Shown piece after piece: positions 1 to 64,000 of a stretch of 64,000 nt of DNA (its first letter is position 1; the number at the start of each line of letters is the position of its first letter). Under the pieces are notes generated by a model. That model had not been told where the DNA came from. It ran no database searches and worked only from the letters and a program-made list of their open reading frames with translations. This stretch comes from Actinoplanes xinjiangensis (GTDB lineage: Bacteria; Actinomycetota; Actinomycetes; Mycobacteriales; Micromonosporaceae). A program made the translations under genes and the position numbers. Location of the stretch: positions 62,001 to 126,000 of the forward strand of contig NZ_QGGR01000017.1 in assembly GCF_003148685.1 (NCBI RefSeq). Direction: 5' to 3'.

Positions 1-1322
1 CCGCACTCTTCCCGGTGATCCGCGGTCTCGTCTCCACCGACCGTCCCCAGGTCGGCCACTTCACCGACAGTGACGTGGTGCTGGAGTTCGTGGGCAGTGA
101 GCGCCTGGCGGAGCTGGGCGCCCTGGGCACCTCCTGCCCGGACCATTTCCTGCGTACCAAGGTGAAGCCGCTGGTCCTGGACACGGCTCCGGACGCACCC
201 CTGGACGAGGTGACCGCCCGGCTCCGGGAGCTGCACGAGGCGTATCGCGAGGACTACCGCGGCTACTACGAGCGGCACGCGACCGCGGACAGTCCGGCGA
301 TCCGTGGCGCCGACCCGGCGATCGTGCTGGTCCCGGGCGTGGGCATGTTCTCCTTCGGCGCCAACAAGCAGACCGCGCGGGTGGCCGGCGAGTTCTACGT
401 CAACGCGATCAACGTGATGCGCGGTGCCGAGGCGATCTCCCGGTATGCGCCGATCGACGAGTCGGAGAAGTTCCGCATCGAGTACTGGGCTCTCGAGGAG
501 GCCAAGCTCCAGCGCATGCCGAAGCCGAAGCCGCTGGCCACCCGGGTCGCCCTGGTCACCGGCGCCGGTTCGGGCATCGGCCGGGCGATCGCGCTGCGGC
601 TGGCCGCCGAGGGCGCGTGTGTCGTGGTCAGCGATCGGGACACCGGGGCGGCCGCGACGGTCGCCGCGGAGATCGGTGGCGCCGACGTCGCCGTCGCGGT
701 GAGCCTCGACGTGACCGACGAGGACGCGGTGGGCGCTGCCGTACAGGAGGCTGTCCTGGCTTTCGGTGGGGTTGATCTGGTGGTCAACAACGCCGGCCTG
801 TCGCTGTCGAAGTCGCTGCTCGACACCACGGCGCGTGACTGGGACCTGCAGCACGACGTGATGGCCAAGGGCTCGTTCCTGGTGTCGCGGGAGACCGCGC
901 GGGTGCTGATCGCGCAGGGCATGGGCGGCGACATCATCTACATCTCCAGCAAGAACTCGATCTTCGCGGGACCGAACAACGTCGCCTACGGCGCCGCCAA
1001 GGCCGACCAGGCCCATCAGGTCCGCCTGCTGGCCGCCGAGTTGGGCCCGCACGGCATCCGGGTCAACGGCATCAACCCCGACGGCGTGGTACGCGGTTCC
1101 GGCATCTTCGCCGGGGGCTGGGGCGCCGACCGGGCGGCCGTCTACGGGGTACCGGAGGAGAAGCTGGGCGAGTTCTACGCGCAGCGCACCCTGCTCAAGC
1201 GGGAGGTCCTGCCCGAGCACATCGCCAACGCGGTCTTCGCGATCACCGGTGGCGACCTGACCCACACCACCGGCCTGCACGTTCCCGTGGACGCGGGTGT
1301 CGCCGCGGCGTTCCTGCGATGA
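1..1322 (+). CDS. rhaEW: Bifunctional L-rhamnulose-1-phosphate aldolase / L-lactaldehyde dehydrogenase, C-terminal part (cut by left edge)
   Basis: The frame is open at the left edge, so only about the last 440 residues are visible. The first ~170 residues are the end of a class II aldolase (RhaD/FucA-like) domain (VLVPGVGMFSFG). After a Lys-Pro linker comes a short-chain dehydrogenase with the nucleotide motif TGAGSGIG, NNAG, and the Ser/Tyr/Lys active site (IYISSKNS, then YGAAK). This order matches RhaEW (B. subtilis YuxG type): the aldolase half cleaves L-rhamnulose-1-phosphate to dihydroxyacetone phosphate and L-lactaldehyde, and the dehydrogenase half oxidises lactaldehyde to L-lactate. 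It is cytosolic. Its stop overlaps the rhaB start by ATGA, so the two are translationally coupled. The first GTG at 15 is internal, because the open frame runs to base 1. Confidence 0.92.
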   Translation, partial: ALFPVIRGLVSTDRPQVGHFTDSDVVLEFVGSERLAELGALGTSCPDHFLRTKVKPLVLDTAPDAPLDEVTARLRELHEAYREDYRGYYERHATADSPAIRGADPAIVLVPGVGMFSFGANKQTARVAGEFYVNAINVMRGAEAISRYAPIDESEKFRIEYWALEEAKLQRMPKPKPLATRVALVTGAGSGIGRAIALRLAAEGACVVVSDRDTGAAATVAAEIGGADVAVAVSLDVTDEDAVGAAVQEAVLAFGGVDLVVNNAGLSLSKSLLDTTARDWDLQHDVMAKGSFLVSRETARVLIAQGMGGDIIYISSKNSIFAGPNNVAYGAAKADQAHQVRLLAAELGPHGIRVNGINPDGVVRGSGIFAGGWGADRAAVYGVPEEKLGEFYAQRTLLKREVLPEHIANAVFAITGGDLTHTTGLHVPVDAGVAAAFLR

Positions 1323-2698
1323 GCGAGGCCTTCGCGGCCGTCGATCTCGGCGCGTCCAGTGGGCGCGTCGTGGTCGGCCGGTTCGGCAACGGCAGCCTGG
1401 ACCTGGACGTGGTGCACCGGTTCCCGAACGAACCGGTGCGGGTCGGCGGCACCCTGCACTGGGACATCCTGTCGCTGTACCGGGGAGTGCTCGACGGGCT
1501 GGCGAAGGCCGGGCCGGTCCGCAGCATCGGCATCGACTCGTGGGCCGTCGACTACGGGCTGATCGACGCGGACGGCGCGCTGCTCGGCAACCCGGTGCAC
1601 TACCGGGACGCCCGCACCGACGGGATCGCCGACCGGGTCCGGGACCTCTACGACGTCTGCGGGCTGCAGAGGCTGCCGTTCAACACGGTGTATCAGCTGC
1701 TCGCGGCCGAGCCGACGGTCCAGTACGCGGCGGCGCAGCGGCTGCTGCTGATCCCGGACCTGCTGGCCTGGTGGCTGACCGGGGAGATCGGCGCGGAGTA
1801 CACGAACGCGTCGACGACCGGGCTGCTCGACGTCCGTACCCGGGAATGGTCCTGGCCGTTGATCTCCGAGTTGGGGTTGCGGGCCGGGCTGTTGCCGCCG
1901 GTGCGGCACCCGGGTGACCGGATCGGCCTCTTCGATGGGACCCCGGTGGTCGCGGTCGGGTCGCACGACACGGCCAGCGCGGTGGTGGCCGTCCCGGCGG
2001 CCGGTGACGACTTCGCGTACATCTCCTGCGGCACCTGGTCGCTGGTCGGCCTGGAGCTGGACGCGCCGGTGCTGAGCGAGGCGTCCCGGGCGGCGAACTT
2101 CACCAACGAGGGCGGCGTCGACTCGACGATCCGCTACCTGCGCAACGTCATGGGCCTGTGGCCGTTGCAGGAGTGCCTGCGCGAGTGGGGCTCGCCCGGC
2201 CTGCCCGGCCTGCTGGCCGCGGCCGCCGCCGAACCGGGCCTGGCCCACGTCGTGGACCTGGACGACCCGGTCTTCCTGCCGCCCGGTGACATGGCGGGCC
2301 GGCTGCGCAAGCTGGCGGGGCTGCCCGCCGACGCGAGCCACGCGACGATCGTGCGCTGCATCCTGGACAGTCTGGCGCTCGCCCACCGGCGTGCGGTGCG
2401 CCAGGCCGGGGAGCTGGCCGGCCGGCCGGCCGGCGTGGTGCACCTGGTCGGCGGGGGAGTACGCAACGAGCTGCTCTGCCAGCTGACCGCGGACGCCTGC
2501 GGGCTGCCGGTGATGGCCGGGCCGGTCGAGGCCACCGCCATCGGCAACCTGCTCGTCCAGGCCCGTGCCGCCGGTGTGGTCGACGGCGGCCTGGATGCGA
2601 TGCGGGCGCTGGTGCGCGAGACTCAGCAGATCGTGCGTTACGAACCGGGCGGAACACCCGCGGCCTGGGACGCCGCGGCCGCACGAGCAGGGAGGTGA
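1319..2698 (+). CDS. rhaB: Rhamnulokinase (FGGY carbohydrate kinase)
   Basis: A 459-residue FGGY-family sugar kinase, the usual length for RhaB. The N-terminal phosphate-binding segment is AAVDLGASSGRVVVGRF. The C-terminal ATPase half contains GSHDTASAV, the glycine-rich SCGTWSLVG and HLVGGGVRNELLCQ. The SSGR in the first motif is typical of rhamnulokinases rather than xylulo- or glycerol kinases. It phosphorylates L-rhamnulose with ATP and supplies the substrate of the upstream aldolase. The start is the ATG of an ATGA overlap. No rhamnose isomerase is in the window; it should lie upstream. Confidence 0.93.
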   Translation: MSEAFAAVDLGASSGRVVVGRFGNGSLDLDVVHRFPNEPVRVGGTLHWDILSLYRGVLDGLAKAGPVRSIGIDSWAVDYGLIDADGALLGNPVHYRDARTDGIADRVRDLYDVCGLQRLPFNTVYQLLAAEPTVQYAAAQRLLLIPDLLAWWLTGEIGAEYTNASTTGLLDVRTREWSWPLISELGLRAGLLPPVRHPGDRIGLFDGTPVVAVGSHDTASAVVAVPAAGDDFAYISCGTWSLVGLELDAPVLSEASRAANFTNEGGVDSTIRYLRNVMGLWPLQECLREWGSPGLPGLLAAAAAEPGLAHVVDLDDPVFLPPGDMAGRLRKLAGLPADASHATIVRCILDSLALAHRRAVRQAGELAGRPAGVVHLVGGGVRNELLCQLTADACGLPVMAGPVEATAIGNLLVQARAAGVVDGGLDAMRALVRETQQIVRYEPGGTPAAWDAAAARAGR

Positions 2699-2700
2699 CC

Positions 2701-3435
2701 GTGCGGATCGCGTTCTTCGCCACCTGCCTGGCCGACACCCTCTTCCCGGAGGCGGCCAAGGCCACGGTGCGGCTGCTCGAACGGCTCGGCCACGAGGTGG
2801 TCTTCCCCTTCGAACAGACCTGCTGCGGGCAGATGCACATCAACACCGGGTACCAGAAGGAGGCGTTACCGCTGGTCAGGCGGTACGCGTCGGTGTTCGA
2901 CCCGTACGACGTGATCGTGGTGCCGTCGGGTTCCTGCGCCGGGTCGATCCGGCACCAGCACACCATGGTCGCGTCGGCACACGGCGACGCCGGGCTCGCC
3001 TCACGCAGCGCCTCGGTGGCGGCCCGCACCTACGAGCTGTCCGAACTGCTCGTCGACGTGCTCGAGATCGAGGACGTCGGGGCGTACTACCCGCACCGGG
3101 TCACCTACCACCCGACATGTCACAGCTTGCGGATGACGCGGGTCGGCGACAAACCGCTGCGGCTGCTGCGGCGGGTGCGCGGGATCGACCTGGTGGAGCT
3201 GCCCGAGGCCGAGCAGTGCTGCGGCTTCGGGGGCACCTTCGCGATCAAGAACGCGGAGACGTCCATGGCGATGCTGGCCGACAAGATGACCAACATCGTC
3301 TCCACCGGCGCCGACCTGTGCACCGCGGGTGACAGCTCCTGCCTGATGCACATCGGCGGCGGCCTGTCCCGGCTGCGCTCCGGCGTGCGGACCGTCCACC
3401 TCGCCGAGATCCTGGCCTCCACGGAGTCGTCATGA
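2701..3435 (+). CDS. lutA: L-lactate utilisation Fe-S oxidoreductase subunit LutA
   Basis: A 244-residue protein with two CCG (cysteine-rich) domains: EQTCCGQMHINTGY and GSCAGSIRH in the first, HPTCHSLRM and EQCCGFGGTFAIKN in the second. This is the LutA/YkgE pattern; the cysteines are expected to bind an Fe-S cluster. With LutB and LutC it forms the cytosolic complex oxidising L-lactate to pyruvate. Two GTG codons could start it (2695, overlapping the rhaB stop, or 2701). The second is preferred because GGAGG at 2691-2695 sits 5 nt upstream. Residue 56 is encoded by a TTA codon (2866-2868), rare in such genomes and a possible point of bldA-type tRNA control. It overlaps lutB by ATGA. Confidence 0.92.
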   Translation: MRIAFFATCLADTLFPEAAKATVRLLERLGHEVVFPFEQTCCGQMHINTGYQKEALPLVRRYASVFDPYDVIVVPSGSCAGSIRHQHTMVASAHGDAGLASRSASVAARTYELSELLVDVLEIEDVGAYYPHRVTYHPTCHSLRMTRVGDKPLRLLRRVRGIDLVELPEAEQCCGFGGTFAIKNAETSMAMLADKMTNIVSTGADLCTAGDSSCLMHIGGGLSRLRSGVRTVHLAEILASTESS

Positions 3436-4859
3436 CCACCTTTCTGGGGATGCCCGCCACCGCACCGCGCGGAGTCGGGCACCTGCGCGGCGATCAGACC
3501 TTCCCGCGGGCGGCCCGCGAGGCGCTACAGAACCCGCAGCTACGGCGCAACCTGCGGCACGCCACCACGACGATCCGCGGCAAGTCCGGGCGGGTGATCG
3601 CGGAGCTGCCCGACTGGCAGCACCTCCGCGACGCCGGCTCGGCGATCAAGGCCGACGTGATGTCGCGGCTCCCCGACCTGCTCGTGCAACTGGAGGAGAA
3701 GGTCACCGCGGCGGGCGGCGTCGTGCACTGGGCCGCCGACGCCAACGAGGCCAACGCCATCGTCACCGGCCTGGTGAAGGCGACCGGTTCGGAACGGGTC
3801 ATCAAGGTCAAATCGATGGCCACCCAGGAGATCGGGCTCAACGAGGCCCTCGAGGCGGCCGGGATCGCCCCGGTCGAGACCGACCTCGCCGAACTGATCG
3901 TGCAGCTCGGCGACGACCGGCCCAGCCACATCCTGGTGCCGGCCATCCACCGCAACCGCTCGGAGATCCGCGAGATCTTCCTCAAGGCCATGCCCGGCGT
4001 CGACCCGGCACTGACCGACGACCCGCCGGTGCTGGCCGCGGCCGCCCGCCGCTACCTGCGGGAGACGTTCCTGTCCACGACGGTCGCGGTCAGCGGCGCC
4101 AACTTCGCGATCGCCGACACCGGCACCCTCGGGGTCGTCGAGTCCGAGGGCAACGGGCGGATGTGCCTCACCCTGCCGGACACCCTGATCACCGTGATGG
4201 GCATCGAGAAGGTGCTGCCGACCTGGCGGGATCTGGAGGTGTTCCTGCAACTGCTGCCGCGGGCGTCGACCGGGGAGCGGATGAACCCGTACACCACCAT
4301 GTGGACCGGGATCACGCCCGGCGACGGGCCGCAGAGTTTCCACCTCGTGCTGCTCGACAACGGCCGCAGCGCGGTCCTCGCCGACCCTGCCGGACGGTCG
4401 GCCCTGCACTGCATCCGCTGCTCGGCCTGCCTCAACGTGTGCCCGGTCTACGAGCGGACGGGCGGGCACTCGTACGGCTCGGTCTATCCCGGCCCGATCG
4501 GTGCGGTGCTGTCGCCGCAGCTCACCGGCATCGCCGACAACGCCAGCCTGCCGTTCGCGTCGTCGCTCTGCGGTGCCTGCTTCGACGCCTGCCCCGTGAA
4601 GATCGACATCCCGTCGATGCTGGTGCACCTGCGCAACCAGGCGCCCCACCCGGCCGCCGAGAAGGCCGCCATGGTGACCGCCGCCCGGATCATGGACCGA
4701 CCGCGGCTGTACGCGTCCGCGCAGCGCGCCGCCAAGACGGCCCGCATCGCCGGCCGCCGTGGTCGAGGGCTGCCCCCGCCGCTGTCCGCCTGGACCGCCG
4801 GGCGCGACCTGCCGGAATTCCCGAAACAGACGTTCCGCGATTGGTGGGCACAGCGATGA
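3432..4859 (+). CDS. lutB: L-lactate utilisation protein LutB (LUD domain plus ferredoxin-type 4Fe-4S)
   Basis: 475 residues, the normal length for LutB. The N-terminal ~300 residues are a LUD (DUF162) domain (for example ANFAIADTGTLGVVESEGNG). A ferredoxin-like module follows, with CIRCSACLNVCP and CGACFDACPVKIDIP, giving two 4Fe-4S clusters. The C-terminal tail (PEFPKQTFRDWWAQR) is typical of the family. It works with LutA and LutC in flavin-independent lactate oxidation. Placement directly behind the rhamnose genes fits oxidation of the lactate released by RhaEW. ATGA overlaps occur at both ends, making it part of a five-gene translationally coupled operon. Confidence 0.94.
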   Translation: MTTFLGMPATAPRGVGHLRGDQTFPRAAREALQNPQLRRNLRHATTTIRGKSGRVIAELPDWQHLRDAGSAIKADVMSRLPDLLVQLEEKVTAAGGVVHWAADANEANAIVTGLVKATGSERVIKVKSMATQEIGLNEALEAAGIAPVETDLAELIVQLGDDRPSHILVPAIHRNRSEIREIFLKAMPGVDPALTDDPPVLAAAARRYLRETFLSTTVAVSGANFAIADTGTLGVVESEGNGRMCLTLPDTLITVMGIEKVLPTWRDLEVFLQLLPRASTGERMNPYTTMWTGITPGDGPQSFHLVLLDNGRSAVLADPAGRSALHCIRCSACLNVCPVYERTGGHSYGSVYPGPIGAVLSPQLTGIADNASLPFASSLCGACFDACPVKIDIPSMLVHLRNQAPHPAAEKAAMVTAARIMDRPRLYASAQRAAKTARIAGRRGRGLPPPLSAWTAGRDLPEFPKQTFRDWWAQR

Positions 4860-5455
4860 GCTCCCGTGACCTCATCCTCGACCGGGTACGGGCCGCGCTG
4901 CGCGACGCGCCCGTGGTGCCGGACGTGCCGCGTGACTACCGGCCCGCCGGCACGAACAAGGCCGACCTCGACGTGCTCGTCGACCGGCTCGTCGACTACA
5001 AGGCCCAGGTGTACCGGGTGACGTCCGCCGAGGTGGCCGCCACCGTGGCCGGACTGGTGGGGGAGGGCGGGGCGGTGCTCGTACCCCCTGGTCTGCCCGC
5101 CCCGTGGCGCCCGGAGGGGGCCTTCGCCGACGACGGCCTGACACCGGACCGCATCGCCGCCGCCGACGCCGTCCTCACCGCCGCGGCCGTCGCCGTCGCC
5201 GAGACCGGCACCATCGTGCTGGACGCGTCGCCCGATCAGGGGCGGCGCATCATCACGCTGCTACCGGACGTGCACATCATCGTGCTGCGGCCGTCGCAGG
5301 TGGTCGCCTCGGTGCCGGACGCGATCGCCCACCTCGACGGGACCCGGCCGCTGACCTGGATCAGCGGGCCGTCCGCCACCAGCGACATCGAACTCAACCG
5401 GGTCGAGGGTGTCCACGGCCCCCGTCACCTGCACGTTCTGCTGCTCACCGACTGA
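4856..5455 (+). CDS. lutC: L-lactate utilisation protein LutC (LUD domain)
   Basis: The ATG at 4856 (MSSRDLILDRVRAAL) overlaps the lutB stop and gives 199 residues, the usual LutC length. The same frame is open further upstream, but that is shadow of lutB. The LUD-domain signatures are AAVAVAETGTIVLDAS and the terminal GPSATSDIELNRVEGVHGP. It is the third subunit of the LutABC lactate-oxidising complex. The last codons and stop lie inside the first of three tandem 22-bp repeats. Confidence 0.93.
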   Translation: MSSRDLILDRVRAALRDAPVVPDVPRDYRPAGTNKADLDVLVDRLVDYKAQVYRVTSAEVAATVAGLVGEGGAVLVPPGLPAPWRPEGAFADDGLTPDRIAAADAVLTAAAVAVAETGTIVLDASPDQGRRIITLLPDVHIIVLRPSQVVASVPDAIAHLDGTRPLTWISGPSATSDIELNRVEGVHGPRHLHVLLLTD

Positions 5456-5506
5456 GCCGCCGCTGCTCACCGACTGGCCCGCCGCTGCTCACCGGCTGAC
5501 CCGCCG
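5441..5506. repeat. Three tandem 22-bp repeats spanning the lutC stop
   Basis: Copies start at 5441, 5463 and 5485, each beginning CTGCTCACCGRCTG and ending CCCGCCG or close to it. Copy 1 contains the lutC stop codon. Copy 3 encodes the C-terminus of the convergent phosphatase-like gene. No clear hairpin was seen. Confidence 0.85.
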
Positions 5507-6289
5507 CCCGGCGATCAGGCGCAGCAGGGCGGCGTGGGTCTCCGCGTCCGCGGCGGCGACCAGACCCCCGCGGCCGGTGTGCAGGGGCTGACCGTCGAGA
5601 CCGGTGACCACGCAGCCGGCCGCCTCGCACAGTGCGATCCCGGCGGCGAAGTGGACGCTGTCGCGCAGGTGGCCGTCGGTGACGTAGGCTGCCCGGCGCC
5701 CGGCCGCCACCCACGCCACGGCCAGGGTGGTGGAGACGACCCGCGGGCGGAACCGGGTGATGAAACCGTCGTCGGCGAGCAGAGCCGCGGCGAGGAAGTC
5801 CGGCCGGTTGGGAAACGGCGGATCCAGGTTGAGATCGACCAGGCGTGAGCCGGCCGACGGGACCAGCGGCCGGTCGTCCCCGCCCTGCCGGACGTGGGCG
5901 CCGTCGCCGCCGGTCCAGAAGACCTCCTCGTTGAACGGGTCGGCGGACGCCGCCACGGTCACCCGGTCACCGACGCGCAGGGCCACGTTCACCGAGGTCA
6001 GCATGGTGTGGACGGCGTAGTTCAGGGTGCCGCAGAGCGGGTCGACGAGCCACATCCGGTCGCTGTCGCCGTCGCCGGTGCGGCCGCTCTCCTCACCGAG
6101 GACCACGTCGCCGGGCCGCGCGTCCCGCAGGATCGCCAGGATCGCCTTCTCCGCCTCGAGGTCGGCGACGGTCGCGAAGTCGTCGCCCTCCTTCGGGAGC
6201 CGTGCGAGTGATGACCCGTAGTGGGAGCGCACGACGGCGGCGCCGGCCTCGGCGGCGGCGATGGCCAGCTCCCGGTCAGTGATCGACAT
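5489..6289 (-). CDS. Inositol monophosphatase family protein with altered metal ligands
   Basis: 266 residues with the FIG/IMPase fold. GEESGR supplies the first metal-binding Glu, and WLVDPLCGTLNY corresponds to the WxxDPxDGTxNF motif. The second Asp of that motif is Cys (TGC codon read on the minus strand). In the C-terminal WDxAAG motif the region reads SVHFAAG, so the third metal Asp is His. Classical members hydrolyse inositol phosphates, histidinol phosphate or sugar bisphosphates with two or three Mg ions, so this protein may use a different metal, substrate or no catalysis. The same substitutions may define an actinobacterial subfamily; this needs an alignment. It is convergent with lutC, and its C-terminus lies in the 22-bp repeat. 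Confidence 0.82.
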   Translation of the reverse strand: MSITDRELAIAAAEAGAAVVRSHYGSSLARLPKEGDDFATVADLEAEKAILAILRDARPGDVVLGEESGRTGDGDSDRMWLVDPLCGTLNYAVHTMLTSVNVALRVGDRVTVAASADPFNEEVFWTGGDGAHVRQGGDDRPLVPSAGSRLVDLNLDPPFPNRPDFLAAALLADDGFITRFRPRVVSTTLAVAWVAAGRRAAYVTDGHLRDSVHFAAGIALCEAAGCVVTGLDGQPLHTGRGGLVAAADAETHAALLRLIAGRRVSR

Positions 6290-6355
6290 GCATGCACCCT
6301 AGACAGCAGACCCCGTCGACCGGACCCCGGCCAACCGGCCGGACCCCGCCCAACC

Positions 6356-6408
6356 GGCTGGTCTCCACCGCTGTCTCAGCGCCGCTGAGACAGCGGTGAG
6401 AGCCAGCC
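6356..6408. repeat. 53-bp dispersed palindromic element, copy 1
   Basis: Two 25-base arms (6356-6380 and 6384-6408) are separated by GCC. The inner 15 bases pair perfectly (CACCGCTGTCTCAGC against GCTGAGACAGCGGTG), and the outer bases pair nearly perfectly. An element of the same length, arm size and loop recurs at 42031-42083. It could fold as a strong hairpin, but no T-run follows. The right arm merges into the 29-bp array. Confidence 0.85.
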
Positions 6409-6570
6409 AAGTCCAGCCGCGGCGCTGAGAGCCAGCCAAGTCCAGCCGCGGCGCTGAGAGCCGGCCAAGTCCAGCCGCGGCGCTGAGAGCCGGCCAAGTC
6501 CAGCCGCGGCGCTGAGAGCCGGCCAAGTCCAGCCGCGGCGCTGAGAGCCAGCCAAGTCCAGCGGCGGCGC
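6397..6570. repeat. 29-bp tandem repeat array, six copies plus a degenerate seventh
   Basis: TGAGAGCC recurs at 6397, 6426, 6455, 6484, 6513 and 6542, exactly 29 bases apart, with a degenerate start at 6571. The unit reads TGAGAGCCRGCCAAGTCCAG and then CCGCGGCGC. Variation is mostly A/G at base 9. There are no spacers, so it is not CRISPR. The unit starts with the end of the right arm of the adjoining palindrome, suggesting it expanded from that element. Confidence 0.9.
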
Positions 6571-6670
6571 TGAGAGTCGGCCCGGATGGGCCGCGGGGTT
6601 GAGGTTGCTTGCTCGTATGCGTAATACTCGTGGGCGGGTAATCGGCGGCGAGTGGAGACGGAGCGGTGGG

Positions 6671-7315
6671 ATGGCGAAACGGCGCAAGGTGGGCAACCTG
6701 CTCGGGTTGCACATCATGGCGACGCTGTCCATCCAGCCCATGCACCCGTATGAGATCGCCGCTCAACTGCGGGCCTTCGGCAAGGATCAGGACATCAAGA
6801 TCCAGTGGGGCTCGCTCTACACGGTCGTGCAGAACCTGGAGAAGCACGGATTCATCGCGGCGGCGGAGACGGTCCGGGAAGGCCGTCGGCCCGAGCGCAC
6901 GGTGTATCGGCTGACCGGCGCCGGGCGGCAGGAGATGACCGACTGGCTGCGTGAGCTGATCGGGCAGCCGGAACAGGAGTACCCCCGGTTGCGGTCGGCG
7001 CTGTCGGTCGCCGGGGTGCTCCCGCCGGACGAGATGACCGAGTTGATCGGGCAGCGGCTCGCGATCCTCACCGCGGAGAACGCGGCGGCGCGGGCCGCAC
7101 TGGCCGCCGCGCGGCACGAGGTGCCACGGCTCTTCCTCATCGAGGCGGAGTATGCGCTGGCACTGCGGGACGCCGAGGAGGCCTGGCTGGCCGGGTTCCA
7201 CCAGGAGTTGCGCGACGGGTCGGTCCCCGGGATCGCCGCCTGGCGGCGGGCCCACGAGACCGGCGTCATGCCCGACATCAGCGAGCTGATGGCGCGGGGC
7301 GAACCACCCCGATGA
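6671..7315 (+). CDS. PadR family transcriptional regulator
   Basis: The ATG at 6671 follows GGAG (6660-6663) and gives 214 residues. The N-terminal winged helix is LLGLHIMATLSIQPMHPYEI, then WGSLYTVVQNLEKHGFI, then the wing with RPERTVYRLTGAGR. A C-terminal helical dimerisation domain follows, as in PadR-type regulators with C-terminal extension. It lies directly upstream of a DrrAB-like exporter and is separated from it by a hairpin. PadR proteins commonly repress such exporters and respond to the transported drug, so it probably controls the next two genes and itself. Confidence 0.9.
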   Translation: MAKRRKVGNLLGLHIMATLSIQPMHPYEIAAQLRAFGKDQDIKIQWGSLYTVVQNLEKHGFIAAAETVREGRRPERTVYRLTGAGRQEMTDWLRELIGQPEQEYPRLRSALSVAGVLPPDEMTELIGQRLAILTAENAAARAALAAARHEVPRLFLIEAEYALALRDAEEAWLAGFHQELRDGSVPGIAAWRRAHETGVMPDISELMARGEPPR

Positions 7316-7319
7316 AGAG

Positions 7320-7353
7320 GGCCCCGACCGGTGCGGGAACACCGGACGGGGCC
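7320..7353 (+). terminator. Hairpin after the PadR gene
   Basis: 14-base arms 7320-7333 (GGCCCCGACCGGTG) and 7340-7353 pair with one mismatch around the loop CGGGAA, 4 bases after the padR stop. There is no U-tract, as is usual for actinobacterial terminators. It could also attenuate read-through into the exporter genes. Confidence 0.65.
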
Positions 7354-7452
7354 GCCACCTCACCACCGACCGCGGGAACGGTCCGGGCATCCGAGGCGTG
7401 TAGCAGCACCAGGATATCCGGACACGGCCCGTGGAGATCAGGAGTGATCACC

Positions 7453-8400
7453 ATGAGTCATGCCGTGACGGCTGACCAACTGCACAAGTCCTATCCCGGC
7501 GGCGTGAAGGCCCTCGACGGGCTCAGCCTCGACGTCCGGGCCGGCGAGGTGTTCGGCCTGCTCGGGCCGAACGGCGCCGGCAAGTCCACCACCGTCAAGA
7601 TCCTCACCACGCTGGCCCGGCCCGACTCCGGCACCGCCGTGGTCGCCGGCCACGACGTGCTGCGGCACCCCGAGCGGGTGCGGCGCGAGATCGGCGTGGT
7701 CGCCCAGCGGTCCGCGCTCGACCCGATGGCGAGCGGCCGGGACAATCTGACACTTCAAGGGCGGATCTTCGGGGTACGCGGAACCGCGCTCCGCCGCCGG
7801 GTCGGCGAACTGCTGGACCGCTTCGACCTGACCGGTGCCGCCGACCGGGTCGTGCGCGGCTGGTCCGGCGGCATGCAGCGGCGCCTGGACGTGGCGCTGG
7901 CTCTCGTGCACCGGCCCGGCGTGCTCTTCCTCGACGAGCCGACCACCGGGCTGGACCCCGAGGGGCGGGCCGCGATGTGGGCGGAGATCGGCCGCCTGGC
8001 CGCCGACGAGTCGATGGCCATCCTGCTCACCACCCACTACCTGGACGAGGCCGACCGGCTGGCGGCGCGCCTCGCCATCGTGGACGGCGGGCGGATCGTC
8101 GCCCACGGGACGCCCGCGCACCTCAAGGAGGAACTGCGCGGGGACGCCGTACATCTGGAATTGCGGCAACCACCGGATGAGCCGACGGCGCGGCAGGTGA
8201 TCGCGCTGGTCCCCGGCTTGCGTGAGGTCGCCCTCGACGGGCGGCGGCTGAGCGCGCGGGCCGACGACGGCGCCGCGGCTGTTCCGGCGGCCCTGGCCGC
8301 CCTCGAATCGGCCGGCATCGGCGTCGCGGCCGTGACCGTCGCGCGGCCGTCGCTGGACGACGTGTACCTGCGGCACGCGGGACGGAGGTTCGCGGCATGA
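7453..8400 (+). CDS. DrrA-type ABC exporter ATP-binding protein
   Basis: The ATG at 7453 is preceded by GGAG at 7441 and gives 315 residues, the DrrA length. It has Walker A GPNGAGKST, Q-loop VVAQRS, signature WSGGMQRRLDVA, Walker B VLFLDEPTTGLDPEG and switch His TTHYLDEAD. The C-terminal ~80 residues match the accessory domain of daunorubicin-resistance ATPases. It energises export by the permease encoded next (ATGA overlap). The substrate is unknown; a drug or lipid is likely by family. Confidence 0.93.
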   Translation: MSHAVTADQLHKSYPGGVKALDGLSLDVRAGEVFGLLGPNGAGKSTTVKILTTLARPDSGTAVVAGHDVLRHPERVRREIGVVAQRSALDPMASGRDNLTLQGRIFGVRGTALRRRVGELLDRFDLTGAADRVVRGWSGGMQRRLDVALALVHRPGVLFLDEPTTGLDPEGRAAMWAEIGRLAADESMAILLTTHYLDEADRLAARLAIVDGGRIVAHGTPAHLKEELRGDAVHLELRQPPDEPTARQVIALVPGLREVALDGRRLSARADDGAAAVPAALAALESAGIGVAAVTVARPSLDDVYLRHAGRRFAA

Positions 8401-9242
8401 GCACCTCCGTACGGAGTGATCCGGCCGCCGGCCGTCCCGCCGCCGGCAACCCCGGCGTCCCGGTGCTCAGGACCCTCGCGGCGCACACCTGGTGGATGAC
8501 CGGGCGGCGGCTGAAGGTGCTGGCCAAGCAGCCGGCATTCGTGGTGATCATGCTGGTGCAGCCGGCGATCTGGCTGTTCCTGTTCGGCAACCTGTTCCGC
8601 CGGGTGGTGGAGCTGCCGGGCTTCGGAGCGGGCGACTACCTCGACTACATCGTGCCCGGCGTCGTGGTGATGACCGCGGTGTCGTCGAACATGTGGGCCG
8701 GCATGGGCCTCCTCGAGGAGATCGAGCGCGGCACCCTCAACCGGCTGCTCACCACACCGGTGTTCCGGTCCGCGATCATGAACGCGCTGGTCGCCGAACA
8801 GGCGATCAGCACGGCCGTGCAGGTGCTGGCGATCATGCTGCTGGGGCTGCTCGCCGGGGCGGACTATCCGGGCGGGGTGGCCGGCCTCGTCGTGCTGCTG
8901 GTCGCGGCGCTGCTGCTGGGCACGGTGTTCAGCGCGCTGTCGAACACGATCGGGATGCTGGTCCGGCAGCGGGAGACCATCATCGGCGTCAACACGCTGT
9001 TGCTGTTGCCGTTGACGTTCCTGTCGTCGGCGTTCATGGCCGAGTCGCTGATGCCGTCGTGGATGCGGGCGATCGCCGACGCCAACCCGGTCAACTGGGC
9101 ACTCGACGCGGCGCGGGCGGCGATGACCGCCGATCCGGACTGGGGCGTCGTCGCCGTCCGCTGCGGATGGCTGGCGCTGGCCGCCGCCGCGATGGTGTTC
9201 CTGTCCACCCGTACGTTCCGGGCGTACCAGAAGTCGGTGTGA
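8397..9242 (+). CDS. DrrB-type ABC-2 exporter permease
   Basis: 281 residues with about six membrane segments. It contains the ABC-2 patterns FLFGNLFRRVVELPGFG, the periplasmic VPGVVVMTAVSSNMWAGMGL, and LLLPLTFLSSAFMAESLMPSWM. The ~40-residue N-terminus before the first membrane helix is Pro/Gly-rich. It pairs with the upstream ATPase, with which it overlaps by four bases. It probably confers self-resistance or exports a metabolite under PadR control; no biosynthetic cluster is nearby. Confidence 0.92.
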   Translation: MSTSVRSDPAAGRPAAGNPGVPVLRTLAAHTWWMTGRRLKVLAKQPAFVVIMLVQPAIWLFLFGNLFRRVVELPGFGAGDYLDYIVPGVVVMTAVSSNMWAGMGLLEEIERGTLNRLLTTPVFRSAIMNALVAEQAISTAVQVLAIMLLGLLAGADYPGGVAGLVVLLVAALLLGTVFSALSNTIGMLVRQRETIIGVNTLLLLPLTFLSSAFMAESLMPSWMRAIADANPVNWALDAARAAMTADPDWGVVAVRCGWLALAAAAMVFLSTRTFRAYQKSV

Positions 9243-9245
9243 CCC

Positions 9246-9620
9246 TCAGCGGGCCAGGACCTCGACGCGCCGGACGAGGTCCTGGGCCGTGAACGGCTTG
9301 GGCAGGTAGTCGTCGGCGCCGGCGTCGAACGCGGTGGCCACCTCCAGCCAGCGGCCCCGCTCGGTGAGCAGCAGGATCGGGATGTCGGCGGTGTCCTCGG
9401 CGGTGCGCAGGGCGTGGCAGAGGGCGGCCGCCGTCATGTCGCGGCCGGCGGTGTCGAGGGCGGCGTCCAGCACCGCGCAGTCCGGCGGGTGGGCGTGGGC
9501 GGCACGGAGGGCGGCCCGGCCGGTGTTGCGCGACGACACCTCCAGGCCGGCCGAGGTGAGGACCGTCTCGATGATGCGCAGCAGGGTCGGATCGTCGTCG
9601 ACCACGAGAACCGAAGTCAC
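9246..9620 (-). CDS. Stand-alone response-regulator receiver domain
   Basis: About 124 residues forming one receiver domain and nothing else. Acidic pocket VVDDDPT, phospho-acceptor Asp in CAVLDAAL, Thr in ILLLTERG and Lys in LPKPF are all present, so it should be phosphorylatable. The GTG at 9620 (MTSVLVVDDD) is preferred over the ATG at 9635 because GGGGG lies 6-7 bases before it. It is divergent from a hybrid histidine kinase whose own receiver has lost its phospho-Asp, so this small protein may take over the receiver role in that relay. It has no output domain, like CheY or Spo0F. Confidence 0.88.
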   Translation of the reverse strand: MTSVLVVDDDPTLLRIIETVLTSAGLEVSSRNTGRAALRAAHAHPPDCAVLDAALDTAGRDMTAAALCHALRTAEDTADIPILLLTERGRWLEVATAFDAGADDYLPKPFTAQDLVRRVEVLAR

Positions 9621-9676
9621 CCTCACCCCCAGCAAAGCGTACCCGGCGCCGATGATCTCTCCATACAGTAGGTGCC

Positions 9677-11902
9677 GTGCCGGACGTCGGGGACCGGATC
9701 TGGAGCGTGCGGCGGCTGCTGCGGGCCGGGGTGCTGCTCACCCTCGCCGCGGTCGCCGCCCTGGCCGTCACCGGGTTCGTGCGCAACAGCGAGAGCCTGG
9801 AGGCCCACGCCGAACTCCAGCGCTCCGGCGAGATCGTGAAGCGGATCATCGCGCTGCGGGCCGCCGTGGAGGGCCTCGCGGCGCCCCCGGCGGATCCGGC
9901 GGCGCCGGCCGCCGATGGTGGGATGCCCACGGCGGTGGCGCCCACCGACCCGGAGGCGGCCGCGGCCGCGCTGGTGAACCGGTCTGCCGCCGCCCCGCCC
10001 GCTCCCACGGACATCCTGCGGTTCCGGGTGGCCGAGATGGGCCGGCTGGCCGGCTCCGATCCGGTTCACCGCGCTTTCCTCCAGCGGATCGACCCGGCCG
10101 CCGACGTCAGTGTTCTGCGGGCCGCCACCGACGGCATGCTGAGCCACGAGCAGATCCTGCTGGACCGGCGGATCGGCGACACCGGCGCGGTGGCCCGTAC
10201 CAGCCGCTGGATGATCGTCTGGCTGGCGGTGCCGGTGGCGGGGCTGGTGCTGATCGCCGGCCGCCGGGTGGAACGCCGCTTCGTCCACGCCGCGGACCAG
10301 ATGACGGCCGCCGCCCGCCGGGCCCGGGAAGGCGACCTCGCGCACCCCGCCGACGTCCGCGGCCCGCGGGAACTCGCCGACATGGCGGCCACGTTCAACG
10401 TGGCGATGACCGACCTGGCGCGGGCCCGCGACGAGGCGAACGCGGCGACCGCGGCCGGCTCGGCGTTCCTGGACGCGATGAACCACGAGGTCCGTGCGCC
10501 GTTGACCGCGGTGACCGGGATGACCGGGCTGCTCCTGGAGGCGGACCTCGGCGACCGGCAGCGCGAACTCGCCACCACCGTCCACGACAGCGCCGCCGCG
10601 CTGCTCGCCGTCGTCGACGACCTGCTGGACCTGGCCCGGATCGAGACCGGTGACCTGGCGCTGGACCGCCGCCCGTTCTCGTTGCGCGGTTGTGTGCGCC
10701 GGGCGATGGACCCGGTGGCGGCGGCCGCCGAGGCGAAGGGGCTGCACCTGGCCGCGCATCTGGCGGCCGGCTGCCCCGAACGGGTACGCGGCGACGACGT
10801 CCGGGTGCGCCGGATCCTGACCGCTCTGCTGCGCCGGGCGGTGGCCGCGACCGAGCACGGGGCGGTGACCGTGAGTGTGTCGGCGCTGTCCCGCCCGGAG
10901 GGCCTGGAGGTGCACTTCTCGATCCGGGACACCGGGCTCGGTGTCCCGGCGGAGCACCGGCCCGACCCGGGTGTGCTGCTGGCCCGGGGTCTGGCCGTGT
11001 CGATGGGCGGCGGCGTCACCGCGGAGGACCGGCCGGGCCACGGTACGACGGTGACCGTCACGGTGCTGCTGGACGAGACGCCACAGCCGGACGGGTTCGG
11101 CCGTGTACCGGTCGACGGGCGCAAGCAGCGACTGCTGGTGCTGGTGGCCGAGGACGACCCGGTGGACCAGCGGCTGATCCGGCGACTGCTGGAACGCCGC
11201 GGGCACCGGGTGCTGACGCTCGCCGACGGGGAGGCCGCTGTGGAGGCGGTCCAGCGCGACCGGTACGACCTGGTCCTGCTCGGTTCCGGCCTGCTGGTCC
11301 TGGACGGGCCGACGGCGACGCGCCTGATCCGCGCCGACCCGCCGGTGCACGGGGTGCCGCGGATCATCGCGATCTGCTCGGACTCCGAGGAGCGGGAGGA
11401 GTTCGCGACCGCCGGTGTGGACGGGATGCTGGCGCGGCCGGTGGACCCGGGCGACCTCGACGTGGTCCTGGCGACCGCTGCCGCGTACGCCGATGTCCGC
11501 CTGGCCGGTGCCGGTCCGCTGCCCGGACCGGACGACGGCGAGCCCGCGATGATCCGTGCCTGCGTCGAGGTGATCGCCGGCCCGGACGCCGAACCCGCGG
11601 ACCGCCGCCGGCTCGCCGAGGTCCTGCACAACTTCGCCGATCGTCTGCCGGGCCTGCTGGATCGCATGGACGAGGCCGCCGCCCGCGGCGACACCCGCAA
11701 CCTCGCCCGTCTCGCGCACAGCCTGAAGGCCTCGTCGGCGACGCTCGGCGCGAACCGTTTCGCGGCGCTCTGCGCCGACCTCGAGGACCGGGCCCACCAC
11801 GATCCCGCCACCACCGACGTACTGCACGACCTGCATGAACGCGCCCGGGAAGTCAGCGACACGATGGAGACGATCTCCCGGCAGCTCATCCGGGCCTCCT
11901 GA
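9677..11902 (+). CDS. Degenerate hybrid histidine kinase with pseudo-receiver and intact HPt domain
   Basis: 741 residues. Membrane helix ~10-32, an Ala/Pro-rich extracytoplasmic part, helix ~178-200, HAMP, then HisKA with FLDAMNHEVRAPL (phospho-His ~270). In the ATPase domain the N-box reads ALLRRAVAATEHG: the Mg-binding Asn and following Lys are replaced. The G1 (RDTGLGV) and G2 (GHGTTVTV) boxes remain. The receiver (~488-600) has VAEDDPVDQ but DLVLLGSG, with Gly where the phospho-Asp should be, and LARPVD instead of LxKP. The C-terminal HPt domain is intact (LARLAHSLKASSATLG, His ~681). The protein may thus act mainly as an HPt donor or phosphatase, with the divergent receiver as partner. 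The start was taken as the GTG giving MPDVGDRIW. Confidence 0.9.
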   Translation: MPDVGDRIWSVRRLLRAGVLLTLAAVAALAVTGFVRNSESLEAHAELQRSGEIVKRIIALRAAVEGLAAPPADPAAPAADGGMPTAVAPTDPEAAAAALVNRSAAAPPAPTDILRFRVAEMGRLAGSDPVHRAFLQRIDPAADVSVLRAATDGMLSHEQILLDRRIGDTGAVARTSRWMIVWLAVPVAGLVLIAGRRVERRFVHAADQMTAAARRAREGDLAHPADVRGPRELADMAATFNVAMTDLARARDEANAATAAGSAFLDAMNHEVRAPLTAVTGMTGLLLEADLGDRQRELATTVHDSAAALLAVVDDLLDLARIETGDLALDRRPFSLRGCVRRAMDPVAAAAEAKGLHLAAHLAAGCPERVRGDDVRVRRILTALLRRAVAATEHGAVTVSVSALSRPEGLEVHFSIRDTGLGVPAEHRPDPGVLLARGLAVSMGGGVTAEDRPGHGTTVTVTVLLDETPQPDGFGRVPVDGRKQRLLVLVAEDDPVDQRLIRRLLERRGHRVLTLADGEAAVEAVQRDRYDLVLLGSGLLVLDGPTATRLIRADPPVHGVPRIIAICSDSEEREEFATAGVDGMLARPVDPGDLDVVLATAAAYADVRLAGAGPLPGPDDGEPAMIRACVEVIAGPDAEPADRRRLAEVLHNFADRLPGLLDRMDEAAARGDTRNLARLAHSLKASSATLGANRFAALCADLEDRAHHDPATTDVLHDLHERAREVSDTMETISRQLIRAS

Positions 11903-12008
11903 CCCCGGCGGTACGAACCACCCCGCCCGCCCCAGCCGGGCACTCCCGTCGCGCCCGGTCTCGGCAAACCGAACCGCGATCCCGGTAGGAACAGCCACAA
12001 TCACGTTC

Positions 12009-13172
12009 GTGAGCGATACAACGGGGCAGAACGCCAGTAAACGGCGTATTCGGTGGATCGGTGCCGTGATCGTCGTCGGTGGGGCGGTGGCCGGTGGTGT
12101 GATCGGGGCTCTCGCCCGGGACGGCGACGACAGGCCGGCCGCGATCGTCGTCGCCGCCGTCGACCGGGGCGCGGTCACCCTGGACGTGGCCACCACCGGC
12201 ACGATCGAACCGGCCACCACCCGCAGCCTGACGTTCACCGTGGCCGGAACCGTCGAGGCGGTGCAGGTCCGGCCCGGCAACCGGGTCGTCAAGGGCCAGA
12301 AGCTCGCCGTACTGGACGACACCGAGGCCATCGACGACCTCAACGACGCCAGGACCGGTCTCGCCGAGGCCGAGAACCGGCTCGCCGCCGCCCGGACCGT
12401 CGCGGTCCGCGCCACCGCGAGCGCCACCACCTGCGCCCGCCCCGGCCGGACCGCCGAACCCGCGGAGGTGCCGACGGTGCAGGTAGGGGGTGCGCAGGCG
12501 CCGGCCGTCGAGGGCAGGGCGGCGACCCCGTGCCCGACCCGCGGCTACCCGGACACCGGCAGCGACCAGGTGCTCACCGCGCAACAGCAGGTCAACCGGG
12601 CCGCACGCGCGGTCGAGGCGGCGCAGAAGGCCCTGGACGCGACGACCATCACCGCCCCGATCGCGGGGACCGTCGTGGCCGTCGAGGGCGAGGTCGGCGA
12701 CCGGGTCCGGAGCGGGTCGACGTTCATCAGCCTGGCCGACACGTACGCCATGCAGGTGCGCGCCGCCTTCCCGGAGGCGGACGCGGGCGCCCTGACGGCC
12801 GGGCAGACCGCGACGATCAGCCTGGCCGACTCCGACGACGTGTACGGGGCCGAAGTGGTGCAGGTCGACCCGGTCGGCACGTCGGACGGCACGCTGGTCC
12901 GCTTCGGGGTGCTGCTGGCCTTCGCCGACTCGCCGGCCGACCTGCTGGTGGGGCAGAGCGCGCAGGTGATGGTGCGTACCGGCGAGGTGGCGGACGTGCT
13001 GCGGGTGCCGTCGACGGCGGTGCACGACGTGTCCGGCGGATCGGGCACCGTGCTGGTCCGTGCCGCCGACCGGCCGGAGGAACGCGTGGTGACCGTCGGG
13101 CTCCGCGGGGACCGGTACACCGAGATAACCGGCGGACTGGAGCAGGGCGACCAGGTGGTGCGTTCCTGGTAG
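12009..13172 (+). CDS. Membrane fusion (HlyD/MacA-like) adaptor protein 1
   Basis: The GTG at 12009 gives 387 residues (MSDTTGQNASKRRIRW) with one N-terminal membrane anchor (WIGAVIVVGGAVAGGVIGAL). A lipoyl-like half motif (VQVRPGNRVVKGQKLAVLDD), a helical hairpin, the second half (TITAPIAGTVVAVEGEVGDR), a beta-barrel and a membrane-proximal domain follow, as in MacA/HlyD adaptors. An insertion in the hairpin (~133-180) is Pro/Ala-rich with two cysteines (TTCARPG, ATPCPTRG) that might form a disulphide outside the cell. It is the first of five co-directional genes; the weak start site leaves the exact N-terminus uncertain. Confidence 0.88.
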   Translation: MSDTTGQNASKRRIRWIGAVIVVGGAVAGGVIGALARDGDDRPAAIVVAAVDRGAVTLDVATTGTIEPATTRSLTFTVAGTVEAVQVRPGNRVVKGQKLAVLDDTEAIDDLNDARTGLAEAENRLAAARTVAVRATASATTCARPGRTAEPAEVPTVQVGGAQAPAVEGRAATPCPTRGYPDTGSDQVLTAQQQVNRAARAVEAAQKALDATTITAPIAGTVVAVEGEVGDRVRSGSTFISLADTYAMQVRAAFPEADAGALTAGQTATISLADSDDVYGAEVVQVDPVGTSDGTLVRFGVLLAFADSPADLLVGQSAQVMVRTGEVADVLRVPSTAVHDVSGGSGTVLVRAADRPEERVVTVGLRGDRYTEITGGLEQGDQVVRSW

Positions 13173-13228
13173 CGGGGGATTGCCGGAAGACAGCACGCCA
13201 CGAACCGGCCGGAAGGCATGATGACGGT

Positions 13229-14317
13229 GTGAATGTGCTGCGTCGTCCCAGTACGGCCGTGAACGCCCTGCTGGCTCTCCTGATCGTCGCTGCCGGCTTC
13301 TGGGGCTGGACCCTGCTGCGGGACACCTCGGAGACGACCCGGGCGAGCGCGTCCGGCGTCCGGACCGTCGTCGCCAACCAGGGCACCGTCACCCGGACGG
13401 TGACCGCCGACGGGTCCGTGGCCAGCGCTGCCACCGCCACCGCCACGTTCACCACGCCGGGCACGGTCACCGCGATCCCGGTGAAGGTGGGACAGAAGGT
13501 CGGCGCCGGCGCCCTGCTGGCCCGGATCGACCCCGCCGACGCCCAGCGCGACCTGAAGCTGGCGCAGGCCGACCTGGAGGCGGCACGGGACGCGCTGGAC
13601 CGGGCCGAGGACGCGGGCACCGACACCGACAACGCGGCCAACGCGGTGACCGAGGCGGAACTGGCGGTCGACGAGGCGCAGGCGGCGCTCGCCGGCACCC
13701 GGCTGACCGCCCCGATGGCCGGCACCGTGGTCGCCGTCAACGGGACTCTCGGCGGCTCGTCGTCGACCGACGGCGAGTCCACCGCCGGTTTCGTGGACCT
13801 CGCCGATCTCGCCAGGCTGCAGATCACCGCGGCCTTCTCGGAGGCGGACGCCACCGAGCTCAAGGAGGGTCAGAGCGCCACCATCGTCTGGAACGCGTTG
13901 CAGAACGCCGAGACGACCGGCACGGTGGTGGCCGTCGACCCGACCGCGACCAGCGAGAACAACGTCGTCACGTACGGCGTGACGGTCAGCCTGCCGAACC
14001 CGCCGGACGGCGCCAAACCGGGCCAGACCGTGACCGTCTCGGTGGTCACCGGCAGCGTGGAGAACGCCGTCATGGTCAACTCGGCGGCCGTCACCACGAT
14101 CGGCAACCGGCACACCGTGACCGTCGTGGACGCCGCCGGCCGGCAGGAGATCCGCCAGGTGCAGGTCGGGCTGGAGGGTGACGACGCCGCGCAGATCACG
14201 TCGGGCCTGGCCGCCGGGGAGCGCGTCGTACTGCCGGCCGGCAGCACGGCGACCACGACCACCGGCGACGTGCGTGGTGGCCGCGTGCCGTCCGGCGGCG
14301 GGAACGGCGGGCGCTGA
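13229..14317 (+). CDS. Membrane fusion (HlyD/MacA-like) adaptor protein 2
   Basis: The GTG at 13229 (MNVLRRPSTAVNALLALL) gives 362 residues. It has a membrane anchor at ~12-30, lipoyl halves VTAIPVKVGQKVGAGALLARID and TAPMAGTVVAVNG, a helical hairpin rich in Asp/Asn/Ala, then barrel and membrane-proximal domains ending in a Gly-rich tail. It is paralogous in layout to the preceding adaptor, so two adaptors serve one ATPase/permease pair. It ends two bases before the ATPase gene. In Gram-positives such adaptors form an extracellular extension of a MacB-like pump. Confidence 0.88.
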   Translation: MNVLRRPSTAVNALLALLIVAAGFWGWTLLRDTSETTRASASGVRTVVANQGTVTRTVTADGSVASAATATATFTTPGTVTAIPVKVGQKVGAGALLARIDPADAQRDLKLAQADLEAARDALDRAEDAGTDTDNAANAVTEAELAVDEAQAALAGTRLTAPMAGTVVAVNGTLGGSSSTDGESTAGFVDLADLARLQITAAFSEADATELKEGQSATIVWNALQNAETTGTVVAVDPTATSENNVVTYGVTVSLPNPPDGAKPGQTVTVSVVTGSVENAVMVNSAAVTTIGNRHTVTVVDAAGRQEIRQVQVGLEGDDAAQITSGLAAGERVVLPAGSTATTTTGDVRGGRVPSGGGNGGR

Positions 14318-14319
14318 TC

Positions 14320-15039
<720 letters not shown>

Positions 15040-15040
15040 G

Positions 15041-16219
15041 GTGAATTTTAGCGATATTCTGGGATTTGCTCTGCGGGGGATCGGCGCCAACAAACTGCGT
15101 TCGATCCTCACCATGCTCGGCATCCTGATCGGGGTCGCCGCCGTCATCCTGCTGGTCGCGGTCGGCAACGGCTCGGCGCGGTCGGTCGCCTCCCGGATCG
15201 AGTCCCTCGGCACCGACACGCTGACCGTGCTGAGTACAAGCCGGGCCGGCGCCGGCCTCACCATGCGGGTGGCCGACGCCCTCGACGACCGCACGGTCGC
15301 CCCCGCCGTCCGCTCGGTGTCGCCCGTGGTCAGCACCTCGGCCACCCTGACCTACGAGGGCGCCGAGCACGAGATCGGCTCGTTCGTCGGCACCACGCCG
15401 AGCTGGTTCGCCGCCTCCAACTCCCCGGTCGCGGCCGGTGCGGCCTTCACCGCCGACGACGAGGCGCAGGCCCGCCGCGTCGTGGTGATCGGGCAGACCG
15501 TCGCCGCGGAACTGTTCCCCGGTGTCGACCCGGTCGGCCGGCAGGTCACCGCGGGCGGTGCGCTGTTCACCGTCGTCGGGGTGCTCCGAGAGAAGAGTTC
15601 GGCCGGTTCCCAGGATGCCGACGACACGGCGATCGCCCCGATCGGCGCGGTCCGCCAGGTACTCGCCGGTTACGGCCCGCTCAGCTCGATCCTGGTGGAG
15701 GCCGGCGACCCGTCGGCGGTCGGCACCGCGCAGTCCCAGATCACCACGATCCTCGACCGCCGGCTGGACGCCGATGCGTACCGGGTGCAGAGTGCCTCCC
15801 AACTGCTGGAGGCGCGGACCGAGACCGCCGGTACGTTCACCACCCTGCTCGGGGCGGTCGCCGCGATCAGCCTGCTCGTCGGTGGCATCGGCATCACCAA
15901 CATCATGCTGGTGACGGTCACCGAACGGACCCGGGAGATCGGCATCCGCAAGGCTCTGGGAGCGCCCCGCCGGGCCATCCTCTCCCAGTTCCTCATCGAG
16001 GCCACCCTGCTCAGCGTCATCGGTGGCGGGCTGGGGGTGGCCGTGGCCGTGGCCGTCATCGGCAGCCGCTTCCCGATCGTCGGCGTGCAGCCGGTGATCG
16101 TGCCCGGTTCGGTCGTGCTGGCCCTGGGCGTCTGCGTCCTGATCGGCCTCTTCTTCGGCGGCCTGCCCGCCGCCCGTGCCGCCCGCCTGCGCCCGATCGA
16201 TGCCCTTCGTTACGAATGA
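15041..16219 (+). CDS. MacB-type ABC permease (MacB_PCD + FtsX domains)
   Basis: 392 residues. N-terminal helix in TMLGILIGVAAVILLVAVG, a large extracytoplasmic MacB_PCD domain (~50-260), then three C-terminal helices of an FtsX domain with the coupling motif RTREIGIRKALGAPRRAIL. With the ATPase and two adaptors it forms a tripartite-like export pump for a peptide, lipid or antibiotic. The start is the GTG at 15041 after GGAG (15031-15034). The first codons are AT-rich (AATTTTAGCGATATT), unlike the surroundings, possibly to keep the start site unstructured. Confidence 0.94.
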   Translation: MNFSDILGFALRGIGANKLRSILTMLGILIGVAAVILLVAVGNGSARSVASRIESLGTDTLTVLSTSRAGAGLTMRVADALDDRTVAPAVRSVSPVVSTSATLTYEGAEHEIGSFVGTTPSWFAASNSPVAAGAAFTADDEAQARRVVVIGQTVAAELFPGVDPVGRQVTAGGALFTVVGVLREKSSAGSQDADDTAIAPIGAVRQVLAGYGPLSSILVEAGDPSAVGTAQSQITTILDRRLDADAYRVQSASQLLEARTETAGTFTTLLGAVAAISLLVGGIGITNIMLVTVTERTREIGIRKALGAPRRAILSQFLIEATLLSVIGGGLGVAVAVAVIGSRFPIVGVQPVIVPGSVVLALGVCVLIGLFFGGLPAARAARLRPIDALRYE

Positions 16220-16243
16220 GCGCCTACTGATGAGGAACGCCGC

Positions 16244-16783
16244 GTGAGTCCCACGAAACACGACACCGAGGTGCTGGCCCGCCCGTCCGGCACCCACCCG
16301 GAGCTGGACGAGGCCCTGGCCGCGGCCGCCCCGCGCCGCTGGTGGAACCGCACCACCCTGGCCCTGCTCGGCGCCGTACTGCTGGCCGGCGGCTTCCTCG
16401 GCGGGGTGCAGGCGCACGAACGCTGGGGCGCCGGCGACGACCCCGCCGGTGTCCCGAGCGGGGCTGGCGCGCCCGGCGGCTTCGGCGGCCTCGCCGTCGC
16501 CTCCCGCGGACCGGGCGGCGACGCCTCCCCCGTTCCCGGCGGGGGCGCGCAGCCGGCCACCGCCGGCGGAACGATCGGCACGGTCAAGATGGTCGACGGC
16601 ACCACGCTCTACGTGCAGACCCCGGACGGCGAGACGATCACGGTACGGACCGGCGACGACACCACCGTGAAGGTCAGCCAGACCGCCAGCCTGGAGAGCA
16701 TCACGTCCGGCGTGCCGGTGACCGTCGAGGGCGTACCCGACGCCGAGGGCGTCATCACCGCGACCATCGTGACCGCGGGCTGA
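16244..16783 (+). CDS. Single-pass membrane protein with C-terminal small beta domain (DUF5666-like)
   Basis: 179 residues: ~40 cytoplasmic residues, one membrane helix (TLALLGAVLLAGGFLGGV), a Gly/Pro-rich linker and a ~65-residue beta domain (GTIGTVKMVDGTTLYVQTPD ... VPVTVEGVPDAEGVITA). The last part reads like DUF5666-type OB-fold sequences found beside MacAB-like pumps. It is likely the last gene of the pump operon, 24 bases after the permease. The GTG start at 16244 is uncertain. Function is unknown; a pump accessory or envelope sensor is plausible. Confidence 0.78.
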   Translation: MSPTKHDTEVLARPSGTHPELDEALAAAAPRRWWNRTTLALLGAVLLAGGFLGGVQAHERWGAGDDPAGVPSGAGAPGGFGGLAVASRGPGGDASPVPGGGAQPATAGGTIGTVKMVDGTTLYVQTPDGETITVRTGDDTTVKVSQTASLESITSGVPVTVEGVPDAEGVITATIVTAG

Positions 16784-16850
16784 ACCGGCCGGTTCCCCAC
16801 TGATTGCGGGAAGGGCCGCCGGAAGTCACAGGATCGCGGGGCCGCCGCCG

Positions 16851-17393
16851 ATGACTCCCGCCATGTCCACCATCAGCGGTGTCACCGCCTCCACCGGCTC
16901 GTACTCCTACTACTGGATGCCGCCCGCGCTGCGCCGGGAGAATCCGATGGTCCGGGTCGCCGAGACGCTGGGGCTGACCGCCGGCGAACTGCGGACCCAG
17001 CTCGACGCCGGCCGGAGCCTCAACGACATCGCGACCGCGCGCGGAGTGCCCCACGACGAACTGATCACCGCGATCAAGATCGGACTGACACCGGAGACGA
17101 TCGCGGCCGGCGGCGCCGACGCGATCGCGGGGCGGATAGCCGGGAAGATCCACCCGGAACCGGAGGCGCCACCACCACCGCTGCCCGGTGCACCGCGTGG
17201 CCGCAACGCCGGCCTGCGTGACGAGACCAAACTCGCCGGGGTCGGCCGGCTGCTCGGCATGAGCGCCGAGGCCGTCACCGCGGCCGCCGCCGGTCCGAAC
17301 GCCCTGGTCGCGCTCCTGCAGACCAGGGGCGTCCACCTGTACGCCCTGCGCGGCGTGCTGACCAGCGGCGACCTGCTGGACGTCACCGTCTGA
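16851..17393 (+). CDS. Hypothetical protein with two short helical repeat units
   Basis: 180 residues, family not recognised with certainty. Two related segments resemble the short helical motif seen in small secreted Bacillus proteins: LGLTAGELRTQLDAGRSLND with DIATARGVPHDELITAI, and LGMSAEAVTAAAAGPNALVA. A Pro-rich linker (PEAPPPPLPGAPRG) separates them. No signal peptide is evident. ATG 16851 and ATG 16863 are both possible starts; neither has a strong ribosome-binding site. It may be cotranscribed with the pump operon (67-base gap). Confidence 0.65.
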   Translation: MTPAMSTISGVTASTGSYSYYWMPPALRRENPMVRVAETLGLTAGELRTQLDAGRSLNDIATARGVPHDELITAIKIGLTPETIAAGGADAIAGRIAGKIHPEPEAPPPPLPGAPRGRNAGLRDETKLAGVGRLLGMSAEAVTAAAAGPNALVALLQTRGVHLYALRGVLTSGDLLDVTV

Positions 17394-17439
17394 ACGGCAG
17401 AGCCCGCGACAGCGCAGCCGTCGGTGGCGCAGCCGGTGG

Positions 17440-17700
17440 TCAGCGGCGCAGGTGGCGGTGGACCAGGACCCCGGCGATGCCGAGGAGGAACAGGTCGACC
17501 ACGACGATCAGTCCCGGCCAGCCGAACAGCAGCATCGCTGGGGGAACCAGGATGAAAAGGGCGGCGCACAGCACCGCGACCATCGGAAAGGGGACCTCCG
17601 CGGCCGGCCCGCCGGTCATCCGCGCGGCGAAGTCGGGGTCGGTCAGATGGATCCGGCGTTCGAGTTCCGCGATCGTGCGCCTGTCTTCATCGTTCAGCAT
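17440..17700 (-). CDS. DUF3040 family small membrane protein
   Basis: 86 residues. The N-terminal LNDEDRRTIAELERRIHLTDPDFAARM is the DUF3040 signature; two membrane helices follow (MVAVLCAALFILVPPAML and LIVVVDLFLLGIAGVLV). Common single genes in actinobacteria with no known role. GGGAGGGGG just upstream of the ATG at 17700 supports the start. Convergent with the preceding gene. Confidence 0.88.
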   Translation of the reverse strand: MLNDEDRRTIAELERRIHLTDPDFAARMTGGPAAEVPFPMVAVLCAALFILVPPAMLLFGWPGLIVVVDLFLLGIAGVLVHRHLRR

Positions 17701-17786
17701 CGATGCCCCCTCCCGGAGACTGCGAGCAGTCCCGATACCCGGAGATCCGCGAGTCTAAACGACACGTTGGAGGGAATTCTGTCCGT

Positions 17787-17960
17787 ATGACGAAAGAGCC
17801 GACGAAAGACCCGACCGATCAGTCGCCCGAGACCGCCGCGGAGCACCTGCCGCGCCATCCGGCGGCCCGCCCGCGCGCCGAGGCGGACCGCGAACTGATG
17901 CCGCCCGACGCCGACCTCGACGACCGTCCCACCGGGAAGGGGGCCGCGGTCACGGGGTGA
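17787..17960 (+). CDS. Small acidic/Pro-rich hypothetical protein (57 aa)
   Basis: A short frame starting MTKEPTKDPTDQSPETAAEH and ending GKGAAVTG, with good third-position G/C bias and GGAGGG 12 bases upstream of the ATG (slightly long). It overlaps the convergent M20 gene by 11 bases. It looks disordered; no family recognised. It could be a real small protein or a spurious frame. Confidence 0.45.
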   Translation: MTKEPTKDPTDQSPETAAEHLPRHPAARPRAEADRELMPPDADLDDRPTGKGAAVTG

Positions 17961-19050
17961 ACAGGCCGGTCAGAAGGGCGGCGAGCAGGGTGGTCCGCTC
18001 GGCGATGCCGGCGGCGGAGACCCATTCGGTACGGGCGTGCGCGCCGCCCCCGCGGGGAGCCAGCCCGTCGATCGTCGGGTGGCCCAGCGCGCCGGTCGTG
18101 TTGGTGTCGGCGGCGCCGTCGGCGGGGTGCCCGTCGACGGCCTGGCCGAGACCGACGGCGATCACCCGGATCCGGTCCAGCAGATCGGCGCCGGCCGGAC
18201 CGGGGCGCCAGGTGGGCCGGTGCGACAGCAGCCGCGTGGCCACGGACGCCTGTGCGCGGACCGGGTGCAGCCGCCGCAGCGCGTCGAGCACCGCCTCCTC
18301 GTCGGCCGGGTCGACGAAACGCAGCCCCAGGTCGGCGTGCGCCCGGCCGGCGACCACGTTGGTGCGCCCGCCACCCGCGACGGTCCCGGTGTTCAGCAGG
18401 ACCGGCCGGGACGCCACCACCGCCCGCACCCGGATCAACTGGTCGACCAGTTCGTCGATGGCGTTGGCGCCCGCGTCCGGGTCGAGGGCCGCGTGCGCCT
18501 CCACCCCGGTCACCTCGATGCGGGCCCGGGTGCTGCCCCGCCTGCTGGTCTTCAGGTCGCCGCCCGGGTGCGGCGGTTCCAGCCCGAGCACCGCCCGCGC
18601 CCCGGCCGCCTCGGCGCGGACCAGGTCACCGGCGGTCGGCGAGCCGATCTCCTCGTCGGCGACGACGATCACCCGTACCTCCGGATGATCCCGGCCGTCG
18701 ATCTCCCTCGCCGCCGTGAGGAGGGCGGCGAGGCCGGCCTTGGTGTCGTAGACGCCCGGCCCACGGATCACGTCGCCCTCGGCCGACCACGGCATCGCCG
18801 CGAGCGTGCCCACCGGCCACACCGTGTCGTAGTGGCTGAGCAGCAGGATCGGATCGCCGGTCACGCCGCGCGCGGGCAGCGTCCAGATCAGGTGGTCGCC
18901 GGTCGGATGCGTCTCGCGGGCGGTCCGGAAGCCGGCCCGCCCGGCGTCGGCCTCGAGGATCCGGGCCAGGGCGGCCAGCGAGCGGGCGTCCCCGGTCGGT
19001 GACTCGCACAGAGTGTAGCGATGCAGCGCTTCGATCGTGGCTGACGACAT
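17950..19050 (-). CDS. M20 family metallopeptidase / N-acyl-amino acid deacylase
   Basis: 366 residues of the CPG2/ArgE/DapE class. Metal and catalytic motifs are complete: LLLSHYDTVWP (His and catalytic Asp), GPGVYDTKAG (bridging Asp), VVADEEIGS (general-base Glu plus ligand Glu), VLGLEPP (ligand Glu) and GGGAHARTEWV (C-terminal ligand His). A dimerisation lid lies between ~170 and 285. Divergent neighbours encode a COG3375-like GNAT and an enolase-superfamily racemase; in that context an N-succinyl-L-amino acid desuccinylase is a likely role. Glutamate carboxypeptidase or general dipeptidase are alternatives. Confidence 0.85.
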   Translation of the reverse strand: MSSATIEALHRYTLCESPTGDARSLAALARILEADAGRAGFRTARETHPTGDHLIWTLPARGVTGDPILLLSHYDTVWPVGTLAAMPWSAEGDVIRGPGVYDTKAGLAALLTAAREIDGRDHPEVRVIVVADEEIGSPTAGDLVRAEAAGARAVLGLEPPHPGGDLKTSRRGSTRARIEVTGVEAHAALDPDAGANAIDELVDQLIRVRAVVASRPVLLNTGTVAGGGRTNVVAGRAHADLGLRFVDPADEEAVLDALRRLHPVRAQASVATRLLSHRPTWRPGPAGADLLDRIRVIAVGLGQAVDGHPADGAADTNTTGALGHPTIDGLAPRGGGAHARTEWVSAAGIAERTTLLAALLTGLFTP

Positions 19051-19114
19051 ATGCGAAAGCTAAGTTGTGCGCACCCCGTTGTCAACGAGCGATGATGTTG
19101 CCAGGATTGCAGTC

Positions 19115-19127
19115 ATACGAAACGTAT
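19115..19127. promoter_or_regulatory. Palindrome ATACG-AAA-CGTAT between divergent M20 and GNAT genes
   Basis: A perfect 5-3-5 inverted repeat in the AT-richest part of the 96-base divergent intergenic region, 20 bases before the GNAT start and next to its ribosome-binding site (CCGGAGG). Candidate operator controlling both transcription units; the regulator is unknown. Confidence 0.45.
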
Positions 19128-19146
19128 CTTTGAACCGGAGGCCGTC

Positions 19147-19785
19147 ATGGACGTTGTCGTGCGGGAGCTGGACGGGCTGTCCGAGCTGACCGCGGCCGCC
19201 CGCCTCTACCGTTCCGTCTTCGGCTACGACCAGCCGGAGTACGGGGTGAGCCCGCGCCTGCTTGCCGCGCTCCGGGAGAACTCCGGCTCGGTCCTCGGGG
19301 CCCTCGACCCGGCCGGCACGATGATCGGCTTCTGTTACGGGTTCTCCGCGGTCGACGCCGGCGAGCTCTACCACTACTCCCAGGCCGCGGTGGTCGCGGC
19401 CGAGGCGCAGGGCCTCGGCGTCGGGCGCCGGCTGAAGCAGGCCCAGGCACAGACGGCACGCGGCACCGGGGCGCGGACCATGCGGTGGACCTTCGATCCG
19501 TACGCGTTGCGCAACGCCCACTTCAACCTCAACGTCCTGGGCGCCACCGGTATCCGGTTCCTGCCCGACTACTACGGCGGCGGCACCGACCGTGTCCTGG
19601 TCAGCTGGGATCTGTGGCACGCCCGTAAACCCGGCGTCCCGGCTGGCGCGGTGCGGTCGCCGGCCACCGACCGGGCCGCCCTCCGCGCCGGACTGGAACG
19701 GCACTTCGCCGCCGGGGCCCGCTGGACCGGCGTGACCCGGGAGGCGGACCGGGTCGCCTACACGTTCGAGAATGACGGATCATGA
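19147..19785 (+). CDS. GNAT-family N-acyltransferase (COG3375-like)
   Basis: 212 residues. The acyl-CoA pyrophosphate loop is in QGLGVGRRLKQAQ, followed by the family features MRWTFDPYALRNAHFNLNVLG and YYGGGTDR. These match the COG3375 predicted acetyltransferases, some of which are succinyl-CoA:D-amino acid N-succinyltransferases encoded beside N-succinylamino acid racemases. It starts at ATG 19147 after CCGGAGG and overlaps the SIS gene by ATGA. The proposed role is the first step of D- to L-amino acid conversion; this is context-based. Confidence 0.8.
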   Translation: MDVVVRELDGLSELTAAARLYRSVFGYDQPEYGVSPRLLAALRENSGSVLGALDPAGTMIGFCYGFSAVDAGELYHYSQAAVVAAEAQGLGVGRRLKQAQAQTARGTGARTMRWTFDPYALRNAHFNLNVLGATGIRFLPDYYGGGTDRVLVSWDLWHARKPGVPAGAVRSPATDRAALRAGLERHFAAGARWTGVTREADRVAYTFENDGS

Positions 19786-20426
19786 CGACCCATCGCTCCA
19801 CCCCGTCGGAACGGTTCGACCGCAACGTCCAGCGCCGGTCCGCGCAGGTCCTCAAACAGCGGGTCCTCGAACAGCAGCGCGAGGAGTTCGAGAAGGCCCT
19901 GGCCTGGGCCGCCGAACAGGACGCCATCGAACGCGCCGCCGCCCTCATCGTCTCGGCCCGGCGCCGCTACCTCCTCGGGTACGGCAAATCGCTCGCCTAC
20001 GCGTCGATGCTGGCCACCGACCTGAGCGCCGGCCTGTCCGGCGTGCACCTGGTCGGCGACGGCTCGCTGCGGGCCCTCGACGTGCTCGGCGACATCCGCC
20101 AGGGCGACCTGCTCGTCGCCGTGTCGATGTCCCGGTACCGTCGGGAGACCGTCGACGTCGCCACCGCCTACGAGCGCCACGGCGGTGACCTGGTCCTCAT
20201 CACCGACGCCGACGACGCCCCGCTCACCGCGGTCGCCACCACGAGCATCGTGATCGGCACCGAGAGCGCCTCCTACGCGAGCTCGCCCACCTCGGTGGTG
20301 CTCGCCCTGCACCTGCTCGCCACCCTGACCATCGCCAGCTCGAAAGGCGCCGGCCGCCGTCTGCACGTGCGCGACGAACTGGCCGCCGAACTGGGACTGT
20401 ATGCGGAGAATGATGATCAGAATTGA
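19782..20426 (+). CDS. SIS-domain protein (RpiR-like without the HTH domain)
   Basis: 214 residues. An N-terminal basic helical stretch (~1-45, rich in Arg/Gln/Glu) precedes a SIS phosphosugar-binding domain (~48-190) with the nucleotide-like loop YLLGYGKSLAYASMLATDL, a VAVSMSRYRRETVDVA Ser-rich loop and LVLITDADDAPL. The usual ~75-residue RpiR helix-turn-helix is absent. It is cotranscribed between the GNAT and racemase genes (overlaps at both ends). It could bind a phosphosugar as a sensor or act as an isomerase; its place in an amino-acid cassette is unexplained. Confidence 0.8.
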   Translation: MTTHRSTPSERFDRNVQRRSAQVLKQRVLEQQREEFEKALAWAAEQDAIERAAALIVSARRRYLLGYGKSLAYASMLATDLSAGLSGVHLVGDGSLRALDVLGDIRQGDLLVAVSMSRYRRETVDVATAYERHGGDLVLITDADDAPLTAVATTSIVIGTESASYASSPTSVVLALHLLATLTIASSKGAGRRLHVRDELAAELGLYAENDDQN

Positions 20427-21522
20427 CCGGGTGGAGCTGCGCCGCGTCCGGCTCCCGCTCGTCCACCAGTTCCGGACCAGCTCGCACGCCAAACGCGAAC
20501 TCGAACACATCATCGTCACCCTGACCAGCTCCGACGGGGCCGTCGGCTGGGGCGAGATCGCCTCACCCTCCGGCCCGTACTACTCGGCCGAGACCGTCGA
20601 CAGCTGCTGGGCCGTCGCCCGCTCGTTCCTCGCGCCCCTCACCCTCGCCACCGGCTGGGAGCACCCGTCCGAACTCGCCGCCGCCATGGCCAGGGTCCGC
20701 GGCAACCACTTCGCCCGCGCCGGATTCGACATGGCCGCCTGGGCCCTCTGGTCCGAGGCCTCCGGCGTGCCGCTGGCCAAAGCCCTCGGCGGCGACCGGG
20801 CCCGCGTGCAGGCCGGTGTGTCCCTCGGCATCGAACCCACCGTCGACGACCTGCTCGAACAGGTCGCCCTCCGGGTCGGCGAAGGCTACCGGCGGGTCAA
20901 ACTGAAGATCGCGCCGGGCTGGGACGTCACCCCCGTCCGGGCGGTCCGCACCGCCTTCCCCGACGTGCCGGTGCACGTCGACGCCAACGGCGCCTACCCG
21001 GTCGACGAGGTCGCCGTCTTCCGGCAACTCGACCATCTGGGCCTGTTGATGATCGAGCAGCCGTACGCGCCGCGCGCCCTCGTCGACCACGCCGCCCTGC
21101 AGGCCGCCCTCGCCACCCCGCTCTGCCTCGACGAATCAGTGGAGGAAGTGGACGACCTGGTCACCGCCCTGCGCCTGCGGGCCGGCCGGATCGTCAACAT
21201 CAAGGTCTCCCGGATGGGCGGCCTCACCCCGGCGGTCCGCGCCCACGACCTGGCCCTGGCCCACGGCATCCCGGTGTGGTGCGGGGGCATGCACGAGTTC
21301 GGCATCGGCCGCGCCGCCAACGTGGCCCTCAGCGCCCTGCCCGGCTTCACGCTGCCGTCGGACGTGTCCGGCTCCGCCAAGTACTACGCCCGCGACATCA
21401 CCACCGCACCCGTCGTCTGCACCGGCGGCTGGGTCGACGTCCCGTCCGGTCCCGGCCTCGGCTTCACCCCCGACGTCCCCTTCCTGACCGCCGGCACCGT
21501 CGCCTACCACCAGGCCCCCTGA
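20413..21522 (+). CDS. Enolase-superfamily (MR/MLE) enzyme, likely N-succinylamino acid racemase / o-succinylbenzoate synthase type
   Basis: 369 residues from the ATG at 20413 (MIRIDRVELRRVRLPL); ATG 20401 and 20410 are possible. It has the muconate-lactonising subgroup residues: VKLKIAPG (KxK catalytic Lys), VHVDANGAY, MIEQPY and CLDESV (three metal ligands), and NIKVSRMGG (second catalytic Lys). WCGGMHEFGIGR matches the OSBS/NSAR family. No menaquinone genes are nearby, whereas a GNAT and an M20 deacylase are, so racemisation of N-acyl amino acids fits best. It overlaps the SIS gene by 14 bases. Confidence 0.85.
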   Translation: MIRIDRVELRRVRLPLVHQFRTSSHAKRELEHIIVTLTSSDGAVGWGEIASPSGPYYSAETVDSCWAVARSFLAPLTLATGWEHPSELAAAMARVRGNHFARAGFDMAAWALWSEASGVPLAKALGGDRARVQAGVSLGIEPTVDDLLEQVALRVGEGYRRVKLKIAPGWDVTPVRAVRTAFPDVPVHVDANGAYPVDEVAVFRQLDHLGLLMIEQPYAPRALVDHAALQAALATPLCLDESVEEVDDLVTALRLRAGRIVNIKVSRMGGLTPAVRAHDLALAHGIPVWCGGMHEFGIGRAANVALSALPGFTLPSDVSGSAKYYARDITTAPVVCTGGWVDVPSGPGLGFTPDVPFLTAGTVAYHQAP

Positions 21523-21537
21523 CCACCAGGCCCCCTG
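21506..21537. repeat. Exact 16-bp tandem duplication covering the racemase stop codon
   Basis: ACCACCAGGCCCCCTG occurs at 21506-21521 and 21522-21537. The original TGA stop lies at the junction, so the second copy is untranslated. Confidence 0.85.
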
Positions 21538-21546
21538 ACTGCCGGG

Positions 21547-22341
21547 TCAGCTGCCGAAGGTGGCCTCCACCTCGGCGGAGGTCAGGCCCCGGGCACGGTA
21601 ACCGGTGGTGCCCGACTCCAGGAGTTCACGGGCGGCGTCACGCAGCGCGCCGTAGGCCGCCCACGCCAGCGAGCCGCCGGTGGACACCCGGCGCACCCCC
21701 AGGGCGGCCAGGTCGGGGACGCTCGGGGTGCCGCCCAGAGCCAGGACGTTGACCGGGGCGCGCACCGCCGCGACCACCCGCGCGATGTCGTCCGAGCCGG
21801 TCAGGCCCGGCGCGAACAGCACGTCCGCGCCGGCGTCGCGGTAGGCGATCAGGCGGGCGATCGTGTCGTCGAGGTCGGTGTGCCCGTACAGCAGATTCTC
21901 GGCCCTCGCGGTCAGCACCAGATCGTGCCGCCGCGCCGCCTCGGCCGCCGCACCCACCCGTTCGGCGCTGACGGCCAGGGGCTGCACGCACCCGGTGACC
22001 GGGTGGTAGTCCTCGATGGACAGGCCCGCCGCGCCCGCCGCCGCCAGCAGATCGACGGTCTCGGCGATGCCGTCGGCGGTGTCGGCGAACAGCCACTCCG
22101 AGTCGACGCTGACCGGCACGTCGATCGCCGCGGCGACCGCGGTCACGTGCGCGACCAACTCGTCGCGGGTCACCTGCTGATCCAGCTTGCCGAGACCGGC
22201 CGCGAGACCGGACGACGTGGTGGCCACCGCCGGGAAACCGGCCTGCCGCAGGACCCGCGCCGAGCCGACGTCCCACGCGTTCGGCATCACGAACGTCCCC
22301 GCGGCGTGCAACTCCCGAAAGCGTTTCCGAACCGAATCCAT
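21547..22341 (-). CDS. Isocitrate lyase / phosphoenolpyruvate mutase superfamily protein
   Basis: 264 residues from ATG 22341, which follows GGGTGAGGGC; an ATG 21 bases earlier is less likely. Typical features are FVMPNAWDVGSARVL, VSVDSEWLF (metal-binding Asp in the family's D-x-E region), IEDYHP, LTARAENLLYG and DVLFAPGL. Members act on C-C or C-P bonds of alpha-oxyacids (oxaloacetate decarboxylase, 2,3-dimethylmalate lyase, PEP mutase). The KxxCGH loop of true isocitrate lyases is absent. Substrate unknown. Convergent with the racemase gene. Confidence 0.85.
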   Translation of the reverse strand: MDSVRKRFRELHAAGTFVMPNAWDVGSARVLRQAGFPAVATTSSGLAAGLGKLDQQVTRDELVAHVTAVAAAIDVPVSVDSEWLFADTADGIAETVDLLAAAGAAGLSIEDYHPVTGCVQPLAVSAERVGAAAEAARRHDLVLTARAENLLYGHTDLDDTIARLIAYRDAGADVLFAPGLTGSDDIARVVAAVRAPVNVLALGGTPSVPDLAALGVRRVSTGGSLAWAAYGALRDAARELLESGTTGYRARGLTSAEVEATFGS

Positions 22342-22502
22342 GCCCTCACCCTGCCACACCACCCACGCCGATCCGTCCCGCCCGGCACCGGCGACCAGCC
22401 CGGGACGGCATCATGGACCGATGCGTGATCCGTGGGGTGACTCGAGGCCGTGGTATCCGGACGTCCTCGCGGCGCTGGACCACGGTCTCTAGGGTTTCGG
22501 GC

Positions 22503-23012
22503 GTGGCTGTCTCTGAATACATCAAGCGCCTGCGCGCCTCGATCGGGCACGACCTGCTGATGCTGCCCGGCGCCAGTGCCGTGGTCGTCGACGACGAAGG
22601 GCGGTTGCTGCTGGCCCGGCGTTCCGACAACGGGCGCTGGTCGGTGCCGGCCGGGGTGGTGGACCCCGGCGAGCAGCCCGCGGACGCCGCCGTGCGGGAG
22701 GTCTTCGAGGAGACCGGGGTGCGTGCGGAGATCGTGCGGCTCGCCGGGGTGGCGTCGCATCCGGTCGTCTATCCGAACGGGGACCGGTGCGAATACCTGA
22801 ACGTGTGGTTCCGGTGCCGGGCCGTCGGCGGCGAGGCCGGGGCCACCGACGACGAGTCCCTGGAGGTGGCCTGGTTCGCCGCGGACGCCCTGCCGGAGCT
22901 GGACGAGTGGTCGCGGCTGCGGATCGGGACGGCACTCGAACCGGACGGCCCGGCCTGGTTCGCGACGGCGGACGAGAAGCATCCGGCCCTGAACCGGCCG
23001 GACGCCCTCTGA
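22503..23012 (+). CDS. Nudix hydrolase
   Basis: 169 residues from GTG 22503. The Nudix box is complete: GVVDPGEQPADAAVREVFEE followed by TGV (Gx5Ex7REUxEExGU). A ~20-residue N-terminal helix precedes the fold, and WSVPAG is typical of NUDIX hydrolases of nucleoside diphosphate derivatives. Pyrophosphohydrolase on an unknown nucleotide substrate. The frame is open 90 bases upstream, but that part has non-coding composition. Confidence 0.88.
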   Translation: MAVSEYIKRLRASIGHDLLMLPGASAVVVDDEGRLLLARRSDNGRWSVPAGVVDPGEQPADAAVREVFEETGVRAEIVRLAGVASHPVVYPNGDRCEYLNVWFRCRAVGGEAGATDDESLEVAWFAADALPELDEWSRLRIGTALEPDGPAWFATADEKHPALNRPDAL

Positions 23013-23027
23013 GCGGTCCGGGCCGGT

Positions 23028-23681
23028 CTAATCGAAGACCGAGATCCGGGTGCGGTGGTGGGCCGGGGTCTCGATCTCGTCGACGACCGCGACCGCCAGG
23101 TCGGCGTAGGACAGGGTGACGCCGCCGCCGGTCTCGCCGCCGGTGCGGTAGGTGCCACGGCGCGGAGCCTCCGCGACGAGCTGCGCCGGCGGTGTCAGGA
23201 CCAGCCAGTCGACCGGGGTGTCGGCGGCACGCAGGCGGTCCAGGCCGGCGGTGTGGGCCACCGCGAAGTGCCGGAACTCGGCCGGCAGCACCGCCGGATC
23301 GTCGTAGAGGGGATCACCGTCGGCGTCGACCAGGTTGGCGAACAGTCCGATCACGATCAGGCGCGGCACCCCGGACGCGGAGAGGCCGTCGAGGAGGTTG
23401 TCGGTGGCGGTGACGTAGACCTTACCGTCCAGGGTGCCGAGTCTCTCGAGGGATTCCGGGTCGGAGGCGGGGGACACCGCGTTCACCGCGGCGTCGTGGC
23501 CGGCGACGAGAGCGGCCACCGATGCGGCGTCGAGGACGTCACCCCGCACGACCCGTCCGGGCAGCCGGTGCCGGGCCGGGTCACGGACGACGGAGGTCAC
23601 CTGGATGCCGCGGCGGCCGGCCTCGGCGGACACGGCCCGCCCGGCCCGGCCACCGGCTCCGAAGATCACGATGCTGGTCAT
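23028..23681 (-). CDS. NAD(P)-binding NmrA-like oxidoreductase (atypical SDR)
   Basis: 217 residues. Rossmann motif IVIFGAGGRAGRAVSAEA at the extreme N-terminus, then VRGDVLDAASVAALVAGHDA and a C-terminal GGGVTLSYADLAVAVVDEIE. This is the pattern of NmrA/flavin-reductase-like NAD(P)H-binding proteins, several of which are controlled by divergent HxlR regulators that sense quinones or electrophiles. No SDR catalytic YxxxK is seen, as usual for the group. Confidence 0.88.
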   Translation of the reverse strand: MTSIVIFGAGGRAGRAVSAEAGRRGIQVTSVVRDPARHRLPGRVVRGDVLDAASVAALVAGHDAAVNAVSPASDPESLERLGTLDGKVYVTATDNLLDGLSASGVPRLIVIGLFANLVDADGDPLYDDPAVLPAEFRHFAVAHTAGLDRLRAADTPVDWLVLTPPAQLVAEAPRRGTYRTGGETGGGVTLSYADLAVAVVDEIETPAHHRTRISVFD

Positions 23682-23711
23682 GCGGCGGACGCTAATCGAC
23701 GGGGGTCTGGT

Positions 23712-23724
23712 TACCGCAACGGTA
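23712..23724. promoter_or_regulatory. Candidate operator TACCG-CAA-CGGTA in divergent region
   Basis: A perfect inverted repeat (TACCGCAACGGTA), extended imperfectly to 23709-23726, lies midway in the 62-base region between the oxidoreductase and HxlR starts. Suitable for an HxlR dimer acting on both promoters. Confidence 0.5.
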
Positions 23725-23743
23725 CCGGCGCTACCGTGGGCGG

Positions 23744-24106
23744 GTGGAGACCCTGGACCCGGAGATGTTCGCGCCGGAGTGCCCGTCGCGGCTCATCCCG
23801 ATGCAGGTCGGTGACAAGTGGACCGCGATGGTGGTGATCTGCCTGGAGGCGGGGCCGCGCCGGTTCGGGGAACTGCTCGTCCCGTTGCGGTCGGTCACGA
23901 AGAAGGTGCTGGCCGAGACACTGCGCGCGATGGAACGTGACGGCATGGTCGTCCGGACGGAGTTCCCGGCGAACCCGCCCCATGTGGAGTATGAGCTGAC
24001 CCCGCTCGGCCGGAGCCTGCTCACCCTGATCGCCGCCGGCCGCGACTGGTGCCACGAGCACCTGCCCGACCTGATCGAAGCCCGCCGGGCCCATTCCGGC
24101 GGATAG
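23744..24106 (+). CDS. HxlR family transcriptional regulator
   Basis: 120 residues from GTG 23744. Winged-helix pattern CPSRLIPMQVGDKWTAMVVI (Cys ~14 near the N-terminus, a possible redox sensor as in HypR/YodB), RRFGELLVPLRSVTKKVLAETLRAMERDG, and wing HVEYELTPLGRSL. The usual HxlR segment around the recognition helix reads SVTKKVL rather than GIS-x-K-x-L. It likely regulates the divergent NmrA-like gene. Confidence 0.9.
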   Translation: METLDPEMFAPECPSRLIPMQVGDKWTAMVVICLEAGPRRFGELLVPLRSVTKKVLAETLRAMERDGMVVRTEFPANPPHVEYELTPLGRSLLTLIAAGRDWCHEHLPDLIEARRAHSGG

Positions 24107-24123
24107 GTCTCACGCACCGGCGA

Positions 24124-25467
24124 TCAGGTCAACTCCTTCAGCGCGGCGTCGAAGATCTCGTGGTGCCGGGCCACGTCGGCGAGTGACGTCTCCGGGCACA
24201 TCAGCGCCATGTTGTGGAACGGGGTCAGCAGCACACCGCGGTTCGCCAGGTACAGGTGCAGGAAGTCCTCCAGCTCGGCGTTCGCGGTCGCGGCCGACTC
24301 GGTGCCGTTACGCGGGGCGGGGCTGGCGAACCGGTACTCGACGCGGGCGCCGAGGCGGGAGACGGACCACGGTAGGCCGTACCCCTCGATGATTCTGATC
24401 AGTCCGTCGGCGAACGCCGACGCCGTCTCGATCATCGTGGCGAACGCGGCGTCGGTGAGGACCTCCTGGAGGGTGGCGCGGGTCGCGGCCATCGACACCG
24501 GATTTCCGGCGAGCGTCCCGCCGACGCCGCCCATGTCGACCAGGTCCAGGTCGCCGCGGCCGCTCAGCGCGTCGGCGAGTTCGGCACTGAGGCCGTACGC
24601 CCCGACCGGCACCCCGCCGCCGATGGCCTTCCCGATCGTCAGCACGTCCGGTTCCAGCCCCCAGAACGCGGTCGCCCCGCCCGGCCCCGCCGAGAACGTG
24701 TGCGTCTCATCGTTGATCAGGTATGTCCCGTGGCGCCGGGTCAGCTCCCGCACCCCGGCCAGGTAGCCGTCGTCGGGCAGCACGATCCCGATGTTCGTCA
24801 GCGCCGGCTCCATCAGCACCGCCGCCACGTCGCCGTGCGCCAGCTCCCGCTCCAGGCCCTCCAGATCGTTGAACTCGGCGACCCGGCTGGTCAGCGTGAC
24901 GTCCACCGGCGCGCCGACGTTGCCCTCCCGGCTCGCGCCCCGCCCGTCCGGGCCGACCACGATCAGCGACTCGTCGACCGAACCGTGGTAGCAGTAACTG
25001 TTCACCAGGATCTTCGGGCGGCCGGTGACCGCGCGCAGCAGGCGGATCGCCCAGCGGTTCGCGTCCGTGGCGGTCAACGCGAAACTCCACGCCGGCAGAC
25101 CGAACCGGCGGGCCAGCTCGGCGCCGGCGACCGCCGCGTCCTCGGTCGGCATCATCGTGGCGAGGCCACGCTGCACACGTTCGGTGACCGCGGCGACGAC
25201 CGGGGCGGGGGAGTGGCCGGCCATCGCACCGGTGTCCCCCAGGGCGAAGTCGACGAACTCGTTCCCGTCCACGTCGACGATCCGGTTACCCCGGGCCGTG
25301 GCCAGGTAGACCGGGAAATCCCCGGCGGTCTTGTTCATCCACGTCATCGGGACACGACCGAAGAGATGGTCAGACCTCTGGTACGCGGCCCGCGAACCCG
25401 GATGACGGTCGGCGAAGGTGGCGCGCTCCCGCGCCATGAGCGACTCTAAACGTGAATCCGTCGACAT
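24124..25467 (-). CDS. Class III PLP-dependent aminotransferase (glutamate-1-semialdehyde mutase-like)
   Basis: 447 residues. Substrate and cofactor motifs: DVDGNEFVDFALGDTGAMAGH, SYCYHGSVDE (replacing the common YHG motif), LINDETHTFSAGPGG (Asp to the pyridine N), and TIGKAIGGGVPVGAYG with the Schiff-base Lys. This is closest in style to glutamate-1-semialdehyde 2,1-aminomutase-like transaminases rather than HemL itself (no other haem genes nearby). Cytosolic; substrate unknown. The start MSTDSRLESLMARER is reasonable but a shorter start at the second Met is possible. Confidence 0.87.
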   Translation of the reverse strand: MSTDSRLESLMARERATFADRHPGSRAAYQRSDHLFGRVPMTWMNKTAGDFPVYLATARGNRIVDVDGNEFVDFALGDTGAMAGHSPAPVVAAVTERVQRGLATMMPTEDAAVAGAELARRFGLPAWSFALTATDANRWAIRLLRAVTGRPKILVNSYCYHGSVDESLIVVGPDGRGASREGNVGAPVDVTLTSRVAEFNDLEGLERELAHGDVAAVLMEPALTNIGIVLPDDGYLAGVRELTRRHGTYLINDETHTFSAGPGGATAFWGLEPDVLTIGKAIGGGVPVGAYGLSAELADALSGRGDLDLVDMGGVGGTLAGNPVSMAATRATLQEVLTDAAFATMIETASAFADGLIRIIEGYGLPWSVSRLGARVEYRFASPAPRNGTESAATANAELEDFLHLYLANRGVLLTPFHNMALMCPETSLADVARHHEIFDAALKELT

Positions 25468-25490
25468 GGCGCGACGCTACCAGGGAATCA

Positions 25491-28400
25491 TCACTCCTCA
25501 GTCGTTCTCAGTACGGTAACCGTCTTACCGCGGCCGTCCGTCACATACAGCCGCCGGCCGTCGGGGGAGATCGCGTTCACCCGTGGGCTGTCCCCGACCG
25601 CCACCGTCGACACCACCTTGCCGTCACCCAGCGCGATGACCGACAGGTTGTCCGAGCCCTCGTTCACGACGTACGCGTGCCTGCCGTCCGCGGAGATCAT
25701 CACCGCCTGCGGCTCCTTACCCACGTTGATCTTGTGGATGAGCCGCTGGTCGCCGGTGTCGTACACCTCCACCGTGTCCAGGTCGTAGTTCGTCGCCACC
25801 AGCCGCGTCCCGTCCGGGGTGACCGCCAGCGCATGCGGCGACCGGCCGACCTTGAAGTTCTTCCGCACCAGCCCGTCCGCCACGTTCACCACCGAGATCT
25901 GACTCGACTCGTGGTTCGCCGTGAACGCGGTCCGCCCGTCCGGGGTGAACACGATCCAGTGCGGATTCGGCGGCACCGAGATCCGCGCCGCCTCCGTCAG
26001 CGACTGCGGATCGTAGATCTCCACCCGCGCCCCGTTGTGAATCGGCACCCACACCCGCCCGTCCGGCGCCACCGCCGGCTCGAACGGCCGCGGCCCCGTC
26101 CGGATCGTCTTCACCAGCGACCGCTTCGCCGTGTCGATCACCGCCAGCCCGTTGCCGGTGAAGTTGTTCTCGAACAACGTCACGTACAACCGCGAGCCGT
26201 CCGCCGACAGCGCCAGGAACCGCGGCGTGTTAGGCACCTTCACCACACTGACCTGCTTCGACGCCACATCGACGACGTGCACGTCCTTCGAGTTCTGGTC
26301 CGCCACGTAGATCGTCCTGTTGTCCGGCGAGACCGTCACACCCTCCGGCTCCTGGCCCAGACCGATCCGGTCCACCACCACCGGCTTCGCCAGACTCGGC
26401 GGCGCCGCCACCTCGGTCCCCGCCGGATCCGTCGCCGGCACACTCGCCTCACCGCCCGGCTGCGCCTCCGTCTGCCCCGGCGCCACCGTCCGCTGCGGCG
26501 CCGCCTCCGGCTCATTCCCGGCCATCGCGAACCGCACCCCCGCATACGTCCCACCACCGAGCAGCGCGAGCACCACGACACCGGCGACGATCAGCGCCAC
26601 CTTGCGGCGCGGTTTCTTCTCCTCCGGGTACGGGGGACCGCCCGCCCCCGGCGGATATCCCGTCCCGCCCGCGCCGGAGTCGAAGCCGCCCCCGGCGGGA
26701 GCGCCCGGCCCGCCCGGATACCCACCCTGGTAGCCCGCGGGATACCCGGCCCTCGGTGACTGCCCGCCCGCGGAATACCCGGCCGCACCCGTCGTCGGCC
26801 GACCGCCTCCGGCCCGTGCCTGGCCGCCGCCGGGGTATGCCGTTCCCGCCTCTCCGGCGGGGTAGCCCGCTCCGGGTTGTCCGGCGGGATGGCCCGTTCC
26901 AGGTTGTCCTGCGGGGTAGGCCGTTCCAGGTTGTCCTGCGGGGTAGGCCGTTCCGGGCTGTCCTGCGGTGTAACCGGCGCTGGGCTGGCCGCTCACCGGC
27001 TGCCCCGGCTGTGTCGTGTCCGCACCGAAGGCGGCTGCCGCCGGAGATGCCGCCGTCCACGCGTCCGTCCCGGGCCACGGCGACGCCGGAGACGTCGGCC
27101 AGCCGTTGCCGGGCGAGGTACCGCCGGTTGCGGGCGTTGCCGGTCCGCTCGTGCCCGGTCCCTGCTGAGTGGGTCCTTGAGCAACGGTCGCATCCGCGTC
27201 ATGGCCGCCGGGCGCGCCCTGCCCCGGCCAGTGCGACTCCGGACCGCTGGATCTGGTTTCGGCGGTTCCGGGAGTGCGCGGCCACGGCACGTTCTGAGTC
27301 GGTGCGGTGGCGGCCGGCGGCGTCACCGGCCACGGCACACCCGAGATCGGGGCCGCTTCCTGCCCACCCGGCCAGGCTCCAGTGGGCACATCCGGCCCGG
27401 ACTGCCCGCCGCTTGGGTCCTCCACACTCGCCGGTGAGGTCTCCCAAGGACTCGCCGAGGCGCCCGGCTGCTGTCCGGCCCCCGACCATCCCCGGCCCGC
27501 CGCCTGCCCGGCACCCGCCTCCGCGACTCCCGGTGGCCCGGCCTGGGCTGGTCCGGCCTGTGTCGGTCCAGTCTGTGCAGGTCCGGCCTGTGTCGACCGG
27601 GCTTGTGTCGGTCCGGGCTGTGCCGACCCGGCCTGTGCCGACCCGGAATGCGGGGATTCCGCCTGCCCCGATGCTGTGTGTGCCGACTCCTTCAGCCATG
27701 GCGCGGTCTCGTCGGCGGGCTGCCGTGGTGCTGGAACAGCGATGCCGTTTCCCGGTCCCGGTGCCGGTGCCGGGTTCGTGGTTCCGGGCGGCGACTGACC
27801 GGACGGCCCACTCCCGAACCCGGCCCGCGCTCCACTGCTCGTCGCCGCGTGGCCACCTTCGTCGGCCGTCCCAGGAACGGCCCCCGCACCATCGGACGCG
27901 CCGGCAGCCGCGGATGCCGGCTTCTCGGAACCAGCCCCGCCCACACCTCCGGGACGATTCCCGGTCGCGGCATCCGCCTGATCTTCGGGTGCCGGCGAAG
28001 ACGCGGGCTCCTTGTCGTGTTCGTCGGCGGCGGAAGACTGTCCGGGCTTCCGCCCGGCTGCCGGCCAGACCCCATCCGGATCGGAACGCCCCCACATGCC
28101 GGAGTTCCCGCCAGGCCACGCCATCGCCCCGGTAGCCGGACCTGCTGCGGCGCCCCATCCACCGGAGGCCGTTGCCGGCTCACTCGGCGCTTCCCCCACC
28201 GGGCTCGCCGGCTCATCGGCTGCCCGCTCCGAACCGGCCCTCACGCCCGCCGCACCACCGACCGGACCATCGGACCCGCTGGCGGCTTCCGTCGCATGAC
28301 GGTCCGACGCCACCGGTCCGACGCCCGCGCTCCCGACGGAGTCCACTCGGCCACCGTCCGTGGCGTCCGCGATGCCGGCCGGCACAGCCGAGCCACCATC

Positions 28401-31238
28401 GACGACGTCCGTGTCGGCGTGCCGGTTCACCGGTTCGCCGGTTGCGGTGATGTCCGGGTTCGGCGGTTCGTCAGCTGTTGCCCTGTCCCGGTCCGCCGAT
28501 TCGTCGGTGGTGTCGCGCTCAGCCGGACCGTCGACGGCAGCGGTGTCCTGGCCCGCCACGTCATGAGTCGAGGCGCTGTCCCGGTCCCTCGAGCCGCTGC
28601 CCGTATGCCCGTCCTCTTCGGCGTGGGAAGGCAGGCCCGAGGCTCGCGCGGTGCTCACGCCCGCGCCGAAGTCGGTATCCGCGGTGCTGAAGTCATTCGG
28701 CGCGGCGTCCGGCGAGGGCGGTGCCACGTCGGCAGAGGCCGGCGGCACGACGGCACGGTCCGGCGAACCTGTGCCGACATCCGAAGCAAGGGAGGCGCCC
28801 GCACGGCTTGAGCTTGAATCGGACGACGGTTCCGGCCACCCGGTGGTGGGCTTGGACGCCTCCGGCCGAATGATCGGCGATTCCCGGTCGGCCTCAGAGG
28901 CGGCGGAGAGTGCGGATTCGAGCGATCCGGTCCGAGACTCCGCGGCGTCGACGGCTTCCGAACCTCGCGGCGCGGGTTCCGCCTGCGCCGAACCGAACTG
29001 CGCGGAACCGACCCGCGCCGAGCTGATCTGCGCCGAGCTGATCTGCGCCGAACCGATCTGCGCGGAACCCGCCTCCGCGGCACTCACCGGATGCTGTTCC
29101 CGCGGCACGGTGGGAACCTCCGGGGACACGGCAGGGAAAGAACCACGAACCGTTGCCTTCGGCGCTACGAGCAGCGCATCCGCGGCAGCGGACTCCGGGC
29201 CACCGACAGGGTCACCGGCCCCGGCGAACGCGGCGGAACCAGCATCGTCCGGGGACCCGCCCCGTCCCGCGGCCGGATCCGAAGCGGAATCGTCGCCGAA
29301 GGCCTTCGCCGACTCCGGGGCGGACCCGGGTGTGAGCCCTCCAGAACGAGCAGCCGCCGTGCCTCCGCTCGACCCGAGCGCCTCATCCACCGGAGAGCCG
29401 CCCGACCGTTCCGGATCCGACGGCGCCCCGGTCCCCGTATCGCGCGGTGCCTCGTTCCCCGGGAGACGGGGTGTTGCGGTCTGCGGGTGGCCGGATGTTC
29501 CGGTTTCCGGGTGACCACTCGCCGACCGCTGCACCCAGCTTCCCGACGCGGGTGGTCCGCTGATGGGAGCCCACGGCGACACACCCCGGCCGGTGCCCGG
29601 CGAAGGCGGCCCACTCACCGGACCGCGCCGGGGAGCCCCGGACGACGGCGTGACCCCTTCCGCCGAACCGTAGGAGGGGACCCCTCCGGGCGTGCCTGAT
29701 GTGGGCGGTGCTCCGGGCGTACCGGATGAGGGGTTTGAAGGCGCAGCGGACTCGCCTGCCGGGACCGGCGAAGTCGAGGAGGACTGCCGTGAGGCGTCCT
29801 GCCATCCGCTGCCGGCCGTCTCTCCCGGCCATGGCGCTGCCGCCGCGCCGCCCGCCTCTCCGGGCCACGCCGACGTCTCGCCGGGCCAGGCGCCGTCCGG
29901 ATTCTCGCCGGACCAACCCGATTCGCCGGGCCAGGCCACGTCCGCCCCGGGTACCACCCAGTTCGCGCCCCACCCGACGGTCCCACCGGCCGGTGGCCCG
30001 GACACCACACCCCCGGGCGGCAGGGCAGCCGCGGGCGACCCGGGCGGCAGGGCGCCAGCGGGGGAGCCGGGAGGCGGCCCACCGGCGGCGCCGTTTCCGC
30101 CGGCCGGCACCCATCCGCCGGTGGCGACGTCGAAGTCCTCGGTGACCTCGCCGGTGACCGTGAGCCGGGCCGCGCCCGCCGGGCCGTCCAGGGTGACCGC
30201 ACCGTCGAGGCGTCCCACCGTCGGGAACCAGGCCACCCGCAGCACGTTGCCCTCGAGGCGGGCGTGGAGGCCTTCGGCGGTGCTCGACACGACGGACGCG
30301 GCGGCCAGCGGTGGTCCCTGGACGGCGATCTCGGCGGTGAGCTGGCGGGTTCCGGGGGCGACGCGGCCGAAGTCGAGGGACGGTTCGGCGATGCGGACGG
30401 AGGTGCGGCGCAGCGCGGCGGTCGCGGCGGCGGCGACCCGGCCCTCACCGGTGGCGAGGCGGCGCAGGGCTTCGCGGGCTTCGACGGCGCGGGACAGGTC
30501 GTCGCCGCCCGCCGCGACGGCGAGTTGCGCGATCTGGGCCATCTGGTCGCTACCGGGACGGCGGACCCGGGCCAGCCAGGGTTGCCGCCCGGACCCGAAC
30601 ACCCACTGCCGCACGCTCGGATCGCGTTCGCGCAGGTGGTCGTAGAGTTCGCTGACGCCGATCCAGCCGTCGCGGTCGCGGTCGGCGGCTCCGCTGGTGA
30701 CACCTTCGGCGATGAGGCTGGCGAAGGTCGGCGGTTCGGGGCGGGGGGTGGCGGCGACGACGACGCGGCTCTGCCATTCGGCGGAGCGGGCGGCCCGGAA
30801 GTGGTGGCCGGCGTCGACGGGCCCACCGGTGCGCCCGTCGAGCAGCACCACGGCCTGCCCGGCCCGGCTGCGCTGCATCAGTGCGGCGATCTGCGCCACG
30901 TCGACGGCGGTGTCCGCGGGCCGGCCCATCACGGTGTCGGCGGCGGCCAGATACAGCCCTCCGCCGGGCCCGGTCAACATCACGCCCCGGAAGTAGATGA
31001 GGACACAGTCCTCCTGATCACGCCCCTCGAACAGGGACTTGACCCGCCCGTAGGCCTCGCCCGCCCCGGGATCCCGCAGATGCGCCGCCTCGAACCCGCC
31101 GAGCGCCGGATCGCCGAGCACCTCCGCGAACGCCGGCACATCGGCCGACGGCACCGAGAATCGGCGCAACACCGGATCGTCGTGCTGTTCGACGCTGATG
31201 ACTACCGCAAGCCGTCGCCCGTTCATCGATTGCATCAC
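25491..31238 (-). CDS. Giant membrane protein: pseudo-caspase domain, long disordered region, one TM helix, YncE-like beta-propeller
   Basis: Up to 1,915 residues (alternative ATG starts at 31235 and 31226). Residues ~7-215 have the caspase (C14-like) fold pattern: RRLAVVISVEQHDDPVLRRF, LIYFRGVMLTGPGGGLYLAA, VVLLDGRTGGPV. Positions normally SGHG (catalytic His) and DCCYSG (catalytic Cys) read RGVM and DGRTGG, so the dyad is lost. A ~90-residue Ig/ASH-like beta domain follows (~285-375: IAEPSLDFGRVAPGTRQL). Residues ~375-1535 are low-complexity Gly/Pro/Ser/Ala with short repeats (SAQIG-type, then AYPAGQPGT). A basic stop-transfer and TM (KVALIVAGVVVLALLGGG, ~1545) precede a seven-bladed YncE-like propeller (~1600-1912). 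With one TM the propeller is predicted outside and the pseudo-caspase inside. Function unknown; a scaffold or signalling receptor is plausible. Confidence 0.85.
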   Translation of the reverse strand: MMQSMNGRRLAVVISVEQHDDPVLRRFSVPSADVPAFAEVLGDPALGGFEAAHLRDPGAGEAYGRVKSLFEGRDQEDCVLIYFRGVMLTGPGGGLYLAAADTVMGRPADTAVDVAQIAALMQRSRAGQAVVLLDGRTGGPVDAGHHFRAARSAEWQSRVVVAATPRPEPPTFASLIAEGVTSGAADRDRDGWIGVSELYDHLRERDPSVRQWVFGSGRQPWLARVRRPGSDQMAQIAQLAVAAGGDDLSRAVEAREALRRLATGEGRVAAAATAALRRTSVRIAEPSLDFGRVAPGTRQLTAEIAVQGPPLAAASVVSSTAEGLHARLEGNVLRVAWFPTVGRLDGAVTLDGPAGAARLTVTGEVTEDFDVATGGWVPAGGNGAAGGPPPGSPAGALPPGSPAAALPPGGVVSGPPAGGTVGWGANWVVPGADVAWPGESGWSGENPDGAWPGETSAWPGEAGGAAAAPWPGETAGSGWQDASRQSSSTSPVPAGESAAPSNPSSGTPGAPPTSGTPGGVPSYGSAEGVTPSSGAPRRGPVSGPPSPGTGRGVSPWAPISGPPASGSWVQRSASGHPETGTSGHPQTATPRLPGNEAPRDTGTGAPSDPERSGGSPVDEALGSSGGTAAARSGGLTPGSAPESAKAFGDDSASDPAAGRGGSPDDAGSAAFAGAGDPVGGPESAAADALLVAPKATVRGSFPAVSPEVPTVPREQHPVSAAEAGSAQIGSAQISSAQISSARVGSAQFGSAQAEPAPRGSEAVDAAESRTGSLESALSAASEADRESPIIRPEASKPTTGWPEPSSDSSSSRAGASLASDVGTGSPDRAVVPPASADVAPPSPDAAPNDFSTADTDFGAGVSTARASGLPSHAEEDGHTGSGSRDRDSASTHDVAGQDTAAVDGPAERDTTDESADRDRATADEPPNPDITATGEPVNRHADTDVVDGGSAVPAGIADATDGGRVDSVGSAGVGPVASDRHATEAASGSDGPVGGAAGVRAGSERAADEPASPVGEAPSEPATASGGWGAAAGPATGAMAWPGGNSGMWGRSDPDGVWPAAGRKPGQSSAADEHDKEPASSPAPEDQADAATGNRPGGVGGAGSEKPASAAAGASDGAGAVPGTADEGGHAATSSGARAGFGSGPSGQSPPGTTNPAPAPGPGNGIAVPAPRQPADETAPWLKESAHTASGQAESPHSGSAQAGSAQPGPTQARSTQAGPAQTGPTQAGPAQAGPPGVAEAGAGQAAGRGWSGAGQQPGASASPWETSPASVEDPSGGQSGPDVPTGAWPGGQEAAPISGVPWPVTPPAATAPTQNVPWPRTPGTAETRSSGPESHWPGQGAPGGHDADATVAQGPTQQGPGTSGPATPATGGTSPGNGWPTSPASPWPGTDAWTAASPAAAAFGADTTQPGQPVSGQPSAGYTAGQPGTAYPAGQPGTAYPAGQPGTGHPAGQPGAGYPAGEAGTAYPGGGQARAGGGRPTTGAAGYSAGGQSPRAGYPAGYQGGYPGGPGAPAGGGFDSGAGGTGYPPGAGGPPYPEEKKPRRKVALIVAGVVVLALLGGGTYAGVRFAMAGNEPEAAPQRTVAPGQTEAQPGGEASVPATDPAGTEVAAPPSLAKPVVVDRIGLGQEPEGVTVSPDNRTIYVADQNSKDVHVVDVASKQVSVVKVPNTPRFLALSADGSRLYVTLFENNFTGNGLAVIDTAKRSLVKTIRTGPRPFEPAVAPDGRVWVPIHNGARVEIYDPQSLTEAARISVPPNPHWIVFTPDGRTAFTANHESSQISVVNVADGLVRKNFKVGRSPHALAVTPDGTRLVATNYDLDTVEVYDTGDQRLIHKINVGKEPQAVMISADGRHAYVVNEGSDNLSVIALGDGKVVSTVAVGDSPRVNAISPDGRRLYVTDGRGKTVTVLRTTEE

Positions 31239-31868
31239 CCGTCATCCATGGTGCGATGCCGAGGCCGGACACGAAACCCCGAGAAGATTACGAACTGCGC
31301 TCTCTCCGCCGCGCAGCGTTTTTGATCTCGCTTTTCAGTGCCCCTTTCATGATCGTTGAATAACGTGTTCAGGTGTCGATCCACCTGCGGTGATGTTGCT
31401 CGTACCAGGCCGGGAACAGGCTCTGTTTTCATGGTTCTCCAGGCCCGCCCCGGAGTCACGAAAATTTTCCGGAATTCACCGGATCCGGTGCCCTGACGTG
31501 GGTGGACGTCAATGTGACGGATGTGCGTCACCGGAAAACCTTGCGTCACTTCAGGTCGGCTTTTCTGACCGACTCAGATCAAACCCGTGCGATGGTACGG
31601 TCCACGCCCATCCACCACCGCAATCATCGCGCCCCGAACTACCCCGCAAGCCAGGCCGGTCGTCGCGACCGAAGCGCGACCGCCGGGCGGAAGCGGTCCC
31701 GCACCGCCCGCACCGCCCCACTGACCGCATCAGATCACCGGGTCGGTGCAGTCCCGTGGAGGACGAGCCGCCATGTCGTTCGTGCTGCCCGAACCCTGGC
31801 TGTCCCGGCTGCACCCGCGCCGGGGCCGTGGTGATCTTCGTGCGCCGGCGGGGCGCAGTGTCGCGTGC
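31239..31868. other. Intergenic region upstream of the pseudo-caspase gene
   Basis: 630 bases without a credible gene. Bases ~31300-31600 are AT-richer than the rest of the window (TTTTTGATCTCGCTTTTCAG and similar), suggesting promoter DNA for the minus-strand gene. An inverted repeat GTGACG-N6-CGTCAC lies at 31514-31531. Plus-strand frames here have poor codon bias and were left out. Confidence 0.6.
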
Positions 31869-32111
31869 TCAGGCGAAGACGTCCAGGAAGCGGCCACTGC
31901 GCTGGAAGTTGGCCGCCTCCGCCGCGCGGGCCGCCTCGATCCGGGCCACCTCGGCCTCCGCATTGACGATCGCGGCCCGGTCAGCCGTGATCACGGCCGA
32001 CGTCGCGGCACACGGCATCTGGTCCGTGGCCAGCTTGGTGCGGGCAACCTGCAACCGTCCGTAGGCGGCCGAACTGTCATAGCTGAAAGGCGTAACAGCG
32101 CTGACCTTCAT
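31869..32111 (-). CDS. Small coiled-coil hypothetical protein (80 aa)
   Basis: The ATG at 32111 (MKVSAVTPFSYDSSAAYGRL) has AAGGAG six bases upstream, one of the best ribosome-binding sites in the window. The 80-residue product is largely helical, with an Ala/Glu/Arg-rich stretch (AEAEVARIEAARAAEAANFQ) and a single Cys in TDQMPCAATSA. No signal peptide or family recognised. A longer upstream frame exists but lacks coding character. It stands alone between two gene-poor stretches. Confidence 0.65.
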   Translation of the reverse strand: MKVSAVTPFSYDSSAAYGRLQVARTKLATDQMPCAATSAVITADRAAIVNAEAEVARIEAARAAEAANFQRSGRFLDVFA

Positions 32112-32295
32112 CGTGGCTCCTTCGTTGCTCCCCGGTTGCGATCTCTCGCGGGCAGCCGGATACATCGTCCAGCCCGCTCCCGGCCTGCAACTTTTCCCAG
32201 TGACCTGAGCAACAACCCCGCTGCAACCCCTCAGCCGCAGCCCCAGCCCTCCGACGCTCGGCCGGCCACTCACGGTGACGCCCCGCGGGCCTGCT

Positions 32296-32399
32296 CGCCG
32301 TCCTGTCGCAGCACGCCGACCCGCCGTCCTGTCGGAGTGTGCCGACCTGCCGGGCTGTCGGAGTGTGCCGACCTGCCGTGCTGTCGGAGCGCGCCGGGG
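32296..32399. repeat. Four tandem 26-bp repeats
   Basis: CTGTCGSAG recurs at 32303, 32329, 32355 and 32381, 26 bases apart. Consensus around GCCGACCTGCCGTGCTGTCG then GAGTGT. Each unit holds a small inverted repeat GTCGG-AGTGTG-CCGAC. Confidence 0.8.
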
Positions 32400-32879
32400 A
32401 GAAGGCGCCGACCCGGTCTCTCAGCTCGTGCTCAACGCTGTCTCAAGAGACCTTTCGGCGTCGGGATCTGTGCCACTCAGCCAGCGGATCCCGCACCGAA
32501 ACCACGCTGAGGTCGCGGCGCGAGTGGCGGCGATTTGGGCGGTATCGTCCGCTTGAAGGGCCCGGCCCGGACTCCGGTATCGGCTGCACCGGTCGGGACT
32601 AGAGCCGCCGAGCGCCGACTGTCGGCTGCATCGCCCAGGGCCAGTCTTCTGCAAGCGACGACGAGAGCACACATAACGTCTGTGTGTACTGCTGCCATCG
32701 CCATGACCCGGTTGGGCGCACACGATCCGACGATTGTGTGCGCCGATCCGTGCCAGGACGTATCGGGAGCCCACGTTGAGCGATCGTGTGCGCCGACCAA
32801 CGTTGCTGGCGCTGCCGTCGGCGACCGGCAGCGCATCGATCACCGGGGCCGGGCGAGGCGGGCCGACGAAACAGGGGGA

Positions 32880-33420
32880 GCGGCGGGAACAACGGTCGCG
32901 GGGCGCGTTGGTCGCGGGGCGCGCGTGTTGCGGCGCGTTGGTCGCGGCGCGAGGGTTGCGGGGCGCGGGTGTTGCGGGGCGCGGGTGTTGCGGGGCGCGT
33001 TGGTCGCGGGGCGCGGGTGTTGCGGCGCTTGGTCGCGGCGCGGGGGTTGCGGGGCGGTTGCGGAGCACGTCGGTCGCGGGGTGCGGCAGTTGCGGAGCGC
33101 GTTGGTCGCTGGGCGCGGTGGGAACGGTGGTCGTTGGGGGAACGGTGGTCGCGGAGTCGTGGAAAACGGCGGTCGTGGCGCGAACGGTGGTCGCGGTGGT
33201 GCGGCGGCAACGGTGGTCGCGGGTGTGGTGGCCGCGGGGGCACGGCGGGTGTGGCGGTCGTGGGGTGGAGTGGTCGCGGTGGTGCGGCGGCAACGGTGGT
33301 CACGGGTGTGGCGGTCGCGGGGTGTGGCGGCAACGGTGGTCGCGGGTCTGGTGGTCGCGGGGCGCGGCGGGCGCGGCGGATGTGGTGGTCGCGAGGCGCG
33401 GCGGGAACGGCGGGCCGCCA
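32880..33420. repeat. Strand-asymmetric G-rich degenerate repeat tract
   Basis: About 540 bases on the plus strand built from variants of GGTCGCGGGGCGCGGGTGTT and, further right, GGTGGTCGCGGGTGTGGTGG. C is depleted relative to G, giving strong GC skew. Runs of GGGG are frequent and could favour G-quadruplexes on the plus strand. Translated frames give Gly- or Arg-rich nonsense in more than one frame, so it is treated as non-coding. Confidence 0.7.
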
Positions 33421-33547
33421 GACATCGGCTACAGAGGATGCTCGAGGGTGACGGCTGTGGATTGCGGCGCGTGGTGGGTTCGTCGGCTGGTGGCCGGGTG
33501 GGTCCTGGGCTGTCGAGGGGTTGGCGGTCGTGTGGTGATACGACGAA

Positions 33548-33587
33548 GGGCGTGCCCCGGTGCCTCTCGGTGCACCGGGCCACGCCC
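33548..33587 (-). terminator. Strong hairpin downstream of the helix-hairpin-helix protein gene
   Basis: 16-base arms (33548-33563, GGGCGTGCCCCGGTGC; 33572-33587) pair at 15 of 16 positions around an 8-base loop, 36 bases beyond the stop of the minus-strand gene. Likely intrinsic terminator without a U-tract. Confidence 0.75.
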
Positions 33588-33623
33588 TGTCCGTGCGTGG
33601 GCGCTTGATGGGCGCCCCCGGGT

Positions 33624-35000
33624 TCAGCTACTCGCGCCGACCATTTGGCGGGCACGCTCCGGCCAGGTGGCGAGGCTCGCGGAACCGCGCATACCGGCCG
33701 CGTTGATCGCCTGCTTGAGGCTGGTCACGTCGGAATCGGCGAGCTTCGCGTAGGTGGTGATACCGGCTGCGGCCAGTGCCATCGCCACCTTCGGCCCGAT
33801 GCCGGGGATCTTCGTGAGGTCGTCGGGCTGGGCCACCGGGGCGGGGGTGCCCACGAGGTCCGGCTCGGCGGTGATGATCGCCTGCGCCGGGATGACGGGC
33901 TCAGGGGCAGCAACCGGCTCAGCGGCGGCGACCGGCTCGGGCGCAGCAACCGGCTCAGGTGCGGCGACCGGCTCGGGTGCGGCGACCGGCTCGGGTGCGG
34001 CGACCGGCTCGGGTGCGGCGACCGGCTCGGGCGCGGCAACCGGCTCCGGAGCGGTAACGGGCTTGGCAGCGACGGGCGTGTGCGCGGCGGTAACCGGCTC
34101 GGCGGCGGCGACGGGCTCGGTGACCGGCTCGCCGGCCGGCGCGGGCTCATCAACCGCAACGGTCTTCGGCGCCGCGAGGGGCTCGGCGACAGGGCCAGCG
34201 ACCGGGTCAGCGTGCGCGGCGGGCTCGGAAGTGCCGGCCGCAGCGAGCTTGTCGACCGGAGCGGACCCGTTCTGAGCGGCCTTCCCGTTTGAGAGCTTCA
34301 CCGTCGGCTCGTCGGCGTCCACAGAGCTCTCGTCGATCGGCTCCGCGATCGGCTCCGCGATCGGCTCGGCAGCGGCGGAGTCGGCGGCGGAGTCGGCGGC
34401 GGGCTCGCTGGCAGCCTTGACCGCCGGCGATTCGGCGACGGGCTCGGCGAGGACGAGGGTCTCGGGCTCCGCGCTCTCGGCCTTCTCCGCGGAGTCCTCC
34501 GAAGCCGACTTCTCCACCGCGACGATCGACTCCGTGGCGGTCGAGCGCGCACCGGTCGACTCGTCCGACGAAGAGGACGGCGACGACAGCACAGAGGCCG
34601 ACGAAGAGGAAGAAGACGGCGACGACAGCAGCGAAGAGGTCGACGAGGAAGACGACGACAGCGGAGAGTCCGACGAAGAAGACGACGACGGCGAAGAGTC
34701 CGACGAAGAGGACGACGACGGCGAAGAGTCCGACGAGGAGGCCGGGGACGACGTGGTGGGCGTGGAGACCGAGGGCGCCGGGGACAGCGAGTCCGACGCA
34801 GACGGCGAGGGTGAGGAGCTGGTGGAGGCCGCCGCGGCGTCGTTGTCGTCGGCGGTGAAGGTGGGGCTCTCGGCGACGGCCGCCGTGGCAGCCGGGGCGG
34901 GCGAGGTGGTCGCGGTGGCGCCGGTGCGGCGTCCCCAGACCAGCCAGCCACCTATCGCGCCGATCACGAGCCCGGCAACAAAGTAGAGGAATGATGCCAT
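33624..35000 (-). CDS. Membrane-tethered, Ser- and Pro/Ala/Glu-rich protein with C-terminal helix-hairpin-helix domain
   Basis: 458 residues from ATG 35000, preceded by GGAGG. An N-terminal membrane helix (FLYFVAGLVIGAIGGWLVWG) is followed by a Ser/Thr/Asp tract (~60-160), an acidic Ala-rich stretch, about eight EPVAAP-type hexapeptides, and a C-terminal helix-hairpin-helix unit (DDLTKIPGIGPKVAMALAAA, then GITTYAKLADSDV). The last domain resembles DUF4332/radC-like HhH modules that bind DNA or mediate protein contacts. With WGRR after the helix, the body is probably cytoplasmic, so it may tether DNA or a complex to the membrane. Function unknown. Confidence 0.85.
   Translation of the reverse strand: MASFLYFVAGLVIGAIGGWLVWGRRTGATATTSPAPAATAAVAESPTFTADDNDAAAASTSSSPSPSASDSLSPAPSVSTPTTSSPASSSDSSPSSSSSSDSSPSSSSSSDSPLSSSSSSTSSLLSSPSSSSSSASVLSSPSSSSDESTGARSTATESIVAVEKSASEDSAEKAESAEPETLVLAEPVAESPAVKAASEPAADSAADSAAAEPIAEPIAEPIDESSVDADEPTVKLSNGKAAQNGSAPVDKLAAAGTSEPAAHADPVAGPVAEPLAAPKTVAVDEPAPAGEPVTEPVAAAEPVTAAHTPVAAKPVTAPEPVAAPEPVAAPEPVAAPEPVAAPEPVAAPEPVAAPEPVAAAEPVAAPEPVIPAQAIITAEPDLVGTPAPVAQPDDLTKIPGIGPKVAMALAAAGITTYAKLADSDVTSLKQAINAAGMRGSASLATWPERARQMVGASS
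33913..34056. repeat. 18-bp in-gene tandem repeat (about eight copies)
   Basis: ACCGGCTC recurs every 18 bases from 33913 to 34039 and encodes the EPVAAP/EPVAAA hexapeptides of the tethered helix-hairpin-helix protein. A coding minisatellite likely to vary in copy number. Confidence 0.9.
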
Positions 35001-35171
35001 ATCGGGCCTCCGGACAGGAGAGGAGGGTGCTTGTGGTAGCGGGCAGCTTTGCACATCCCGCCGAGCTGTCATGACGTGGGTGTCGACCAACGTCGAACAG
35101 CTACCACCTGCGACGTCCGGGGGTTTTACACCAAAGGCGTGGGACAACCCGTCAAACGACCGGTCACCCGA

Positions 35172-36551
35172 TCAGGTACGGGAGATCGCGCCCGGAATGA
35201 ACCGGTTGGACAGATAGGTGAGCGCCCACAGCACCACCCCGATGACCAGCAGTACCCCGGCCACCCGGTAGTCGGCCGTGGCCCGCCCGGACAGCGGGCT
35301 GGCCAGGAAGGCGCAGGCGACCGCTCCGATGACCGGGATGACGGTGGGTGCCCGGAAGTGCTTGTGCGACACCGGGTCCCGGCGCAGCACGAGGACGGCC
35401 ACGTTGACCACGGTGAAGACGCAGAGCAGCAGTAGTGCTGTGGTCCCGCCGAGCGCGGTCAGGTCGGCGAACCAGATCAGCCCGAACGCGACGACGGTGG
35501 TGAAGAGGATGCCCACCCACGGGGTGCGGCGGGTGCGGTGGACCTTGCCGAGGACGGTGGGGAGGACCCGTTCGTTGGCCATCCCGTAGAGGAGGCGGCT
35601 CGCCATCATCATGTTGATCAGCGCCGAGTTGGCGACCGCGAACATCGTGATGAACGCGAAGACCGCCAGCGGGAACCCGGGTGCCCCGGCCGAGACGACC
35701 TTGAGCAGCGGGGTGTCGCCGGATCCGAGGTCGGTGGGCGAGACGAGCGCGACCGCGGAGACGGCCACGAGTACGTAGATCACGCCGGTGGCGCAGAGCC
35801 CGATCAGCATCACCTTGGGGAAGATCCGGACCGGGTCGCGGGTCTCCTCGGCCATGTTGACCGAGTCCTCGAAGCCGACCATGGCGAAGAAGGCGAGCGC
35901 CGTTCCCGCGGTGACCGACAGCAGGACACTCTCGCCGGGTGGGGTGTTGAACTCGGTGAGCCGGGACAGGTCGCCGTTTCCGCCGCCGAGCGCCCACGCC
36001 CCGATGCCGATCACGATCAGCAGGCCGGTCAGCTCGACGCAGGTGAGCACCACGTTGGCCTTGACGCTCTCGCCGACACCGCGGAAGTTGATCAACGCGA
36101 CGAGGGTGATGAAGCCGAGGGCCACGGCGGTGAGCGCGATGCCGTCCCCCAGAGTCAGGTCGAAGGTCTCGGCGAAGTTGCCGGCGAACGCCTTGGACGC
36201 GCTGGACGCCGAGGTGAGCCCGGAGCACATCACCGCGAACGTCACCATGAACGTGAGGAAGTGCACCCCGAACGCCTTGTGCGTGTAGAGCGCCGCCCCG
36301 GCCGCCCGCGGGTATTTGGTGACCAGTTCCAGATAGCTGAACGCGGTGAGCATCGCGACCACGAACGCCAGCAGGAACGGCAGCCACACGGCCCCGCCGA
36401 CCTCGTTGGCCACCTTGCCGGTCAGTGCGTACACGCCGGTGCCGAGAATGTCGCCGATCACGAAGAGCAGCAAAAGACCCGGCCCGATCACTCGATTGAG
36501 TGTTGGCTGGTCAGGCTGCGTCTCCGGCTGGGGCGCGGTCACGTCCGCCAT
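35172..36551 (-). CDS. APC-family amino acid permease
   Basis: 459 residues from ATG 36551 (MADVTAPQPE) with GGGGG upstream; a longer open frame into the divergent gene was rejected. About 12 membrane helices. Helix I has LFVIGDILGTGVYALTGKVA, typical of APC/cationic-amino-acid-type carriers; MVGFEDSVNMAEETRDP and LLYGMANERVLP are also characteristic. Imports or exchanges amino acids or related amines. It is divergent from a universal stress protein gene, a pairing often seen for APC permeases. Confidence 0.92.
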   Translation of the reverse strand: MADVTAPQPETQPDQPTLNRVIGPGLLLLFVIGDILGTGVYALTGKVANEVGGAVWLPFLLAFVVAMLTAFSYLELVTKYPRAAGAALYTHKAFGVHFLTFMVTFAVMCSGLTSASSASKAFAGNFAETFDLTLGDGIALTAVALGFITLVALINFRGVGESVKANVVLTCVELTGLLIVIGIGAWALGGGNGDLSRLTEFNTPPGESVLLSVTAGTALAFFAMVGFEDSVNMAEETRDPVRIFPKVMLIGLCATGVIYVLVAVSAVALVSPTDLGSGDTPLLKVVSAGAPGFPLAVFAFITMFAVANSALINMMMASRLLYGMANERVLPTVLGKVHRTRRTPWVGILFTTVVAFGLIWFADLTALGGTTALLLLCVFTVVNVAVLVLRRDPVSHKHFRAPTVIPVIGAVACAFLASPLSGRATADYRVAGVLLVIGVVLWALTYLSNRFIPGAISRT

Positions 36552-36608
36552 GAGTCCCCCTCGAAAGGTCCACTGCGGATCTGTGACGTTACGCCTACCT
36601 TGGGTGGC

Positions 36609-37025
36609 ATGCATATCGTGCTTGCCGCAAACCCTGAGACGGAGCAGCCGTGGGTGACCGATGCGGTCGCCGATCTCGTCCGGCAGACCGGCGCGTCGGT
36701 GGCGGTGGTCGCGGTGGACGAGCTGGAGGTCGAGCATCTGGCGCCGATGCCCCGCAGTGTCTACACCGAGCGGGCGGAGCGGTCCGTCGCGGCCGCCACG
36801 GCGCGGCTGGCGGCGGCGGGCATCGAGGCGACGCGCACGGTCCTGCCGGGCCGCCCCGCCGAGCAGATCATCCGGTTCGCGGGGGAGCAGAGTGCCGACC
36901 TCATCGTGGTCGGTTCGAGCGTACGCCCGGTGATAACGCAGCGGCTGCTGGGAAGTGTGCCGTTGACCCTGATCGAGAAGGCCGGCCGGCCGGTGCTGGT
37001 GGTCACCCGCCCCGTGTCCGGGTGA
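36609..37025 (+). CDS. Universal stress protein (UspA) domain protein
   Basis: 138 residues from ATG 36609 (MHIVLAANPETE). A single Usp domain: VVAVDEL after strand 2, VLPGRPAEQIIRFAGEQSADLIVVGSS, and a nucleotide loop GSSVRPVITQRLLGSVPLTL approximating G2xG9xG(S/T), then VLVVTRP. Likely binds ATP in the cytosol. Divergent from the APC permease with 57 bases between the starts, which may share regulation. Confidence 0.92.
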   Translation: MHIVLAANPETEQPWVTDAVADLVRQTGASVAVVAVDELEVEHLAPMPRSVYTERAERSVAAATARLAAAGIEATRTVLPGRPAEQIIRFAGEQSADLIVVGSSVRPVITQRLLGSVPLTLIEKAGRPVLVVTRPVSG

Positions 37026-37038
37026 CCACCAGCCCGGA

Positions 37039-38904
37039 TCACGGAACCGCGGGGTAATCGACCACGAAGACCGGCTGGCCGACCTTCGTCATGTCCGCCG
37101 CCTCACCGACGCCGTTGACCACGTGGTCGACGACACCGGCGGAGAGGTTGACGGTCATGATGTGGTGCAGCTTCACACCGGGCGTCTGCGGCACCTCGAA
37201 CCCGTTGGTCGTACGGATCGACGGGTTGTTCTGGTTGAAGACGTAGACGCCACCGCCGTACAGCTGGTGCTTCTTCACCTTGTTGCCGACCTTGTAACCG
37301 GCGTAGCCCTGGACCTTGCCGTTCATCCAGTCGGCCTGCGTCGGCGGGTCGTACGGCAGCTCGTTCTGGTAGAGCACGGTGGTGCCGCGCTCGCCGTTCC
37401 AGACGGTGTTGTACTTCTGGAAGTGCTCGACGAACAGGCCGGTCGCGGTGACGTCGTCGCCGTTGATGACCGCGCCGTAGCGACCCGTGTTGGTGCGCCA
37501 GCGGTCGGTGTCGCCGTTCACGCCGTTGGTGAAGCCCTCGACACCGTGGTCGCCGCGCCACACCCAGGTGTGGTCGATCAGCACGTCGTCGCTGTTCACC
37601 TCGAGCGCGATGTTCGTCTTGCCGATGTGCGGGCCGCCGACGCGGAAGTACACGTCGTTCAGCGTGGTCGGGTTGCTCGCCGAGCTGTAGCCGAAGCCGT
37701 GCTGACGGCCGACGCGCAGCAGGACGGGCGACTCCTTGGTGCCGGCGTCGATGGTGACGCCGGCGACGATCACGCCGGGGACGTCGGCGACGTCCAGCGG
37801 GATCGAGCCGTTGACCGCGGTGAGCGTGGCGTGGCCGAGGCCGAGCACCACGGTGTTCGGGCGGAACACGCGGATGCTCTGGGCGATGTCGTAGACGCCC
37901 GGGGTGAGCAGCAGGTGCCTGCCGAGGGCCAGCTGCAGGTTGATCTTCGCGACCGAGTCGCCGGGCTTGGCGACGTAGAAGTCGGAGAGCGGCAGGGTGC
38001 GGCCGGACGTGTCGTCCCACGAGGAGCCGGTGCTGTTGCGCTTGGCCGCGGGCACCCGGACCTGGTACTTGCCCTTGGCGTCGACGAACAGGAACGGCTT
38101 CTCCCGGCTGACCGGGGTGGTCGCGAGGGTGGTGTACGGCGGGTCCGGGAACGCCGCGTCGTCGGGCGCTCCGGTCACGCCGGCGAAGACCTGGTTCCAC
38201 ACGGCGTTGGACCAGCTCTGCACCTCGCTGTTGCGGGTGAGCCACTGCTGCTGCGAGCCGTTGGTGGTGGCCGGCAGCTTGGAGTCGGCGATGAAGCCGC
38301 CGGAGGCGTACTGCGGGCCGGCGGTGCAGTAGTCCATCAGCGACAGGGTGCCGCCGTTGAACTGGGTGCGGCGCAGCGAGACGGCCTGCGACACGGCCCA
38401 GAAGTTGGCCGTCTGGCGGCAGCCGTCCTGGCCGGCGCCGTTGATGTTGACGGTCAAGTTGGACAGGGTGCGCCAGAAGTTGACCAGCGCGATGCAGTTC
38501 GGGTTGGCCGGGTCGGATCCGAGGCAGCGGTTGTACGCCTCCACCTTGCCGTTGATCACCACGTCGCCGGGGTTCGCCCCGAGGCCGCTGATCTCCGTGT
38601 AGTAGCCGACCTTGATCTGGAGCGGCTGCTCGGCGGTGCCGTAGGTGCCCGGCTTGAACAGGTACGCGTACCGTGCCGTACCCATCTCGTTGTCGACCTG
38701 CTTCGCGTAGGTCGCGTCCAGGGTGGCCTGGATCTGGCTGACCGGCGTGCTCGGGTCGAAGACCGTGACGTTGGGGCCGAGGCTCTGGGCGCCCGCGGTC
38801 CAGCCGGTGTGCGCGGACGCCGGCAGCGTCGGCGCGATGGAGAGGGCGAGCCCGAGGGTCAGCGCCACCGTGGCGGCGCGGCGGATCGGGCGGGGTCTCG
38901 TCAT
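37039..38904 (-). CDS. Secreted right-handed beta-helix protein (GH55-like family)
   Basis: 621 residues from ATG 38904 (MTRPRPIRRAATVALTLG) with a signal peptide ending SIAPTLPASAHT. Two beta-helix blocks are visible, with motifs such as LFKPGTYGTAEQPLQIKVGY, LGANPGDVVINGKVEA, LLLTPGVYDIAQSIRVFRPN and VVLGLGHATLTAVNG. The family resembles GH55-type glucanase-fold proteins, and actinobacterial relatives are sometimes mislabelled adenylyl cyclase. It probably acts on a polysaccharide outside the cell; catalytic residues were not assigned. The upstream DNA is AT-rich, and TTGACA on the minus strand (38977-38972) could be a -35 element. Confidence 0.8.
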   Translation of the reverse strand: MTRPRPIRRAATVALTLGLALSIAPTLPASAHTGWTAGAQSLGPNVTVFDPSTPVSQIQATLDATYAKQVDNEMGTARYAYLFKPGTYGTAEQPLQIKVGYYTEISGLGANPGDVVINGKVEAYNRCLGSDPANPNCIALVNFWRTLSNLTVNINGAGQDGCRQTANFWAVSQAVSLRRTQFNGGTLSLMDYCTAGPQYASGGFIADSKLPATTNGSQQQWLTRNSEVQSWSNAVWNQVFAGVTGAPDDAAFPDPPYTTLATTPVSREKPFLFVDAKGKYQVRVPAAKRNSTGSSWDDTSGRTLPLSDFYVAKPGDSVAKINLQLALGRHLLLTPGVYDIAQSIRVFRPNTVVLGLGHATLTAVNGSIPLDVADVPGVIVAGVTIDAGTKESPVLLRVGRQHGFGYSSASNPTTLNDVYFRVGGPHIGKTNIALEVNSDDVLIDHTWVWRGDHGVEGFTNGVNGDTDRWRTNTGRYGAVINGDDVTATGLFVEHFQKYNTVWNGERGTTVLYQNELPYDPPTQADWMNGKVQGYAGYKVGNKVKKHQLYGGGVYVFNQNNPSIRTTNGFEVPQTPGVKLHHIMTVNLSAGVVDHVVNGVGEAADMTKVGQPVFVVDYPAVP

Positions 38905-39019
38905 GCGGAGGGATTCCTTCCGAAACAAGATCGCAATGATGCCCGTCACAGAATCAATCGCTGAAGCTTCATGTCAAGCAGGCTGATCGGGCATACCGCG
39001 AAGATCGGTATGAACCTGG

Positions 39020-39035
39020 CGGGTTCCGGAACCCG
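39020..39035. other. Perfect 16-bp palindrome CGGGTTCCGGAACCCG
   Basis: Lies 61 bases beyond the sortase stop and 116 bases upstream of the beta-helix gene start (both minus strand). It has no loop, so it fits a protein-binding site better than a terminator; it could act on either gene. Confidence 0.5.
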
Positions 39036-39095
39036 ACTGACCGAAAAGAGGGGTGGAACCGGTCCCGGGAGCGGTTTCGGAGCCGTGCGGAGCCC

Positions 39096-39752
39096 TCATC
39101 GGGAGCCGTCGGCGAACACCACCACATTGCTCCGATAGCTGCCCTCGCTCCGGTCGAAAGCGCCCCCGCAAGTGATCAGCCGGAGCCCCGGACGGTCGAT
39201 CGGCGCGTACACCTCGGCGGTCGGAAAGTCCCGTTTGGAGTAGAGCGCGACCCGGGACACCCGGAACACCGCCACGGAGCCGTCGTCACGCCGTACCGCG
39301 ATCGGGTCCCCGGCCTTGAGCTCCCGCAACCGGAAGAAGACCGCCGGGCCGTCCCGCGCCGTGTCCACATGCCCCGCCAGCACCGACGCGCCGGTCTCGC
39401 CCGGCGACGGTGAGTGGCGATACCAGCCGGCCGGCGCGTCGCCGCGCAGTGGCGGCACCTCCAGCGACCCGTCCCGTTGCAGGCCCAGCTCCATGATCGA
39501 GGTGTCCACGCCGATCGCCGGAATCCGCAACCGCACCGGGATCGCCGGCTTCAGGGCCCCGGCCGGCGTCGGGGGAACGGTGGGTGGACGCGCCGGCGGC
39601 GGCGCCGGCGCTGCCGAGAGCGGCGGCAGGGGATCCGCCGCCGGCAGCGGCAGGGCGTCCTCGGTGCGCAGACCGAGAGTGACGGTCAGGGTGCCCAGCA
39701 GGGCAAGGACGACGGCGTACGCCGCGGCCCGGCGATCACGGACGCGAGGCAT
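39096..39752 (-). CDS. Class F sortase
   Basis: 218 residues from ATG 39752 (MPRVRDRRAAAYAVVLALLG). N-terminal membrane helix, Pro-rich linker, then a sortase domain: IPAIGVDTSIMELGL, catalytic His in LAGHVDTARDG, catalytic Cys in LITCGGAFDR and Arg in SEGSYRSNVVVFA. Class F enzymes are the single-sortase type of actinobacteria. The upstream two-helix protein gene ends 7 bases before it; no LPxTG-type substrate was seen in the window. Confidence 0.92.
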   Translation of the reverse strand: MPRVRDRRAAAYAVVLALLGTLTVTLGLRTEDALPLPAADPLPPLSAAPAPPPARPPTVPPTPAGALKPAIPVRLRIPAIGVDTSIMELGLQRDGSLEVPPLRGDAPAGWYRHSPSPGETGASVLAGHVDTARDGPAVFFRLRELKAGDPIAVRRDDGSVAVFRVSRVALYSKRDFPTAEVYAPIDRPGLRLITCGGAFDRSEGSYRSNVVVFADGSR

Positions 39753-39759
39753 GTCGCGG

Positions 39760-40254
39760 TCAGTGGTGGTGCAGGGGGCGACGGAGGGCGTACGCTCCCG
39801 CGGCACCCGCCGCGACCAGCAGGAATCCACCCGTCACCAGCAGTGCGAGCCGCCGGCCGGAGACGAGGCTGCCACCACCGGCGTCCACGCCACCCTCCGG
39901 TGTCGACGTCTGTTCCGGATCGTCGCCGGGATTCTCGGTGGCGACGTCGTCGGTGGCGGTGGGACCGGCTCCCGGGTCGGCGCTCTCCGATGCTCCGTCG
40001 CCGGGCGGCACGACCGGGACCGTCGTGCTGGGTGCCGGTGCCGCCTCGCCCCCGTTCGGTGCGCCCGGCGACCCCGTGGCCGACGGGCCCACACTGCCGG
40101 CCGGTCCGGCGGCCGGCTCGTCCGGGTTCGTGCAGAAGGCCAGCAGCGAGAAGAGCAGGATCAGCGCCAGCAGGAGTCCGGCGCCGACCGCGATCAGCCG
40201 GTTGCGCTGCGCCGATCCCCCGGCGCGGTGCGCGGGGGAGCCGTTTCCGGACAT
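39760..40254 (-). CDS. Two-TM protein with Pro/Thr/Asp-rich extracellular loop, sortase-linked
   Basis: 164 residues from ATG 40254 (MSGNGSPAHRAGGSAQRN). One membrane helix near residues 20-40 (LIAVGAGLLLALILLFSLLA), a ~90-residue disordered Pro/Gly/Thr/Asp segment, then a C-terminal helix (LALLVTGGFLLVAAGAAGAY) and a tail ALRRPLHHH. The layout (signal-like helix, spacer, terminal helix, basic tail) mimics a sortase substrate, but no LPxTG or obvious variant precedes the last helix; GGSLVSGRR is the nearest text. Cotranscribed with the sortase gene. Confidence 0.75.
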   Translation of the reverse strand: MSGNGSPAHRAGGSAQRNRLIAVGAGLLLALILLFSLLAFCTNPDEPAAGPAGSVGPSATGSPGAPNGGEAAPAPSTTVPVVPPGDGASESADPGAGPTATDDVATENPGDDPEQTSTPEGGVDAGGGSLVSGRRLALLVTGGFLLVAAGAAGAYALRRPLHHH

Positions 40255-40461
40255 GTGGTCCTTCCGCCGAAGGGCTGGGACTGACCGAACCGCGTTGGTG
40301 GGCCACGCTAGCCGTCTGGTACCCCGGGCGCACCTGTCTATCCGTGATCGGTCACTTCGGACCGCCGGCCATCCCTCGATGGGTGTCCACACCGGAAGCC
40401 GGCGACAGTGATCGAACAGTTACCGTCCGGGGGCTTGACAGCCACCGGGAGAATTCCCCGC

Positions 40462-41334
40462 ATGATCGAGATCCGGGAGCTGACGAAGACCTACGGGAAG
40501 GTGGACGCGGTCCGTGACGTGACGTTCACCGCCGAGCCCGGGCGGGTCACCGGCCTGCTCGGGCTCAACGGCTCCGGCAAGAGCACCACGTTGCGGATCC
40601 TGCTCGGACTGACCCGGCCGACGAAGGGCACGGCACTCATCAACGGCAGCCGCTACCGCGACCTGGACCATCCGGTGCGGCACGTCGGCTCCGTCATCGA
40701 GCAGGGCCTGAGCCATCCGGGCCAGTCCGGGTACGCGCACCTGGTCACCCAGGCGATGCTCGGCGGTTTCCCGCGCGACCGGGTCGGCCGGCTACTGGAG
40801 TACGTGGGCCTGGAGGACGCGGCGACGAAACGGACCGGCGACTACTCGCTCGGCATGCGCCAGCGGCTGGCCGTGGCGACGGCGCTGCTCGGCGAACCGT
40901 CGGTGCTGGTGCTCGACGAACCGGCGAACGGCCTGGACCCGCCCGGCATGGCCTGGCTGCGGGAGTTGCTGCTCGCGCACACGGCCGGCGGGGGCACGGT
41001 GCTGATCTCCAGTCATCTGCTCGCCGAACTGGAACACTTCGTCGACGACGTGGTGATCATCGGCGAGGGCCGGATCCTGGCGTCGGGAACGCCGGCCGAA
41101 CTGGCCGGAACGGCGCGGCTGCGGGTGCGCGGCGGCGATCCGGTACGCCTGGCGGAGGCCTTCGAACAGCACGGCGCGACGGTCGTGCCGGACGGGCCGG
41201 TGCTGTTCGTGTCCGGGCTGAGCCCCGAGCAGACCGGCGACATCGCGCTCGCCGCCCACGTCCCGGTCTACGAACTGGTGGCCGAGTCCCGGCACCTGGA
41301 GGACATCTTCATGAGCGTGGCGGAGGCCCGATGA
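40462..41334 (+). CDS. ABC transporter ATP-binding protein
   Basis: 290 residues from ATG 40462 (MIEIRELTKTYGKVDAV), preceded by GGGAG. Walker A LNGSGKST, signature YSLGMRQRLAVATALL, Walker B VLVLDEPANGLDPPG, switch His ISSHLLAELE. The bacitracin/lantibiotic-immunity (BcrA/NatA-like) style with an ~80-residue C-terminal domain (VPVYELVAESRHLEDIFM). Works with the next gene (ATGA overlap). Substrate unknown. Confidence 0.92.
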   Translation: MIEIRELTKTYGKVDAVRDVTFTAEPGRVTGLLGLNGSGKSTTLRILLGLTRPTKGTALINGSRYRDLDHPVRHVGSVIEQGLSHPGQSGYAHLVTQAMLGGFPRDRVGRLLEYVGLEDAATKRTGDYSLGMRQRLAVATALLGEPSVLVLDEPANGLDPPGMAWLRELLLAHTAGGGTVLISSHLLAELEHFVDDVVIIGEGRILASGTPAELAGTARLRVRGGDPVRLAEAFEQHGATVVPDGPVLFVSGLSPEQTGDIALAAHVPVYELVAESRHLEDIFMSVAEAR

Positions 41335-41933
41335 TCGCCGTGGTTCGCAGCGAGCTGTACCGCAGCGTGAGTATCCGGTCGTCGTGGCTGTCGCTGGTCG
41401 GGTTCGCCTTCATGGCCGCCCTGTTCGGCTGGTTCAGCAAGGAACTCTGGTCGCTGTTCGCCGGACTCGGCGCCTTCGGCATCGCGGTGACCGTGACAGC
41501 GCAGCACTACCAGCACCGCACCGGCGTCCTGGTGTTCCTCAACCACCCGCACCGCTGGCGCGTCCTGATCGCCCAGTGCCTGTCGGCGGCGGTGCTCGGG
41601 ACGATGGTGGCCGCGGTCAGCGGAGTCGCGGTACTACTCGACGAAAGCGCCGCCCACTACCGCTCGACGGTGCTGGTGGCGCCGGTGATGGCGGTGTTCG
41701 GCACGCTGTGCACGATCGTGGTCCCGCACCCGATGTGGCTGCTGGGAGGCGTCTTCGCCTGGCTGCTGTTCGCCGAGGTGCTGATCAACCGGATGGCGAA
41801 CGGACTGCCCTTCGCCGCGTTCTCACTCGCCTCCGGCGGCAACGTCAAGGCACTGCTGGTGCTGCTGGCCTGGACGACCGCGGCGATCCCGATAGCGGTA
41901 TGGGCCATCCACCGCGACCTGTCCGGCGACTGA
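41331..41933 (+). CDS. Short ABC-2-type membrane subunit
   Basis: 200 residues, roughly five or six membrane helices, beginning MIAVVRSELYRSVSIRSSWL, the typical N-terminus of BcrB/ABC-2 permeases, but shorter than the usual ~240. The HRTGVLVFLNHPHRWRVLIAQ segment is the common cytoplasmic motif of the family. Forms an exporter or immunity pump with the preceding ATPase. Confidence 0.85.
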   Translation: MIAVVRSELYRSVSIRSSWLSLVGFAFMAALFGWFSKELWSLFAGLGAFGIAVTVTAQHYQHRTGVLVFLNHPHRWRVLIAQCLSAAVLGTMVAAVSGVAVLLDESAAHYRSTVLVAPVMAVFGTLCTIVVPHPMWLLGGVFAWLLFAEVLINRMANGLPFAAFSLASGGNVKALLVLLAWTTAAIPIAVWAIHRDLSGD

Positions 41934-41971
41934 CGGCCCGCCGCCACCGCCGCCGTCTCAGCACCGGCTGC

Positions 41972-42000
41972 CTGCCGCCTCAGCGCCGCTGGGTCGGCGG
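41972..42000. repeat. Degenerate relative of the 53-bp palindrome core
   Basis: Arms CTGCCGCCTCAGC (41972-41984) and GCTGGGTCGGCGG (41988-42000) around GCC mirror the core of the full elements, with a few mismatches. A further half-copy CCGTCTCAGC lies at 41953-41962. Confidence 0.6.
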
Positions 42001-42030
42001 TGAGGGGCGCGTTCGGTCAAGATCGACGTT

Positions 42031-42083
42031 GGCTGGTCCTCACCGCTGTCTCAGCGCCGCTGGGACAGCGGTGGGAACCAGCC
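42031..42083. repeat. 53-bp dispersed palindromic element, copy 2
   Basis: Arms 42031-42055 and 42059-42083 around GCC. Same arm length, loop and core CACCGCTGTCTCAGC as the copy at 6356-6408, with a few base changes in the arms, two of which leave G-T pairs. Lies between an ABC permease and a DUF2510 gene (convergent). Confidence 0.85.
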
Positions 42084-42338
42084 GGATGCCTTTCGGGCCG
42101 GACGGGGCTGCAGCTTGGGGCGTGAACCCCGCCCGGCGTGCACTCAGCATCGATGACGGCGCTCTCGAAACGCTCTCGGACTCCTCCCAGCCGCCGACCG
42201 GGAGCGATCAGGCTGTCCGGCCGCCGGCTGGGAGTGATGAGGTTGTCGGCCGTTGTCAGGCGGCCGACCGACAGGGTTCAGGCTGTTCGGCCGGCGGGGC
42301 GGCAGTGTTCAGGTTCTTCGGCCGGCAAGGTGGGGTGC

Positions 42339-42818
42339 TCAGGCCAGCAGGATGAAGGCGACCAAGGCCAGCACGATCACGGCGATCACCGCGAGCGCGA
42401 CCGGTCCGGCGATCCGCCGCCACCCGGCCGGGGACGGCTCGGGCGTGGCGACCCTCGCCCGGACGGAGCGGCGCCGCTCGCCGACCGCGTCGACCGGCGG
42501 CATCGTGTACGGCGCGGTCGGCACCTCCGGATGCGGCGGGGGAGCGGCGCTCCGGGACTCGGACACGGTCGGCAGGCCGCCGTGCTGGAATCCGGCCGGC
42601 TGGGTCGCGTACAGCGGTGTCTGCTCGGGGTCTTCCGGGGCGACCGTGTGTGCGCCGGGTGCGGCCGGCCCGCTCGGCGGAACCGGCGGGAAGTATCCGT
42701 TCGGCGGCGGGGTCGGTGTGCCTCCGGGCTGGACGTGATCGGTCCACTGCCGGCCGTCCCACCAGCGTTGCGCCGGCAGGCCGCTCGGATCGGCATACCA
42801 TCCGGCGGGCTGCGTCAT
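42339..42818 (-). CDS. DUF2510 domain membrane protein
   Basis: 159 residues with GGAG upstream of ATG 42818. N-terminal DUF2510 (GWYADPSGLPAQRWWDGRQW), a Pro-rich linker, and one C-terminal membrane helix (IAGPVALAVIAVIVLALVAF) ending three residues after it, giving a tail-anchored topology. A frequent actinobacterial layout; role unknown. Confidence 0.87.
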   Translation of the reverse strand: MTQPAGWYADPSGLPAQRWWDGRQWTDHVQPGGTPTPPPNGYFPPVPPSGPAAPGAHTVAPEDPEQTPLYATQPAGFQHGGLPTVSESRSAAPPPHPEVPTAPYTMPPVDAVGERRRSVRARVATPEPSPAGWRRIAGPVALAVIAVIVLALVAFILLA

Positions 42819-42977
42819 GGGCGGTGCTCCTTCTCGAGCCGGGGCAGGGACTGAGGTCCCTGATCGGCCGGGAGCACCCGGAACTGAGGATTCCGCCCGC
42901 CGGACGGCCCGGCGAGCGGAATCAGCGACTCAGGCCGCCACAACCGGAGCGGCCGAGACGGCGGTGATCAGACAGGA

Positions 42978-43016
42978 TCCGGTCACCGCGACCCGAAAAG
43001 GGCGGCGGTGACCGGA
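42978..43016 (-). terminator. Hairpin downstream of the M28 aminopeptidase gene
   Basis: 12-base perfect arms (42978-42989, TCCGGTCACCGC; 43005-43016) with a 15-base loop, 29 bases beyond the minus-strand stop. Confidence 0.65.
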
Positions 43017-43044
43017 AGGGCGGAGACCGCGTGACCGGACCGGG

Positions 43045-44634
<1,590 letters not shown>

Positions 44635-44760
44635 CTACCGTGACATGAACTCATGCCCAGGTCTCTATGTGGAGGCATGCCCATGCCTGGATGGTTAGGC
44701 TGCGGGAACCGCCCCGGGCCGGATCGGCCGGGCGGGCGGCTCGACAACGGAAGGCAACGG

Positions 44761-46347
44761 ATGCGAAAAATCCTGGCGGCCACCATCGCCGCCTCCGTCG
44801 GTCTCCTGATCGGCGCCGGTACCGTTCCGGTCGCAGCGGCGGCCACGGCTCCCGGTTACACGCCACCAGCCATCGACTGGGGTACGTGTACGCGCCCCAG
44901 TCTCCAGGCCCGTGGCGCGCAGTGCGGGTTCCTCGTGGTCCCGCTGGACTACCGCAAGCCGAACGGCACCAAGATCAAGATCGCGGTCTCGCGGATCAAG
45001 CACAAGTCCAGTGACGCCGCCTACCAGGGCGTCATGCTCACCAACCCGGGCGGCCCCGGCGGCTCGGGTCTCGGCCTGCCGGTCCTCGGCGAGTACGTGC
45101 CGAACGGCGCCGGCGAGTTCTACGACTGGATCGGCTTCGACCCGCGCGGCGTCGGGTCGAGCGTCCCGTCGCTGACCTGCGACCCGAACTACGCCGGCTA
45201 CAACCGGCCGTTCTACGTCCCGGTCACCCGCCAGCTGGAGAACACCTGGCGGGCCAAGGCCAAGGGGTACGCGAAGGCGTGCGACGCGGCCGGCGGAGCC
45301 CTGCTCGACCACCTGAAGACCACCGACACGGTCGCCGACATGGAGAGCCTGCGCAAGGCCCTCGGCGTGTCGAAGATCAACTACTACGGCTTCTCGTACG
45401 GCACCTACCTGGGCCAGGTCTACGCGACGCTGCACCCGGAGCGGGTCCGCCGGTTCGTCTTCGACGGCGTGGTCAACCCCGAGCGGGTCTGGTATGCCGC
45501 CAACCTCGACCAGGACATCCAGTTCGACAAGAACATGGACGTCTACTTCGGCTGGATCGCGAAGAACGACGCGACCTACCACCTGGGCAAGACGGCCAAG
45601 GCGGTGAAGCAGAAGTACTACTCCACGCTGTACTCGCTGATCAGGAACCCGGCCGCCGGCAAGATCGGCCCGGACGAGTGGAACGACGTCTTCGTCTCCG
45701 CCGGCTACTACGTCTTCGGGTGGCAGGAGGTGGCCGAGGCGTTCGCCGCGTGGGTCAACGAGAAGGACCCGGCGCCGCTGCTCAACCTGTACGCCGAGCC
45801 CGGCGCACCCGGCTCCGACAACGGTTACGCCGTCTACCTGGGCGTCCAGTGCACCGACGTGCAGTGGCCGCAGAACTGGTCCCAGTGGCGGCGGGACAAC
45901 TGGTCGGTCCACGCCAGGCACCCGTTCATCACCTGGAACAACGCCTGGTACAACGCGCCCTGCATCAACTGGGGCGCCAAGGCCGGCAAGCCGGTCCCGA
46001 TCAACGGCAAGAAGGTTCCGCCGATCCTGCTGATCTCCGAGACCAACGACGCGGCCACGCCGTACTCGGGGGCCATCGAGGTCCGTAAGCGCTTCCCGCG
46101 CTCGGTCCTCATCGAGGGCGTCGGCGGCACCACCCACTCGGGCTCGCTGAGCGGGATCGCCTGCACCGACGACACCATCGCCGCCTACCTGGCCACCGGT
46201 GAACTGCCGGACCGGGTCCGCGGCAACCGCTCCGACAAGCGGTGCGACCCGGTTCCGCAGCCGGATCCGGCCGCCGCGACGGCCTTCTCGGCCAAGATCG
46301 CCGACGATGCGCGGGCCGAGGTCCGCGACGCGATCGGCGTTCGCTGA
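44761..46347 (+). CDS. Secreted tripeptidyl aminopeptidase-type alpha/beta hydrolase (S33)
   Basis: 528 residues from ATG 44761 after GGAAGG. Signal peptide MRKILAATIAASVGLLIGAG ending PVAAAAT. Alpha/beta-hydrolase with oxyanion segment LTNPGGPGGSGLG, nucleophile YYGFSYGTYLG, Asp in ISETNDAATP and His in VGGTTHSGS; the C-terminal TAP-like cap includes the CTDVQWP and ACTDDT cysteines. Same family as the Streptomyces lividans Tap/SlpD mycelial tripeptidyl aminopeptidases. Divergent from the M28 gene: together they form an extracellular peptide-degrading pair. Confidence 0.92.
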   Translation: MRKILAATIAASVGLLIGAGTVPVAAAATAPGYTPPAIDWGTCTRPSLQARGAQCGFLVVPLDYRKPNGTKIKIAVSRIKHKSSDAAYQGVMLTNPGGPGGSGLGLPVLGEYVPNGAGEFYDWIGFDPRGVGSSVPSLTCDPNYAGYNRPFYVPVTRQLENTWRAKAKGYAKACDAAGGALLDHLKTTDTVADMESLRKALGVSKINYYGFSYGTYLGQVYATLHPERVRRFVFDGVVNPERVWYAANLDQDIQFDKNMDVYFGWIAKNDATYHLGKTAKAVKQKYYSTLYSLIRNPAAGKIGPDEWNDVFVSAGYYVFGWQEVAEAFAAWVNEKDPAPLLNLYAEPGAPGSDNGYAVYLGVQCTDVQWPQNWSQWRRDNWSVHARHPFITWNNAWYNAPCINWGAKAGKPVPINGKKVPPILLISETNDAATPYSGAIEVRKRFPRSVLIEGVGGTTHSGSLSGIACTDDTIAAYLATGELPDRVRGNRSDKRCDPVPQPDPAAATAFSAKIADDARAEVRDAIGVR

Positions 46348-46358
46348 GTCAAGAGAAA

Positions 46359-46391
46359 GAGCCCGGTCATCTCGTACGGATGACCGGGCTC
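46359..46391. terminator. Bidirectional hairpin between convergent genes
   Basis: 13-base perfect arms (46359-46371, GAGCCCGGTCATC; 46379-46391) with a 7-base loop, followed on the plus strand by CTCTCTGTC. Lies 12 bases after the S33 peptidase stop and 14 bases from the convergent ABC ATPase stop. Confidence 0.85.
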
Positions 46392-46404
46392 CTCTCTGTC
46401 GTCC

Positions 46405-47181
46405 CTATTTTCCGGTGTTCTTCTTCGCCGCCTGGATCTGCTCGTAGACGCGGGTGCGCAGCTCGATGAACCGCGGGGCGGCCCGGGTCGTCAGCTGGTC
46501 CCGCTCGGCCGGCAGATCGATGATCAGCTCGTCCTGCACCACGGTCGGCGAGGACGACAGCATCACCACCCGCTGTCCCAGGTACACCGACTCGTCGATA
46601 TCGTGGGTGACGAACAGGATGGTCACGCCGAGCCGCTTCCACAGCTGGCGGACCAGGTCCTCCAGGTCGGCGCGGGTCTGTGCGTCGACCGCCGCGAACG
46701 GCTCGTCCATGAGCAGGGTCTGCGGCTCGTACGCCACCGCCCGCGCGATCGCGACCCGCTGCTGCATGCCGCCGGAGAGCTGCCAGGGGTACGCCGACTC
46801 GGAACCGGACAGGCCGACGGCGTCCAGCGACTCCGCCACCAGCTCGGCACGTCGTTTCTTGTCCACCTTCTTCTGCTTGAGCGGCAACTCCACGTTGTCG
46901 CGCACCGTCATCCAGGGGAACAGGCTCCGCCCGTACTCCTGGAAGACCACCGCCATGCCCTTCGGCGGCCCGTCGACCGCCTGACCGTTGACGCGCACGT
47001 CCCCGGCCGTCGGATCGAGCAGGCCGGAGACGCAGCGCAGCAGCGTCGTCTTGCCGCAGCCGGACGGGCCGACCAGGCACACCAGCTCGCCGTTCTCCAC
47101 GGTGAACGTCAGATCGCGGAGCGCCTCGACCTCGCGGCTCCCGGACCGGTAGACCTTCCGCAGGCCCTTCACTTCGAGCAT
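46405..47181 (-). CDS. SsuB/TauB-type ABC import ATP-binding protein
   Basis: 258 residues. Walker A GPSGCGKTTLLR, Q-loop VVFQEYGRSLFPWM, signature LSGGMQQRVAIARAV, Walker B LLMDEPFAAVDAQTR, switch His FVTHDIDES. The FPWM after the Q-loop and the DIDESVYLGQRVV end are characteristic of nitrate/sulfonate/taurine/thiamine-precursor importers. Last gene of a four-gene operon (substrate-binding protein, two permeases, ATPase). Confidence 0.93.
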   Translation of the reverse strand: MLEVKGLRKVYRSGSREVEALRDLTFTVENGELVCLVGPSGCGKTTLLRCVSGLLDPTAGDVRVNGQAVDGPPKGMAVVFQEYGRSLFPWMTVRDNVELPLKQKKVDKKRRAELVAESLDAVGLSGSESAYPWQLSGGMQQRVAIARAVAYEPQTLLMDEPFAAVDAQTRADLEDLVRQLWKRLGVTILFVTHDIDESVYLGQRVVMLSSSPTVVQDELIIDLPAERDQLTTRAAPRFIELRTRVYEQIQAAKKNTGK

Positions 47182-47190
47182 CGTCGCCCC

Positions 47191-47967
47191 CTAGCCGGCA
47201 CGCTGCGCCGCGCGCAGGCCCTCGTACCACCGCAACGCCCGCCGTTCGGCGAGCCGGAACAACAGCGACAGCACGAAACCGAGCAGGCCGAGCAGGATGA
47301 TCCCGCTCCACATCTCGGGGATCGCGAAGCTGCGCTGGAACTGGACGATGGTGAAGCCGAGACCGTTGCTCGCCGCGAACATCTCGCTGATCACCATCAG
47401 GATGATCGCGATGGACAGCGCCTGGCGCAGTCCGGCCGCGATCTGCGGGGCGGCCGACGGCAGCACCACGCGGGTGAGCCGGGCCGGGCCGTTCACCCCG
47501 TACGAGCGTGCGGTGTCGAGGACCACGCTGTCCACCGCGCGGACACCCTCCACCGTGTTGAGCAGGATCGGCCAGATGCACCCGAAGACGATGACGGTGA
47601 CCTTCATACCGTTCCCGATCCCGGCGAACAGCATGATCACCGGCACCAGCACCGGCGGCGGAATGGCCCGGAAGAACTCCAGCACCGGCTCCACCGTGGC
47701 CCGCAGCCGGCGGTTCAGGCCGATCGCCACACCCAGGCCGATGCCGATCAGCGCGGCCAGCAGATATCCGGCGAACAGGCGCAACAGGCTCGGCGCCACG
47801 TCGGCCTGGAGCCGGTCGGCCTGCCAGGTGTCCCCGAACGCGGTCAGGATCCTGCTCAGCGGCGGGGCGTAGAAGTTCGTGCTGCCGGCACTGAGCACAT
47901 ACCAGCCCACGAACAGGACCAGCGGCAACGCGACCGCCAGCCCGGTCCTCTTGAGAATGCCGACCAT
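47191..47967 (-). CDS. ABC importer permease 2 (SsuC/TauC-type)
   Basis: 258 residues from ATG 47967 (MVGILKRTGLAVALPLVLFV), overlapping the upstream permease by ATGA. Six membrane helices and the EAA-type coupling loop DTARSYGVNGPARLTRVVLP. FFRAIPPPVLVPVIMLF and SEMFAASNGLGFTI are hallmarks of the sulfonate/nitrate permease group. Longer in-frame extension upstream is shadow of permease 1. Confidence 0.92.
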   Translation of the reverse strand: MVGILKRTGLAVALPLVLFVGWYVLSAGSTNFYAPPLSRILTAFGDTWQADRLQADVAPSLLRLFAGYLLAALIGIGLGVAIGLNRRLRATVEPVLEFFRAIPPPVLVPVIMLFAGIGNGMKVTVIVFGCIWPILLNTVEGVRAVDSVVLDTARSYGVNGPARLTRVVLPSAAPQIAAGLRQALSIAIILMVISEMFAASNGLGFTIVQFQRSFAIPEMWSGIILLGLLGFVLSLLFRLAERRALRWYEGLRAAQRAG

Positions 47968-48770
47968 CAGAGGGCCACCTCTCCGCGCACCGACTGGTGC
48001 CAGGCGAGCAGGCGGCGCTCGCCGGTACGAGCCAGCAGGTTGATCACGACACCGAGGATGCCGGTGACGACCACCAGGGCGTACATCGTGGGCACCGCGT
48101 CCGACGCCTGCGCGACGGCGATCTCCTTGCCCAGGCCGGGTGAGCCGATCACCAGCTCGGCCGTGATCGCCAGGACCAGCGCCACCGAGGCGGCCAGGCG
48201 GACACCGGTGAACACGTACGGCAGCGCGGTCGGCCACAGCACGTGCCGGATCCGGGCCCACGCCGAGAACCGGAAACTCTTCGCGGTCTCGAAGGCGACC
48301 GGGTCGACGTCCGCCACCCCGTACAGGACCTGGACCAGCACCTGCCAGAACGAGGCGTAACAGACCAGCAGCAGGGTGGAGGCCAGGTCGGTGCCGTACA
48401 TCAGCACGGCGAGCGGGATGAGCGCCACCGACGGGATCGGCCGCAGGAACTCGACCGTCGACGCGGTCAGCGCCCGCAGGACCGGCACCGACCCGATCAC
48501 CAGGCCGGCCAGCACACCGGCGGCGACCGCGATGGCCAGGCCGATCGCCCACGCGACGATGGTGTCGGACAGTGCCGTCCAGAACGCGGCGTCGGACGCT
48601 TCGTCGGCAAGGGCGCCGGCGATCGTGCTGGCCGGCGGCAGGAACCGCTCGTCGACCAGCCCGATCCGGGGCGCCAGTTCGATGACGAGGAGCAACCCGG
48701 CCAGTCCGGCGACCCCGAGCAGAGCGGGGTTGCCGGACCGGACCGGGTTGGCACGGCCTGCCGTCGTCAC
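47967..48770 (-). CDS. ABC importer permease 1 (SsuC/TauC-type)
   Basis: 267 residues from GTG 48770, overlapping the substrate-binding protein stop (GTGA). Coupling loop ETAKSFRFSAWARIRHVLWP, with EFLRPIPSVALIPLAVLMYG and TAELVIGSPGLGKEIAVAQA typical of the family. Two different permeases suggest a heterodimeric channel, less common in this importer class than a homodimer. Confidence 0.91.
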   Translation of the reverse strand: MTTAGRANPVRSGNPALLGVAGLAGLLLVIELAPRIGLVDERFLPPASTIAGALADEASDAAFWTALSDTIVAWAIGLAIAVAAGVLAGLVIGSVPVLRALTASTVEFLRPIPSVALIPLAVLMYGTDLASTLLLVCYASFWQVLVQVLYGVADVDPVAFETAKSFRFSAWARIRHVLWPTALPYVFTGVRLAASVALVLAITAELVIGSPGLGKEIAVAQASDAVPTMYALVVVTGILGVVINLLARTGERRLLAWHQSVRGEVAL

Positions 48771-49726
48771 GGCAGCAGCTTCGCCAGGTCCGGGGTGCCG
48801 GTGAAGATGCCGTCCTTCTCGCCCAGGCCGGCGAGGGTCTGCACCGACGCCTCGTTGATCTGGGTCGGCCACTTCGGCAGCACCAGCGACGCGCGCAGCT
48901 TCTCGTCGATCTTCGTGTAGCTGGCCAGGATCGCGCGGACCTCGTCCGGGTGCGAGTCGGCGTACGTCATCGACTCGTTGATCGCCTCGGTGAAGCGCTT
49001 GACCAGGTCGGCGTCCGCGGCGATCAGCTTCTCCGAGGTGAAGTACGCGGCCACGGTCAGGTTCGGAGCGGCGTCGACGAAGGTCGAGGCGATCTCCCGG
49101 CCACCGGCCGCCTTGATCGTGGACAACTGCGGCTCGACCACCCAGGCCGCGTCGACCTCACCCTTCTCCAGGGCGGCCGGCATGGTGGGGAACGCCATCT
49201 CGACGAAGTTCAGCGTCGTCGCGTCACCGCCGGCCTTGCGGACCGACTCGCGGGTGACGGTGTCGCCGATGTTCTTCAGCGTGTTCACCGAGACCTTCTT
49301 GCCGGCCAGGTCCTTGGCGGTCCTGATCGGGCTGTCCGCCTTCACGACCACGGCGCCGAAGTCCTTGCCCGCCTCGCCGGTCGACGAGGCGCCGGCGGCG
49401 ACCGTCTTGATCGGCAGACCCTTGGTCTGGGCGATCAACAGGGAGGTCAGGTTGCTGAAGCCGAACTGGGTCTGGTTGTTGACCACACCCGGCACGATCG
49501 CGGCGCCGCCCTGACCGGCCTCGAGGGTGAGCTCGATGTTCCGGTTCTTGAAGAAGCCCTTCTGCTGCCCCAGGTAGATGGGGGCCACGTCGACGATCGG
49601 GATGACGCCGACCTTGACCTGGTCGACGCCGTCCTTCTCGGTCGACCCGCTGCCCGAGTCGGAACCGCAGGCCACCAGGGAACCGGCGAGCGCGAACGCC
49701 GCGACCCCCGCGAGAAGACGCCGCAT
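48767..49726 (-). CDS. ABC substrate-binding lipoprotein (NMT1/SsuA-like)
   Basis: 319 residues from ATG 49726, with AAGGAGT six bases upstream. Lipoprotein signal MRRLLAGVAAFALAGSLVAC (lipobox LVAC). The SsuA/TauA/NMT1 fold is seen in VKVGVIPIVDVAPIYLGQQK, GGAAIVPGVVNNQTQFGFSN, and KKVSVNTLKNIGDTVTRESV. Members bind sulfonates, nitrate, pyrimidine precursors or aromatic acids. The divergent IclR of the PcaR/PobR type points to an aromatic or related carboxylate, but the ligand cannot be read from sequence. Confidence 0.92.
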   Translation of the reverse strand: MRRLLAGVAAFALAGSLVACGSDSGSGSTEKDGVDQVKVGVIPIVDVAPIYLGQQKGFFKNRNIELTLEAGQGGAAIVPGVVNNQTQFGFSNLTSLLIAQTKGLPIKTVAAGASSTGEAGKDFGAVVVKADSPIRTAKDLAGKKVSVNTLKNIGDTVTRESVRKAGGDATTLNFVEMAFPTMPAALEKGEVDAAWVVEPQLSTIKAAGGREIASTFVDAAPNLTVAAYFTSEKLIAADADLVKRFTEAINESMTYADSHPDEVRAILASYTKIDEKLRASLVLPKWPTQINEASVQTLAGLGEKDGIFTGTPDLAKLLP

Positions 49727-49764
49727 ATTTACTCCTTCGAAATCTGTGCGCATGACGAACGTGA

Positions 49765-49779
49765 GTTCTCATGAAGAAC
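49765..49779. promoter_or_regulatory. Candidate IclR operator GTTCT-CATGA-AGAAC
   Basis: A perfect 5-5-5 inverted repeat in the 100-base AT-richer region between the divergent transporter operon and the IclR gene, placed to control both promoters. Confidence 0.55.
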
Positions 49780-49826
49780 GCTATGATGTGCCCCGTGTCA
49801 CGTCAACGACGGGGTTCGATCATCTG

Positions 49827-50609
49827 ATGCCGCGCGAACCGTACTACGTGCAGTCGCTGGAGCGGGGTCTCGCGGTGATCCGCGCGTTCGACGCACAACA
49901 CTCCGAACTCACCCTCAGTGACGTCGCCCGCGTCTGCGGTCTCACCCGCGCCGCCGCCCGCCGGTTCCTGCTCACCCTCACCGACCTCGGGTACGTCCGC
50001 ACCGACGGCCGGCTGTTCTCGCTGGCCCCGCGGGTCCTCGAACTCGGGTACTCGTACCTCTCCAGCATCTCGCTGCCCGACGTCGCCGAACCCCACCTGG
50101 AACGTCTCGTCGCCGAGGTCCGCGAATCATCGTCGATCGCCGTGCTCGACGGTGACGACATCGTGTATGTCGCCCGTGTCCCGACAAGTAGGATCATGCG
50201 GGTCGCGATCAACGTCGGAACCAGATTCCCGGCGTACGCCACCTCGATGGGCCGGGTCATCCTCGCCGACCTCCCCGAACCGGACCTCGACGCCTACCTG
50301 GACCGCGCCCGACTCGAACCCCTCACCGACCGGACCATCCGCACCCCGGCCGAACTGCGCGCCGAACTCGCCCGGGTCCGCCGGCAGGGACACTCGATCG
50401 TCGACCAGGAACTCGAAGAGGGCCTCCGCGCGATCGCGGCACCCATCCGGAACCGTTCCGGCGCCGTCACCGGTGCCGTCAACGTCTCCATCCACGCCGC
50501 CCGCGCCACCGTCGACGACATCCGTGAGCGCATCCTGCCGCCGTTGCTCGCCGCCACCGCCGCCATCGAGGCCGACCTCAAGATCGCCGGTCGCCGCCCC
50601 GCCGGCTGA
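49827..50609 (+). CDS. IclR family transcriptional regulator (PcaR/PobR-like)
   Basis: 260 residues from ATG 49827 (MPREPYYVQSLERGLAVIRA). Upstream in-frame starts exist but would place coding sequence over the palindromic operator. N-terminal winged helix (LTLSDVARVCGLTRAAARRF), then an IclR effector domain (SSIAVLDGDDIVYVARVPTS, VGTRFPAYATSMGRV, GHSIVDQELEEGLRAIAAPI). The LSDVARxxGLTRAxARR form is typical of regulators of protocatechuate/aromatic catabolism. Likely regulates the divergent ABC importer. Confidence 0.92.
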   Translation: MPREPYYVQSLERGLAVIRAFDAQHSELTLSDVARVCGLTRAAARRFLLTLTDLGYVRTDGRLFSLAPRVLELGYSYLSSISLPDVAEPHLERLVAEVRESSSIAVLDGDDIVYVARVPTSRIMRVAINVGTRFPAYATSMGRVILADLPEPDLDAYLDRARLEPLTDRTIRTPAELRAELARVRRQGHSIVDQELEEGLRAIAAPIRNRSGAVTGAVNVSIHAARATVDDIRERILPPLLAATAAIEADLKIAGRRPAG

Positions 50610-50638
50610 CGGCCGCCGCCGCTCTGCGCTTCGGCCCT

Positions 50639-51508
50639 TCAACGTCCATCAGGCATGCCATGCCAGGGAAGGGGATGGGTGATCCGCCGCCACCACCACC
50701 GATCCGGCACCGTCCCGGTGGCGGCCGCAAGCGCCTCACCCCCGTCATCGACGGTCGCATCGAGGAACCTGCGGTCGATGGTGTCCAGGGCCGCCGTGAA
50801 CTGGGCTCGGAACACCTCGGGCAGCACGTCGGCGGCACTGACCAGCGCGTCCCTGATCTCCAGATCCCCCCGGTAGTGGCCAGCCGGATACCAGCCGTCC
50901 GGATGCCAGCCGGCGGTGAGCCGGGAGACCATGCCCTCCCACGCGCCGAGCCGGTTGGCGGCATACCAGGCCGCGCTCCCCGTCTTCGGCTCCGGCCGCA
51001 TCACCGCGTCCAGTGCGCCGCTGAGCGGGGTAGGCATCCGATATTCGCGGATCACCTCGGGAATCGCCGCCACCCGAACCGCCGGAAGCAGCGGCACCGG
51101 AGCCTCCACGGCATCGACCCGGCAGATCACCCGCTCATGCTCGTCATACTCGTCGCTGTCGAGCCGGGCCCGGGTCCGCTGCCCGTCCGGCCCCGCCAGC
51201 CAGTAGGCACTCGGCCACGACGGCACCGACTGATACGCGACGAGCGTGCCCAGCCGCCCGGCCAGCCACGCGGCAGCCTCCGCCTCGGGCGGCGACACGA
51301 CGCCCGCCGCGAAGTACATGTCAAGATGCAGCCGAAGGTCCCCCACCATGGGCGTGACGGTGCAATTGACCGGCCGGTCCCAGTGCCGGTCGGGCCGACC
51401 GAGATCGCCCACGTCAACCGCGGTCACCGGCAGCGACAGCAACTCAGCCAGAGCCGCGGCAAGCTCAGCCCGCGCCACATCGTGGTGAACGAGAAAGAGA
51501 TAGCTCAT
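50639..51508 (-). CDS. Hypothetical protein (289 aa) at the end of the toxin operon
   Basis: Begins MSYLFLVHHDVARAELAAAL. No signal peptide or membrane helix. Contains an acidic stretch (ARLDSDEYDEHER) and a Trp-rich region (GAWEGMVSRLTAGWHPDGWY). No family recognised. It follows two small proteins downstream of a polymorphic toxin on the same strand, 20 bases behind the previous gene, so an immunity-related role is a reasonable guess from position only. Confidence 0.75.
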   Translation of the reverse strand: MSYLFLVHHDVARAELAAALAELLSLPVTAVDVGDLGRPDRHWDRPVNCTVTPMVGDLRLHLDMYFAAGVVSPPEAEAAAWLAGRLGTLVAYQSVPSWPSAYWLAGPDGQRTRARLDSDEYDEHERVICRVDAVEAPVPLLPAVRVAAIPEVIREYRMPTPLSGALDAVMRPEPKTGSAAWYAANRLGAWEGMVSRLTAGWHPDGWYPAGHYRGDLEIRDALVSAADVLPEVFRAQFTAALDTIDRRFLDATVDDGGEALAAATGTVPDRWWWRRITHPLPWHGMPDGR

Positions 51509-51528
51509 GGCCGACCGCTCGGTGGGTC

Positions 51529-51993
51529 CTATGAATGCGGCCCGCCGGGCCCGCTGTCGAGGACCTCGACGTAGTGGGGGGACAGGGTGAACGCGGGTCG
51601 GCCCTTGATGTGGGCGATCAGATTCTCGTCATCGGCGGCGACGATATCGCCGGTTGCCGGCGCGACGAAAAGCATGCTGCCGCTGATGAATGCCGACCCG
51701 AAGTCGGCCGCGAAGGACTCAGCGAATTCTTGCAGCCTGCCGGCATCCACAAAATGCGGACCGTATTCAAGCGTGTAGCTCGCATCGTTGACGACGACGA
51801 CGGGGCCGGTCAGATGGGAGCACTCTGCCATGAGGTCGGCGAGAACCTCGTCGTCCTCGCGTTCTTCAATGTCGAAAGGACGCCAGATGTCGTGGGGAGT
51901 CGGTGCGAGACCGCCGATCGTCAGACCCGTCGATCCAGGAAACATGACTTTGAGGAGCTGCTCTGCGAAGTCCCAGTTCCGATGCCTGGACAC
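51529..51993 (-). CDS. Hypothetical protein (154 aa), possible immunity protein
   Basis: GTG 51993 (MSRHRNWDFAEQLLKVMFPG) has GAGGAGG upstream; the much longer open frame above it has non-coding composition. Soluble, acidic (DIEEREDDEVLADLMAE), ending VEVLDSGPGGPHS. Size, acidity and position behind a toxin fit an immunity protein; no named family recognised. Confidence 0.7.
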   Translation of the reverse strand: MSRHRNWDFAEQLLKVMFPGSTGLTIGGLAPTPHDIWRPFDIEEREDDEVLADLMAECSHLTGPVVVVNDASYTLEYGPHFVDAGRLQEFAESFAADFGSAFISGSMLFVAPATGDIVAADDENLIAHIKGRPAFTLSPHYVEVLDSGPGGPHS

Positions 51994-52096
51994 TTCGGCC
52001 ACCTCCTCGGTGCTCGGTCGCGGCAATGCATGTGAACGGTCGTGATCGTCTGTCCGAGTCGCCCGGGAAGGGCCGATGGGTGTGTCCTGGCTCGGC

Positions 52097-52465
52097 TCAG
52101 GAAGATCTCTGCTCTGCTTCCTCGATCGCTTCCCGGACAGTACGGGCGACCTCGTGCAGGAAACGAGCTGCCCCCTCGTCTGTCGGATCGTCGTCCATGT
52201 TCCAGTTGGCATCCCAGGCGGCCAGTCGCAACAGGGTGCCGGACGGCTGTGGCTCAGCCAGAACCGACTCCAATGCGACGAGTTCCTGACGGAGGATGAA
52301 GTTGCTCCGCCCGGCCACCGCCCGGACACTCTGCCTGATCTCGTCGAAGTCGCAGGCGTCCTCGACGTGGCCGTGAATCAGCGCACGAGCCTGCTCGATC
52401 GGCGACCGGGCGGTGAGTTCCGTCGCCCGGCTGCGGAGCGGCTCGGGAAGCTCGGAGAAGTTCAT
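52097..52465 (-). CDS. Candidate cognate immunity protein of the adjacent toxin (122 aa)
   Basis: Starts 4 bases after the toxin stop (minus strand), the usual place for the immunity gene of a C-terminal toxin domain. 122 residues, acidic and helical: MNFSELPEPLRSRATELTAR, LAAWDANWNMDDDPTDEGAA, then VREAIEEAEQRSS. No family recognised. It probably neutralises the RNase A-like tip in the cytosol. Confidence 0.75.
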   Translation of the reverse strand: MNFSELPEPLRSRATELTARSPIEQARALIHGHVEDACDFDEIRQSVRAVAGRSNFILRQELVALESVLAEPQPSGTLLRLAAWDANWNMDDDPTDEGAARFLHEVARTVREAIEEAEQRSS

Positions 52466-52469
52466 GCCA

Positions 52470-55400
52470 TCACCCTAACCCGGACGGAAAAGTCGTGAGA
52501 ATGAAGGCCTGCGGCGGATCCGTATTCTCATCGATTCGAATTCTGATTCGCACCAGACTGGTCTCGGCATACACCGCCTCCCGAGGTCCTGCCCCGTACC
52601 AGCCCTTGTTGTAATAACCGCGACCGACGCGGTGGCCGGCATCGAAGAAGGCCAAGTGTAGCTTTTGCATGGCCAGGTCGCTGCGGATCATCTCCCAGTT
52701 CTGCTGCACATACGCATTAACCTCGTGCTTCAGGGTTGATGCGTCGATCCACTGGAACGATCTGTTCTCCGCATTCCGCCACGGTGCGTCGCCGTAGATG
52801 CGGCCCTCGATCGACTTGGCGGTCGGATCATGGCTCAGTGCCGGGTCACGTTCCATCGGAATGTCCGGCCCGTGGCGGTCCAGGGTGTGAGCGCCTTCGG
52901 CAAGATAACGCGCGTCATTCTCCGCAATGTCGAACTTCGGCGGGACATCGCCCAGCAGGTTGTATCGCCGCATTACGTCGGCGAGCTCGGCTTCCTGCGA
53001 GAGGGGCTGGCCGCTGCCTGTCCCGGCGTCTCCGGAGCCGGAGGGGTCTTGGGCGATGGTGGGCCGACCGCCGTCGGTCATCGGGCTGGCCTCGGCGTTG
53101 CCGTTCACGACCAGGGCGTCCATGCGGACCACGTCGCAAGGGACGTCGAGGCCCGAGTGGGTCTGGAGGGGGAACGTGCTCACCTGGCGGGACTGCGGGT
53201 CCAGGTAGAGGACCGTGCCGTTCTGGTTGACGGCGGCGAAGGCGTGCGTACGGCCGGCCTGGTCCTGGGTTTCGATGAACGCGAACGCGCCGTGGCCCAG
53301 GGATGTCAGGTGGGTGCGGAGGTTGATCTCGGCCATCTTGACCTCGACGCGGGCGTCGTCGGGGGTCAGGCTGCTCACGTCGGTCAGGCCCTGGAAACTG
53401 CCGCCGACGGTGTCTTCGATGCGGGCCGTGACGCCCTGTTCGGCGCCGATCGGGCGGGACGGGTCGCCGTCGTGGTAACCGTCGAACGTTCTCGGGGCGG
53501 ATACCCGCGGGCGGGCGTGCATGTATGTCTCGTACAGCGACAGCACGGTGTCGCCGCAGTTGTTCGAGCGGGTCGGGTCGGCTTCCGGGCCGCCGTCGTT
53601 CTGGAGGCCGAACCATTCGCCGTCGCGCGGGTCGGCGTGCCGGATCACGTCGCCGTTCCCGTCGCGGGGCATGGCGCGTTCCAGGTCGGTCTGGTGCACC
53701 TTCAGCGGGGGCCGGAGTCCGCCGCGCCGGTTGTAGGGGCGGGTCCGGTCGGCCGACGGGGGATGGTCGTTTCCGGTCAGTGCGGATCTGTCGCCGGTGT
53801 CCACCGGGCCGGGGGCGAGGTCGCTGGCGCTCTCGTTGACGAGTTCCCAGTCGTTGCCGGTGAGGTGGACGTCGCCCATCGGGCCGTCGCGGTCGATGCT
53901 CCGCGCCTGGTCCAGGAGCGCGTCGGCCTCGATCTGCAGGCGGTCGGCGTCGATCTCGGCGGTGGCCGTCTGCACCAGGTCGCCGCGATCGCCGGCCCGC
54001 CGCCGGAAATCCGCCTCGTCGGCTTTGTCGCGTGCCTGTCTCCGCAGGTCCTGGGCCGTCTCCTGGCGATGGGTGTCGGCGAACGACTGCCGCCGCTGCC
54101 GGCCCTCGTGCAGATAGTTCTCCCGGGCCCGCGCATCGGCCGCGTCCCGGTCCTCGGTGACCGTCGGTGCCGGCGTCGGAGCCGGTGACGTCTCGGCCAA
54201 CTGGGCGCCATAGTCCGGATCAAGAACGGACAACGGGTCCCTGTTGGCCGGCCCGTTCATGGAAACCGGATCCAACACCGCAAGCGGATCAACGGCCGGG
54301 CGATCCGGCGCGGCGTTCGTCGACGGAGACGATTCCGCTTCGGTACGCCCGAACTCGTCCACAGCCGGAGCGGGCATCGGCAGCGCCGTATCCGTCCGCA
54401 GGGCCAGCTCCTCGGGCCGGACGTCATTGACGTCGGGTGCCGTGTCGGTGCGGGTCGTCAGCTCGTCGGGCCGGGCATCGGTCGAGTCGATTTCGGGCTG
54501 CACCATGGGAGGCGCAGCGTCGGTTAGGGTCGTCAGCGCGTCGGGCCGAACGTTGTTGAAGTCCGGCTGCACCGGAGCCGGAGCCGGGCCTGGAGCCGGA
54601 GCCGGGGCGGGAGCCGGAGTGGGAGCCGGGCCGGGTGCCGGGGCCGGCGACGGCGGCGGTGACGGCTGGATGCTGACCGGCGGCGCGGGCGGCGGTTGCT
54701 GGAGCGCCTGCTGCTGGGCCTGGTAGGCCAACGGCGGCGGGGGCGGCGTGGGCCGGTTGCTGTAGAACGGCGCCGGCGGTGTGTTCGGCACCGCCATCGG
54801 ATTGCCGTGACCGTCGACCATCAGGGCGTTCAGGGCGACGACGTTCCCGGTGCCCGGGGTGCCGTCGTGGCCGTAGAGGGTGCGGTGCTGGGCGAGGGCG
54901 AACTGGGAGGAGTCGGCGCACCGGCCGCTCTGCGGGTCGATGAAGAGAACCGTGCCGTTGTGGTTGACGGCGTTCCAGGCGTGGGCACTGCCGTCACCCC
55001 ACACGTTGATGATGACGGCGGTGGAACCGTGGCCGCCCATCGCGAGGGTGTCGATGATCTGCTGGAAGCCGTCGTCGACCGCGGCCTTCACCACGGCCGG
55101 TGGCCGCGGGTCGGTGGCGACGTCACCGTAGAAGGGTGCGAGCTGGGTGAATCCGCTGCCGGTCACCCGTTCGGCCCGGAGGTGGCCCTCGAACTCCCCG
55201 ACGTGGTTGTCGATCTCCCCGATCCCGTAGGAGTCGATGGTCCGCGGGGCCGAGACGGTGGGACGGCCGTGCAGGTACGTCTCGAGGAACGACAAGGCGC
55301 AGTCGAGACAGTTGACGCCACGGGTGGGGTCCGCGGCCGGGCCGCCGTCGTTGAGCAGCCGCAGCCAGGGGCCCCGGGGGTCCGGATTGCGGACCGGCTG

Positions 55401-58172
55401 GAGGTTCGTGTCGCGGGGGACGGCCCGCTCCAGGTCCGCCTGATGGATCTTCAGCGGTACGCGGAGACCGCCCTCCGTCTGGTACGGCCGGGACAGCCGC
55501 GCGCTGGGCCGGTTGGCCGGGCCCGGAATCGCCGACTGGTCGTTGCTCCAGATCGGGGCGTCGGAGAGATCACCCCGGTCGGCGTTCGCCGGGAGGAAGC
55601 TCGACGAGTTCCTGATGTTCCACTGACCGGCCAGGGCCGTGCGCGGGTCCTTGAGCAGCGCGTCGAGTCTGGTGCTCGCGTCCCGTGCCGCCTTGCGGTG
55701 TGCGGCCTCCTCCTTCAGGGAGTCCCGGACCCCCTTGAAGTCGAGGGAGCGCGCGGCCTTCAGGGCATTGCGCCGGGAGTCCTCCGCGTCGGCGCGTTCC
55801 TGGGCGATCTCCGCGGTCAGGGTCTGGCGTCGCCACTGGTGGATGTCGCGGAGGACGTTCCGCCTGTTCGCATCGAACTGCGCGAAATACTCCTGCTCGC
55901 GCACGTTGTCCTGGGCGGTCCGCGGCTGCATCGGGAACGGGAGCGAGATGGGCGCGGTGCCGGCGAGAGCAGGATCGGTACGCCCGGGATCAGGCCGGGC
56001 CGTGCTGTGCTGTGCAGGCGTGCCCGGCTGCGGGGGAGTCGACGTCGACGGCCCGCTCTGCGTCCCCGGAGTGGCCGCGCCCCCGGTAGGAGACGTGGTC
56101 CCGGTAGGAGAGGTGGTCCCGGTAGGAGAGGTGGTCCCGGTAGGAGGCGTGGTCCCGGTAGGAGGCGTGGTCCCGGTAGGAGGCGTGGTCCCGGAAGGTG
56201 AGGAAGGGCTGGTCGGGTTGAGGTTGCCGCCCGGCGTGCCGACGGTCGGAGTCGACGGGTTCGTCGTCGTGGGGCCGCCGGACAGCGACCCGTTCGGGTT
56301 CGAGCTCGTCCCCGGTCCGGGCGACGTCGTGGGGGATACGGCCGGTCCGGTAGACACGGTCGGGCTGGGGGAGACCGTCGGGCCCGTGGACACGGCCGGG
56401 CCCGCGGCCGCGATCGTCGGCGAACCGCCCGGCCCGGTGTTGCCCGTGGACGGTGCGAAGGCGACCGGCGCGTTGCCCTGCGCGGCTGCGGCCGGCGGCG
56501 CCCCGACCGAGGTGGGTGCCGACGACGACGGCATCCCGGCGCTGGTGGCGGCACCGGCCGGTGCATCGATCGGCGGCGCGACCGAGGACAGCGTCACGTT
56601 GCTCGACGACGACGCGACATGGCCGGCCGCAGAGCTGGGGGCCGGAGCCTGCACGGTCTCGGTCGCTGACGACGTGACGGAGTGGGCGGCCGTCACGGAG
56701 TGAGCGGTCGAAGACGAGGCCGCCACCGTGGCGTCGGCGCTTCCGGAGGAGTGGGACGGCGAGGAGATCCCGGCCGACACGGAGGCCTCGGACGACGAGA
56801 TAGAGGCCTCGGACGTGGAGGCCCCGGACGACGAGAAAGACACCTCGGACGTGGAGGGGGACGACGACCCCGAAGAGTAGGACGGCGCCGACGAGCCGGA
56901 TGACCCGGTCGAGACCGACGAGCCGGATGAACCGGTCGAGACCGACGAGCCGGATGAACCGGTTGAGACGGACGAGCCCGATGAACCGGACGAGGAGGAA
57001 GAGGACGACGAAGACGAGCCGGACGAGGACGACGGCGCATGGCCGTTGCCCGAACCGCCGTCGGGGGAACCGCCACCGGACAGGCCGGAGAGCGCGGAGC
57101 TTCCACCCGTACCGGAGGGGGAGGAAACCGGGACCGGCGACGAACCCGCCGCCGAACCGTCGATGGTGAGCCCGCCCGCGCCGTCGAGGCTCGAACCGAA
57201 ATCGTCGAACGCCTGCCGGGTGTTGCCGACCGCCGAACCGGCGGCGCCGGAGGTGCCGGCCTTGGCGAGATCCTCGAACGAGGGCAGTTTGCCGCCCGCG
57301 GCGGCGCCGCCCAGCTCGCCGAAGACCTCACCGGCCGCGCCGCGGAACAGACCGCTCCGGTTGCCGGCGCCGATCATGGCGCCGTGCGCCGACGCGCCAC
57401 CCGCCGCGCCCGCGACGGTGGACGTGCCCAGGTCGCCGAGGTCGATGCCGTCGGAGTGCCCCACTCCCGCCTGGTACGCCTGGATGCCGAGGTTGGTGAG
57501 GAACTCCTCGCGGGCCTCCTCCTTACCCTCCTTGAACGCCTTCCTGCCGAGGTTCTGGAGGCCCTTCTTCGTGAGCAGGTCCTTGCCGGCGCGCTGCGCG
57601 GTCTCGGTGAGGGTCTGCTTGATCGCCTTGCGGGAGAGCTGCGCGATCAGCCGTCTGAAGATCTGCTGGATCGCCATCCGGGTCGCCGCGATGATGCCAC
57701 CGGCCGCGGGAGAGGCGGCACCCAGCGTGAGCACCACGGTGATCCCCAGGGCGATCAGCTCGCCGACGAAGATCCCCAGCTCGATCCAGGCCTCGAGCTT
57801 CGCCGCCTCGATGTCCTGCCCGCACTCGGCGACGACCTTGCCCATTTCGGCGGCGAAGTTCGCGAGGGCGTTGAGCGGGGCCTCGTCACCCTCGGCGACC
57901 GCCTTCCACGCGGCGATGAAGGAGTCGATCGTGGTGCCGCTACCGCCGTACGCCGTGATGAACTGCCCGGCCGCGGTCGCCGCGTCCTCGGTGGGTGCGG
58001 CCATCGCCTGGTACAGCTCGTACCACTGGTCGGCGAGGTCCCAGGTGAGTTTCTCGTTGCCTTCCGGCCAGTCGAAGCCGACCACCCATTCCAGGGCGTC
58101 GTACGCCCAGCCGGGCAGGTCCCAGGGCGAGTAGTCGAGCGGATGCGGAATCGGGCTCGGCAGGATCGACAT
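52470..58172 (-). CDS. Giant polymorphic toxin: WXG/PPE-like head, two papain-fold glutamine-deamidase domains, RNase A-like C-terminus
   Basis: 1,900 residues from ATG 58172 (MSILPSPIPHPLDYSPWDLP). The N-terminal ~250 residues have the helical WPEGNEKLTWDLADQWYELY head and hydrophobic helices (IFVGELIALGITVVLTLGAA) of actinobacterial type VII-linked toxins. A Ser/Thr/Pro-rich region (~330-760) follows. Tox-PL-type domain 1 (~935-1095) has VNCLDCALSF (Cys ~954), SAHAWNAVNHNG (His) and LFIDPQSG (Asp). Domain 2 (~1510-1675) has NNCGDTVLSLYETY, RTHAFAAVNQNG and LYLDPQS. The last ~160 residues (GAHTLDRHG, RSFQWIDASTLKHEV, FDAGHRVGRG, FILTTFPS) match the CdiA-CT RNase A-like pattern. No signal peptide; export by an ESX-like machine is inferred. 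Immunity gene directly downstream. Confidence 0.88.
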   Translation of the reverse strand: MSILPSPIPHPLDYSPWDLPGWAYDALEWVVGFDWPEGNEKLTWDLADQWYELYQAMAAPTEDAATAAGQFITAYGGSGTTIDSFIAAWKAVAEGDEAPLNALANFAAEMGKVVAECGQDIEAAKLEAWIELGIFVGELIALGITVVLTLGAASPAAGGIIAATRMAIQQIFRRLIAQLSRKAIKQTLTETAQRAGKDLLTKKGLQNLGRKAFKEGKEEAREEFLTNLGIQAYQAGVGHSDGIDLGDLGTSTVAGAAGGASAHGAMIGAGNRSGLFRGAAGEVFGELGGAAAGGKLPSFEDLAKAGTSGAAGSAVGNTRQAFDDFGSSLDGAGGLTIDGSAAGSSPVPVSSPSGTGGSSALSGLSGGGSPDGGSGNGHAPSSSSGSSSSSSSSSSGSSGSSVSTGSSGSSVSTGSSGSSVSTGSSGSSAPSYSSGSSSPSTSEVSFSSSGASTSEASISSSEASVSAGISSPSHSSGSADATVAASSSTAHSVTAAHSVTSSATETVQAPAPSSAAGHVASSSSNVTLSSVAPPIDAPAGAATSAGMPSSSAPTSVGAPPAAAAQGNAPVAFAPSTGNTGPGGSPTIAAAGPAVSTGPTVSPSPTVSTGPAVSPTTSPGPGTSSNPNGSLSGGPTTTNPSTPTVGTPGGNLNPTSPSSPSGTTPPTGTTPPTGTTPPTGTTSPTGTTSPTGTTSPTGGAATPGTQSGPSTSTPPQPGTPAQHSTARPDPGRTDPALAGTAPISLPFPMQPRTAQDNVREQEYFAQFDANRRNVLRDIHQWRRQTLTAEIAQERADAEDSRRNALKAARSLDFKGVRDSLKEEAAHRKAARDASTRLDALLKDPRTALAGQWNIRNSSSFLPANADRGDLSDAPIWSNDQSAIPGPANRPSARLSRPYQTEGGLRVPLKIHQADLERAVPRDTNLQPVRNPDPRGPWLRLLNDGGPAADPTRGVNCLDCALSFLETYLHGRPTVSAPRTIDSYGIGEIDNHVGEFEGHLRAERVTGSGFTQLAPFYGDVATDPRPPAVVKAAVDDGFQQIIDTLAMGGHGSTAVIINVWGDGSAHAWNAVNHNGTVLFIDPQSGRCADSSQFALAQHRTLYGHDGTPGTGNVVALNALMVDGHGNPMAVPNTPPAPFYSNRPTPPPPPLAYQAQQQALQQPPPAPPVSIQPSPPPSPAPAPGPAPTPAPAPAPAPGPAPAPVQPDFNNVRPDALTTLTDAAPPMVQPEIDSTDARPDELTTRTDTAPDVNDVRPEELALRTDTALPMPAPAVDEFGRTEAESSPSTNAAPDRPAVDPLAVLDPVSMNGPANRDPLSVLDPDYGAQLAETSPAPTPAPTVTEDRDAADARARENYLHEGRQRRQSFADTHRQETAQDLRRQARDKADEADFRRRAGDRGDLVQTATAEIDADRLQIEADALLDQARSIDRDGPMGDVHLTGNDWELVNESASDLAPGPVDTGDRSALTGNDHPPSADRTRPYNRRGGLRPPLKVHQTDLERAMPRDGNGDVIRHADPRDGEWFGLQNDGGPEADPTRSNNCGDTVLSLYETYMHARPRVSAPRTFDGYHDGDPSRPIGAEQGVTARIEDTVGGSFQGLTDVSSLTPDDARVEVKMAEINLRTHLTSLGHGAFAFIETQDQAGRTHAFAAVNQNGTVLYLDPQSRQVSTFPLQTHSGLDVPCDVVRMDALVVNGNAEASPMTDGGRPTIAQDPSGSGDAGTGSGQPLSQEAELADVMRRYNLLGDVPPKFDIAENDARYLAEGAHTLDRHGPDIPMERDPALSHDPTAKSIEGRIYGDAPWRNAENRSFQWIDASTLKHEVNAYVQQNWEMIRSDLAMQKLHLAFFDAGHRVGRGYYNKGWYGAGPREAVYAETSLVRIRIRIDENTDPPQAFILTTFPSGLG

Positions 58173-58176
58173 GCGG

Positions 58177-58503
58177 TCAGGCCTGGTACGACTTGGCGAC
58201 GGTCGAGGAGGCACGCGCGTCGGCGGCGGTGTTGTCCTCGACGGTCAGCACAGCGGCCTGGCCGATGCCCTCGACATAGCCGGCGACCTTGCCGAACGCC
58301 TCGACGAATTTCGCCACCATCGGCCCGTAGTCCTTCTGGAAGGCGGCGCCGATCTCGTCGCGTCCCCACGGCTGGTCCGCGCCGGCCGCCGCCACCTCGG
58401 CGACCGCGCTGGTGCCGAGGCTGACCAGCTGTGATCCGGCCGCGGACAGATCACGCCCGGCCGCGGTGGCCCGGGGCGCGTCGAGGTGGAGCTCACCGGG
58501 CAT
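58177..58503 (-). CDS. WXG100-like secretion partner (108 aa)
   Basis: From ATG 58503 (MPGELHLDAPRATAAGRDLS). Helix-turn-helix hairpin architecture with DQPWGRDEIGAAFQKDYGPM at the turn in place of a strict WxG, then VEDNTAADARASSTVAKSYQ. This is the small ESAT-6/EspC-like partner usually encoded beside type VII polymorphic toxins. The toxin start follows 4 bases after its stop; its start overlaps the preceding gene. Confidence 0.85.
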   Translation of the reverse strand: MPGELHLDAPRATAAGRDLSAAGSQLVSLGTSAVAEVAAAGADQPWGRDEIGAAFQKDYGPMVAKFVEAFGKVAGYVEGIGQAAVLTVEDNTAADARASSTVAKSYQA

Positions 58504-58921
58504 CGTCGTCACCCGCCTCGCGCATGATCCGGTCCTGGCGGGCCAGCAGGTTGCCGAAGTTGCCGTCACGCATGAACCCGGCCGCGGCCGAGTCGGGCGG
58601 AAGATACTCGCCGACCATCTCCTGCACCTGGTCACCGGTCCTGGCGACGGCCCGCTCGACGGTACGCAGAATCGTGCGGGCCAGCTCGTCCGGGTCGCCG
58701 CGACGGTAGATCTCCCGGCTGAGCCGCAGGTCGATCAGCTGGCCACGGGCGCCGACGGTGGCCCGCACCGTGCCGTCGGCCGACTCCTCGGTGACGGCCA
58801 GCTTGGACAGACGCTCCTGGATGTCGTCCAGCCCGGTGCGCAGGCGCTGGTACTGCGACACGACGTCGTCGAACCGGGCCCGTAGAGCGTGGTTCACGTC
58901 CCGATCGGCCTGTCTGCTCAC
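58493..58921 (-). CDS. YbaB/EbfC family protein of the toxin operon
   Basis: 142 residues from GTG 58921 with GGGGAG upstream. Coiled N-terminus (DDVVSQYQRLRTGLDDIQER), then GTVRATVGARGQLIDLRLSR, the YbaB/EbfC beta-strand signature, and a C-terminal helix. This family precedes WXG100 and toxin genes in many actinobacteria and may assist secretion rather than bind DNA. It is the first gene of the island operon. Confidence 0.85.
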   Translation of the reverse strand: MSRQADRDVNHALRARFDDVVSQYQRLRTGLDDIQERLSKLAVTEESADGTVRATVGARGQLIDLRLSREIYRRGDPDELARTILRTVERAVARTGDQVQEMVGEYLPPDSAAAGFMRDGNFGNLLARQDRIMREAGDDDAR

Positions 58922-59054
58922 GGCTGTCTCCCCGAGGACTCGCGAATTGACTGCAAGAACCTACCAGCCGGGCTCCGTCCCGGGGCCGCCGCCGAGTGAC
59001 GGTTCCCGATAGCTCTAAGCTCCAGTTCCGGGGACCGAAGGGGGCGGGGCCAGG

Positions 59055-60305
59055 ATGATCACGCGGACCGAGGCGGAGCGGATCGCCGTCGGCTGGGCCC
59101 GCCGGCAGTCGATCCGGCGCGGCTATCCGTGTACGCCGTACGTCGAGGAACTGGCCCTCGGCTGGGCGGTGTCGATGGTGCTGCCACCGGACGTGCGTAC
59201 CGAGCCGGGTGCCGACGTGACCACGGTCATCGACCGGACGACCGGCCGGCTGTCGCACTGGCCACCCGCGCCCACCGCCGACCTCGACCAGCGCTACACC
59301 GAGCGCCGTGACGCCGCCGTCGGTGCACATCAGACCGCCGATCCGATCGCCGAGCTGCGGCGTGAGGCGTACCGCCGGGTCAGCCCCTCGGTGGCCGCAC
59401 ACCTGACGCTCGGCGGCCGGCTGTTCCGGGCCCGCGGCGCCAAGGGCGACCAGGAGCTGCGCCACCACCCGGTCGTCGCCGGTCTGCTGGCCGCGATCGG
59501 GCCGGCGGGCACGGTCCGCGGCGCCGACCGCCACGCCGAGCTGCTGGTGGTGTCGGACGTGCTCTACGAGGCCGACCGGACCAGGGCCGCCGCCGGTATC
59601 GCCCCGCTCACCCTCGACGAGGCCCGCACCCTGCTCGGGCAGGGCCGTCTCGAGACGTTCCACATCCGGGAGAGCGGCGACCGTCTCGGCGGCCAACCCG
59701 CCACGTTCTGCGTCACGTGCGCCGGCGTGCTTCTCGACCTGACCGTGATCACCGACGCCGACCGGGCCCATCCGCAGGTGCGGCGGCTGACCTCGGGGAC
59801 CGATCCGCAGCCCGGCCGTTTCCCCGCGGAGGTGGCCTGGGAGCTGGCCGCCGGAGACTGGGGCAGCGAGCCGGAGTACCGGGAGAGCCGCGGCGCCGGG
59901 CTGATCGAACGGATCGAGGCGTCCCGCGGGCGGGAGCACGCGCTGTCCCGGTTCCCGGCGGCGGAGGCCGCCTTGCGCGAGTTCTCCGACGTCGCGCCCG
60001 GCCGCAACGGGCCCGGTGCCGCCCAGTGGGTCCGCTGGTTCCACCTCGGCAGCGGCAACCTGTTGCACCTGGCCGACCCGCTGCACGAACTGGGCACGGT
60101 CGTCGGTGCCCGGATGTTCCCGATCGGCCGGGAGGGGTTCGACGAGGCGGTCCTCGCCATCGACGAGCACGGGCGGGTGTTCTCCCTGGATCAGGGCGGT
60201 GAGTGGTTCATCGCCGCCACCCTCGACCAGGCGATCGTCGCGCTGACCACGGGCCTGCCCGCCGCCCGGATCCGCGATGACGGCACCTGGCGGGAGGAAT
60301 CATGA
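59055..60305 (+). CDS. YrhB/Imm35-like + cytidine-deaminase-fold + SUKH-3 fusion protein, paralogue A
   Basis: 416 residues. N-terminal ~75 residues (MITRTEAERIAVGWARR, VEELALGWAV, TTVIDRTTGRLSHWP) match YrhB/Imm35-type immunity domains. The centre has deaminase-fold metal motifs: RHAELLVVSD (HAE at 160-162) and TFCVTCAGVLLDL (Cys 219 and 222), with the conserved RARGAKGDQELRHH upstream. The C-terminal ~90 residues (LHELGTVVGARMFPIGREGF, LAIDEHGRVFSLDQGGEWF) match SUKH-3 immunity domains. No export signal. Divergent from the toxin operon, overlapping paralogue B by ATGA. A deaminase held between two immunity-type domains is unusual; substrate (nucleotide or nucleic acid) unknown. Confidence 0.82.
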   Translation: MITRTEAERIAVGWARRQSIRRGYPCTPYVEELALGWAVSMVLPPDVRTEPGADVTTVIDRTTGRLSHWPPAPTADLDQRYTERRDAAVGAHQTADPIAELRREAYRRVSPSVAAHLTLGGRLFRARGAKGDQELRHHPVVAGLLAAIGPAGTVRGADRHAELLVVSDVLYEADRTRAAAGIAPLTLDEARTLLGQGRLETFHIRESGDRLGGQPATFCVTCAGVLLDLTVITDADRAHPQVRRLTSGTDPQPGRFPAEVAWELAAGDWGSEPEYRESRGAGLIERIEASRGREHALSRFPAAEAALREFSDVAPGRNGPGAAQWVRWFHLGSGNLLHLADPLHELGTVVGARMFPIGREGFDEAVLAIDEHGRVFSLDQGGEWFIAATLDQAIVALTTGLPAARIRDDGTWREES

Positions 60306-61549
60306 TCACTCGTGCGGATGCCGATGCGGTCGCGGCGGCGTGGGCGCGGTCCGAGTCCCTGGCCAAGGGGCGTGAACACCGGGCCACCGTGGAGGAGTTC
60401 GATCTCGGTTTCGCGGTGAAGACCTCGGCGGTACGACGGTTGTTCTCCCCGTCCGGGGTCGGCACCGGGGTGCGGGTCGTCGACCGGGATACCGGCCGGG
60501 TGTCGAACTGGCCGAACTGGCCGCTCGCGACGTTGCGGGAGGTCTACCGGGAGCAGCGGGGCGACATCGTCGACCCGCCGAAGACGGCCGACCCCGAGTT
60601 GCAGCTGCGCCGGGAGATCCACCGGCAGCCCGCCCCGAGCGTGGCGGCGCACGCCACGGTGCAGGGCCGGGTGTACATCGCCCGGGGCGCCAAGGGCGAC
60701 CAGAAACTCGGCCACCACCGGCTCGTGCGGGAACGGCTGGCCGAACAGTCGCCGCAGGAGACGGTGCGCGGCTGCGAGCGGCACGCCGAGATGATCGTCT
60801 GCTCGGACGCGCTGCACGACGTGGACCGGCGCCGCGGGCTCGACGGTCTGCCGCCGCTCACCCTGGACGAGGCGCGGCAGGTGCTCGGCGGGTCACTCTT
60901 CGAGACGTTCCAGATCCTCCCCCCGGGCGCGGAGACCGCCGGCGAGCCGAACACCCCGTGCGCGACCTGCTCGTACGTGTTGACCCAGCTGGCGCTGCTG
61001 CCGTGGGGGTCGACCGGCGCGCTCCACCACGACATCGCGCCGGAGCAGCCCAACCCCGACCCCGCCCGGTTCTCCGACGTGACCGCCTCGGAACTGCTCA
61101 ACGGCCGGTGGAAACCGGAGACCCCGTACCAGGTGCGCTACGGCATGGCCGAGGTGATGGCCGAGGACGTCGTCAAGACCCGGGGGCAGGAGCACCGCCA
61201 CGAGCCGTTCCCCGCGGTGTACGAAGCGTTCGGGCTGACCGGCAAGCTGCTCGTCAAGCGCCGGGCGCCCGGCGTGGAGCAACGGGTCCAGCTCTTCGAG
61301 ATCTGGTCGACACCGGTCCGGCACACCGCCGACGTGCTGCACGAGTTCGGGCAGGTGATCGGGGCGCGACTGTTCCCGCTCGGCCGGGTCAACTTCGAGT
61401 CGGTGCTCGCCATCGACGAGCACGGCCGGGTCTTCCACCTCGACCAGGCCGGCGAGTGGTTCGTCGCCGACAGCTACGTCGAGGCACTGGAGACCCTGAT
61501 CCAGGGCCGGCGGACCCATCGGGTACGCGACGACGGCACCTGGGGATAG
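60302..61549 (+). CDS. YrhB/Imm35-like + cytidine-deaminase-fold + SUKH-3 fusion protein, paralogue B
   Basis: 415 residues, same layout as paralogue A. N-terminal EEFDLGFAV and VVDRDTGRVSNWP; deaminase motifs ERHAEMIVCSD (HAE 161-163) and NTPCATCSYVL (Cys 220 and 223, here with the canonical Pro before Cys); C-terminal SUKH-3 segment RLFPLGRVNFESVLAIDEHG. Conserved blocks with A: PSVAAHxTxxGR, ARGAKGDQxL, LTLDEARxxLG. The two have diverged over most of their length, so this is not a recent duplication. They are translationally coupled and may act as a heteromer. Confidence 0.82.
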   Translation: MITRADADAVAAAWARSESLAKGREHRATVEEFDLGFAVKTSAVRRLFSPSGVGTGVRVVDRDTGRVSNWPNWPLATLREVYREQRGDIVDPPKTADPELQLRREIHRQPAPSVAAHATVQGRVYIARGAKGDQKLGHHRLVRERLAEQSPQETVRGCERHAEMIVCSDALHDVDRRRGLDGLPPLTLDEARQVLGGSLFETFQILPPGAETAGEPNTPCATCSYVLTQLALLPWGSTGALHHDIAPEQPNPDPARFSDVTASELLNGRWKPETPYQVRYGMAEVMAEDVVKTRGQEHRHEPFPAVYEAFGLTGKLLVKRRAPGVEQRVQLFEIWSTPVRHTADVLHEFGQVIGARLFPLGRVNFESVLAIDEHGRVFHLDQAGEWFVADSYVEALETLIQGRRTHRVRDDGTWG

Positions 61550-61646
61550 CTTCGGACGCGGTCACGGAGTACCGGCCCCCGGTGCGGCAACCGTCCGCGA
61601 CCCGCCGGGCAACCGTTCCGCAACCGGGGGATGCCATCGTCGCAGC

Positions 61647-62237
61647 GTGACCGGTGCCCGTACCCCTGCATCCCGCCTGGCGAAAGTCGGCCTGGCGGTG
61701 GCCGCCGTGGTGCTCGGCGCCGGGCTCGCGCCGTCGCCCGCGGACGCCGACGGGCCCGGCTACGGCGGCAACGCCGACGCCCTCACCGTCCTCTGGGAGA
61801 TCAACGCCCAGCGGCGCGGCCTGGCCGTGTACGCCGTCGGGTTCCGGAGCGGCTCACCGGTGCGGGTCCGGGTCGGTTCGGACGCCGAGCGGACGGTCAC
61901 CGCCGACCCGTACGGTGCCGTCGACCTGCTGCTCACCTCGGCCGTCGCCGGCACCTCCGCGGTGGCCGGCGGCCCGACGCTCACGGGAGGGACGGCGGTC
62001 GCCGCGGCCACCGGTGCGAGCGTGCTGGTCACCGGCCACACCCCGGCCGGGGAACTGCGCACGCTGATCGGTGCGGTCCCACCGGAGATGTCCGGCCGGG
62101 GCGCCGTGGAGATCGTCCCGTGGGTGGCCGCCCTCGCCGGCTCGCTGCTGGCCGGGCTGTGGCTGCGCCGCCGGTACGGCTCGGCCTTCACCGGCAACGT
62201 GCGCCGCTACCGCCATCCGGCCCGCCACCGGGCCTGA
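61647..62237 (+). CDS. Secreted, C-terminally membrane-anchored hypothetical protein
   Basis: 196 residues from GTG 61647. Signal peptide (LAKVGLAVAAVVLGAGLAPS ... ADADG), a ~110-residue beta-rich domain (LTVLWEINAQRRGLAVYAVG, SDAERTVTADPYGAVDLLLT), and a C-terminal helix (IVPWVAALAGSLLAGLWL) followed by a basic tail (RRRYGSAFTGNVRRYRHPAR). It looks like a cell-surface protein with one terminal anchor; no family recognised. Its last 22 codons lie in the first copy of an exact 81-bp duplication. Confidence 0.72.
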   Translation: MTGARTPASRLAKVGLAVAAVVLGAGLAPSPADADGPGYGGNADALTVLWEINAQRRGLAVYAVGFRSGSPVRVRVGSDAERTVTADPYGAVDLLLTSAVAGTSAVAGGPTLTGGTAVAAATGASVLVTGHTPAGELRTLIGAVPPEMSGRGAVEIVPWVAALAGSLLAGLWLRRRYGSAFTGNVRRYRHPARHRA

Positions 62238-62332
62238 CCTCAGGCACGCCGCCGGTACGGCTCGGCCTTCACCGGCAACGTGCGCCGCTACCGCCATCCG
62301 GCCCGCCACCGGGCCTGACCTCAGGCACGCCG
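62171..62332. repeat. Exact 81-bp tandem duplication at a gene end, with degenerate further copies
   Basis: Bases 62171-62251 and 62252-62332 are identical. Unit starts CCGGTACGGCTCGGCCTTCA and contains the stop codon of the surface-protein gene, so the second copy is untranslated. Degenerate copies (CTACCGCCACCGG and CGGGTCACGG words) continue to about 62480. Confidence 0.95.
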
Positions 62333-62492
62333 CCGGTCACGGTTCCGCCCGCCACGGGCGGTGTTGCGCCGCTACCGCCACCGGCCCTGATCTCGGGCGG
62401 GCCACGGGTCACGGCTTCGCGCGTTCGCGGGCGGCGTGCGCTGCTACCGCCACCGGACCGTCGCCGGGCACGCCGGCGTCGTGGCCGGCGGG

Positions 62493-64000
62493 TCAGGATT
62501 CCTTGAGGTATTCGGTCATCGCGATCGCCGCGGCGGCGGCGGCCTGATCAACCTCGGACACGGCGGCGGCCAGTACACCCGCGTCGACCGGGGTGGCGGC
62601 GAGCCGCTCCACCCGGGCGCAGGCGTCGGCCAGCGGCTGGGCGCCGAGCAGTGCGCTGGACGACTTCAAGGTGTGCGCCACCGCGGCCAGCCGGTCGTTG
62701 CCGCCGGTGGCGAGGGCGGTGGCCATCGCCTGCCGGCGCCCGTCGAGCTCGCCCAGGAACATGTTGACGGTCATCGCCACCAACTCCCGTCCCTCCAGCT
62801 GCTCCTCCAGTTCGTGCAGCTGCGCCCGGGACAGGACGTCGGCCGGCACGGGAACCGCCGGTTCCACCGGATCCGCCGGTTGGGTCGGTTGGGTTGGCTG
62901 CGCCGGGGCGGTCAGGTACGGCTCCAGCGCCCGGCGCAGCTCCGGCAGGGTGATGGGCTTGGTCAGGTGACTGTTCATTCCGGCGTCCAGGCAGCGGTCC
63001 TGGTCCTCGGGCAGGGACGTCGCGGTCAGGGCGATGATCGGCACCCGGCTGCCGGCGGCACGGACCGTACGGGTGGCCGCCGGTCCGTCCATCACCGGCA
63101 TCTGCATGTCGAGCAGCGCCAGGTCGTACCGGGTTCCGCCGAGCAGCGCCGTCACCGCGGCCGCGCCGTCGGGCACGGTGTCGCACTCCACGCCCAGCAC
63201 GCTGATCATCCGTTGCAGGACGGTGCGGTTGACCTCGTCGTCTTCGGCGAGCAGCACCCGGCCGGGCGGAAGCGGCTCCAGCGTCGCGGGCGTGGGCCGC
63301 GGTTCCGCATGCTGCTGGTGGAACGCGGCGGTGAGCCGGTCGAGTGTCACCGGGACGCTCAGTGTGCCGGCCCGGCCTGCGGCCCGCTGCGGGCCGGTAG
63401 AGCCGATCATGACGGTTCCGCCGGTGACCGGATCCGGTCGGGCATCGCACCTGAGCACCGGAGCGGTCCCGTGGTCGTCGCCGGTCCCGGCGCTGCCGTC
63501 TGGCCCCACCTGGACCGGTTCCGCACCGGTCGCGGCGACCAGCCAGGACAGCGCCAGCATCGAACGCGCGCTCGGCGCGGCGACGGCGACCCGGCCCCGG
63601 ACCGGCGGTGCGGAAGGTGTGCCGGGGTCGCCGCGATCCGGCAGAGGACGCAACGGCAGGCGTACGGCCCACCGAAACCCGCCGAACTCCCCGGCAACCG
63701 CCCCGCTGCTGCCCGCGCCGCTTGAGGCCGCGCCGCCAACCACGGATGCGCCGGCCATGTCTGGGCCGCTGGTCATAGTCGCGCCGGTCGCGGAGAAGGC
63801 GTCAGCCCTGATGGCGGCGTCGCCGGTGATGGCTGGGACGGCGGTCAGAGCCGGGACGCCGGTCATGGTTGTGGTGCCGCCCATGGCGGCGGCCAGCCGA
63901 CCGGCCAGGGCGAGACCGGCCCGCTCGTCCGAGGCGTACCCCGATGAAGGCTCCCCGTCGCCGGAGATCTCGATGCGGTAGGCGTCGGCCCCGTCGGTCT
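62493..64000 (-). CDS. Hybrid histidine kinase, C-terminal part (cut by right edge): ATPase end, pseudo-receiver, receiver, HPt
   Basis: The minus-strand frame is open at the right edge, so the N-terminus is missing. From the edge: remains of a HATPase domain (YRIEISGDGEP, AGLALAGRLAAAMGG) interrupted by a ~55-residue Ala/Gly/Met/Thr-rich insert before its last strand (GEFGGFRWAVRLPL). Then comes a receiver-like region without a phospho-Asp (GRVAVAAPSARSMLALSWLV), a complete receiver (LLAEDDEVNRT, LALLDMQMPVMDG, HLTKPIT), and an HPt domain (LAAVAHTLKSSSALLGA). Likely a multistep phosphorelay kinase. The ATG at 63884 is internal. Bases 62238-62492 between this and the previous gene hold the 81-bp repeats. 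Confidence 0.88.
   Translation of the reverse strand, partial: TDGADAYRIEISGDGEPSSGYASDERAGLALAGRLAAAMGGTTTMTGVPALTAVPAITGDAAIRADAFSATGATMTSGPDMAGASVVGGAASSGAGSSGAVAGEFGGFRWAVRLPLRPLPDRGDPGTPSAPPVRGRVAVAAPSARSMLALSWLVAATGAEPVQVGPDGSAGTGDDHGTAPVLRCDARPDPVTGGTVMIGSTGPQRAAGRAGTLSVPVTLDRLTAAFHQQHAEPRPTPATLEPLPPGRVLLAEDDEVNRTVLQRMISVLGVECDTVPDGAAAVTALLGGTRYDLALLDMQMPVMDGPAATRTVRAAGSRVPIIALTATSLPEDQDRCLDAGMNSHLTKPITLPELRRALEPYLTAPAQPTQPTQPADPVEPAVPVPADVLSRAQLHELEEQLEGRELVAMTVNMFLGELDGRRQAMATALATGGNDRLAAVAHTLKSSSALLGAQPLADACARVERLAATPVDAGVLAAAVSEVDQAAAAAAIAMTEYLKES

Follow-up and report, generated by a model that had tools for sequence, protein, structure and literature searches.

Tandem proteins that join a YwqJ-type deaminase to SUKH-3 and a YrhB/Imm35-like domain lie beside a type VII toxin operon in Actinoplanes xinjiangensis and may act on its immunity side

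The window, the whole stretch of 64,000 nt analysed here, comes from contig NZ_QGGR01000017.1 of the 10.8 Mb genome of Actinoplanes xinjiangensis and contains two tandem genes on the forward strand, encoding protein A (P0001, 416 aa, 59055..60305) and protein B (P0002, 415 aa, 60302..61549). The two proteins are paralogues, 44% identical, with the same three domains: a YrhB-like N-terminal domain, a YwqJ deaminase and a SUKH-3 domain. Stop and start codons overlap in an ATGA (60302..60305, forward strand), read directly from the sequence. In A, the YrhB/Imm35-like domain (residues 1-95, 59055..59339), placed by profile comparison without a Pfam match, precedes the YwqJ-type deaminase (residues 98-229, 59346..59741, PF14431, E 1.8e-20), which includes H160, E162, C219 and C222, and the SUKH-3 domain (residues 256-400, 59820..60254, PF14433, E 3.1e-27). 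The corresponding domains of B, also on the forward strand, are the YrhB/Imm35-like domain (60302..60589, located by alignment and hhalign), the deaminase (residues 104-231, 60611..60994, PF14431, E 2.1e-19) and SUKH-3 (residues 283-402, 61148..61507, PF14433, E 2.9e-26). Downstream of the pair sits a small open frame (61647-62237), near the end of which 81 bp are duplicated in perfect tandem (62166-62327, 100% identical).

Divergent from A and B, on the reverse strand, runs a toxin operon whose first gene encodes a YbaB-family small protein (58493..58921, PF02575, E 1.3e-14); a gene of this family occupies the same place in many relatives. It is followed by an ESX/WXG-like small protein (58177..58635), whose start is uncertain and which is labelled by its place and size, without a Pfam match, and by a T7SS polymorphic toxin of 1914 aa (52470..58214), comprising a WXG100_2 domain (PF25547, E 8.9e-20), a linker, two Tox-PL1 (Gln_amidase) domains (PF15644, E 2.6e-50) and a variable tip. 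Tox-PL1 domain 1 (54924..55313, reverse strand) matches PF15644 and domain 2 (53187..53564, reverse strand) was found by profile match; both carry the NC ... H ... DxQ signature, which is given for Tox-PL1 in the available part of PMC3482391. Directly behind the toxin lies a 122-residue frame (52097-52465, reverse strand) without a family match, which might encode the immunity protein of the variable tip. Three EccC loci score above the cut-off in the host genome, all on other contigs. The intergenic region between the divergent genes (58922-59054) is partly conserved in the tandem clade, with blocks that could form a common promoter or operator; a promoter and terminator scan of 58400-61800 found none.

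The Pfam assignments of the deaminase are strong, with PF14431 scores of 74 bits for P0001 and 70.5 bits for P0002 against a curated cut-off of 25.9, and the SUKH-3 matches of both proteins are likewise far above their cut-off. Both sequences contain the HAE and CxxC motifs, and H160, E162, C219 and C222 of A show no variation across 50 aligned rows. An AlphaFold2 model of the whole of P0001 (pLDDT 93.2, pTM 0.90) packs the three domains together; this confident model supports a deaminase fold around the motifs and a SUKH fold, the modelled SUKH domain matching the folds of PSPTO_5518, Syd and Knr4. No NCBIfam family matches P0001 or P0002, and Pfam finds no WXG/LXG-type secretion domain in either protein or in 24 members of the family. 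An earlier sequence-only reading of this DNA had proposed the ATGA coupling, the divergence from a type VII toxin and a deaminase fold around HAE/CxxC, and in each respect the overlap at 60302-60305, the operon with WXG100_2 and two Tox-PL1 domains, and the predicted structure agree with it. Its three-domain composition stands by Pfam for the deaminase and SUKH-3, whereas the YrhB/Imm35 label has profile comparison behind it and no Pfam match.

That N-terminal domain has no Pfam match in 24/24 family members, Imm35/YrhB (PF15567) included. The outcome of hhalign varied with how broad the alignments were: against nine Imm35 segments the domain reached 1.6% (subsets 0.9% and 2.0%), a broader 65-row query gave 93.7% (E 1.9e-7) once E. 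coli YrhB was added to the template, and the same query gave 65.8% against YrhB alone and 0.1-0.2% against three control domains. Modelled alone, the domain reaches a pLDDT of 83.8 and a pTM of 0.74. By profile comparison, it may be a distant relative of YrhB/Imm35.

We searched sampled genomes with a profile of the fused protein, counting partial matches (SUKH-3 or the N-terminal domain alone). With such matches counted, the profile finds 190/300 genomes in the family sample (E<=1e-10) and 48/394 in the class sample, from 8/138 genera (E<=1e-5). A part of the matching places was fetched, yielding 83 fused three-domain genes at 66 loci after removal of nine duplicate loci. A WXG100_2 toxin is present in the stretch at 60 of the 66 loci and Tox-PL1 at 58, a linkage that does not fit the "self-contained" system suggested by the sequence-only reading. 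The six loci with no toxin in the stretch, five of them with about 7-12 kb per side and the sixth (L156) beginning 1.1 kb from a contig end, indicate that the toxin is not always needed. From the family sample we also picked 41 genomes with and without family matches (E<=1e-8, partial matches counted; strong Tox-PL1 matches defined by E<1e-10). The family profile matches 34 of these, with Tox-PL1 strong in 31, weak in one and not found in two, and among the seven genomes without a family match Tox-PL1 is strong in none and weak in one.

The toxin tips (last 120 residues) are highly divergent: among 15 tandem-locus toxins, 90/105 pairs of tips are unalignable. In the same 15 toxins the mean identity is 80% for the N-terminal domain and 67% and 75% for the Tox-PL1 domains, and the A proteins of the tandem loci are 63-85% identical to P0001. 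Because the tips vary while the three-domain proteins do not, we consider the latter to be partners of the constant part of the toxin; immunity to the tip was rejected, since the three-domain proteins do not vary together with the tips. The host genome also contains an RHS toxin whose C-terminal domain is Tox-PL1 (partial PF15644; L064:1-1731, G000:C4 near 419,000), and 3 nt separate its stop codon from the start of an Imm35 gene. These neighbours are an independent case of the pairing between Imm35/YrhB (PF15567) and Tox-PL1 that appears in the available part of PMC3482391, where the immunity domain is called a "possible protease inhibitor".

A rule of one three-domain protein per Tox-PL1 domain was perfect in the first 15 loci (the window and L006-L019), then failed. 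The ratio of Tox-PL1 domains to three-domain genes at the 60 toxin-linked loci is 1:1 in 33, 2:2 in 17 and 2:1 in 8, the remaining two having one gene and no Tox-PL1 seen; hence 8/25 loci whose toxin has two Tox-PL1 domains carry a single gene. At these 60 loci gene pairs are confined to toxins with two Tox-PL1 domains, representing about two independent events, as 15 of the 2:2 loci come from one clade and 2 from another genus. In the window's clade, trees make the Tox-PL1 duplication look older than the gene duplication. The giant-toxin loci described below break the rule as well.

The same domains also occur in split form. Genus g70, probably Streptomyces as judged from gene content, has 39 genomes with matches in the class-level search. 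In 10/11 of its fetched loci the YwqJ deaminase and SUKH-3 are adjoining separate genes, and in L035 they are fused; at all 11 loci they run divergent from a protein with the same N-terminal domain. The sequence-only reading had treated deaminase and SUKH as one unit, and these adjoining genes in other actinobacteria bear this out. In the separate-gene relatives, Cys, a known zinc ligand at this position, replaces His at the first place of the quartet, and the Glu and CxxC are kept. A large protein of this genus (L031:10023-12995; matching places in L029-L039) combines a YrhB-like domain, a long Pro/Ala-rich linker, an XOO_2897 deaminase and SUKH-4 (Pfam, L031 only) in a layout parallel to that of A and B. 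An HTE...YC motif is found in 10/11 g70 large proteins, and the L031 gene lies near apparent glmU, prs and pth genes, judged from their sequences. No T7SS toxin of this type occurs in the fetched 20 kb of the g70 loci.

A further arrangement accompanies giant toxins, with frames of 2.7-5.2 thousand residues and 1-4 Tox-PL1 domains per toxin (L070-L085). Near the toxin, 8/9 paired giant-toxin stretches carry proteins made of the N-terminal domain and SUKH-3 without a deaminase, and the ninth (L090/L091) carries the N-terminal domain alone. In L074/L075, which form one annotated stretch, the gene for the N-terminal domain and SUKH-3 sits inside a T7SS cluster, with eccD on one side and eccB on the other, and separate YwqJ and SUKH-3 genes are found ~11 kb away from it. 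The giant toxins have a YwqJ domain immediately ahead of the first Tox-PL1, with C-x-E ... CxxC seen in nine sequences (one a 563-residue frame), and Pfam confirms both YwqJ and Tox-PL1 in the two giant toxins scanned. The YwqJ deaminase is thus found in toxins as well as in immunity-type proteins.

We propose, with a probability of about 0.5, that A and B are immunity-side proteins of a T7SS toxin locus that carry a fused deaminase restrained in cis. They would be cytosolic partners of the neighbouring type VII-secreted toxin, and their YrhB-like N-terminal domain would bind its constant papain-like Tox-PL1 core and neutralise it, both in the producing cell and in its kin. Since YwqJ of B. 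subtilis is known as a T7SS toxin, the likeliest meaning of a deaminase that adjoins SUKH-3 or is fused to it is a pair of toxin and immunity protein, here in one chain; the deaminase may thus be a toxin domain fused to its own SUKH-3 immunity domain, and would therefore be made but kept in check in cis. Judging from the YrhB-like domain and from the linkage to the constant Tox-PL1 core, the proteins may also confer immunity to the papain-like part of the toxin. Against the proposal speak the failed rule of one protein per Tox-PL1 domain, the six loci with no toxin in the stretch, the sensitivity of the YrhB comparison to alignment breadth and the fused genes with a broken site.

The quartet H160/E162/C219/C222 (H or C first) is intact in 79/83 fused genes. 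Residues are lost in the other four, namely L089 (E to D), L141 and L142 (neither cysteine retained; one genome) and L098; a toxin is in the stretch at the first three and not at L098. The last belongs to a paralogue subfamily of one genus (L098:9639-10802, L104:8775-9913, L105:9283-10433 and L112; L111 and L104 denote one gene) in which HxE and CxxC are both lost and the deaminase domain is still fused to or adjoining SUKH-3. No toxin is present in the fetched stretches of this subfamily, and G172 and G208, genomes with such paralogues, have no Tox-PL1 match anywhere. At least three lineages have thus lost active-site residues, so that catalysis is not always needed, and because the deaminase was kept after these losses, a scaffold role is supported at least in the lineages concerned. 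The sequence-only reading had argued for retained catalysis from intact HAE and Cys residues; the residues are indeed intact in both proteins and in most fused genes, but retained catalysis fails as a general rule in view of the three lineages and the toxin-unlinked paralogues. All three domains are under purifying selection: eight closely related gene pairs compared codon by codon, seven in the case of the deaminase, gave dN/dS ranges of 0.11-0.38 (deaminase), 0.10-0.42 (SUKH-3) and 0.13-0.81 (N-terminal domain). The losses of active-site residues, with fold and partners kept, and the motif-less subfamily are the basis for a reading in which the deaminase domain serves as binding scaffold or decoy, catalysis is a relic and the protein as a whole is an immunity protein. 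We consider this unlikely, given the full quartet of nearly all fused genes and the E and CxxC, with C for H, of the separate-gene relatives.

The enzyme might also be an active output. In a guard arrangement, which follows the sequence-only reading's idea of an autoinhibited deaminase released by a toxin and which we regard as rather unlikely, the YrhB-like domain would sense the Tox-PL1 core and free the deaminase from SUKH-3, so that growth of the invaded cell halts. A conserved, apparently intact enzyme adjoining two immunity-type domains, packed together in the predicted structure, would suit such a device, but the proteins at giant-toxin loci lack the deaminase and hence such an output. 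More speculative still is a combination of protection and guarding, a kind of booby-trapped immunity protein: a Tox-PL1 antitoxin with an armed deaminase held by SUKH-3. An encounter of the YrhB-like domain with excess or foreign toxin would release the deaminase, and a cell beyond protection would then be shut down to the benefit of its kin. An enzyme that edits RNA, DNA or the nucleotide pool and carries regulatory domains, outside toxin conflict, is improbable with a toxin at most fetched loci and partner domains of immunity type. An anti-phage defence module, in line with the phage trigger entertained by the sequence-only reading, is the least credible and seems highly improbable: self-restrained enzymes bear a general resemblance to abortive systems, nothing more, while no PADLOC-DB v2.0.0 defence family matches at E<=1, tblastn of P0002 against 50,697 phage records gives no match at E<=1e-5, and the linked gene encodes a secreted bacterial toxin.

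Immunity proteins are usually regarded as passive inhibitors; a conserved family with an apparently intact toxin-type enzyme on the immunity side, next to the constant core of a T7SS toxin, would join protection and self-destruction in one chain. The proposal lends itself to a clean test, because related genomes carry the same domains both as separate genes and as fusions. The family may also help to find what keeps papain-like Tox-PL1 domains in check within actinobacterial T7SS toxins.

Within the literature searched, some of it available in part, we found no account of the three-domain protein, of its connection with the Tox-PL1 core or of the separate-gene arrangements; an earlier mention, for instance of deaminase-SUKH fusions in surveys of 2011, is possible. 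PMC12136450 deals with a papain-like toxin used between bacteria and with the matching immunity protein; its available part does not mention Imm35, SUKH or YrhB.

Among known systems, the ywqJ-ywqK toxin-antitoxin pair of B. subtilis (LXG/T7SS) is comparable in its PF14431 deaminase, its H-x-E and CxxC motifs and its T7SS toxin locus. According to the portion of PMC8321402 at hand, YwqJ is a T7SS toxin whose induction has a strong effect on growth but none that is visible on the chromosome or rRNA. In A and B, unlike YwqJ-type toxins, the deaminase is found inside an immunity-type protein rather than at a toxin tip, and no LXG/WXG domain was found. Compared with Imm35/YrhB, to which it may be distantly related by profile comparison, their N-terminal domain shares the linkage to Tox-PL1 toxins and differs in lying below Pfam detection and in being fused to other domains. 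The large g70 protein (PF14440 and PF14435) resembles A and B in its N-terminal domain and, in L031, in its deaminase-SUKH order, whereas its deaminase and SUKH families are different and its linker is long and Pro/Ala-rich. A and B share a C-terminal SUKH-3 with SUKH-3 immunity proteins (PF14433), but in A and B it is fused behind a deaminase. The 2012 survey PMC3482391, in the sections available, describes in general terms SUKH fusions to toxins and to other immunity domains, and the combination seen in A and B does not appear in these sections. Like the polyimmunity proteins of those sections, A and B have several immunity-type domains per chain, plus tandem genes; unlike them as described there, they hold an apparently intact toxin-type domain between the immunity-type domains.
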